A model generated the notes under the pieces. The model was not told the DNA's origin. It was given only the letters and a program-made list of their open reading frames with translations, and made no database searches. The position numbers were made by a program, and so were the translations under genes. Of a stretch of DNA of 31,639 nucleotides, positions 1 to 31,639 are shown piece by piece; the stretch's first letter is position 1; the number at the start of each line of letters is the position of its first letter. The stretch is from a virus. The stretch covers positions 1-31,639 of IMG/VR virus record IMGVR_UViG_3300025889_000568; one strand, given 5' to 3'.

Positions 1-660
1 TACGAAGCAGGCTTTGAGAGTAGTTCTAATATTCACTTAATGTATACGGGTCTTGCTCCGAGAGAAAACGAGTTAAACCCTGATTACGACGCAGGTATGC
101 AAGGCAATACTATAGGTGGTATTGGAAATACTGATGCTTGGGGCGAGGATATTACTTGGAGCGAGCCAACTACATGGGAGGCTAAACAGCTAGGGGATAT
201 TATTGAAACGCCTGCAGGAACTTATTTAGTAGTTAATGGGGCAGACGGCAAAAAAGCTCTAATGGGTCTTAACGATGCAAAACACGGAGGTGGTCAGTAC
301 TTCTACAACATGGTAAACAAAGGACACCACGTTGGAATTAACCCAAATACAGGTGACGTTTGGTATCAACAAGCACCTGACTATCTAGAGATTCCGGGTT
401 ACGACTATATGTCTAGCATTACATGGGATCCTGAAACTAGGCGCAGAGCATTTGCTGGGGAGTTGCCTCCACAAAGAGAGCTAGAAATCCAAGGAAGAGA
501 TAGAGATCTTAAGCAGCTAGCGGCTAGTAGATTTAAAAAAGGTTTGGAGAGTGGACTAGGAAGCTTGCTGGGTAGTTTGCTTTATGGAAGTGGGTACGGA
601 AAAGAAGTAAAACCAGATAAACCTTTATTTGGTGAATATACTGATCCACCAAAAGGCTAA
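1..660 (+). CDS. 5'-truncated hypothetical virion-region protein
   Basis: The frame is open from base 1 with no stop before the first in-frame ATG at 40, so this is most likely the C-terminal part of a longer protein whose start lies outside the window. The visible part is about 219 residues. It is rich in Gly, Asp and Tyr, with a basic stretch near the end and a Gly/Leu-rich tail (GLGSLLGSLL-like), a pattern also seen in the internal virion protein at 2963. I do not recognise a family. It sits directly upstream of the head-tail adaptor gene, so a structural or packaging-related role is an inference from context only. Confidence 0.6.
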   Translation, partial: YEAGFESSSNIHLMYTGLAPRENELNPDYDAGMQGNTIGGIGNTDAWGEDITWSEPTTWEAKQLGDIIETPAGTYLVVNGADGKKALMGLNDAKHGGGQYFYNMVNKGHHVGINPNTGDVWYQQAPDYLEIPGYDYMSSITWDPETRRRAFAGELPPQRELEIQGRDRDLKQLAASRFKKGLESGLGSLLGSLLYGSGYGKEVKPDKPLFGEYTDPPKG

Positions 661-673
661 AAGGACAAAAATA

Positions 674-1321
674 GTGACATACTTAAATCTAGTAAACAAC
701 GTGCTTAGGCGACTAAGAGAAGATGAAGTATCTAGTGTTCAGTCTACAACATATAGCAAGATGGCTGGTGACTTTGTTAACGATGCCAAAAAGATAGTAG
801 AAGATGCCTGGGATTGGTCTGCACTTAGAACTACTCTGACAGTAACTACTACGTCTGGTATTTTTAATTATGTCCTTACAGGGTCACAAAATAAGATTAA
901 AGTACTGGATGTAGTTAACGACACTTCAAATACTTTTATGGAGTATCAAACTTCGCATTGGTTTAACGATAAGTATTTAAATCAAAATCCGGTATCTGGC
1001 TCTCCTGAGTACTATACATACAACGGCGTTAATTCTAGCGGCGATACTCAGGTTGATGTTTACCCTAAGCCAGACGGTGTTTACGACTTAAGGTTTAACT
1101 GCATTTTAAGAAACGCTGAATTAAGCAACGACACAGATGTCTTGCTTATTCCGAGCCAGCCTGTAATTCACATGGCAATTGCTTTGCTGGCGCGTGAGCG
1201 TGGCGAGACAGGCGGAACATCAGCCCCTGAGTACTTTGGTATTGCTGATAAGTACTTGTCTGATGCTATTGCTCTGGACGCACAGAAGCACCCTGAAGAA
1301 ACTATTTGGTACACTCCGTAG
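674..1321 (+). CDS. Head-tail adaptor-like protein
   Basis: This 215-residue protein begins MTYLNLVNNVLRRLREDEV, the typical opening of phage adaptor proteins that attach below the portal in short-tailed phages. I chose the GTG start at 674 rather than the longer reading from 629 because AAGGA at 661-665 is correctly spaced from it, it clears the end of the preceding gene, and residues before it look unlike the family. A helical N-terminal half with a Trp-rich DAWDWSAL segment is followed by a beta-rich middle. The gene precedes the tail closure protein, as expected for a connector module. Family assignment is from pattern memory, not a search. Confidence 0.6.
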   Translation: MTYLNLVNNVLRRLREDEVSSVQSTTYSKMAGDFVNDAKKIVEDAWDWSALRTTLTVTTTSGIFNYVLTGSQNKIKVLDVVNDTSNTFMEYQTSHWFNDKYLNQNPVSGSPEYYTYNGVNSSGDTQVDVYPKPDGVYDLRFNCILRNAELSNDTDVLLIPSQPVIHMAIALLARERGETGGTSAPEYFGIADKYLSDAIALDAQKHPEETIWYTP

Positions 1322-1332
1322 GAGCCTAGTGT

Positions 1333-2925
1333 ATGGCACAGCCACTACAAAGCATTAATCTAGTTGCTCCTGCATTTAAGGGAGTTAACACAGAAGATTC
1401 TCCAATAACGCAAGATTTTTCTTATGCGGATGTTGCGGATAATGCTGTCATTGATAAAAGAGGCCGTATTGCTGCTCGGAAAGGTATTGACCTTAAAACT
1501 GAAAACAAAGCAGCAGCAGGGTTAGGCACTGATTACATTCATAAGATTCATCACTTTTACAATGATGCTGGAAGCGATGTTGTTTTTAGTGCAGGTAACA
1601 ATAAGATATTTACTGGCACAACAACTTTGGCAGCTCAAACTGTTACCGTAGATGCAACAGAGTCGGCTTATACAATCACGGATAATAACTGGAAAATTGT
1701 AAACTTTAACGAGGCTTGTTACTTTTTTCAGCGTGGGTATCAACCTTTGGTGTATACCACATCCGGTGGGTTAGAAACTTTTTATAGCTACACTGGATCA
1801 GCAACGCCCTCGTATTTGTATTGTCACGAAGCTCTTGCTGCTTTTGGTAGGCTGTGGGTTGTAGACAGTACAGAAGGAAGCCAAACAATTTACTGGTCTG
1901 ATCTGCTTATAGGGACTAGCTTTACTGGCGGGTCCAGCGGATCTATTAACGTAGCAAAAGCATGGCCTGACGGCTTTGATGAAATAAGAGCATTAGCGGC
2001 CCATAACAACAGCTTAATTATTTTTGGTAAGCACAGCATTCTTGTGTACGGCAATGCTAGCAGTCCAGCAACAATGGGATTGGTTGATACTGTAGCTGGT
2101 GTTGGCTGTATTTGCAGAAACTCGGTACAGCACATAGGCACAGATATTTTGTTTATGTCTGAAACAGGGTTAAAAAGCTTTGGCAGGACAATACAAGAAA
2201 AGTCTCTGCCTCTTACTGACCTTAGCGCAACAATTAAAACTGAGTTAATCCTGGAGGTTTCTGGCAGAACTGCGCCTACAGCGTCTGTGTATAGCCCGGA
2301 AAACTCGTTTTACCTAATAACTTTCCCAAGCTCAAAAACTACGTATTGCTTTGACTTAAAGGGAAGGCTGGAGAATGGAGGGTACAGGGTAACTAGGTGG
2401 CCTTCTTCTTCTTTTACTGCATACGAAAGAAAATCTGACGGTACGTTATTAATTGGGAATATAGACGGGGTTGGCGAATATTCTGGTTACTATGATAAAT
2501 ATTGGGATGGCACAGATATTGTAAATGGGTCTTATAGATTTAGGTACTACAGCCCTGCGTTAACTTTTGGCGATCCGTCTAAAACAAAGATTCTTAAAAA
2601 GCTGCGTCCTACTGTTGTTGGCGCTACTCAAGGAGTTGCCTTTGTTAAATGGGCTTACGACTTTGAAACTGCGTATTCAACGCAATCGTTTCAGATTGGA
2701 GGTCAAGACACTTACTACTACAACGACAGCAATTCTCAATTTGGAACAAGAACAGACGGCTTGCCTGAGACTAAATTTTCTACTGGCATTAACATTGAAC
2801 GAAAGGCGGTAAATACTACCGGAAGCGGGTCTGTTATTACTATCGGATTGGAGGCTGACATTTTTGGATCTCCTCTGTCTCTGCAAGAAATTAATGTATT
2901 AGCTCTTATAGGTAAAACGATATGA
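1333..2925 (+). CDS. Virion structural protein, gp10-like tail hub or DNA-stabilisation protein
   Basis: A 530-residue protein with AGGAG at 1320-1324, 8 bases before the ATG. The N-terminus has the conserved pattern seen in podovirus tail-closure proteins: an aromatic/Asp-rich segment, then ADNAVIDKRGRIAARKG around residues 36-52. The rest is rich in short beta-strand segments with many Gly, Ser, Thr and aromatic residues, consistent with a beta-propeller-type structural protein such as P22 gp10 (packaged DNA stabilisation). It follows the adaptor gene, so it probably forms the next ring of the short tail. Its TGA stop overlaps the ATG of a 13-codon micro-ORF (ATGA at 2922-2925). Confidence 0.5.
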   Translation: MAQPLQSINLVAPAFKGVNTEDSPITQDFSYADVADNAVIDKRGRIAARKGIDLKTENKAAAGLGTDYIHKIHHFYNDAGSDVVFSAGNNKIFTGTTTLAAQTVTVDATESAYTITDNNWKIVNFNEACYFFQRGYQPLVYTTSGGLETFYSYTGSATPSYLYCHEALAAFGRLWVVDSTEGSQTIYWSDLLIGTSFTGGSSGSINVAKAWPDGFDEIRALAAHNNSLIIFGKHSILVYGNASSPATMGLVDTVAGVGCICRNSVQHIGTDILFMSETGLKSFGRTIQEKSLPLTDLSATIKTELILEVSGRTAPTASVYSPENSFYLITFPSSKTTYCFDLKGRLENGGYRVTRWPSSSFTAYERKSDGTLLIGNIDGVGEYSGYYDKYWDGTDIVNGSYRFRYYSPALTFGDPSKTKILKKLRPTVVGATQGVAFVKWAYDFETAYSTQSFQIGGQDTYYYNDSNSQFGTRTDGLPETKFSTGINIERKAVNTTGSGSVITIGLEADIFGSPLSLQEINVLALIGKTI

Positions 2926-2963
2926 CAAAAGCAGTAAATATTTTGAGTGGAGGGACTTTCTGA
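2922..2963 (+). CDS. 13-residue coupling micro-ORF
   Basis: The peptide MTKAVNILSGGTF is encoded exactly in the gap between two structural genes. Its ATG overlaps the preceding stop (ATGA, 2922-2925) and its TGA overlaps the next start (TGATG, 2961-2965). GGAGGG at about 2948-2953 inside it serves as the ribosome site for the next gene. It may be only a translational bridge that delivers ribosomes to the internal virion gene, or it may be fortuitous. No function is claimed for the peptide. Confidence 0.3.
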   Translation: MTKAVNILSGGTF

Positions 2964-3889
2964 TGGGTCTTCTTTCGAGTATTGGCGCAGTAAAAGAAGA
3001 AATGGGAACTGGCGGCACACCTACAGGCGGCACAAGCACGGGCGGTATGGGTGACTGGCTGTCGATTCTTGGTTTATTAGGTGGAGGCGGCCTTTTAACT
3101 GGCCTTGGCTTAAGCGACCTTAGTGATATTGGCTCATCGGCAAATAAACAAGCGCAAGAACTTGCTGAAAAACTGATGGGAATGACAAAGTTTCAGCCGT
3201 TTACGCTTACGTCTGCTACAGGAAGTACATTTGGAGTGGGTCAAGGGGAAGACGGAACTGGCGTTACTATGGCTTTGTCTCCTGAAGAGAAGGCTTTCCA
3301 ACAAATGATGTTTGGACAGGCTAGCAATTTCCTTAGTCAAGCTGCTCAAGACACTGGGCAGCGAGAAGCAGATATTTATCAGCGAATGCGTAGTGTAATG
3401 TCTCCTCAAGAAGAGCAGCAGAGACAACAAATGGAAGAGCGGCTGGCTGCACAAGGGCGACTCGGTGTGCAAACAGCACAGTTTGGAGGCACTCCAGAGC
3501 AAATGGCGTTGTTTAAAGCGCAAGAGCAAGCTAAAAACGAAGCAATGTTTGGCGCCATGCAACAAGCTCGGGCTGAGCAAGCACAGCAAGCAGCACTTGG
3601 TGGTCAGTTCTTAGGGCAGAGCTATATGCCTCAATCGCAGCTTCTTAATGTACAACAGGCTTCTCAGTTGTATCCGCAGTTGGCACAACAAGCACAGCTG
3701 TACGGTGCTGGTCAGTTTGGTGAAACAATGCTGTCTGGTATTGAAGCTCAGTTGCTGGCTGAACAAGCTAAAGCTAACCTATTGGGTGGACTCGGCTCTA
3801 GCATTTTGGGTGGATTGTTTACTCCCGTTGCACAACAGGGTGGTGGAGTTGGTAGTCTTTTGAGCAGTCTTTTGGGCAGACTTTTTTAA
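2963..3889 (+). CDS. Gln/Ala-rich internal virion protein (ejection protein candidate)
   Basis: A 308-residue protein with a Gly/Thr-rich N-terminus containing a hydrophobic LGLLGGGGLLTGLGL stretch near residues 34-50. A long helical centre extremely rich in Gln, Ala and Glu follows (about residues 100-250), with a Gly/Leu-rich C-terminal tail (LLGGLGSSILGGLF). This size, composition and position, the first of three internal proteins after the tail closure gene, fit the smallest ejection protein of T7- or P22-like phages, which forms part of the DNA delivery channel. There is no diagnostic motif, so the role is inferred from gene order. Start supported by GGAGGG upstream and a TGATG overlap. 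Confidence 0.5.
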   Translation: MGLLSSIGAVKEEMGTGGTPTGGTSTGGMGDWLSILGLLGGGGLLTGLGLSDLSDIGSSANKQAQELAEKLMGMTKFQPFTLTSATGSTFGVGQGEDGTGVTMALSPEEKAFQQMMFGQASNFLSQAAQDTGQREADIYQRMRSVMSPQEEQQRQQMEERLAAQGRLGVQTAQFGGTPEQMALFKAQEQAKNEAMFGAMQQARAEQAQQAALGGQFLGQSYMPQSQLLNVQQASQLYPQLAQQAQLYGAGQFGETMLSGIEAQLLAEQAKANLLGGLGSSILGGLFTPVAQQGGGVGSLLSSLLGRLF

Positions 3890-3906
3890 GTAGCGGAGAA
3901 TAAACA

Positions 3907-5328
3907 ATGGCTAGATTTAATGCGTTACTTCAATCATTAGCTAACGCTCCAAATGCTTATGAAGGGTTGTTTGAGGCTGGTCGCGGACTAGGAATGACTC
4001 CGAATCTTATGATGGCTGAAAGGCAACGTCAGGCGCTTGAAGCTCAAACAAAGCAAGATCAAGCTCTGATGCTGCAAACAATTAACCAAGCGCAATCAGC
4101 TGCTGAGCAAGGCGATATGAACGCTTTAAATGTTCATCGGCAGTCTTTGATGGATATTTATAGCAGAACAAGCGATAAAGAAACTCAAACAATGCTTTTA
4201 GATTCTATCGCTGGAATTAATGCTGTTCGTCCTGCCGCTCAAAGCAAATCTGTTTCAAATACAGCGCAGTCTATTATTAAAACAGAAGACGCTATTAAGG
4301 AAATGGAAAAAGAAAGAGAATCTTTAAAAGTTTCTGGAGATTCAGGCGATTTATCTGGAGTGTTTACTGCAGGCCAAGAGCAAGCTTTGCAAGCGTTAAA
4401 ATCTCGACTTAACGTAATGCAGCAAAACAGCGAAGCCGTTGCTCAAGCTGCCGAAATTCGGTATCAGAAAAGATATGAAGCTCTAAAACAAGAAAATGAG
4501 TTATTTGCCCAGCAAGAAACTATCGCAAGGCGAGCTTTATCTGCCGTAAAGTTTGACTCTAGTCAATACAAAGAATTATCTGCGCGATTAAGAAAGCAGG
4601 AATTTGGCGATATTGTTGATCAGTATGAAAAAGACCAATACGCCTTGATGGAGGCTAGAGAGAAAGCAGATAAGACGCGCAAGAGCAAAGAACCATTAAC
4701 ACCGGCAGAGCGCAAAAAACTGGAAGACTATAACTTTGTGCCCGGAGGCCCTGACAAGATTGTGCGAGATAAAGGAATTCTTGCAAAGATTGAGGAAAAA
4801 GAAACAGTCGACAAAATTAGGATAGCTAGCGCAGAAAATGCGCGTGTAGCCAACGCAGCAATTCTTGCCAATGTTCAAGCAACTTTAGAGACTATAGCAG
4901 CAGAAATGGATGTGCCTTGGAATCTGTTTGACGATATTTATAACAAGATTGAAGAGCTTGATTCTGTAGAGATACAAGAGTTTGCAGACAGCTTGAAAAG
5001 GCCGTCAGGAGAAGAGCTTAGCTTGCCGCAAATACAAGCCGAAACTATTGCATTTGTTAAGCGTAAATTTCCACAGCTATGGAAAGAAGCTACTCAGACG
5101 AAATCCAATCTTGCAGACGAAGCTGCATTGGTTGATGTTTTAACTGCAGACTTGCTTGTTGGTAAAGGCTTGGCTGTTAGAGATGAAAACGGAGCAGTTG
5201 ATCTTTCTGGTGTAAAGGAAGAGGATATAAGGGCTGCTAGGCGAGAGGTAGAGCGCCGAAGAAGTATTGTGCCTACTTTTGAAAACTATGTAGAAGGTTC
5301 TATTCGCAGCGGACTGGGTTCTAAGTAA
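3907..5328 (+). CDS. Coiled-coil internal virion protein
   Basis: A 473-residue, highly charged and mostly helical protein. Residues about 25-240 are rich in Gln, Glu, Lys and Ala with heptad-like spacing, suggesting extended coiled coils. There is no signal peptide or membrane segment. GGAG at 3895-3898 precedes the ATG by 8 bases. It lies between the small Gln-rich protein and the 927-residue protein, matching the middle member of the three internal virion proteins carried by many podoviruses. Its stop overlaps the next start (TAATG, 5326-5330), implying coupled, stoichiometric translation. Function is inferred from position. Confidence 0.5.
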   Translation: MARFNALLQSLANAPNAYEGLFEAGRGLGMTPNLMMAERQRQALEAQTKQDQALMLQTINQAQSAAEQGDMNALNVHRQSLMDIYSRTSDKETQTMLLDSIAGINAVRPAAQSKSVSNTAQSIIKTEDAIKEMEKERESLKVSGDSGDLSGVFTAGQEQALQALKSRLNVMQQNSEAVAQAAEIRYQKRYEALKQENELFAQQETIARRALSAVKFDSSQYKELSARLRKQEFGDIVDQYEKDQYALMEAREKADKTRKSKEPLTPAERKKLEDYNFVPGGPDKIVRDKGILAKIEEKETVDKIRIASAENARVANAAILANVQATLETIAAEMDVPWNLFDDIYNKIEELDSVEIQEFADSLKRPSGEELSLPQIQAETIAFVKRKFPQLWKEATQTKSNLADEAALVDVLTADLLVGKGLAVRDENGAVDLSGVKEEDIRAARREVERRRSIVPTFENYVEGSIRSGLGSK

Positions 5329-8111
5329 TGGTTGATTTTTCAGATGTTGAATTTTCTGATGCCGCTTTAAGTCTTTTAGACAGTACCAAGCAACCCAAAC
5401 AGGATGTTGATTTTTCATCTGTAGAGTTTTCAGATGAAGGCAAAAAAGCCCTGTCTGTTTTGTCCGTTAAACGAGCCGAAAAAATTAAAGGTATTGCTAC
5501 TGAGTTTGGTGAAGGCATTACCTTTGGTTTGCTTGGCGAGTTGAAAGCTGCGCTTGAAGCTGCGACTACTGATGCCTCTTATAACGAAGCCAAAGACAGA
5601 TACGAAATAGCCAGGGAGATGTTTAAAGAGCAAAACCCTGAGTTAGCTGGCTTGTCTACAGCGGCTGAGTTTTTTGGATCATTGCCCACTGGCATTGGCT
5701 TAGGAGCTAAGCTTGCCCAAAAGGGCGTGAGCATAGCTAAAGCTGGCGCTATTGAGGGTTCTTTTTATGGTGCTGCTAGTGGCGATACTTTTGAGGAGCG
5801 CGTTACAAGCGGCGTAATTGGCGGCTTGTCTGGATTGGCGCTAGGAAAACTGATTGATGTAGCAATCAAGCCATCGTCCGCTGGCGGATTAAAGACGCAG
5901 GCTGACGAAATGGCTGATGCTGCCGAGGCCATTGATGACCAAGGGGCGCTAAGAGCTATAGAAAAAGCAGAAGATGCTGCTGTGTACACAGAGGTAGACA
6001 ATCCTCAGTACACTCGGAAGCCGCTATCTGAAGCTCAGACTGCTGGCGAATTGTGGACAGGACTTACTGGCGCTCTTAAGAACTTTTATGACGATAAGCT
6101 AACTGGAGTTTCTGATAGATTAATTAGAAGGGTTAGCGCGGATGTAGGCGGCAGGTATCAGCGAGCAGATGAAACCGCTCTCCGAATTATTGGCAAAGAT
6201 TTGGATGAGTTATCGCAGCGTCTTGTGCCTGTCATTAAAATCATTAACGAAAGCACTAGAGCTAAGGGTGCAATGCTTGATTTTGCAGCTGGTAAATTAG
6301 GAAAAAGCTTTGACGATTCGATAATTCGTTTAGAGAAAGAGCTTGGAAAAGAGCTTAACTCAGAACACATGGCATCTCTTAAGCAGTACTTAACTTACAG
6401 TGCAAAGAAAAACGCAGAGTTAAACAAAAAAGTATTTGGCGCTGATTTTGGCGGAATTACTTATTTGCATACTCGCAACAGAGGGTTTGTTGAAAGGCTA
6501 AAGCAAGAAGGCAAGACAGATGCAGAGATTGAAAAAATGTTTGACGATCCTGCGTTTGAGTCTAGAACCCGCGGATCCTATCTTGATGAAGCAGATCCTA
6601 AACGCCCCGACCCTTTAGAGTATGAGAACCCTATTGTTTCCGATATGCGCCGCATTTTTAAGATGCAGCGACTAGCAGAAATACAAAGCAAGTTTGGCGT
6701 ACGGATTGATGACTATAAAGCCGGACCTCGCAGACAAGGCGCGGTAAATAGATCATCCGTAGTCATTGAAAAAACTGGAGAAATGGCAACTGACCCTGTT
6801 TTGCTTTCTAGTAATCTTCAAAAAGCAGCTACAGACGCATTGACTCCAGACGAGTTTATGGATGCGCTGAAATTTACGTTAATGAAAAAAGGTATTAGCG
6901 AAGATGGCGCGACTTTTGCTGTCAAAGAAATAACTGATGCAATTATGGGGCAAGCAAAAACTCCGCACCCCTTAATCCAAGCGGCAAACTCTTTGGCTTA
7001 CTCGCTAACCCTTGCCGGGCCTTTGTCTGCCGTATTAAACCTGGCAGACATACCTTTGGTTGGAGCCAAATATGGTGGTCGCGCTGTGCGTGAAGGCCTT
7101 CAAGCTGCAAATCCATTTCAAAAAATCCCAAGTGCTGACCTTAAAAAGATGGGTTTAGGCAATCAGACGTTTGGCGAGTTTGTAAACATAATTAATGACC
7201 AAGCCAGTGACAGCGCAAACTGGATGGTTAATATTGCTGAGCGTATGCGTAAGTCAGCAGACTTTCTTATGAAAGGATCTGGCTTTGCGGCAATGGATCA
7301 GGTTGGCAAAAAAGGCGTGATGCGTGGCGTTTTAAAAAGCGCAATGGATGATGCTAATGCTGGAAGGCTTGCGGATAACTGGGGTTTTTACTTTAACCAA
7401 GCAGAGCTAAACATTTTAAGCCGCCAGATTAAGCAGCACGGAATGGACTGGACTAAGTACACTGGCAAGGGCAAAGACCTGATTGAAGAGTTAATGTTTG
7501 CTGGTCTTGGTCAACAGCAGTTGATTAGTGCGGCAGGTAGACCTGCGGCATGGGCACGGCATCCTAACCTGCGTCCTCTATGGGCATTGCGCGGCTTTGT
7601 GGTTAAGCAGCAGGCTTTGGCGTTGCGCGAGGTGGTTGGAAATCTTAAAGCAGGCAGACCAGATAAAGCTGCTGAGTTTCTTGGTCGCTATGCAGCCTAT
7701 GGTGCAGGCGGATACGCCGTAATTAACGAGGGCAGGCAGTTTATATTTGGCGATGGAGAGGTATCTGCAGGAGGCATAGCTAGAGGCTACGGTGACGCAT
7801 GGGCTTCCCTGCTAACTGCCAATACCTTGGGTCTTAATGACTATCAGTTTGGTCAGATCAAGCAGAATGGAATTTTGTTAACGTTTGCTCAAGGACTCAT
7901 GCCGATTGCCGTAACAAGACCGTTTGATATTGCCGGCACTGCTATTGGCGTTATTGATCGAGAGTATCCTGCTGCGCGTCTTGCTTCAGAAGTTCCAATT
8001 GTTAGAGATGTTGGACGAGTTTCTCGCAACATCGGAGAGCTTACAGGCATTGCGCCGCTTGAAGAATTTGGCGGGATGTTAACTCAGAAGCGTTTGCCTG
8101 AAGCGGATTAA
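5328..8111 (+). CDS. Large internal virion / DNA ejection protein
   Basis: At 927 residues this is the largest predicted protein in the window. It opens with a duplicated motif, VDFSDVEFSDAALSLL then VDFSSVEFSDEGKKAL, separated by about ten residues. Next comes an Ala/Gly-rich region (about 85-180) with several possible amphipathic or membrane-interacting stretches, then long charged helical segments and another Gly/Ala-rich hydrophobic part near 540-640. Position and size match the largest ejection protein of short-tailed phages. I see no clear lytic transglycosylase or peptidase motif. It ends the rightward virion block, with its TAA sharing TTAA with the stop of the opposing NinG-like gene, so no terminator separates them. 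Confidence 0.5.
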   Translation: MVDFSDVEFSDAALSLLDSTKQPKQDVDFSSVEFSDEGKKALSVLSVKRAEKIKGIATEFGEGITFGLLGELKAALEAATTDASYNEAKDRYEIAREMFKEQNPELAGLSTAAEFFGSLPTGIGLGAKLAQKGVSIAKAGAIEGSFYGAASGDTFEERVTSGVIGGLSGLALGKLIDVAIKPSSAGGLKTQADEMADAAEAIDDQGALRAIEKAEDAAVYTEVDNPQYTRKPLSEAQTAGELWTGLTGALKNFYDDKLTGVSDRLIRRVSADVGGRYQRADETALRIIGKDLDELSQRLVPVIKIINESTRAKGAMLDFAAGKLGKSFDDSIIRLEKELGKELNSEHMASLKQYLTYSAKKNAELNKKVFGADFGGITYLHTRNRGFVERLKQEGKTDAEIEKMFDDPAFESRTRGSYLDEADPKRPDPLEYENPIVSDMRRIFKMQRLAEIQSKFGVRIDDYKAGPRRQGAVNRSSVVIEKTGEMATDPVLLSSNLQKAATDALTPDEFMDALKFTLMKKGISEDGATFAVKEITDAIMGQAKTPHPLIQAANSLAYSLTLAGPLSAVLNLADIPLVGAKYGGRAVREGLQAANPFQKIPSADLKKMGLGNQTFGEFVNIINDQASDSANWMVNIAERMRKSADFLMKGSGFAAMDQVGKKGVMRGVLKSAMDDANAGRLADNWGFYFNQAELNILSRQIKQHGMDWTKYTGKGKDLIEELMFAGLGQQQLISAAGRPAAWARHPNLRPLWALRGFVVKQQALALREVVGNLKAGRPDKAAEFLGRYAAYGAGGYAVINEGRQFIFGDGEVSAGGIARGYGDAWASLLTANTLGLNDYQFGQIKQNGILLTFAQGLMPIAVTRPFDIAGTAIGVIDREYPAARLASEVPIVRDVGRVSRNIGELTGIAPLEEFGGMLTQKRLPEAD

Positions 8112-8533
8112 TCCCAGCTAACAAACTCTATCCAGCCTGTGATACCAGCTGCTCTGTCATTTTCTAGACGGGCAGCCTCGGCTTTATAATGGTTAGCTAT
8201 TTGTTTTTCTTCTTTAATCATTCGCTTGCCAAGCATTATATCCTCAACCTTTTCTCTAACTAACTCTAAAGCTGACTCGCCGTAGGTATCTATATAGTGT
8301 CGATAGAAGTAATCAGGGTTGCTGCCAAACTTTTGATGACAGCCATAGCAATGAGAGAAGGCATTGAGCGCATCATACCTAACGCCTTTCTTGGCGCGGC
8401 TAAAGTAATGGGAACAGTGCAAAGCCTTGCTATTTTCTTCATACTTTACTCCGCATCCCTGGCAAAAAAAGTCCGCTCGCAAACGAACGCATCGGCTAAA
8501 CCAGTGATCTGCTGCCGTTCTTTTAATTCTCAT
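8108..8533 (-). CDS. ninG: NinG/Rap-like recombination endonuclease
   Basis: A 141-residue protein with the layout of lambda NinG (Rap), a structure-specific nuclease acting on recombination intermediates. A basic N-terminus leads to CQGCG at residues 24-28, then LHCSHYFSR (C40, H42), then SHCYGCHQKFGSNPDYF (C62, C65). The Cys/His pairs match the HNH-like zinc-binding core of the family, followed by a charged helical tail. The start overlaps the NinB-like stop (ATGA), so the two are co-translated, as the nin genes are often adjacent. It is the last gene of the leftward replication block. Confidence 0.75.
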   Translation of the reverse strand: MRIKRTAADHWFSRCVRLRADFFCQGCGVKYEENSKALHCSHYFSRAKKGVRYDALNAFSHCYGCHQKFGSNPDYFYRHYIDTYGESALELVREKVEDIMLGKRMIKEEKQIANHYKAEAARLENDRAAGITGWIEFVSWD

Positions 8534-8946
8534 TTAAGTTGGTCCTTGATTGCTTGTGGAAATGGAATATAAACGCCTCTGTTCTGGGCTAGCCAGCGTG
8601 TTAGTACTTCTGCTGCTTCACTTAATTCACGCACTGTTAGCTTAGCCGTAGAGTTTTTATCGTACATAGCCTTGATGATAGGCTTGTATAGCATCTCTTT
8701 AACTAAGACATCTGTGAATGGAATCTCCAGCGTATCGCTGTATGGATGCCTTGCCCAGTCTCCCTTGTTATTTAGCTGCTCGGCTATCTGACGAAACCAT
8801 AGGTGCATTGCACCATTCTGCCTGTCTGTTCTGCTTTCCTGCTTGATTGAGTATGTAATGATTGACCCGCTTTGCAGCTGGTCTTTGATAAAGGCAATAA
8901 AAAAGTCTGCCTTTTCTTTTGTGTCGACTATCCAGCGATGTGACAT
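8530..8946 (-). CDS. ninB: NinB-like (lambda Orf type) recombination protein
   Basis: A 138-residue protein resembling NinB, the lambda Orf recombination mediator that helps load recombinases or annealing proteins onto single-stranded DNA. Family-like elements are the TDRQNGAMHLWFRQIAEQLN segment (about 41-60), in which RTDRQN is characteristic, the VKEMLYKPIIKAMYDKNST segment and the C-terminal WLAQNRGVYIPFPQ motif. An AAGGAG site precedes the ATG. It directly precedes the NinG-like gene with a 4-base overlap, and with Erf forms a coherent recombination set. Confidence 0.65.
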   Translation of the reverse strand: MSHRWIVDTKEKADFFIAFIKDQLQSGSIITYSIKQESRTDRQNGAMHLWFRQIAEQLNNKGDWARHPYSDTLEIPFTDVLVKEMLYKPIIKAMYDKNSTAKLTVRELSEAAEVLTRWLAQNRGVYIPFPQAIKDQLK

Positions 8947-8954
8947 ACCACTCC

Positions 8955-9185
8955 TTAGTGCATCTCAAATGTCTTTTCTACGATTGATAGCTCAGTGACC
9001 ACGCTAGTAAACCATAGCGCGTAAAACTCTTCTAGTGGAATATCTATTGTAATCCCATTAGGGAAAGTGTCGGTGTAAACATCCGTTTGTTTTTTGTTTT
9101 TTGTATTGGTGGTTGCTCCGCCGATAGTTGATGTTAAGAAAACTCCTTCGCCATCTGGCAACTCAACTCTAATTAATGGAATCAT
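8955..9185 (-). CDS. Hypothetical protein, 76 residues
   Basis: A small acidic protein with no recognised family. The N-terminal half looks beta-rich (IPLIRVELPDGEGVFLTS), followed by a Thr/Asn/Lys-rich loop and an acidic, aromatic C-terminal half. Its ATG overlaps the stop of the metallophosphoesterase gene (ATGA at 9182-9185), which supports translation as part of the leftward replication and recombination operon. Confidence 0.6.
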   Translation of the reverse strand: MIPLIRVELPDGEGVFLTSTIGGATTNTKNKKQTDVYTDTFPNGITIDIPLEEFYALWFTSVVTELSIVEKTFEMH

Positions 9186-10342
9186 GCTCTCGGCCTCACT
9201 GTAACTCTTGCTATCTCTCCGTCAGTCTTGTCGTATGTAATAACTTTGGCTCCTCGCCGTGATACCCAGCCACCTCTTGCTGCATAGGCATCCCTACCAC
9301 TCAACGTTGGGTGCATTTCGGCAATAGCGCCACCGTCCTCTATCAATCGTTCGTGATGATAGTGACCGGTATGAATGTAGGTATACGATGCCTTGCCCCA
9401 CATTTCCCTAAACCTTGGCTCGCTAGCAAATAGCTTGTGCAGATTAGCCAACTTTACTTTGTGACCATGATGGAAGCCCAACATAGTTTCTCCATGCAGA
9501 TAGGCATAATACGGAAAGTCATTGTCAATTACTTGCAGTCTTGGCTCGTCAGCAAACAGATGTTTGATGTGCTTACGAAGCCAGATGCTGCCTGAAATAT
9601 CATGGTTCCCTTCCGCTGAAATAACAAGCACCTCGTCAAACTTTCTCAGCATCATCCGCACAGCCTCAACCATCACCGACATGGACAGGTCAACCAGCTT
9701 GCCGTAACGGGTGTCGGCATCGAGGATATGGCCTGACTGCGGGGTAACGCTGAGGATCCCATCCCAGTGGAGGAAGTCTCCCAGCTGGCACAGCATCCCG
9801 GTCTTGGCTTTTGGGGCTGCTTGGATCATGTCATGGATGGAGTTCAAGAATACTTCTCTGGCAATGTGGACATCCCAGTCGTCGCCAGTTTCTGCCTCGT
9901 ATGCGTACATCCCGAGGTGAAAGTCCGTAATGGTAAGGAGTGCAAGCAGGCTTTCTTCCGTAGATTTTGGTGCTGCAGCAGGCTTGAATCTAGGCCATTG
10001 AGATTGTGCCGACTCAATCCTTTCGACCAGGATTTCAAACTGGCGCTGCTCGTCGGTCTGAGACTTAACCCATTGCCTGACAGGGTTGCCGTCCTCGTCG
10101 TAAAACGTGGACACCCCTTTGATCTTGTGACCATCTGGCACTGGCCTAAACCAGTTGTGCTGTGGGCTGTATCCCTGCTTGGCAGCTTTTCTCCTGACTG
10201 CCTGAGCGTGGTGCTTGACTGCTTCGCGCGTGCTGTTTAAAACTTTTGCCGCTTGATATTGTGACAGCCCTTCTACTTCACAAAGTTCAATCACTTTTCT
10301 TTGTTTTTCTGTTGAGCAAAACTGTAGTAACGGATGCTCCAT
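9182..10342 (-). CDS. HTH-metallophosphoesterase fusion protein
   Basis: A 386-residue protein. Residues about 8-55 form a helix-turn-helix of sigma/LuxR type (GLSQYQAAKVLNSTREAVKHH) with a basic tail. After a linker comes a calcineurin-like phosphoesterase domain showing all metal motifs in order: TDFHLG (D140, H142), GDF near 188-190, GNHD at 245-248, HHGH near 291-294 and HTGHYHH near 324-330. Such enzymes in phages are thought to act as DNA nucleases or phosphatases, and the HTH suggests DNA targeting. AAGGAGG lies before the ATG. It sits among replication and recombination genes, so a DNA-processing role is likely but not proven. Confidence 0.75.
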   Translation of the reverse strand: MEHPLLQFCSTEKQRKVIELCEVEGLSQYQAAKVLNSTREAVKHHAQAVRRKAAKQGYSPQHNWFRPVPDGHKIKGVSTFYDEDGNPVRQWVKSQTDEQRQFEILVERIESAQSQWPRFKPAAAPKSTEESLLALLTITDFHLGMYAYEAETGDDWDVHIAREVFLNSIHDMIQAAPKAKTGMLCQLGDFLHWDGILSVTPQSGHILDADTRYGKLVDLSMSVMVEAVRMMLRKFDEVLVISAEGNHDISGSIWLRKHIKHLFADEPRLQVIDNDFPYYAYLHGETMLGFHHGHKVKLANLHKLFASEPRFREMWGKASYTYIHTGHYHHERLIEDGGAIAEMHPTLSGRDAYAARGGWVSRRGAKVITYDKTDGEIARVTVRPRA

Positions 10343-10369
10343 ATTGTCCCCTCCTTTTAGTAATTAGTG

Positions 10370-10597
10370 TTAACCGTGTTTCTTAGACTCTTCAAGCAGG
10401 AGTTGGCGGTACTGCTGCCAGCTATCCTTGTCCTCTATGATGCCCTCAATGAACGCGTACAGCTTTTTCTCTATGCACCTATGGCGGAGTAGCTCTACCG
10501 CTATAGCTTGCTGCTGAGACGGCCTGAGAGACTTCCAGTGGTACTTCTGGTTGACGAATAGGTCCAACATCCGGTCATCTACTTGCTCAATACTCAT
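10370..10597 (-). CDS. Hypothetical helical protein, 75 residues
   Basis: A small, probably all-helical protein with no recognised family. It contains the basic/aromatic segment YHWKSLRPSQQQAIAVELLRHR and an acidic centre. AAGGAG stands 7 bases before the ATG. It is the first full gene after the repeat dyad at 10617-10735, and that ribosome site overlaps the stop of a micro-ORF built from the repeats. Confidence 0.6.
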   Translation of the reverse strand: MSIEQVDDRMLDLFVNQKYHWKSLRPSQQQAIAVELLRHRCIEKKLYAFIEGIIEDKDSWQQYRQLLLEESKKHG

Positions 10598-10607
10598 ATT
10601 TGACTCC

Positions 10608-10661
10608 TTATTTCAGTTTGTCCAGTTTGCCCAGCTTGCCCAGAACGTCCAGCAAGACCAT
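10608..10661 (-). CDS. 17-residue micro-ORF made of the left repeat array
   Basis: Reads leftward as MVLLDVLGKLGKLDKLK, an amphipathic Leu/Lys peptide in which each 9-bp repeat encodes one tripeptide. Its TAA is embedded in the AAGGAG ribosome site of the next gene (start 10597). It may be a leader that influences that site, or an accident of the repeats. An in-frame stop lies just upstream of the ATG, and no good ribosome site is seen. Confidence 0.2.
   Translation of the reverse strand: MVLLDVLGKLGKLDKLK
10617..10652 (+). repeat. Four tandem 9-bp repeats (left arm of dyad)
   Basis: Four contiguous units are seen: TTTGTCCAG, TTTGCCCAG, CTTGCCCAG, AACGTCCAG. The core is TGYCCAG. The units are the inverted form of those at 10700-10735. 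The arrangement resembles iterons or a repeated operator, but it also lies in frame within a leftward micro-ORF (LGK/LDK tripeptides). Confidence 0.75.
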
Positions 10662-10663
10662 GT

Positions 10664-10697
10664 TTTAGGGGGCCACCAGTACAACCCGCCCCCTAAA
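10664..10697. other. 10-bp perfect inverted repeat between the two repeat arrays
   Basis: TTTAGGGGGC at 10664-10673 pairs with GCCCCCTAAA at 10688-10697, leaving a 14-base loop. There is no T-tract on either side, so it is not a canonical intrinsic terminator. It sits at the centre of the dyad formed by the two 9-bp repeat arrays. Confidence 0.75.
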
Positions 10698-10734
10698 CCT
10701 TGGGCATAAGCGGCACTGTGGGCATTCTGGGCAT
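10693..10734 (-). CDS. 13-residue micro-ORF made of the right repeat array
   Basis: Reads leftward as MPRMPTVPLMPKV, with repeated MP-x tripeptides from the 9-bp units. Its ATG overlaps the stop of the ATPase gene (TAATG on the minus strand), so terminating ribosomes could re-initiate here. It ends inside the central hairpin. Function unknown. It may be fortuitous because the repeat core supplies ATGCCC. Confidence 0.2.
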   Translation of the reverse strand: MPRMPTVPLMPKV

Positions 10735-10735
10735 T
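10700..10735 (-). repeat. Four 9-bp repeats in inverted orientation (right arm of dyad)
   Basis: Units on the plus strand are TTGGGCATA, AGCGGCACT (degenerate), GTGGGCATT and CTGGGCATT, all in the same 9-bp phase. The core TGGGCA is the reverse complement of the left-arm core TGCCCA. The last unit overlaps the stop codon of the ATPase gene. Confidence 0.65.
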
Positions 10736-11918
10736 AGATTTCTGCCTGCCAAGAATAAAACTTTTTCCCATGCTCTCCTCTGCGCTCCAGCTTTAGGTGA
10801 TTACCCTTGAGAAGATCAATGCAGGTACGCAAAGTCTTGCGAGTGCAAGAGTTGGGGTTGATCTCATGGTCATTGAGCAGGTCAAACAGATCGCTTTGAG
10901 AGAAGGATCTGCCAGTTTTCATTACGCTACTGAGGAAAATAAACTCATCTTCGTACTTGGCAAGCGCCCTCCCAACGTTGATTTGCGCCCGCTGCTTGGC
11001 TTTCAGCCCTGCAATGTCGTCGGCTGTCATGAACTGTACCGAATCCACCGACTCCTCATAACCCACTAAAGCTCCAGTCTGCTTGTACTTGAAGCCGCCC
11101 TCGAAGCTGATCTGACTACGATCTTTCTCATTAATTACTAAAAGCTCTTGATGTAGAGCGAACTTATCGTTTAGCGGATCAAGGCCAAACATATTGTCAA
11201 CGTCTGCTTTTAGATCGCCGACTCCCTCATATACCAAGCGACCATCCATACTCCGGTGCTTATTGCAGTGACCGAGCAGGATAACTGTGCCGCCAGCCGC
11301 AGCAAACTCCCTGAATACGTGGAGAACCTCGCGCATATCCCCTTTGTTTAGTACTGGGGCAAACTTTTTCAGGGTGTCACAGATGACGATCTTTCCATCG
11401 GCCTCGCCCTCAAGACGGATTGCATTCAGCAACCGTAGGGCATCTGCCGTGGTGCGAAGAGAAGGGTCTGGAGAATTAGCCAGCGTAACCATTGTCATGC
11501 CGTGACGATGGCCCAGCTTAGCCTTTTGCAGTACGCCCTTGGCCCCGTCATCCTCGTTGAAATAGATAACATCTGAGCCTTTGATCAGGTTGTTACGGAT
11601 GGACTGGAACAGGTTGCCAAGAATCCAAACTGTTTTACCTGCGCCACTAGGTGCATACACCAGCGTCACTGTTCCAGTGGTAATCATGCCAGGAATAACG
11701 TCACGTTCTTTAGACAGGCGATCTTCTAGCTCTGTGATTCGGTCGTTGATAGAGGCGTTCTTTAGCCTTCTGAGCGACGATAATGTTTCTTGGTGGGATA
11801 CCCCATTAGGTTGGCTATCGTTTAATACAGGGCCATTCAGGGGCTTTATAGGGGTTACTGTGCTTACGGTCTTGCTTGGGTTTTGTTCTAGACAATACAG
11901 CGCCCAGTCATCTGACAT
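10734..11918 (-). CDS. RepA/RecA-type AAA ATPase (putative replicative helicase or loader)
   Basis: A 394-residue protein with a disordered N-terminal 50 residues followed by a RecA-fold ATPase. Walker A is APSGAGKT (about 89-96), Walker B is KIVICD (about 176-181), and a further strand motif GTVILLGHCNKH (about 210-221) matches hexameric RepA/DnaB-like helicases and KaiC/RecA relatives. The C-terminal 80 residues look like a winged helix (SQSDLFDLLNDHEINPNSCTR onward). Probably unwinds or remodels DNA at the phage origin. It is the first gene of the leftward replication block, has AAGGAG before its ATG and a divergent control region upstream, and the 9-bp-repeat dyad starts at its stop codon. 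Confidence 0.75.
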   Translation of the reverse strand: MSDDWALYCLEQNPSKTVSTVTPIKPLNGPVLNDSQPNGVSHQETLSSLRRLKNASINDRITELEDRLSKERDVIPGMITTGTVTLVYAPSGAGKTVWILGNLFQSIRNNLIKGSDVIYFNEDDGAKGVLQKAKLGHRHGMTMVTLANSPDPSLRTTADALRLLNAIRLEGEADGKIVICDTLKKFAPVLNKGDMREVLHVFREFAAAGGTVILLGHCNKHRSMDGRLVYEGVGDLKADVDNMFGLDPLNDKFALHQELLVINEKDRSQISFEGGFKYKQTGALVGYEESVDSVQFMTADDIAGLKAKQRAQINVGRALAKYEDEFIFLSSVMKTGRSFSQSDLFDLLNDHEINPNSCTRKTLRTCIDLLKGNHLKLERRGEHGKKFYSWQAEI

Positions 11919-11969
11919 TTGCCACTCCTTTTTTTGTGTGTGTGAAACCTGTAACTGTCTCGCAACCGC

Positions 11970-12024
11970 TAAAGTTTGTCAACAAGTACCTCACCTTTTT
12001 AATGTTTTCAAATGTTGACATTTG
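11970..12024. promoter_or_regulatory. Divergent control region with two TGTTGACA operator candidates
   Basis: Between the leftward ATPase and rightward erf genes the octamer TGTTGACA occurs twice in opposite orientation: on the minus strand at 11984-11977 and on the plus strand at 12013-12020, centres 36 bp apart. The second lies in a perfect 7+2+7 dyad, CAAATGT-TG-ACATTTG (12009-12024). Both contain TTGACA, a consensus -35. A repressor binding here could control both promoters. No repressor gene was recognised in the window. Confidence 0.5.
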
Positions 12025-12043
12025 TTATCAATAGTTTTAAATT
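12015..12043 (+). promoter_or_regulatory. Sigma70-like promoter for erf operon
   Basis: TTGACA at 12015-12020 is a perfect -35. Seventeen bases later TAAATT (12038-12043) is a 4/6 match to -10. The -35 is embedded in the CAAATGT/ACATTTG dyad, so it could be repressible. The erf ribosome site AGGAGG (12059-12064) follows. Confidence 0.5.
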
Positions 12044-12069
12044 GGGATCAGATCAAACAGGAGGCAGTT

Positions 12070-12465
12070 ATGAAAAGTAAATTATTTGAAACCCTTCTTG
12101 CTGTTCAGCAGGAATTATCTCACGCCAAGGCATCGGCTACTAATCCACACTTCAAGAGCAAGTACGTTCCTTTTGAAGAGTTGTGGGATTACGCAAAGTC
12201 TATGTTAAACAGTCATGGCATCCTACTTCAACAGATCAGCCATGAATGTGATGTTGGGGCTTGCATTGAAACAGTCTTGGTTGGGCATGAAGAAATGTTT
12301 AGCACTGGCAAGATGATTGTCCGAGCAGACAAGCCAACAGCGCAAAGCTTTGGTAGCGCAGTGACCTACGCCAAGCGATACAGCTTGTCAATGGCATTGG
12401 GCATTGGGGCAGACAAGGATGACGACGCTAACGCCGCAACATCTGGGCAGAAGCGGTCATGGTAG
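12070..12465 (+). CDS. erf: ERF-family single-strand annealing recombinase
   Basis: A 131-residue protein matching the core of the ERF family (P22 Erf): a helical opening KLFETLLAVQQELSHAKASATNPHFKSKY, the PFEELWDYAKSMLNSHGILLQQ segment, then SFGSAVTYAKRYSLSMALGIGADKDDDAN. The TYAKRYSL...DKDDDAN stretch is the family signature. It anneals complementary single strands during phage recombination and genome circularisation. The ATG at 12070 was chosen over 12022 because AGGAGG sits 5 bases upstream and the family begins here. The protein is short compared with P22 Erf because the C-terminal domain is missing, which is common. Expressed from the divergent promoter region. Confidence 0.85.
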   Translation: MKSKLFETLLAVQQELSHAKASATNPHFKSKYVPFEELWDYAKSMLNSHGILLQQISHECDVGACIETVLVGHEEMFSTGKMIVRADKPTAQSFGSAVTYAKRYSLSMALGIGADKDDDANAATSGQKRSW

Positions 12466-12698
12466 AAACCTATGAGGAGTTCCTATCCTACATGGAAGCC
12501 GTGCGGAATAACTTTGACTTCATTTGTGAGGTCAAGACCGCAGTGGCTAATGAGGACTGGGACATCCTCAGAGGCATCATCGAAGACACACCAAACGAAG
12601 TTAAGGAGGCATTGAATTTAGCACCATCAAAGGGTGGAATCTTTACCACCTACGAAAACCGTGTAATGAAAATCAACCCTAGTAGGAATGAGATATGA
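12459..12698 (+). CDS. Hypothetical acidic protein, 79 residues
   Basis: A small acidic, probably helical protein beginning MVETYEEFLSYMEAVRNNFD, with Trp/Asp-rich centre and a short basic C-terminus. No family recognised. Its start overlaps the end of erf by 7 bases and its end overlaps the next gene by 4 (ATGA), so it belongs to a tightly coupled recombination operon and may be an accessory of the annealing protein. Confidence 0.6.
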   Translation: MVETYEEFLSYMEAVRNNFDFICEVKTAVANEDWDILRGIIEDTPNEVKEALNLAPSKGGIFTTYENRVMKINPSRNEI

Positions 12699-12961
12699 GT
12701 GAAGAAAAGCAATTTGTAGACGGCCTTATCATCAAGCATCCAGGCGATAACGCTCCGGATTTTGTTAAGGCAAAGCTGTCTTTTAAGCTGGACGAGTTTA
12801 AAGATTGGGTCAGCAAGTGCGTCAAGGAAGATCCCACGCTTGAGTGGCTGAACGTGGAAATCAAAGAGTCACGAGGCGGCAAACTGTACGCCGAGAGAAA
12901 TACTTGGAAGCCGCAAGAGCAGTCAGCGCCGGCAGCGTCAACAGCCGATGTCCCTTGGTAA
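12695..12961 (+). CDS. Small protein with SSB-like C-terminal tail
   Basis: An 88-residue protein with a compact, probably beta-rich core (FVKAKLSFKLDEFKDWV, then LEWLNVEIKESRGGKLYAERNTWKP), an Ala/Ser/Gln linker, and the terminal residues ADVPW. Bacterial single-stranded DNA-binding proteins end in an acidic peptide followed by PF (DDDIPF type), so the DVPW end, the linker and the location right after erf suggest an SSB-like or replication-interacting protein. This is inference, since no OB-fold motif can be proven by eye. The gene is followed by an intrinsic terminator. Confidence 0.6.
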   Translation: MSEEKQFVDGLIIKHPGDNAPDFVKAKLSFKLDEFKDWVSKCVKEDPTLEWLNVEIKESRGGKLYAERNTWKPQEQSAPAASTADVPW

Positions 12962-12981
12962 TCTGCCACCGTCCATCAAGC

Positions 12982-13004
12982 GCCCCGCTAGTCGGGGCTT
13001 TTTT
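12982..13004 (+). terminator. Rho-independent terminator after erf block
   Basis: GCCCCG (12982-12987), a 5-base CTAGT loop, CGGGGC (12993-12998), then six T. A textbook intrinsic terminator on the plus strand, 20 bases after the SSB-like gene. It lies just before the ribosome site of the next gene, so downstream genes need readthrough or another promoter. Confidence 0.85.
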
Positions 13005-13016
13005 CAAGGAGAGAAA

Positions 13017-13250
13017 ATGAGCGAGCAACCTGAATACCTTTACTACCGTGATCTGTTTCAGATCTTCAAGGCATACACCACGCCCAAGCTGATGCGGGTG
13101 CTGGACGAGCAGGGCATCAAATACTTTACCGACGCGAAGGGCAAACCATTTACCACCCGCAGTGCCATCGAAGGGGCATTGGGATCGGAGAGCGCCGCAC
13201 CACCTTCGTCGCACCGAGAGCCAGTGGTTACTGCAACATCGCTAGGCTGA
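13017..13250 (+). CDS. DUF4224-like small protein
   Basis: A 77-residue protein. EYLYYRDLFQIFKAYTTPKLMRVLDEQGIKYF followed by GKPFTTRSAIEGAL resembles DUF4224 proteins of phages and prophages (a helix-turn, then a strand with GxPxxxR), whose function is unknown. The ATG at 13017 was preferred to 12948 because AAGGAGAG lies just upstream and the longer reading would run through the terminator hairpin. The last 20 residues are low complexity. It lies between the terminator and the methyltransferase. Confidence 0.55.
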   Translation: MSEQPEYLYYRDLFQIFKAYTTPKLMRVLDEQGIKYFTDAKGKPFTTRSAIEGALGSESAAPPSSHREPVVTATSLG

Positions 13251-13303
13251 ATAGGGCGCGAGGCAGCGGCACGCTCATTCCGCAACCATCGAAGGGTATA
13301 GGC

Positions 13304-14212
13304 ATGAGGTACGGTTCAATATGCTCTGGCATAGAGGCTGCGACTATGGCGTGGCATATATTAGGATGGGAGCCTGCATTTTTCTCTGAAATAGAACAGT
13401 TCCCGCGCGAAGTGCTGGCGCACCATTACCCAGAGGTTCCATGCCACGGGGACTTCACTACCATTAGAGAGGATGATTATGGATCAATCGAACTTTTGGT
13501 TGGGGGAACCCCCTGCCAATCATTCAGCATCGCCGGACTCAGAGGCGGCATGGATGATGAGCGCGGTAACTTGGCACTCGAATTCATTAAGCTTGCTCAA
13601 CGCAAGTGGCCCAAATGGGTGGTCTGGGAAAACGTCCCCGGCGTCTTGTCATCGAACGGAGGACGGGACTTTGGCTCCTTCCTCGGGGCGCTGGCTGAAA
13701 TCGGGTATGGGTTCGCCTACCGAGTTCTTGACGCTCAATACTTCGGAGTGGCCCAGCGGCGCCGCCGTGTGTTCGTTGTCGGATACCTTGGAGACTGGAG
13801 ACGTGCCGCAGCGGTTCTTTTTGAGCGCGAAAGCCTGTCAGGGAATCCTGCGCCGAGCCGAGAAAAGGGGGAAAAAGTTGCCCCCGATGCTGAGATCAGC
13901 TCTGGAAGCGACCCTGAGCTGATGGCAACGCTCTGCGCCAAGGACAACGAGAAGTGGGGCTGTAACCAGTGGGTGGATGAGGGTAAGGCAATTATTTGCC
14001 CCACACCTAACCGCCATGGCGTTAGACGCCTGACACCAACGGAGTGCGAGAGGCTACAGGGATTCCCCGATGGCTTCACGCAGATCCCGTACCGCAACAA
14101 GCCAGCAGATAAGTGTCCCGATGGGCCGAGGTACAAGGCTCTGGGCAACTCAATGGCTGTACCCGTGATGCGTTGGATCGGTGAGCGGATACAGCAGGTC
14201 GATAACTTATGA
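13304..14212 (+). CDS. dcm: DNA (cytosine-5) methyltransferase
   Basis: A 302-residue C5 methyltransferase with the conserved motifs in order: I SICSGIEAATMAW (about 5-17), IV GGTPCQSFS with catalytic C71, VI WENVPG (about 108-113), VIII QRRRRVFVVG (151-160), IX RRLTPTECERLQGFPDG (241-257), X GNSMAVPVM (281-289). The target recognition region between VIII and IX is short (about 80 residues), so specificity is not predictable. It probably methylates phage DNA to avoid host restriction, complementing the ArdC-like protein. The region is GC-richer than the virion genes. A second reading frame within it is also likely coding. The stop overlaps a 22-codon ORF. Confidence 0.92.
   Translation: MRYGSICSGIEAATMAWHILGWEPAFFSEIEQFPREVLAHHYPEVPCHGDFTTIREDDYGSIELLVGGTPCQSFSIAGLRGGMDDERGNLALEFIKLAQRKWPKWVVWENVPGVLSSNGGRDFGSFLGALAEIGYGFAYRVLDAQYFGVAQRRRRVFVVGYLGDWRRAAAVLFERESLSGNPAPSREKGEKVAPDAEISSGSDPELMATLCAKDNEKWGCNQWVDEGKAIICPTPNRHGVRRLTPTECERLQGFPDGFTQIPYRNKPADKCPDGPRYKALGNSMAVPVMRWIGERIQQVDNL
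13473..13922 (+). CDS. Overlapping-frame protein inside dcm
   Basis: A 149-residue open frame in +1 relation to dcm. I recall products of this kind recurring inside phage dcm genes, with the features seen here: KTSPA...TEDGTLAPSSGRWLKSGMGSPT, then VCSLSDTLETG, then a basic PQRFFLSAKACQGILRRAEKRGKK segment. The dcm frame over the same bases also looks conserved (QRRRRVFVVG to RRAAAVLFERESL). GAGAGG at 13467-13472 precedes the second ATG (13479) by 6 bases. The basic C-terminal part suggests nucleic-acid binding, but no function is known to me. It could still be a by-product of constraint on dcm. Confidence 0.5.
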   Translation: MIMDQSNFWLGEPPANHSASPDSEAAWMMSAVTWHSNSLSLLNASGPNGWSGKTSPASCHRTEDGTLAPSSGRWLKSGMGSPTEFLTLNTSEWPSGAAVCSLSDTLETGDVPQRFFLSAKACQGILRRAEKRGKKLPPMLRSALEATLS

Positions 14213-14277
14213 CTGAAGCAGAACACTACAGGGCAAAGTACGTTGCGTACCGCGCCCTATGCCTGGAGGATACATGA
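14209..14277 (+). CDS. 22-residue micro-ORF between dcm and DUF3310
   Basis: Begins MTEAEHYRAKYVAYRAL and ends CLEDT. Its ATG overlaps the dcm stop (ATGA, 14209-14212) and its stop overlaps the next ATG (ATGA, 14274-14277), so it fills the gap exactly. GGAGG near its end is the ribosome site for the next gene. A charged helical peptide is predicted. It may be a true small protein or only a coupling device. Confidence 0.4.
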   Translation: MTEAEHYRAKYVAYRALCLEDT

Positions 14278-14486
14278 ACTGGAACACCGAGCAAGTCGGC
14301 GGCAGCCATTACAAAGCACTAAAGATTCAGCCACTAGAGTATGCACTAGAGAATAATCTTGGCATCTGCGAACACGCCATTATCAAGTATGTTTCACGAT
14401 GGCAGTCTAAAGGTGGTGTTCAGGATTTACAGAAGGCCCGTCATTACATTGATATTCTTATTGAAAGAGAAAGGGCTAAAAAATAG
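14274..14486 (+). CDS. DUF3310 family protein
   Basis: A 70-residue protein with the complete DUF3310 pattern: QVGGSHYKALKIQPLEYALENN, then HAIIKYVSRWQSKGGVQDLQKARHYIDILIE. The family is common in phages and is sometimes labelled a nucleotide kinase-like (SaV) protein, with unproven function. The ATG at 14274 was chosen over 14259 because TGGAGGA is 4-5 bases upstream and the family starts with the residues before QVGGSHY. It is the last gene of the rightward early block. Confidence 0.85.
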   Translation: MNWNTEQVGGSHYKALKIQPLEYALENNLGICEHAIIKYVSRWQSKGGVQDLQKARHYIDILIERERAKK

Positions 14487-14566
14487 GGCAGCGATTCCGT
14501 CCACCGGGGCGCTGCAGACCGGCTCAATCAGGCTAGGAGTGAAAGCCTTGGACGCGTCCGAGTTTA
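14487..14566. other. Convergent intergenic region with short dyads
   Basis: This gap separates a rightward and a leftward gene. It contains GCAGCG/CGCTGC (14488-14493 with 14510-14515), GGCT/AGCC (14531-14534 with 14544-14547) and a perfect 10-bp palindrome GGACGCGTCC (14550-14559). None has a T-tract, so they are at most weak or Rho-assisted terminators. Confidence 0.4.
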
Positions 14567-14728
14567 CTAGCAATCAGGATCAAAGTCATGCCATTCTTGC
14601 GCCTTGTCTGGCTCATATCCTTGAAGGTTGTAGGCATCCCAGCACTCATCACACATTCCGTTGTCATCTACAAAGCCCGGCTCTACAAGCTCGCCGCATT
14701 CAGTGCATTCAACAAACTCATCTTCCAT
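14567..14728 (-). CDS. Small zinc-ribbon protein
   Basis: A 53-residue acidic protein with two CxxC knuckles, CTEC and CDEC, about 22 residues apart, the pattern of a zinc ribbon. The C-terminal part is acidic and aromatic. The ATG at 14728 is preferred over an upstream in-frame start because GGGGGAG lies directly before it, following the stop of a 30-codon membrane ORF. Such small zinc ribbons in phages often bind host proteins or nucleic acid, but the role here is unknown. Confidence 0.6.
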   Translation of the reverse strand: MEDEFVECTECGELVEPGFVDDNGMCDECWDAYNLQGYEPDKAQEWHDFDPDC

Positions 14729-14736
14729 AACTCCCC

Positions 14737-14829
14737 CTAGATAGAAGTAAACCATAAAGCTAATTCAATGCCGCCATATAAAGCAATGACGGCTGCTAAA
14801 GCTATCCACATCTCATTAGTATCAGTCAT
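14737..14829 (-). CDS. 30-residue single-pass membrane micro-protein
   Basis: Begins MTDTNEMWIALAAVIALYGG and continues hydrophobic, giving one predicted membrane segment (about residues 8-28) with an acidic N-terminus. The ATG overlaps the upstream gene's stop (TAATG on the minus strand) and a GGAG site lies about 8 bases upstream. The next gene's ribosome site begins at its TAG. Placement in an operon of small accessory genes makes it a plausible real gene. Function unknown, with a membrane or superinfection-type role as one possibility. Confidence 0.5.
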   Translation of the reverse strand: MTDTNEMWIALAAVIALYGGIELALWFTSI

Positions 14830-15023
14830 TATCCATCTCCATACTTCATTGCAATCTCTTGCCTCCAATCACTAACAGCAGATTCAAAGCACCAGCTGTG
14901 ATAGTGCGCAAGGTCCCAGTCAGTAACCCATGGCATATCATCAGGCAAATCATCAGGCATTGTCTTAAGATCCTCGTCATGGTGGATTGTTTCGTCGCAG
15001 TAACTGCATTTGTGCCAGTGCAT
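14829..15023 (-). CDS. Small Cys/His-rich protein, 64 residues
   Basis: Begins MHWHKCSYCDETIHHDED, with CxxC plus clustered His, and later HYHSWC, consistent with a zinc-binding fold. The centre is acidic and Pro-rich (PDDLPDDMPW). Start 15023 was chosen because GGGGGAG is 7 bases upstream and it falls one base after the preceding stop. Longer in-frame readings overlap the preceding gene. No family recognised. Confidence 0.6.
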   Translation of the reverse strand: MHWHKCSYCDETIHHDEDLKTMPDDLPDDMPWVTDWDLAHYHSWCFESAVSDWRQEIAMKYGDG

Positions 15024-15024
15024 A

Positions 15025-15252
15025 TCAGTACTCCCCCATCTTCCAGACGCGCAGCATACGCTTGCCATCATCAGTATATTCCTGTCGACAAGTAGGCTGT
15101 ATACCATGTGCATACAGTGAAGACGCAAAAGACTTGCCTTCATAGTAAGGCAGTAAAACAGAGTCGCCATTGTTCATTTTGTTGGCTAACACCTGCCATT
15201 TGCCATATCCCTTTTCTCTATCTGGCACGGGTATTCCGCTTTCTATTTTCAT
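15025..15252 (-). CDS. Conserved small phage protein (MKIE...GIP type)
   Basis: A 75-residue protein with the layout of a common phage and prophage family: MKIESGIPVP at the start, a central NNGDSVLLPYYEGKSFASSLYAHG (the GDS motif and Ala/Ser-Tyr helix), and a C-terminal basic strand RMLRVWKM. The function of the family is unknown to me. The start overlaps the preceding gene's stop (TAATG on the minus strand), so it is co-translated in the leftward accessory operon. Confidence 0.65.
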   Translation of the reverse strand: MKIESGIPVPDREKGYGKWQVLANKMNNGDSVLLPYYEGKSFASSLYAHGIQPTCRQEYTDDGKRMLRVWKMGEY

Positions 15253-15461
15253 TACAACGCCTCCAAGTCAGGTCGGTGAAACCAGAAGTCATCAAGCAAA
15301 GCATCGTGATTGAATAGCCTGGTGATTTCTTTTGGCGGAGTTCTTCCTGGCTGCAGCACCATTTCAACTTCTGCATACGGCGGGTTATCCCTGTCGCCTT
15401 TCTCATAGTAGATAACGACAAGCGCATCTACATCTGGATGATCCCAATGAATAGTAGTCAT
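15252..15461 (-). CDS. Hypothetical acidic protein, 69 residues
   Basis: A compact acidic protein beginning MTTIHWDHPDVDALVVIYYEKGD, with mixed strand and helix segments and no recognised motif. Overlaps at both ends with neighbouring genes (ATGA at 15458-15461 and TAATG at 15250-15254) support real translation. Role unknown, in an operon of small accessory proteins. Confidence 0.6.
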   Translation of the reverse strand: MTTIHWDHPDVDALVVIYYEKGDRDNPPYAEVEMVLQPGRTPPKEITRLFNHDALLDDFWFHRPDLEAL

Positions 15462-15703
15462 TGCTTTTCAGCCTCCAATTTGATTGTGTGTTTAATCCAT
15501 TTAAGGTGCATTCCTGCAACGTCAAGCCCTGCTTGTCTGCCTCTATAAAACGCAGCCATTGCATTGTTGTAAGAATTGTTTTTTTCTTCGGGCGAAAGCT
15601 CGTCTATTTCTCGAAGCTCCTTGGCGTCATTATCGCAATATTGTCCAAGCTGCGTAGCGTGATGCTCAATAACCTCAATTACTTTATCCACGTTCAATAA
15701 CAT
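15458..15703 (-). CDS. Hypothetical helical protein, 81 residues
   Basis: A predicted all-helical protein beginning MLLNVDKVIEVIEHHATQLG, with an acidic region (ELREIDELSPEEKNN) and a basic C-terminal helix. I used the ATG at 15703. A TTG two codons earlier (15709) is closer to AGGAG, so the start is uncertain. It overlaps the end of the preceding gene by about 20 bases. No family recognised. Confidence 0.55.
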   Translation of the reverse strand: MLLNVDKVIEVIEHHATQLGQYCDNDAKELREIDELSPEEKNNSYNNAMAAFYRGRQAGLDVAGMHLKWIKHTIKLEAEKQ

Positions 15704-15881
15704 GACCAAATAACTCCTCTATTGTTCGATGAGATGAAATTCCGCTGAGATGCTTAGTCCCTTGCACTTCGTCAATGAACTGGTGCATTCCTTCTGCCGA
15801 TGGCTTTTCGTCATTTACTGCACACCACGTAAAGTAAACAGCAACTAAAGACGCCGGGTAATACCGCTCTTGATTATCCAT
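15684..15881 (-). CDS. Hypothetical protein, 65 residues
   Basis: A small protein beginning MDNQERYYPASLVAVYFTWCAVNDEKPS. AGGAG stands 7 bases before the ATG, and the gene overlaps its upstream neighbour by 8 bases. Mixed helical character with no motif or membrane segment that I recognise. Part of the leftward accessory operon. Confidence 0.55.
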   Translation of the reverse strand: MDNQERYYPASLVAVYFTWCAVNDEKPSAEGMHQFIDEVQGTKHLSGISSHRTIEELFGHVIERG

Positions 15882-16224
15882 GCCTACTCTCCTGCTCTTC
15901 TAACAAGTAGTGAATGCAGCACTGAATATCTAGCTGAATCTGAGCAAGATTATCTGTCTTACTTTTCATCTTGCTGATATCAGCGTCCGCATTCTGAAGG
16001 TGCTTGATCGCAGTGCGTATGTAATTACTTCTATCAAACAGCACAACCGAATCTTTTGGCGTGGCTTGATACGGAAACAAACTACGCGCAGCAACCCGCA
16101 CAACCTCTGGGTAAATCTCATTGTCATTGTGCGTATCAAGAACATGATCGCGCACAGCCTCACACTCTGCCTTAGTCAACTCAGGGCAGACCTTTCTTAC
16201 ATAATCAAAACTAAAATCAGACAT
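15874..16224 (-). CDS. Hypothetical helical protein, 116 residues
   Basis: Probably all helical and acidic, beginning MSDFSFDYVRKVCPELTKAECEAVRDHVL. The C-terminal half (KMKSKTDNLAQIQLDIQCCIHYLLEEQ) looks like a coiled coil. GTAAGGAG precedes the ATG. It follows the ArdC-like gene, separated by a strong hairpin at 16248-16297, so its expression could be set independently. No family recognised. Confidence 0.6.
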   Translation of the reverse strand: MSDFSFDYVRKVCPELTKAECEAVRDHVLDTHNDNEIYPEVVRVAARSLFPYQATPKDSVVLFDRSNYIRTAIKHLQNADADISKMKSKTDNLAQIQLDIQCCIHYLLEEQESRHG

Positions 16225-16247
16225 TACTTTCTCCTTACATTGATTGA

Positions 16248-16297
16248 GGCGGGAATACCGGGCCCCGCACCCACTGGATCGGGCCCGGATTCCTGCC
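16248..16297. other. Long GC-rich hairpin downstream of ardC
   Basis: GGCGGGAAT-A-CCGGGCCC-C-G (16248-16267) pairs with CGGGCCCGGATTCCTGCC (16280-16297) through about 17 pairs, interrupted by two single-base bulges and one G-T pair, around a 12-base loop. It lies 5 bases after the ArdC-like stop in the leftward transcript, without a T-tract. It could be an mRNA-stabilising 3' structure or a Rho-independent-like pause. Confidence 0.7.
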
Positions 16298-16302
16298 GAT
16301 TG

Positions 16303-17136
16303 TTATGCAGCTTGCTCATACTTTCGCATCATGGTGAACTGCGACATACAATACTCAGCTGCTTTACGCGCAGCCGTCGATGCCGTCAATAGATAGTTAG
16401 CATCAGACTCAATCGCCTTCTGCCATGACTTTAGATAACTTGCGTGTTGCTTGATGTCATAGGTCACGCCAAGCTCTGCACATAGGAAGATACTGCCAAG
16501 CTCAGCGACAAGCTCCTCCTTGGCATAGTCCTCGCTGCCAAATCTGTTAAGTATCGGACGATCAAGCCGCTTGCTATGCCCAGTAGCATGGATGCACTCG
16601 TGATAAAACGTAGACTGATGCGCATCATCTGACTCAAACTGACCAGGCATCGGCATCTTTATCTTGTCTGACAGCGGCGAATAACATGGGTTGTAAGACT
16701 GATGGCTTTCAATCTCCACCTGCAAGGCATCTGCCATCTCATAAGGCCGCTCTAACTTTGTCGGACGCAGCTCTACTTCTGGCACTTCAATGCCGGTCTG
16801 CTCTATATTGAATACGTTGTACAGCTTGGCAAACTTGTAGAGCTTTTCAGGATCGTCCTTGTCTTTATTGCTACCATAGAAAACAGCAGGCGTGGCTTTC
16901 TGTCCTTTGACATTGCCGCCAAGATCCTGCACCTGCTTGTACGTCAGCCAGTAATTGCTTTTGTACTTATTAGCCCACGCTGAAATCATGGTGCTGATCT
17001 GGTTGACGCCACTATAAGGACGCTTGCTAAGCCAGTTGCAATGCGGGCCAGATTGTGATTGCCATGTCTTGCGCCATGTCACATCGTCATCCATAGCGGA
17101 CAGCACCAGGTCAACTATTCTTTTGTACTTGCTCAT
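16303..17136 (-). CDS. ardC: ArdC-like antirestriction protein with zincin domain
   Basis: A 277-residue protein with the two-part ArdC architecture. The N-terminal half (about 1-120) has the ssDNA-binding domain pattern (YSGVNQISTMISAW, SNYWLTYKQVQDLGGNVKGQK). The C-terminal half is a zincin-like metallopeptidase with HECIHATGH (H179, E180, H183, H187) and a downstream YAKEELVAELG glutamate segment. Related conjugative proteins protect incoming DNA from type I and II restriction. AAGGAG lies before the ATG, and a repeat-containing intergenic region upstream may control it. Paired with the Dcm gene, it suggests host restriction is a major pressure. Phage homologues are less studied, so the exact activity is uncertain. 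Confidence 0.8.
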   Translation of the reverse strand: MSKYKRIVDLVLSAMDDDVTWRKTWQSQSGPHCNWLSKRPYSGVNQISTMISAWANKYKSNYWLTYKQVQDLGGNVKGQKATPAVFYGSNKDKDDPEKLYKFAKLYNVFNIEQTGIEVPEVELRPTKLERPYEMADALQVEIESHQSYNPCYSPLSDKIKMPMPGQFESDDAHQSTFYHECIHATGHSKRLDRPILNRFGSEDYAKEELVAELGSIFLCAELGVTYDIKQHASYLKSWQKAIESDANYLLTASTAARKAAEYCMSQFTMMRKYEQAA

Positions 17137-17179
17137 AACTTACTCCTTGTGATTGAAAATAGGCTGCGAGTTACCCCGC

Positions 17180-17228
17180 AACCTTTGACAAACTTTACCA
17201 ACCTTTGCAAACTTATGCAAACATTACC
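17180..17228. promoter_or_regulatory. Repeat-rich control region upstream of ardC
   Basis: Two AACCTTTG units 20 bp apart (17180-17187, 17200-17207) and three related units CAAACTTTACC, CAAACTTATGC and CAAACATTACC (starting at 17189, 17208 and 17218). Read leftward, TTGCAT then TAAAGT at 17-base spacing is a possible promoter. The 13-mer TAAAGTTTGTCAA (minus strand 17197-17185) also occurs at 11970-11982 in the other control region. A shared regulator is possible but unproven. Confidence 0.4.
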
Positions 17229-17631
17229 ACCAACAATCGTAGTAAACGTGGTCGCCCTCCTTGATTGTTTGCTTTGCCCACTCACAAAACTTCAAGTCTT
17301 GTTCGTAGTATTCGTCAGCAGACTCGGCCTGGAATTGATGCCCATAGAAAAAACCGCCGCCAGATTTAGGCATTGATTTAGTAGTCACCATTACTTCCAG
17401 CGCAGTGATAGTGTCCATCGTCAACTTCACTGGATTGCAATTGAAAGTGCCATCAATCAAAGGCGTTAAGTACCCTCTTTCGATTTGGTTTTCAAAAAAT
17501 GACTGAAGCTTTGCGTGCTTTCGCCAGTAAAACTCCTCGCCATGAGCACCTTTGATTTCAAACTGACCGTCATCGTTCTTCTCGACAGTCAACGGCTCTG
17601 GTGCGCTAAACGCATACTGATCAAGTCCCAT
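17224..17631 (-). CDS. Conserved phage hypothetical (MGLDQY type)
   Basis: A 135-residue protein beginning MGLDQYAF, with FYWRKHAKLQSFFEN near 35-48, a LTMDTITALE segment and SGGGFFYGHQF near 90-100. I recognise this combination from many phage genomes, sometimes labelled phosphoglycerate kinase without support. The function is unknown. TAAGGAGGAGG lies before the ATG. It is the gene just upstream of ardC in the leftward operon. Confidence 0.65.
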   Translation of the reverse strand: MGLDQYAFSAPEPLTVEKNDDGQFEIKGAHGEEFYWRKHAKLQSFFENQIERGYLTPLIDGTFNCNPVKLTMDTITALEVMVTTKSMPKSGGGFFYGHQFQAESADEYYEQDLKFCEWAKQTIKEGDHVYYDCWW

Positions 17632-17645
17632 TACGTGCCTCCTCC

Positions 17646-17849
17646 TTAGTCAGCGATTAATTGACCAAGCTCAGATAGCTCGGACTCTTTGATTGCAACT
17701 GTGTGATGATACCCATACGCACCCATCGACTCGCAAATGTCTTGCAAGTAAATAGGACGCAACCCTTCATCAATAGCTCGATTAAATGTCACCTCTGCTA
17801 AACGCCATCCAGCAGCGTCAATAATTTGATATGTATCTGACGTAACCAT
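17646..17849 (-). CDS. Hypothetical protein, 67 residues
   Basis: A small protein beginning MVTSDTYQIIDAAGWRLAEVTFNRAIDEG, with an acidic C-terminal helix. A strong AAGGAG precedes the ATG. It is the first gene downstream of the large stem-loop at 17878-17962, which would lie in its 5' leader if transcription comes from the right. No family recognised. Confidence 0.55.
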   Translation of the reverse strand: MVTSDTYQIIDAAGWRLAEVTFNRAIDEGLRPIYLQDICESMGAYGYHHTVAIKESELSELGQLIAD

Positions 17850-17877
17850 AACTAACTCCTTATTAACAATTGATTTT

Positions 17878-17962
17878 GCGGATGCTTTGAGGCATCACAC
17901 GCGCGCGCTCACCCGCGCTGTCCAGCGGGTATAATGGCGCGCCGTGGGATCAAAGCGTCCGC
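17878..17962. ncRNA. Candidate structured element: 85-nt three-tier stem-loop
   Basis: Outer stem GCGGATGCTTTGA (17878-17890) with TCAAAGCGTCCGC (17950-17962), 13 pairs including one G-T. Middle stem CACGCGCGC (17898-17906) with GCGCG-C-CGTG (17937-17946), 9 pairs and one bulge. Inner stem ACCCGC (17911-17916) with GCGGGT (17925-17930), 8-base loop. It is GC-rich compared with nearby genes and has no coding frame. It could be an RNA, a leader structure of the gene at 17849, or a DNA cruciform. Strand is unresolved. The single G-T pair fits a plus-strand RNA. Confidence 0.45.
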
Positions 17963-17977
17963 GTCAAATCTCAACAA

Positions 17978-17993
17978 CCAAATCGCCAAATCG
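17978..17993. repeat. Two tandem CCAAATCG octamers
   Basis: CCAAATCG is repeated twice without a gap and followed by CCATCG, a partial third unit. It lies in non-coding sequence between the 85-nt stem-loop and the leftward terminator. Too short to interpret alone. Could be a small protein-binding site. Confidence 0.45.
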
Positions 17994-18102
17994 CCATCGA
18001 GCGTCGTCCCGCGCTATCATGCCATCGTCCATTGATGCCGAAATAAACCAAATAAAACCCTCCAGCTAAAACAACCCGGCAAAATGAATAGAGAGTAGCA
18101 AT

Positions 18103-18127
18103 AAAAAAAGGGACCCGAAGGCCCCTT
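18103..18127 (-). terminator. Rho-independent terminator of the 18136-18567 gene
   Basis: On the minus strand AAGGGGCC, a TTCG tetraloop, GGTCCCTT and seven T. Eight pairs including one G-T, 8 bases after the stop codon. It ends the leftward transcript of the single gene to its right, so genes from 17849 leftward need their own promoter. Confidence 0.85.
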
Positions 18128-18135
18128 GATGGTAT

Positions 18136-18567
18136 TTAAGCTACCTTAGCCTTGCGAGGCTGACGTTTGGCTCTGACCTTCTCGTCATGCTCGGCCTCAG
18201 AACGCTCGTCCGGTCTAGTGTCAGCGTGCACTGCATCTCGGTTAGCAAAATCCGCTTCCTTACGATACTTCTCGATTAGGTGCGGATTATCGTACAAGCT
18301 CTCACCTTGCAGTTTATCCCGATACTCGATCTGACGCTGGATCTTCCAGTGATCCATCTTGCCGCAAACCGGATACTTCGGAGTGCCATTCTCCCAAGTC
18401 CCAGGATTCTGGTTGTAGAAACCACTGGCAGGGATCCTAGCCTTCGATCCGTCAGAGAACTCTAGAACCAGACTGCCCTGAAGGAATCGACCCTCTCGGA
18501 TCATCTGGTTGCAAGAAAAATCTACGATCTCAGAATCAAACTGCTGTGCCAAAGTACGCTTACTCAT
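18136..18567 (-). CDS. Hypothetical basic protein, 143 residues
   Basis: The N-terminal half is compact and beta-rich (IVDFSCNQMIREGRFLQGSLVLEFSDGSKARIPASGFYNQNPGTW). The C-terminal half is charged and helical and ends in a strongly basic KRQPRKAKVA tail, suggesting nucleic-acid contact. TAAGGAG precedes the ATG and a strong terminator follows, so it is a monocistronic leftward gene. It stands between two densely folded non-coding regions. No family recognised. Confidence 0.6.
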   Translation of the reverse strand: MSKRTLAQQFDSEIVDFSCNQMIREGRFLQGSLVLEFSDGSKARIPASGFYNQNPGTWENGTPKYPVCGKMDHWKIQRQIEYRDKLQGESLYDNPHLIEKYRKEADFANRDAVHADTRPDERSEAEHDEKVRAKRQPRKAKVA

Positions 18568-18608
18568 AATTCACTCCTTAGTGAAAAGAAAGATTGAATG
18601 CTCCTTGC

Positions 18609-19066
18609 GGAACACCGTTCCCAACATCGGGAGGAAGCGACCCGCGCTTGCGCGGCCGCTTCTAAGCAGGTTGGGTCAAGCTCGCGGGGTTTGGACAAAA
18701 TTTTCCCAGCGGAAGTATCGCTGGCAAATTTTGCCGAAGGCCGCCGCTTGACGCAGACTGCGCTCCCGATATGCCGATGGTAGCTTTGGAGCGCGGAGAT
18801 TTGTCCCCGCTGAAATAAATAGCCATCATCAGATTTCGCCGGGTGTGTAGTGAAATCTGATAGGCATTCGGCGGGGACAAAGATCACGCTACATTGCGAG
18901 GACTTGCTCGGATCAGAATCTGCCCACCTTTACGCGAGATCTGTCGCAATAGCTAGGGTTATCGAGCCGATCTACTTCGGTTGTCTTTGCGGACAAAAGC
19001 GCGACTTGTCGCCGCTTTGCAAAGGCAATCCGCACACGCGACAGAGCCTTGAGTGGCAACTCGCGT
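18609..19066. ncRNA. Candidate large structured RNA or origin: cluster of nine stem-loops
   Basis: About 460 bp without a credible gene holds consecutive stems: GGAAC/GTTCC (18609-18621); GAAGCG+CCGCGC with partners (18634-18662); CAAAATTT+CCAGCG with partners (18696-18733); CTGCGCTCC/GGAGCGCGG (18758-18796); nested 15+10 pairs (18800-18881); ATTGCGA/TCGCAAT (18893-18950); AGCCGA/TCGGTT (18965-18982); TGCGGA+AAAGCGCGAC with partners (18988-19034); ACGCGA/TCGCGT (19036-19066). Wobble pairs are G-T on the plus strand (18811-18870, 18759-18795, 18966-18981), which favours a plus-strand RNA. A DNA replication origin is the main alternative. Confidence 0.5.
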
Positions 19067-19088
19067 AATGGTGGAGAGGCAGATTCGG

Positions 19089-19247
19089 ATGACAGATTTT
19101 GACCCTGGTTTTGACGATATAGGGTCCTTCCTAGACTCTCACACTGACTCATCTACAACCACCTGTGTGGTATACCGTGATACCAATAGGGTCTACCTGT
19201 ATCAATGTACTCGGCTACTCAAGAGTCTTATTAACCATCAGGATTAA
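19089..19247 (+). CDS. Possible small acidic protein, 52 residues
   Basis: Begins MTDFDPGFDDIGSFLDSH and continues with a Thr-rich segment and a plausible strand-helix end (RVYLYQCTRLLKSLIN). GGAGAGG lies about 10 bases before the ATG. It follows directly on the stem-loop cluster. Composition is protein-like, but it is short and has no recognised family, so it is a tentative call. Confidence 0.35.
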   Translation: MTDFDPGFDDIGSFLDSHTDSSTTTCVVYRDTNRVYLYQCTRLLKSLINHQD

Positions 19248-19501
19248 CGGTGGGACAATTGACACGGGGGGAGGGGGGACTGCGATGTTGAATGTATGGA
19301 GTTGCCCCCCAGATACAAAAAAGGGTGAAATTAGAAAAAAGAAAAGGATAGATTAGTCCTTGAAATATCTATCTAAAGCGTGCATTGTGTTAGAAGAAAA
19401 AGTAATATCAAAAGATTATTTGAAATCCAGTGGATTTATCTATAGGATAGGGGGGGTCGGAGGGCTTAATGGCCCTTTTAAAATTTTAGGGATCTATCGA
19501 A
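19248..19501. other. Non-coding region with long G and C runs
   Basis: This gap holds GGGGGGAGGGGGG at 19266-19278, CCCCCC at 19305-19310 and a G7 run at 19450-19456. The G and C runs could pair with each other or form G-quadruplex structures. No convincing gene is seen. A TTG-initiated 60-codon frame from 19360 exists but is weak. Confidence 0.4.
19461..19479 (+). terminator. Weak intrinsic terminator candidate
   Basis: AGGGC, loop TTAATG, GCCCT and four T, followed by AAAATTTT. Only five pairs and a short T-tract. It would end any rightward transcript through the stem-loop cluster before the packaging genes. Confidence 0.35.
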
Positions 19502-19690
19502 ATGAAAGACAAAGACCATACGGTGTCGTATACGTCTATTGATTACCATTCAATGTGCGAGAAATCCAAGGATCGGATTAAAAAGATGCAGAAAGAGGGC
19601 TTTCAGACGCCTTATGATCCTAAAGAAACCCCAGAAGAAGTAGGGGAATCTAATGGTTACTCAATCATTATGTTGGGAAAGCATGGATAA
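19502..19690 (+). CDS. Hypothetical protein, 62 residues
   Basis: Begins MKDKDHTVSYTSIDYHSMCEKSKDRIKKMQKEG, a hydrophilic, mostly helical protein with an acidic Pro-rich centre. AGGG lies upstream at a poor distance. It is the first gene of the rightward packaging block and overlaps the candidate small terminase gene by 8 bases. No family recognised. Confidence 0.5.
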   Translation: MKDKDHTVSYTSIDYHSMCEKSKDRIKKMQKEGFQTPYDPKETPEEVGESNGYSIIMLGKHG

Positions 19691-20087
19691 TCCAGTAGAA
19701 CCCCGGACCCAGAAGTCCGGAAGGCCCAAAAAAACAGATCTAGCAGCTAATTCCCCTAAAGGCAGAGGTAAAGTAGGGCGACCAAAGGGCGATGCAGCGA
19801 TTATTAACGAGTATAAGTCCAGAATGCTGGCTTCTCCACGCTCTAAAAAGGTGCTGGATACTATATTTGAGGCGGCTTTAGACCATGATCACAAGAATCA
19901 GGCAGCTGCATGGAAGCTGGTAATGGACAGGATCCTGCCAGTTGCTGCATTTGAGAAGGACATCATCAAAGATGCCGGAAGAAGTGCGATACAGATTAAT
20001 ATCACTGGGGTTGGAAGCACGACTATTACTGATGGCTCTCAACCGGGAGAGGAAATTGATGGAGAGGCAGTGGATGTCACAGGATAA
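19683..20087 (+). CDS. Candidate small terminase subunit with AT-hook-like motifs
   Basis: A 134-residue protein. The N-terminal basic region has two GRPK motifs (SGRPKKTD, VGRPKGD) like AT-hooks. A helical core follows (YKSRMLASPRSKKVLDTIFEAALDHDHKNQAAAWKLVMDRILPVAAF), and then an acidic Gly/Thr-rich tail. DNA-binding N-terminus, helical oligomerisation core and position at the head of the packaging block suit a small terminase, which recognises the packaging site and regulates TerL. The upstream ATG at 19653 has an AGGGG site but a longer overlap, so the start is uncertain. Confidence 0.5.
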   Translation: MDNPVEPRTQKSGRPKKTDLAANSPKGRGKVGRPKGDAAIINEYKSRMLASPRSKKVLDTIFEAALDHDHKNQAAAWKLVMDRILPVAAFEKDIIKDAGRSAIQINITGVGSTTITDGSQPGEEIDGEAVDVTG

Positions 20088-20382
20088 ACTAGATGAGGTT
20101 CTAGCAGAGGTGCTAGGTTACGTAACTAGAGTAGGTGACGCTACCAGTCAACTTATTAACGTAGCTATTCTTTTTGGAGACAACGCTAACGAATCTGTAT
20201 CAGGGAGAAGCCACAGGCTTAAGAATAAACACAAGGCTTGGGGCTGGCTTAATTCCTTTATTGATTTTGCGTTTGACGAGAATCACTGTGAGCGCTCGTA
20301 CTTAAACGATGTGGCTAGGGCCGCTAAAACACTAAACGAAGCCAAGCCAAAAAAGAAATCCACTAAGAAAGGAGAAGCATAA
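20074..20382 (+). CDS. Hypothetical protein with basic tail, 102 residues
   Basis: Begins MSQDKLDEVLAEVLGYVTRVGDATSQLINVAI and ends with a Lys-rich tail (KPKKKSTKKGEA). Mostly helical. GGAGAGG at 20061-20067 is 6 bases before the ATG, which decides this start, since the longer frame is a shadow of the preceding gene. The stop overlaps the next start (TAATG). No family recognised. Part of the packaging block. Confidence 0.6.
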   Translation: MSQDKLDEVLAEVLGYVTRVGDATSQLINVAILFGDNANESVSGRSHRLKNKHKAWGWLNSFIDFAFDENHCERSYLNDVARAAKTLNEAKPKKKSTKKGEA

Positions 20383-20864
20383 TGCCAGCGAATTTTAACT
20401 GGAGCGGCGAAAACACTTATCAGCTAGGAAGATCGGCAGGAATTAGTGAGCAAGAAGTTAAAGATACCATTGCTAACGAAGTTCAAGGCAAAGCAACAGA
20501 TGAACAAAAAGGATATATTGATAAGTGGTCTAAAGATAAAGCCATGAACGGGCGGATCTATAACCAAGCCATAAACAGGTATAAAAAGTACTGGGAAGAA
20601 AACTATACTCCTGAAGGCTTTGCCATGGGCGGCTATGTTGAAAGTTACGAGGAAGGCGGTGAAGTAGAAGGAGAAGGCACAGGCACTTCAGACTCTATTG
20701 ACGCTAAGCTGTCTGATGGTGAGTTTGTGTTTACTGCTAAGGCCGTAGAAGTAATCGGAGCAGACAATCTCCAGAAGATTATGGAAGAAGCAGAGAAGCA
20801 GTACGACGAGCGCACCTCTTTGTCACAAGCCCGTAGTATGTTTGGGAAGTTTCTGAAGGGGTGA
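20382..20864 (+). CDS. Conserved phage structural-type protein, 160 residues
   Basis: The N-terminal half is helical and charged. The C-terminal half has a Gly/Glu linker, then TGTSDSIDAKLSDGEFVFTAKAVEVIGADNLQKIMEEAE. This TSDSI-LSDGEFVFTAKAVE pattern recurs in phage head or tail-associated proteins of unknown role. TAATG coupling upstream and GTGA coupling to the M15 peptidase downstream place it in a translation-linked set, perhaps related to lysis or particle assembly. Confidence 0.6.
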   Translation: MPANFNWSGENTYQLGRSAGISEQEVKDTIANEVQGKATDEQKGYIDKWSKDKAMNGRIYNQAINRYKKYWEENYTPEGFAMGGYVESYEEGGEVEGEGTGTSDSIDAKLSDGEFVFTAKAVEVIGADNLQKIMEEAEKQYDERTSLSQARSMFGKFLKG

Positions 20865-21202
20865 GACACTTCAAATTGTCAGAGTTTGACTGTACGCACA
20901 CAGGTGAAAACCGCATGGAACCTGAGTTTTTAGAAAAGTTAGACAACCTCAGAGACTACTGCGGCTTTCCTTTTGTTATTACCAGCGGATACAGAAGCCC
21001 TAGTCACCCGTTAGAGGCGGTAAAAGAGATTCCGGGGACTCACGCGCAAGGCATAGCAGCAGATATTAAGATGACTAATTCTGCTCATCGGTATTCGTTA
21101 ATAAAAGCAGCCTTAGATCACGGTTTTACTGGCATAGGGATCGCTGGTACTTTTATTCACCTAGATACTCGGGGCACTGCACCCGTAGTGTGGACTTACT
21201 AA
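20861..21202 (+). CDS. Peptidase M15 family (D,D- or L,D-peptidase), endolysin candidate
   Basis: A 113-residue protein with the M15 signature: TSGYRSPSHP (about 41-50), GTHAQGIAADI (59-69, with zinc ligands H61 and D68) and FIHLD (98-102, H100). These enzymes cleave peptidoglycan cross-bridge peptides. It probably serves as the phage endolysin or a virion-associated muralytic enzyme. The GTG start at 20861 overlaps the preceding TGA. The lipoprotein gene just downstream may be its partner in envelope disruption. Confidence 0.85.
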   Translation: MRHFKLSEFDCTHTGENRMEPEFLEKLDNLRDYCGFPFVITSGYRSPSHPLEAVKEIPGTHAQGIAADIKMTNSAHRYSLIKAALDHGFTGIGIAGTFIHLDTRGTAPVVWTY

Positions 21203-21204
21203 CT

Positions 21205-21555
21205 ATGTTGTACACAAGAAATACTAACGTTACAACTACAGATGTAGCCACTATGGTTACTGTTCCTAATGGTTACGTAGCGTACTGGAATATGCTCTTT
21301 ATTAGTAATCTAGGTGGCTCTACTAACGGTGCTGGAATCTACGTAGACAAAGCTGACGGAACCCGTGTAGATATTTTAGGCGGTGGTAACGTATCAGCTA
21401 AAGACTTTTTGTTAATTGACGGTAACGCAGTGTTTGTTCTTCAAGCGGGTGACGCTATCAAGGCGTACACAACATCAGCAGGAGACATGGAGTTTGTTGT
21501 AACGTTTGACTTAATAGAGCAAGCCCCAACCTTTGTAAACTTTAACGGGAGTTAA
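21205..21555 (+). CDS. Hypothetical beta-rich protein, 116 residues
   Basis: Begins MLYTRNTNVTTTDVATMVTVPNGYVAYWNMLFISN and is rich in Thr, Val, Gly and short strands throughout, like small head-decoration or tail-appendage proteins. The ATG at 21205 follows the M15 stop by two bases. No good Shine-Dalgarno is visible, so translation may depend on coupling. No family recognised. A structural role is an inference. Confidence 0.55.
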   Translation: MLYTRNTNVTTTDVATMVTVPNGYVAYWNMLFISNLGGSTNGAGIYVDKADGTRVDILGGGNVSAKDFLLIDGNAVFVLQAGDAIKAYTTSAGDMEFVVTFDLIEQAPTFVNFNGS

Positions 21556-21556
21556 C

Positions 21557-22324
21557 ATGAGACTAGCTTTATTAGCGGTACTTGTATTTTTAACAGGGTG
21601 TGCATCAAGCACTTCTCAGTACTACGATGCAGTACAAAAGACTGCGGAGGCTAACGCAAGAGCAGTACAAGCTAAGTTTGAGGCTTTGTCTAAGATTGCA
21701 TCTAGTGGCGACGGACAGGCTGCTAGTGCTGCTGTAATGGCTTTGGCGCTTACAAGCACTCCTAACGCTCAACCGCTTCCACAGCAGTCTGAGGCTATTC
21801 AATGGGCGTCTGTATTAGCGTCTCCTGTGACTTCTCTTGGCATGATGTGGATGCAGTCAGACTCGGCTAAGACTATGGCTCGTTACAATAGCAAGGTTGA
21901 TATTGCTAGGGTGACTGCTGACGCACAAACTGAGCAGGCACTGTACGGAAGCTTTGCTGATATTTCTAGCGCGGGCTTTACCGCTATGGGTAACGTAGAC
22001 TACACGCCCTTTGTTAACGGCATGGTTGATCTAGCTATGGGTAACGTAGACTACACGCCCTTTGTTAACGGCATGGTTGATCTAGGCACGGCAGGAATTA
22101 ACGGTGCTGTAACGCTAGGCACTGCTGGGTTTGAATCTAACGTGACTCTAGGCACTGCGGGCTTTGATGCTTTAGTAGAAACAAATGCGAGCAACAACTC
22201 TTTGTACAGCTCTGTTTGGTCTGATTACACAGCGTCTATCCAAAACATCATGGCTAACGTGCCTAATGTAATTTGTTCAGTAACCAGCGACGGAGCAGGC
22301 GGAACGACTGTAACCTGTGACTGA
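21557..22324 (+). CDS. Phage lipoprotein with tandem internal repeats
   Basis: A 255-residue protein with a lipoprotein signal: MRLALLAVLVFLTGC, where LTGC is the lipobox and C15 the lipidated residue. After an Ala-rich helical region (about 25-70) come repeats: a perfect 17-residue duplication of AMGNVDYTPFVNGMVDL (nucleotides 21983-22084) and three LGTAG-type units. It would be anchored in the outer membrane, perhaps as a spanin-like or superinfection-exclusion lipoprotein. Position after the M15 peptidase fits a lysis role, but length and repeats are unusual for an o-spanin. Confidence 0.65.
   Translation: MRLALLAVLVFLTGCASSTSQYYDAVQKTAEANARAVQAKFEALSKIASSGDGQAASAAVMALALTSTPNAQPLPQQSEAIQWASVLASPVTSLGMMWMQSDSAKTMARYNSKVDIARVTADAQTEQALYGSFADISSAGFTAMGNVDYTPFVNGMVDLAMGNVDYTPFVNGMVDLGTAGINGAVTLGTAGFESNVTLGTAGFDALVETNASNNSLYSSVWSDYTASIQNIMANVPNVICSVTSDGAGGTTVTCD
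21983..22084 (+). repeat. Perfect 51-bp tandem duplication in lipoprotein gene
   Basis: Copy 1 is 21983-22033 and copy 2 is 22034-22084, identical at every base. The unit is 17 codons (AMGNVDYTPFVNGMVDL), so the frame is kept. Perfect identity, including silent positions, indicates a recent duplication, or an assembly artefact. Confidence 0.9.
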
Positions 22325-23567
22325 TCTCAATGTACAACTGTTGCCTTGGCAGCAGGAAGTCTACTCTGATCCTACACGGTTCAAAGTAGTAGCGGCAGGG
22401 CGACGAACAGGGAAGTCTCGTCTTGCTGCATGGATGCTCATTATTAATGCGCTCCAGACCGATAAAGGTCAAGTTTTTTACGTTGCGCCTACGCAGGGAC
22501 AAGCCCGTGACATTATGTGGCAAACCCTGCTAGAGCTAGGACACCCTGTGATTGCAGGATCACATATTAATAATCTGCAGATCAGGTTGGTCAACGGAGC
22601 CACGATTAGTCTCAAGGGCGCTGATAGACCTGAGACAATGCGTGGCGTGTCCTTGAAGTTTCTTGTGATGGACGAGTACGCAGACATGAAGCCTGAGGTA
22701 TGGGAGCAAATCCTCCGTCCAGCACTTGCAGACCAGAAAGGGCAGGCAATGTTTATAGGTACGCCTATGGGCAGAAACCATTTTTACGAATTGTACAAGT
22801 ACGCAGAGCTAGGGTCAGACGAAACGTACAAAGGGTGGCACTTTACGTCTTACGATAACCCTTTGCTGGACTCAGAAGAAATTGACATGGCTAAAAAGTC
22901 TATGTCGTCTTATGCGTTTCGCCAGGAGTTTATGGCGTCGTTTGAAGCCAGAGGCTCTGAGATGTTTAAAGAAGACTGGGTGCAGTTTGGAGAGGAACCA
23001 GAAGCAGGTGATTATTACATAGCTGTTGACTTGGCTGGCTTTGAAGAAGTAAACAAGAAACGGACAAAGAATACTAAGCTCGATGAAACAGCAATCTCTA
23101 TTGTTAAAGTTAGTCCTGATGGTTGGTACGTTGATAACATTATATATGGGCGGTGGAGCCTTGACGAGACTGCCTCCAAGATATTTCAGGCCGTCAGAGA
23201 CTACAGGCCAATTAGCGTTGGTATTGAAAGAGGAATAGCAAAGCAGGCAGTAATGTCTCCGCTAACAGATTTAATGAAGCGTTACGGGCGGTTTTTTAGA
23301 GTAGAGGAGTTAACTCACGGCAACAAGAAAAAGACTGACAGAGTTATGTGGGCGCTTCAAGGTCGCTTTGAAAACGGCTTTGTAACACTAAACAAAGGAG
23401 AGTGGAACAGTCGATTCTTGGATCAGTTGTTTCAGTTTCCAGATCCATTAACTCACGATGACTTGGTTGACGCACTGGCTTACGTAGATCAGTTGGCGCA
23501 AGTAGCGTACCACTATGATTTTGAGGTTGACAATCACGAAGTTATGGACGTTGTAGCAGGATACTAA
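22317..23567 (+). CDS. terL: Terminase large subunit (TerL)
   Basis: A 416-residue packaging motor. ATPase: adenine-binding LLPWQQEV, Walker A AAGRRTGKS (26-34), Walker B FLVMDE (115-120), coupling motif FIGTP (146-150). Nuclease: YIAVDLAG (D238), VGIERG (E304) and THDDLVDALAY (D381, D382, D385), the RNase H-like metal ligands. It cuts and translocates phage DNA into the procapsid. The GTG start at 22317 overlaps the lipoprotein end by 8 bases. The portal gene follows after two small genes. Confidence 0.95.
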   Translation: MTDLNVQLLPWQQEVYSDPTRFKVVAAGRRTGKSRLAAWMLIINALQTDKGQVFYVAPTQGQARDIMWQTLLELGHPVIAGSHINNLQIRLVNGATISLKGADRPETMRGVSLKFLVMDEYADMKPEVWEQILRPALADQKGQAMFIGTPMGRNHFYELYKYAELGSDETYKGWHFTSYDNPLLDSEEIDMAKKSMSSYAFRQEFMASFEARGSEMFKEDWVQFGEEPEAGDYYIAVDLAGFEEVNKKRTKNTKLDETAISIVKVSPDGWYVDNIIYGRWSLDETASKIFQAVRDYRPISVGIERGIAKQAVMSPLTDLMKRYGRFFRVEELTHGNKKKTDRVMWALQGRFENGFVTLNKGEWNSRFLDQLFQFPDPLTHDDLVDALAYVDQLAQVAYHYDFEVDNHEVMDVVAGY

Positions 23568-23568
23568 T

Positions 23569-24132
23569 ATGGCAGAAGAAACTTTTAAAGATAAATTCTA
23601 TAAACTTATAGAAGAGTATAAAGCAACTGATGAAGAGTCTGCTGCTGAATTTAAAGAAGGTGATTTCAGATGGGGCGAAACAAAACTTAGCGAAGACTCT
23701 CCCACGGGAAAGCCAAAAATTTATATAAACCATAAAAAATTTAAAAATGACCCAAATACCGGAAAAAATTATGAGCGAGAAATGCTTATAGGCGAGGGCA
23801 TTCATTTGTTAAAAGACATAGACCCTGAAAGGGCAGATCGGTTATATAAAACAGCAATTTCCGATCCGGGGGTTTTGCGCTGGCTAAAAGATTCTTATGC
23901 CCAAGAGGTTACCAACAATAATAATATTCCAAATGAGCAAAAAAGATCATTTGAAAATTATGTAAAAGTTTCAAGGCTAGATCAAATTATTGGGCATTAT
24001 TTATTGGCTAACAAAAATGCTTCAGTGTCAACTAATCGGCAATGGCCTACTCAAAGGTTAGTTGAGCGTGGATTTTACGGAACAAAATTCAAAGATGAGC
24101 TTGATAAACTTAAAAAAGAATTAGATTTATGA
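23569..24132 (+). CDS. AT-rich hypothetical protein between TerL and portal
   Basis: A 187-residue, Lys/Glu/Asn-rich, mostly helical protein. MLIGEGIHLLKDIDPERADRLYKTA near 78-100 resembles a zincin-like helix but lacks the HExxH motif. Base composition is noticeably more AT-rich than the terminase and portal genes on either side, with many A/T runs, suggesting later acquisition. Such insertions between TerL and portal are often morons. No function can be assigned. Confidence 0.6.
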   Translation: MAEETFKDKFYKLIEEYKATDEESAAEFKEGDFRWGETKLSEDSPTGKPKIYINHKKFKNDPNTGKNYEREMLIGEGIHLLKDIDPERADRLYKTAISDPGVLRWLKDSYAQEVTNNNNIPNEQKRSFENYVKVSRLDQIIGHYLLANKNASVSTNRQWPTQRLVERGFYGTKFKDELDKLKKELDL

Positions 24133-24227
24133 CCGAAAGAGTTTTTAGAAAGTTCAACACTTATGGCATTTACGCTATCTCTGCCGTAGTATTTTTTACT
24201 ATGGGCTACAGCGTAGCTTTAATTTAA
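24129..24227 (+). CDS. 32-residue single-pass membrane micro-protein
   Basis: Begins MTERVFRKFNTYGIYAISAVV and contains one hydrophobic segment of about 20 residues after a basic N-terminus. The ATG overlaps the stop of the preceding gene (ATGA at 24129-24132) and its TAA begins the AAGGA ribosome site of the portal gene. A small membrane protein is plausible, holin-like or otherwise, but the size is very small for a holin. Confidence 0.5.
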   Translation: MTERVFRKFNTYGIYAISAVVFFTMGYSVALI

Positions 24228-24237
24228 GGAAATTACT

Positions 24238-26289
24238 ATGGCAGACGAAATCTTGAGTCCAGATCCTCTGATGATTGAGGAATCTCTAGAAGATTGGGTA
24301 ATGACTAAATGTGAGAACTGGCGTGACCACTACGAGTCAAACTACGAAGCAAAATTTGAAGAGTACTATCGACTCTGGCGGGGACAGTGGGATCCTGCAG
24401 ATTCAGATAGAGCCTCAGAACGCTCTAGGATTATTTCTCCTGCACTGCAGCAGGCTGTAGAGTCTAACGTAGCAGAACTAGAAGAAGCTACTTTTGGTCG
24501 TGGTAAGTGGTTCGACATCAGCGATGACATGAACGATCAAAACCGTCAAGACATTCAGTATTTGCGCAATAAGCTTACTGAAGACTTTGAGATGTGCAAA
24601 GTGCGTAAGGCTGTAGCCGAGTGTCTTATTAACTCAGCAGTCTTTGGCATAGGTATTGGTGAAATCGTAATTGAAGAAATTAAGGAAATGACTCCCGCTA
24701 CTCAGCCTGTTATGGGCGGAGACTTGACTGCAGTAGGGGTTAACATTACTGATAGAGTTGTTGTTAAGCTTAAGCCAGTAATGCCTCAAAACTTTTTAAT
24801 TGATCCTGTAGCTACAAGCGTAGAAGAAGCCATGGGCGTAGCTGTTGACGAGTTTGTGTCAAAGCACTCTGTAGAGCTTTTGCAAGAGCAAGGAGTCTAC
24901 CGTGAAGCGTACATTGAATCTGCAGCCCCTGATACAGACTTGGAGCCAGATCAAGATCTCACTATTTACAACGATGACAAAGTACGACTAACAAAGTACT
25001 ACGGGCTGGTTCCTCGTGAACTTTTAGAGGCTGAAGGCGTAGAAGTAGACTCTGACTCTATGTACGTAGAGGCCATTGTTGTTATTGCTAACGGAGGCAC
25101 TTTGCTTAAAGCAGAGGTTAATCCGTACATGATGGGCGACAGACCTGTAGTAGCTTTCCCTTGGGACGTAGTGCCAGGAAGATTCTGGGGTCGTGGCGTA
25201 TGTGAAAAAGGTTACAACTCTCAGAAAGCGTTGGATACAGAGTTACGCGCCCGTATTGACGCACTGTCACTTACTATTCACCCGATGCTTGCTATTGACG
25301 CAACTAGGCTCCCAAGAGGCGCTAAGCCTGAAGTGCGTCCGGGCAAGATGATTCTTACCAATGGAGATCCTCGTGAAGTTTTACAGCCGTTCAATTTTGG
25401 GCAAGTTGGTCAGATTACTTTTGCACAAGCTCAGGCGCTTCAACAGATGGTACAACAAGCGACAGGCGCTGTGGACTCAGCAGGGATCGCTGGACAGGTC
25501 AATGGCGAAGCTACTGCTGCTGGGATCTCTATGTCTCTTGGGGCTATCATTAAGAGACATAAGCGTACCCTTATAAACTTCCAACAGTCATTCTTGCTGC
25601 CGTTTGTTACCAAGGCTGCACATCGGTATATGCAGTTTGATCCTGAGAATTACCCTGTAGCTGACTACAAGTTTAACGCTACTTCTACTCTAGGTATTAT
25701 TGCTCGTGAGTACGAAGTAACTCAGCTTGTACAGCTGCTGCAAACGATGAAACAAGATAGTCCGCTGTACCCTGTATTGATCCAGAGCATCATTGACAAC
25801 ATGAATCTGTCTAACCGTGATGAGCTTATTGCTACGATGCAGAAAGCTTCACAACCGGATCCACAGGCTCAGCAAATGGCTATGATGGCGCAGCAGGCTC
25901 AAATGGAGTTCCAGCAGAGTCAGACAGCAGTTCTTAATGCTCAAGCCGCAGAATCTCAGGCAAGAGCGCAGAAGTACGCTATTGAAACGCAACTGGCTCC
26001 AGAAGAGTTGCAAATAGAAAAAATTAATGCCATTACCCGCAATCTTAAGGAAGGAGATCAGGAAGACAAAGAGTTTGAGCGAAGACTTAAAGTAGCAGAT
26101 GCCCTTTTGAAAGAACGACAAATACAAGGAAAACGTCAAAATGCTAATGACACAAAACGAAATGAACAGCCTGATCAAACAGATCAATTTAGCGTTCGAG
26201 GAGCACTTCCACAAATTGGAAACGCTGGAAGCCAAGGTCGCGGACCTAGAGGCCCAAATGTCGGCTCTGCACCAGAAGGAGTTCTCTAA
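24238..26289 (+). CDS. Portal protein
   Basis: A 683-residue protein with the plan of podovirus portals: a charged N-terminus with WRDHYESNYEAKFEEYYRLW, SRIISPALQQAVESNVAELEEATF (about 62-85), a mixed central domain, PVVAFPWDVVPGRFWGRGVCEKG near 300-322 and RPGKMILTNGDPREVLQPF near 365-385. A long helical Gln/Ala-rich C-terminal barrel follows (about 535-600), then a hydrophilic tail. It forms the dodecameric DNA entry ring. AAGGA precedes the ATG. The last about 50 codons overlap a second likely gene in another frame. Confidence 0.85.
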   Translation: MADEILSPDPLMIEESLEDWVMTKCENWRDHYESNYEAKFEEYYRLWRGQWDPADSDRASERSRIISPALQQAVESNVAELEEATFGRGKWFDISDDMNDQNRQDIQYLRNKLTEDFEMCKVRKAVAECLINSAVFGIGIGEIVIEEIKEMTPATQPVMGGDLTAVGVNITDRVVVKLKPVMPQNFLIDPVATSVEEAMGVAVDEFVSKHSVELLQEQGVYREAYIESAAPDTDLEPDQDLTIYNDDKVRLTKYYGLVPRELLEAEGVEVDSDSMYVEAIVVIANGGTLLKAEVNPYMMGDRPVVAFPWDVVPGRFWGRGVCEKGYNSQKALDTELRARIDALSLTIHPMLAIDATRLPRGAKPEVRPGKMILTNGDPREVLQPFNFGQVGQITFAQAQALQQMVQQATGAVDSAGIAGQVNGEATAAGISMSLGAIIKRHKRTLINFQQSFLLPFVTKAAHRYMQFDPENYPVADYKFNATSTLGIIAREYEVTQLVQLLQTMKQDSPLYPVLIQSIIDNMNLSNRDELIATMQKASQPDPQAQQMAMMAQQAQMEFQQSQTAVLNAQAAESQARAQKYAIETQLAPEELQIEKINAITRNLKEGDQEDKEFERRLKVADALLKERQIQGKRQNANDTKRNEQPDQTDQFSVRGALPQIGNAGSQGRGPRGPNVGSAPEGVL

Positions 26290-26356
26290 TGCCAAAGGAC
26301 CCACGACTGGAAAGGGCAGGAGTAAGCGGGTACAACAAGCCGAAGAGGACTCCTAA
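26141..26356 (+). CDS. Overprinted coiled-coil protein, 71 residues
   Basis: An open frame overlapping the end of the portal gene and the start of the next gene. It reads NSLIKQINLAFEEHFHKLETLEAKVADLEAQMSAL, a regular heptad coiled coil that resembles short proteins found after portals in related phages, while the portal frame here is low complexity. AAGGA at 26126-26130 is 10 bases before the ATG. The tail is basic and hydrophilic. It may be a scaffold-like or membrane-independent assembly factor. Confidence 0.55.
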   Translation: MLMTQNEMNSLIKQINLAFEEHFHKLETLEAKVADLEAQMSALHQKEFSNAKGPTTGKGRSKRVQQAEEDS

Positions 26357-26570
26357 TCACCCAACGAAGTCTCATGTGGTTGTAGCCAAATGTGCAGACG
26401 GTAGTGTAAAGACTATCCGCTTTGGGCAACAGGGTGTTAGCGGCGCTGGAAAAAACCCTAAGACCGCTAAAGAGAAAGCTAGGCGCAAGTCGTTCAAGGC
26501 TAGACACGCCAAAAACATTGCTAAAGGTAAGTGTTCTGCAGCTTATTGGGCAGATAAAGTAAAATGGTAA
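26289..26570 (+). CDS. Conserved basic phage protein (DUF5872-like)
   Basis: A 93-residue, very basic protein with a pattern I recognise from many aquatic phage genomes: MPKDPRLERAGVSGYNKPKR, then TPNHPTKSHVVVAK, IRFGQQGVSGAG, and KARRKSFKARHAKNIAKG-SAAYWADKVKW. The conserved arginine/lysine blocks suggest DNA binding or packaging-related neutralisation. Start overlaps the portal stop (TAATG at 26287-26291). Function unknown. Confidence 0.7.
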   Translation: MPKDPRLERAGVSGYNKPKRTPNHPTKSHVVVAKCADGSVKTIRFGQQGVSGAGKNPKTAKEKARRKSFKARHAKNIAKGKCSAAYWADKVKW

Positions 26571-26818
26571 AGCTATATAAAGTTGTATGGAAAGACGCTC
26601 AAGGAGGATCTAACTTAGGTTGGCGTGAGTTAAGTGAACTTGTACAAGGCAAAGTAGCTATTGCTGTTTCTTGCGGTGCTGTTTTAGTTGATGACGAGGA
26701 AAAAGTAATTATCTGTCCTCATCTGTTAGTGGACGACGGTAAAATTACAGAAGGAGATGCAGAGATAGTTATACCTAAGCAATGGGTAGTATCAATGGAA
26801 GAACTAAGGGCAGTATGA
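26564..26818 (+). CDS. Hypothetical protein, 84 residues
   Basis: A compact mixed alpha/beta protein beginning MVKLYKVVWKDAQGGSNLGWRELSEL, with several hydrophobic strands (VAIAVSCGAVLVDDEEKVIICPHLLVDDGK). It overlaps the basic protein gene by 7 bases. No membrane segment or recognised family. Role unknown, in the head-gene block. Confidence 0.6.
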   Translation: MVKLYKVVWKDAQGGSNLGWRELSELVQGKVAIAVSCGAVLVDDEEKVIICPHLLVDDGKITEGDAEIVIPKQWVVSMEELRAV

Positions 26819-26891
26819 AAAACAGCTAAAAAATAATTATTAAAAAATCTGTTTATATTTCTAATTAGTATATGTAAAATAGGGAGTGGCA
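26819..26891 (+). other. AT-rich spacer with possible promoter
   Basis: Almost pure A/T over 26825-26880, including TAAAAAATAATTATTAAAAAATC and TATATGTAAAAT, before GGGAG of the next gene. Several -10-like hexamers occur but no clear -35, so a promoter is only possible. Confidence 0.25.
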
Positions 26892-27140
26892 ATGGACCAA
26901 GAAACACAAGAGTACTACGACAATTACTTTAGTCTTTTTATTACAGATGGTTGGAAACAGTTAATAAAAGAGTTTGCTAACAATGCCGTGCAAATTAACA
27001 GCGTAGAAGCAACTAAAGATGTTAACGATATGTTTTTTCGTAAGGGTCAACTAAACGTATTAGCCCACTTACTAAACATGGAAACTATTGTTAACACTAA
27101 TTACGAGGAAGCTAGTAAGCCTTCTGAAGAAGATGATTAA
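26892..27140 (+). CDS. Hypothetical acidic protein, 82 residues
   Basis: Begins MDQETQEYYDNYFSLFITDGWKQLIKEFANNAVQI, predicted helical, ending in an acidic EEASKPSEEDD tail. GGGAG at 26882-26886 is 5 bases before the ATG, which decides this start over a GTG at 26886. The preceding spacer is AT-rich. The next gene overlaps its end. Resembles small head-region proteins of related phages, but the function is unknown. Confidence 0.6.
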   Translation: MDQETQEYYDNYFSLFITDGWKQLIKEFANNAVQINSVEATKDVNDMFFRKGQLNVLAHLLNMETIVNTNYEEASKPSEEDD

Positions 27141-27357
27141 AGTATTTGATTTTCGTTGTACTAATGGACATATATTTGAAGAATTTGTAGACAGTAGCAC
27201 TACTTCTAGTAGGTGCAGATGTGGTGCTAACGCTACAAAAATTGTCTCAGCTACTCAGCATATCCTAGATGGGTCATCAGGGGATTTCCCCGGACGACAC
27301 ATGAAATGGGTAAGAGAACACGAGAAAGCTGGGCAAAAGAGCAGGGAATCTCAATAG
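27133..27357 (+). CDS. FmdB-like zinc-ribbon protein
   Basis: A 74-residue protein with FDFRCTNGHIFEEFV (C9, H13) and a second knuckle CRCG (C28, C30), the N-terminal zinc ribbon plan of FmdB-family regulatory proteins. The remainder has a DGSSGDFPGRHMKW motif often seen in phage versions. Small zinc ribbons of this type commonly occur between portal and scaffold genes. Start 27133 chosen because it overlaps the upstream stop (ATGATTAA); the longer reading is a shadow. Function unknown. Confidence 0.65.
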   Translation: MIKVFDFRCTNGHIFEEFVDSSTTSSRCRCGANATKIVSATQHILDGSSGDFPGRHMKWVREHEKAGQKSRESQ

Positions 27358-27411
27358 AGGTAACTCCCATTTTATTTCTCCATAACCTTTACAGGCGGGG
27401 TAAGTTTAGAA

Positions 27412-28203
27412 ATGTCACGAGCAACATTAATTGATGAGCGTCAGGAAGAAGAGTTAGATCAACTAGAGCAGGATACTGTAGAGACTCCCGAAGCGGAACA
27501 ACCTCAAGAAGTATCAAACATTCCAGAAAAGTATCGTGGTAAGTCTGTCGAAGATCTTGTACAGATGCACCAAGAGCTTGAGAAGTTTTCAGGCAAACAG
27601 AGTACGGAAGTTGGAGAGCTAAGAAAAGTTGTTGATAACTACATCCAGACTCAACTCTCAACACAACAAGCACCTCAACAACAGCAATATCAAGGCGATG
27701 AAGATGATGTAGATTTCTTTGTTGATCCCAAAACCGCTGTTAGTCGAGCTATAGACAATCACCCGAGAATCAAAGAAGCGCAAGCGTATACTGAGCAGTA
27801 CAAAAAACAGTCAACGTTAGCACAACTTCAACGACAGCATCCCGATATGGAATCTGTACTACAGGATCCTAAGTTTGCTGAGTGGATTAAAGGGTCAAAG
27901 GTCAGAACACAGTTGTTTGTTCAGGCTGACCAAATGTACGACTACGATGCTGCTGACGAACTGTTTACGCTCTGGAAAGACCGTAATCAAGCCGTTAAGC
28001 AGACAGCCCAGGCAGAGCTTGTGGCGCGTAAGAGTGCAGTTAAGTCAGCAAACACAGGCAACGCTCGCGGAACAGCAGAGGGATCACGCAAGAAAGTTTA
28101 TCGTCGTGCTGACATTATTAAACTTATGCAAACCGACCCTGATCGCTACATGGCACTACAGCCTGAAATCATGGCAGCCTATGCAGAGAAGAGGGTCAAA
28201 TAG
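27412..28203 (+). CDS. Scaffolding protein
   Basis: A 263-residue, acidic, Gln-rich helical protein directly before the capsid gene. The first 50 residues are very acidic, then a coiled-coil region (KSVEDLVQMHQELEKFSGKQSTEVGELRKVVDNYIQ), a Gln-rich linker and a basic C-terminus (KKVYRRADIIKLMQTDPDRY) suited to contacting the capsid inner surface. Position, charge pattern and lack of a globular motif all match podovirus scaffolding proteins that template procapsid assembly and are lost on DNA packaging. Confidence 0.75.
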   Translation: MSRATLIDERQEEELDQLEQDTVETPEAEQPQEVSNIPEKYRGKSVEDLVQMHQELEKFSGKQSTEVGELRKVVDNYIQTQLSTQQAPQQQQYQGDEDDVDFFVDPKTAVSRAIDNHPRIKEAQAYTEQYKKQSTLAQLQRQHPDMESVLQDPKFAEWIKGSKVRTQLFVQADQMYDYDAADELFTLWKDRNQAVKQTAQAELVARKSAVKSANTGNARGTAEGSRKKVYRRADIIKLMQTDPDRYMALQPEIMAAYAEKRVK

Positions 28204-28220
28204 CCTAAAGGAGAATTATT

Positions 28221-29207
28221 ATGGCTGATGAAACCTCTGGTGCTTATCCATTAGCTAATGGATTTGTAGACAAAACCGCAGCTGGTACTTTCATTCCAGA
28301 AATCTGGAGTGATGAGATCATTGCTGCTTACCAAAAGAACCTGAAAATGGCTCCCCTTGTCAAGCGTCTGTCGATGTCTGGCAAGAAGGGTGACGTTATT
28401 CACATCCCTAAGCCCGTTCGTGGTGCTGCATCTGCTAAGGCAGAAGCTGCTGCAGTTACGATTCAGGCTAACCTTGAGACAGAATTGACTGTCACTGTAG
28501 ACCGTCACTTTGAGTACTCACGTCTGATCGAGGACATCGTAGAAGTACAGGCTCTGTCTTCTCTGCGACAGTTCTACACCGAAGACGCTGGCTACCAGCT
28601 TGCTCTGAAGGTAGACACTGACCTGATGAACGCTGCTACTGGTTTTGGCACGGGTACACGCACTGATAACCCGACTGATGGTGCTGCTTGGGAAGGTTCC
28701 ACTTGGTTCAACGACGCTGGAACTACTACCACGGCGTTTACTGATGACACGATGCTTGCGGCTGACGTATTTACCGATGCGTTTTTCCGCGACATGATTC
28801 AGAAGATGGACGATAATGACGTTCCTATGGAAAACCGCGTGTTGGTTATTCCGCCTGTTCTTAAGAATACTTTGACAGGCATTGAGCGTTACGTGTCTTC
28901 TGACTTCCGTGACGGACGTACCGTAGGTACTGGCTTGATTGGTAACGTGTATGGCATTGATATCTACGTGTCTAGCAACTGCCCAACTCTGGAAACTGCG
29001 GCTCAAAACGGTGCTGCTAGCGGTGTAGCTTCGCGTGGTGCTTTGTTCTTCCACAAGGACGCCCTTGTAATGGCAGAGCAGATGGCTGTACGTTCTCAGA
29101 CCCAGTACAAGCAAGAGTATCTCTCTACTCTGTACACGGCTGACACTCTGTACGGTGTTCAAACTTACCGTCCAGAAGCCGGTTTTGTCTTGGCAGTTCC
29201 TGCTTAA
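28221..29207 (+). CDS. Major capsid protein
   Basis: A 328-residue protein with HK97-fold features: an N-terminal arm (residues 1-30), FIPEIWSDEIIAAYQKNLKMAPLVKRLS, the E-loop region with GDVIHIPKPVRGAASAK, and DRHFEYSRLIEDIVEVQALSSLRQFYTEDAGYQLALKVD forming the spine helix. P-domain and A-domain strands follow, including ALFFHKDALVMAEQMAVRSQTQYK. AAGGAG precedes the ATG. It follows the scaffold gene and is followed by a strong terminator, which would separate head from tail-fibre transcription. Confidence 0.85.
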   Translation: MADETSGAYPLANGFVDKTAAGTFIPEIWSDEIIAAYQKNLKMAPLVKRLSMSGKKGDVIHIPKPVRGAASAKAEAAAVTIQANLETELTVTVDRHFEYSRLIEDIVEVQALSSLRQFYTEDAGYQLALKVDTDLMNAATGFGTGTRTDNPTDGAAWEGSTWFNDAGTTTTAFTDDTMLAADVFTDAFFRDMIQKMDDNDVPMENRVLVIPPVLKNTLTGIERYVSSDFRDGRTVGTGLIGNVYGIDIYVSSNCPTLETAAQNGAASGVASRGALFFHKDALVMAEQMAVRSQTQYKQEYLSTLYTADTLYGVQTYRPEAGFVLAVPA

Positions 29208-29218
29208 GATAACCTCTA

Positions 29219-29251
29219 AGGGGACTCTTCGGAGTCCCTTTTCCTTTTTTT
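29219..29251 (+). terminator. Rho-independent terminator after capsid gene
   Basis: GGGACTC (29221-29227), TTCG tetraloop, GAGTCCC (29232-29238), extended by A-T and G-T pairs, then a T-rich tract to 29251. A strong intrinsic terminator. It likely limits transcription into the tail fibre gene. Confidence 0.9.
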
Positions 29252-29274
29252 GTTTGTTTTTGTAGGAGTAGTCT

Positions 29275-31239
29275 ATGCCAATTTACCGTGGCGATGGTGG
29301 TTCAGGTGATGCCTCTACAGATGCTTATGCGTCTCAGGTAGCACAATACGCTCAGACTGCTACTACAAAAGCAAGTGAGGCTGCTGCGTCAGCTGCAGAA
29401 GCGGCTGCTAGCGCAACAGATGCAGCTAATGAAGCTACTAATTTTAATAACGCACTAACTGCTTCAGCGACAACGCTGGGCGAAGGTGTCTCTGCTACAG
29501 CTTCATATAACTCTTCTACGAAAGTAATAACATTTGGCATTCCTACAGGAGCTACAGGAGCTACTGGGGCAACTGGTGCAACTGGCGCTACAGGGGCTAC
29601 GGGTGCAACAGGACCACAGGGAGATACAGGCGCTACAGGCCCGGCGGGTGCTGATGGTGCTGATGGTGCTGATGGTGCTGCTGCTACGATTTCTGTAGGA
29701 ACAGTAAGCACAGGAGCCGAAGGAAGCTCTGCTACAGTCACTAACTCAGGCACTTCTGCTGCTGCTGTGTTTGACTTTTCTATTCCTGTTGGAGCAACAG
29801 GTGCTACGGGTGCTACCGGTGCTACGGGTGCTACTGGAGCAACAGGTGCTACTGGTGCAACAGGTGCTGGTTTTACTGGCGGTAGTTACAATGCCTCTAC
29901 TGGTGTTGTTACGTTTACATCAGACGACGGGCTAGGGTTTTCTACGGGCGATCTTAGAGGCGCTGATGGTGCAGACGGTGCAGACGGTGCAGACGGGGCT
30001 GACGGTATTCAGCTTACGGCACTGTCGGTTACAACCAATGCAGTAGGCACAGCGGCACTTAGCTACAACAATACAACGGGTGTATTTTCTTATACCCCTC
30101 CTGATCTATCTAGCTACCTCACCAGTTACACAGAAACAGACACGCTTGATTCAGTCACAGGCCGTGGCGCTACGACTACCAACGCGGTAACGGTTGGCAA
30201 TCTAACATCCACGGGCATCGACGACAACGCCACCAGTACAGCGATCACGATTGATAGCTCGCAGAATGTGGGGATTGGCGACGGCACTATATCTGCAACG
30301 CTTGATTTGCATTCAACAACTGCCTCGCGAACGCTCTCGGTAGAAGGCTCTGGCGGCAAATGGGTATCTATTACTAGCGGCACAGGCACTACTGGCCCGA
30401 TGTTGGTGTTTGATGACACTTCATCGCGTTTCCGCATTGCGTCTGGGTCTGACAAGCTAGGCAGTGGGGTAACAGAACGCTTCGTTGTTGAGCCAAGCGG
30501 CGACGTGGGAATTGGCCAGACTTCACCAGATGGAAACGCCAGCTACACCACGCTCCACATAGGCGACAATGCCGCGTCTCCAGACAACGCTAGGCTCATT
30601 TTGGAGGGTAGTACCAACAAGTTTGGCATATACGCCTTTGGCACTAACTTGGGTATATATGATTACACGAGCGGGGCGAATAGGCTTACGCTTGATTCCA
30701 GCGGCAACGTGGGGATAGGAGTTGCTCCGGGAACGGTCCGTCTTGATATACAAGGTAGCACATCAAACTCTACCGCTCATGCACTGTACACGAGGAGTAG
30801 CGGAGGCGGTCAGCTCTTCTCTATACGTAATGACGGTTTAATGAGTACAGGGCTTCAGGCTACTTCACCCTATAACCTGACCACTGCGTTCTCGGCCAAT
30901 ATGCACGTAAACAGCGCCGGTAATGTCTTTAGGTCAACGTCATCAGCAAGGTACAAGAGAAACATCCAAGACATGACGTATGGCGTAGCGGATGTGATGA
31001 ATCTGCGAGCCGTTACCTTTGAGCAGAAGAATGAATACCCAAGCAATACATACGCAGGCTTTATCGCCGAGGAAGTACACGACGCGGGGCTTACGGAGTT
31101 TGTTGAATACAACAACGCAGGACAACCCGACGCCGTACACTACGGCAACATGGTGTCGCTACTTGCCAAAGCAATACAAGAACAGCAGGCTACTATTGCG
31201 TCGTTAACCGCACGAATCGAACAACTGGAGGCCAACTAA
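29275..31239 (+). CDS. Collagen-like tail fibre with C-terminal S74 chaperone
   Basis: A 654-residue protein. An Ala-rich helical trimerising stretch (about 28-60) is followed by three collagen-like Gly-X-Y tracts (nucleotides 29548-29676, 29791-29865, 29959-30006) with GAT, GPQ and GAD triplets. A beta-rich region follows with repeated sugar-binding-like GNVGIG motifs. The C-terminus is an intramolecular chaperone of the S74 type, [14 protein letters not shown] with the Ser556-Lys561 region, GFIAEEV and a trimeric helix [13 protein letters not shown]. The chaperone would fold the fibre and cleave itself off. AGGAG precedes the ATG. It determines host adsorption. Confidence 0.85.
29548..29676 (+). 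repeat. Collagen-like Gly-X-Y tract 1
   Basis: Uninterrupted triplets encoding seven GAT, then [12 protein letters not shown] and three GAD. At DNA level it is a chain of near-identical 9-bp units, prone to slippage. Two further tracts follow at 29791-29865 and 29959-30006. Confidence 0.9.
29791..29865 (+). repeat. Collagen-like Gly-X-Y tract 2
   Basis: Eight GAT triplets encoded by varying codons (gga/ggt, gca/gct, aca/act/acg/acc), so the repeat is conserved at protein level rather than as perfect DNA copies. Confidence 0.85.
29959..30006 (+). repeat. Collagen-like Gly-X-Y tract 3
   Basis: Five GAD triplets in tandem with nearly identical 9-bp units, forming the last collagen-like segment before the globular part of the fibre. 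Confidence 0.85.
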
Positions 31240-31590
31240 ATGGCAAACTACAAGGAAACAACTGTCGCTGGGAGTTCATACGTTCGCGCAAGTGGCGTCA
31301 CTATTACCAACGGCGAAGGAAACAAGAACATCTATTTCGACGAGGAGAAGGTGATCAATCTGGGCGATGGCGATGTCATTCGCAAGCCAGCGGGTCGCGT
31401 TGGTTCTCCGTTCTCAATCGAAAACGCTGGAACCGAATTTCCTCTGCTAAACCCAGAGACAGGCGAGGTGCTTGTTCAAGGTGCTCAGATGACATACGAG
31501 GGTGTCTATGCCGCACTCTATAGCCTGTACATCCATCTAGCAAAAGAGCGTGACGCTGCATTAGCGCAAGAAGACTCCCCAGCAGAATAA
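31240..31590 (+). CDS. Hypothetical tail-fibre-associated protein, 116 residues
   Basis: Begins MANYKETTVAGSSYVRASGVTITNGEGNKNIYFDEEKVINLGDGD, a beta-rich N-terminus, followed by a helical C-terminal end (YAALYSLYIHLAKERDAAL). It starts at the base after the fibre stop, with no separate ribosome site beyond the upstream coding end, so it is likely coupled to the fibre. No family recognised. A fibre chaperone or small tail component is possible. Confidence 0.55.
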   Translation: MANYKETTVAGSSYVRASGVTITNGEGNKNIYFDEEKVINLGDGDVIRKPAGRVGSPFSIENAGTEFPLLNPETGEVLVQGAQMTYEGVYAALYSLYIHLAKERDAALAQEDSPAE

Positions 31591-31604
31591 GGTTGTAAAT
31601 CGTG

Positions 31605-31639
31605 ATGGTAGACGAACACAGACTGGATCGCATTGAGCA
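31605..31639 (+). CDS. 3'-truncated start of next gene
   Basis: ATG at 31605 opens a frame reading MVDEHRLDRIE to the window end. It follows the previous stop by 14 bases. The charged helical opening is typical of short coiled-coil phage proteins, but too little is seen to assign a family, and translation is not proven. Confidence 0.4.
   Translation, partial: MVDEHRLDRIE

Follow-up and report, generated by a model that had tools for sequence, protein, structure and literature searches.

The DNA analysed here (the window) is the whole 31,639-nt stretch of the IMG/VR virus record IMGVR_UViG_3300025889_000568. The element under study occupies the divergent gap between a leftward gene and the rightward packaging block (Table 1), and it borders the replication arm of the phage, which encodes a RepA-like AAA_25 helicase, an SbcD-like nuclease, NinB, NinG and Erf; no polymerase, primase or initiator was recognised in the 31.6 kb of the window.

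Table 1. Features of the locus (window positions) and the gene mirrors of type B relatives (positions given by contig)
Feature	Position	Strand	Basis or remark
RepA-like AAA_25 helicase	10734..11918	-	Pfam PF13481, E 7e-10
Terminator after the leftward gene	18127-18108	-	
Leftward gene beside the element	18136..18567	-	no database match
Domain I, three-way junction	18600..18780	+	folds; helix changes in relatives
Domain I closing helix P1	18626-18633/18763-18770	+	folds
Domain I hairpin P2	18634-18662, CUUG loop 18647-18650	+	folds
Domain I long arm P3	18666-18761	+	folds
Domain II, long hairpin, most conserved domain	18783..18897	+	consensus fold, pair counts
Domain II helix; inner stem	~18798-18813/18867-18881; ~18829-18862	+	consensus fold
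Domain III, closing helices around inner stems	18912..19090 (closing helices 18912-18938/19060-19090)	+	consensus fold, pair counts
Domain III CUUG-capped hairpin	19001-19012	+	
Conserved 3' flank of the element (CTCACACTGACTCATC... CAAGAGTCTTA)	19114..19255	+	kept in relatives
Shared putative origin core, G-run 19266-19278 and AT/A-rich block (CAGATACAAAAAAGGGTGAAATTAG)	19259..19350	+	common to relatives
Candidate late promoter, TTGAAA-17-TAGGAT	19420..19449	+	downstream of element
Rightward packaging block	19653..23567	+	
Probable small terminase	19653-20087	+	inferred from position and composition; no database match
Large terminase	22317-23567	+	
Type B mirrors	L055 2535-3160; L059 5127-6085; L099 4083-4772; L100 1684-2514; L101 11355-11996; others		

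A structured region without a conserved reading frame

The structured stretch starts at about 18600, its last closing helix ends at 19090, and the conserved block continues to about 19340. The original prediction, made from the sequence alone, had placed a run of stem-loops at 18609-19066, with no convincing gene and with a GC content higher than that of the surrounding genes. All of this holds: the position was right, the true extent is slightly larger, and the GC content is approximately 0.50-0.54 versus 0.38-0.50 in the flanks. The RNA fold of 18590-19100 reaches -238.5 kcal/mol on the plus strand, compared with -178.4 (sd 6.8) for dinucleotide shuffles (z -8.84), and -219.7 kcal/mol on the minus strand (z -7.75), far better than the shuffles, none of which was as low as the real sequence on either strand. 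The long arms include 18800-18814/18867-18881, 18924-18938/19060-19074 and 18912-18924/19078-19090. The heptamer GGACAAA, to which the prediction also drew attention, is present at 18693, 18875 and 18991, but we attach no separate meaning to the repeat because the copy at 18875 is the strand that pairs with TTTGTCC at 18800.

A protein-coding region was considered and rejected, given that the open frames of the window are not kept in the homologues, where no conserved protein frame exists across the element, the lengths of indels break the triplet pattern and every frame is interrupted by scattered stops. Comparison with Rfam, which includes GOLLD and other large RNAs, gave no match at the gathering score anywhere in the window, none even at E<=1 in 18500-19700, and none at the locus in the relatives.

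Relatives of the window in IMG/VR, as judged by the large terminase, number at least 598. The window-type element (hereafter, type A) is rare: it was found on only about nine contigs among 2.9 million, namely, besides the window, L053, L086, L042, L043, L088, L123, the near-identical L082 and L083, and, in part, L084; the covariance model R1 of domain II retrieved only window-type relatives and no further ones. No similar phage was matched in INPHARED, and the terminases of cultured phages are only distant (<60% identity). A search of bacterial and archaeal genomes for the host yielded only three terminase relatives, on metagenome-assembled contigs, and was uninformative because these are scattered over unrelated phyla. 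The source phage is uncultured and probably aquatic, and no carrier of the element has been brought into culture.

Among these relatives, whole helices are exchanged, inserted or lost as closed units. In L053, L042, L088 and L043, an unrelated arm on the same base stem takes the place of the entire P3 arm. This alternative arm is kept at 87-88% identity in L084, where most of the rest consists of other stem-loops; the 3' flank is retained even there, despite the replacement of domains I-III. An extra closed hairpin lies just upstream of the domain III CUUG hairpin in L086, L043 and L123.

Selection on pairing and the choice of strand

The fold is kept in all seven homologues tested, and the 94 consensus pairs of the seven-sequence alignment A4 are formed in 95.5% of the cells. 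The structure was derived from the same alignment, in which L043 is misaligned within inner domain III. Double-sided changes affect 10 of the 94 core pairs, compared with a mean of 4.5 after shuffling (0/500 as high) and 1-3 in slid controls. Individual compensatory changes can be read off the sequences. In P1, ATCGGGAG/CTCCCGAT of the window becomes CCCAGAG/CTCTGGG in L053, L042 and L088, and in P2, AAGCG/CGCTT becomes AAGCA/TGCTT in L053. In domain II, G-C is exchanged for C-G in L042 and T-A for A-T in L123, and the domain III closing pairs pass from AA/TT through GA/TC to CG/CG across phages, with pairing kept in all seven. Even the extra domain III hairpin varies in this manner (GGACAGC/GCTGTCC in L086 and L043 versus GGTCAGC/GCTGACC in L123). 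The pairing is maintained while the sequence changes; the fold is under selection.

Several observations favour the plus strand, which folds better than the minus strand in all seven homologues, by 17-45 kcal/mol, and has the lower alignment consensus energy (-123.5 versus -94.4). The G.U:A.C count of 38:1 obtained from the consensus structure is biased by the choice of that structure; an unbiased test, with pairs defined on both strands, gave ratios of 19:6, 12:8, 13:4, 12:6, 5:3 and 3:2 in six reference sequences and is of only moderate strength. Among perfect tetraloop hairpins of type A, CUUG caps 11/39 on the plus strand and 1/39 on the minus strand, set against a background (224 kb) of 6/991 and 7/991, respectively (Fisher p 5e-13 for plus and 0.27 for minus); by our reading, at least seven of the eleven hairpins are independent. 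A CUUG loop with a G-C closing pair is an ultra-stable RNA loop. Given the folding advantage, the excess of G.U and the CUUG bias, we take the element, therefore, to be a rightward RNA, and the preference for this direction originally deduced from G-T wobbles is upheld by the homologues. In all probability, the element is a selected plus-strand RNA.

None of the outcomes that would have refuted the prediction, namely, folding no better than shuffled controls, lack of covariation or a conserved frame, was encountered. A new structured RNA is supported by the absence of Rfam matches, the compensatory changes and the strand preference; its transcription and its mode of action are only inferred. 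The element appears to represent a new, hitherto undescribed family of strongly selected phage RNA, the helices of which are exchanged as modules.

Alternative modules at the locus of the element

The G-run and the AT block downstream of the element are common to phages of the window type, a palindrome type (type B), a DnaA-box type and an iteron type, including those that lack a structured element. In 12 sister phages (L054, L056, L061, L062, L064, L068, L074, L076, L077, L018, L007 and L033), 3-11 exact DnaA boxes (TTATNCACA), for the most part spaced by some 11 bp, lie directly upstream of this shared core, compared with a density of 0.02/kb elsewhere. These arrays occupy the same divergent gap before the terminase genes as the element of the window; that of L061, for example, is at ~3856-4030, directly upstream of the terminase genes. 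Three such sisters, L061, L074 and L077, resemble the window type in genome position, downstream G-run, AT block and terminase genes, but carry 7-10 exact DnaA boxes where the window type has none; the one record among them that reaches far enough, L074, encodes a phage DNA polymerase A and a primase-helicase, whereas the window type has a RepA-like helicase and no polymerase. Exact DnaA boxes are absent from window positions 17900-19660 and from all 19 structured regions of types A and B (12.7 kb), and no 9-mers are repeated in the window region beyond the level of shuffles. In many relatives, the locus has no DnaA boxes and no strong structure either.

Different iteron-like repeats are found at the same place in L048, L072, L025 and L049. 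The families of L025 (Fur-box-like ATTGAGAATCGTTATCATCT iterons, ~3270-3370), L048 (CCATGCCAACT iterons, ~2230-2460) and L049 (ACTTACTTGTCG palindromes, ~4670-4830) differ from one another. In L076, a near-perfect 70-bp inverted repeat without G.U bias brackets the DnaA-box array at the contig start (1-619) and is possibly an assembly artefact.

The palindrome type, found by the motif GAATCGCGGAGG...GGAAACCGyTATTCT, comprises seventeen contigs. In most of these, the right side is non-coding and repeats the entire leftward gene in mirror image, forming an imperfect inverted repeat of 600-960 bp, and the mirrored gene differs from phage to phage. The arm mismatches are strongly biased to G.U over A.C on the plus strand (28:6, 44:7, 25:4, 15:1, 31:3, 34:7, 28:5 and 26:2). 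Strand-asymmetric mutation might contribute to this bias, but we infer that ratios of 4-15 exceed what it would be expected to produce. The loop types of type B show no preference for the plus strand, so that the strand is less certain here than in type A. A diversity-generating retroelement was examined as the source of the gene mirror, since A often faces G, and was rejected because the mismatches are not confined to A. The core hairpin of type B (GAATCGCGGAGGG...GGAAACCGCTATTC) is also present in a third phage group (L103, L105 and L107, a region of ~2.4 kb in each), where, with a 17-bp closing helix and G-rich tracts, it lies directly upstream of a different, HTH-like small-terminase gene.

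The modules at the locus track the replication genes. Whole-record searches identified the RepA-like helicase in 12 records: the window, L043, L088 and L084 of type A; L059, L104, L094, L096, L101 and L075 of type B; and L049 and L063, which lack a structured element and apparently have iteron-like repeats instead. Every long record with a structured element encodes this helicase. DNA polymerase A was detected in twelve other records, none of which (0/12) has a RepA-like helicase or a structured element; the three examined for it (L074, L009 and L039) also encode a T7-like primase-helicase. The structured element is, accordingly, present in 10/12 RepA-helicase records versus 0/12 polymerase A records (Fisher p 7e-5). 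To judge from the apparent iteron-like repeats of L049 and L063, the helicase can occur without the RNA, and because the element borders the replication arm, the linkage could be plain hitch-hiking. The co-occurrence might thus be explicable by linkage alone, yet it places the element with the replication arm. On the terminase tree, the element types require 22 changes, with a minimum of 3, and they swap among near-identical terminases; L042 (type A) and L099 (type B) have one terminase sequence in common.

A replication origin at this locus had been suggested at the outset as a possibility, without any evidence, and is now supported by the DnaA-box and iteron arrays of the sisters at the identical position and by the co-occurrence with one replication module. 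It appears likely that the locus is a replication origin and that the element is an origin module, although both are inferred for the window itself. The cumulative GC skew turns at 18.5 kb, which proves nothing in this respect because the turn coincides with the change of gene direction.

With respect to transcription, neither a sigma-70 scan nor the phage group's own promoter matrix revealed a plus-strand promoter for the element RNA; the host and its promoters are unknown. The candidate late promoter contains, at 19441, the sequence TATAGGATA, which is conserved in types A and B; in the sister phages, the corresponding position between the shared block and the terminase genes is taken by a sigma-70 promoter (TTGACT-17-TATAAT). 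The element is probably not the leader of a late mRNA because the likely late promoter lies downstream of it. In DnaA-box and iteron phages, a strong promoter, TTGACTTTT...AAAAGTATGGTATAAT, occurs twice, once ahead of the terminase genes and a second time some 6 kb further on (in L008, at 2988 and 8990); the window lacks it and has TATAGGATA in its stead.

A proposed RNA-based origin and its rivals

We propose, at slightly less than even odds, that the structured plus-strand RNA is the specificity module of the origin, standing in place of DnaA-box or iteron arrays and comparable to RNA II of ColE1. The structure, selection on pairing, plus-strand bias, position, lack of DnaA boxes and co-occurrence with the RepA-like helicase on which this rests are shown; transcription, priming and the origin in the window are inferred. 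In this view, transcription of the element would proceed rightward, in the direction of the shared G-run and A-rich block, where the folded nascent RNA would remain hybridised to the C-rich template; the resulting R-loop would open the origin, supply the leading-strand primer and expose single-stranded DNA on which the RepA-like helicase would load. Such a scheme would need no DNA-binding initiator. The priming step is the more doubtful part of the proposal, being inferred from anatomy in the absence of a promoter or a transcript, and, on balance, we lean slightly against it. The G-run is also present in DnaA-box phages and hence is not specific to an RNA origin, which counts against an RNA mechanism.

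In ColE1, host RNA polymerase makes a structured RNA of about 550 nt that is hybridised at the origin, cut by RNase H and primes DNA, without the need for an initiator protein (PMC5043065); R-loop priming is also known in T4 (PMC5333043). pMB1 has a G-run and an A-run. The polarity of the element, toward the G-run and then the A-run, agrees with the ColE1 scheme (PMC5043065). Also in keeping with it are the placement of the G-run on the non-template strand and the lack of a recognised phage polymerase. Like RNA II of ColE1/pMB1, the phage element is a structured, non-coding RNA of comparable length that is, by inference, transcribed toward the origin, with no DNA-binding initiator site and with a G-run followed by an A-run at the 3' end. 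Unlike RNA II, with which it has no sequence relation, it belongs to a phage that encodes a RepA-like helicase, its promoter was not found, no antisense RNA I was recognised (judging only from the absence of an Rfam match), and its G-run is common to the DnaA-box relatives.

The foremost alternative, if an unlikely one, is a free-standing ornate RNA resembling GOLLD or ROOL that has a late or host-directed role and merely adjoins the origin. The element is similarly large, ornate, phage-encoded, modular and loosely conserved, and L084, which keeps one arm and replaces the rest, recalls the variable 5' half of GOLLD (PMC12286853). However, it has no Rfam match, is tied by position to the origin locus and is not near tRNAs, there being no tRNA genes in the window according to ARAGORN, whereas GOLLD and ROOL are commonly, albeit not universally, found near tRNA islands; nor would such an RNA explain the replacement of DnaA boxes or the tracking of the replication module. 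It also seems unlikely that the plus strand acts as folded single-stranded DNA, that is, as a site of single-strand initiation or of helicase or primase loading akin to the ssi hairpins of RSF1010 or a primosome assembly site. RSF1010 (IncQ) has a hexameric RepA-type helicase and hairpins (ssi sites) with a role, and the origin locus, the helicase and the strand-specific hairpins of the phage fit this reading, all the more so as DNA also tolerates G.T wobble. Nevertheless, no phage primase was found in the record, and neither iterons nor a counterpart of the RepC initiator or the RepB primase could be recognised in the window. Moreover, the CUUG bias is confined to one strand; the stable DNA loops form the class gCNNGc, and because CAAG would fit this class equally, the bias points to RNA.

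We consider two further readings very improbable. As a long untranslated leader of the late operon, the element would act in cis on RNA polymerase, as does put of HK022, a folded phage RNA that works in cis where control regions diverge. Its place between divergent transcription units, reading toward the late genes, and the failure to find a plus-strand terminator between the element and the terminase block are compatible with this possibility, but put is far smaller, most sisters lack any such structure, and a put-like or small-terminase leader function is weakened by the likely late promoter being downstream of the element, clearly so in the sister phages. Alternatively, the element could have no function and have arisen merely as a by-product when inverted duplication and template switching acted on a hairpin-prone site. 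Inverted duplication does occur at the locus, as seen in the palindrome-type relatives, in which the neighbouring gene is present as an inverted copy; template switching, however, yields perfect palindromes and offers no reason for G.U over A.C, for CUUG loops on one strand or for double changes in long-range helices.

Returning to the RNA-based origin, a bolder reading, which we put forward as a conjecture with the odds tilted modestly against it, is that replication of a tailed DNA phage begins at a structured RNA rather than at a protein-bound DNA array, and that relatives of this phage swap modules of the RNA, giant-palindrome, DnaA-box and iteron types at a single fixed origin site. If this is true, protein-binding DNA at the origin would have repeatedly given way to structured RNA in an abundant group of phages, and a single genetic background would allow origins of the initiator-based and RNA-based kinds to be compared as alleles. 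Should the mechanism prove wrong, there remains the sharp question of why the element accompanies only one replication system.

Outside the locus, the iteron-type record L049 contains, at 9474-9558 on the minus strand, a weak partial tmRNA match (16.6 bits, under the gathering score), the end of which resembles a tag-peptide region. The window itself encodes an ArdC-like antirestriction protein (16303-17136) and a C5 cytosine methyltransferase (13304-14212), which are likely to be counter-defence genes.
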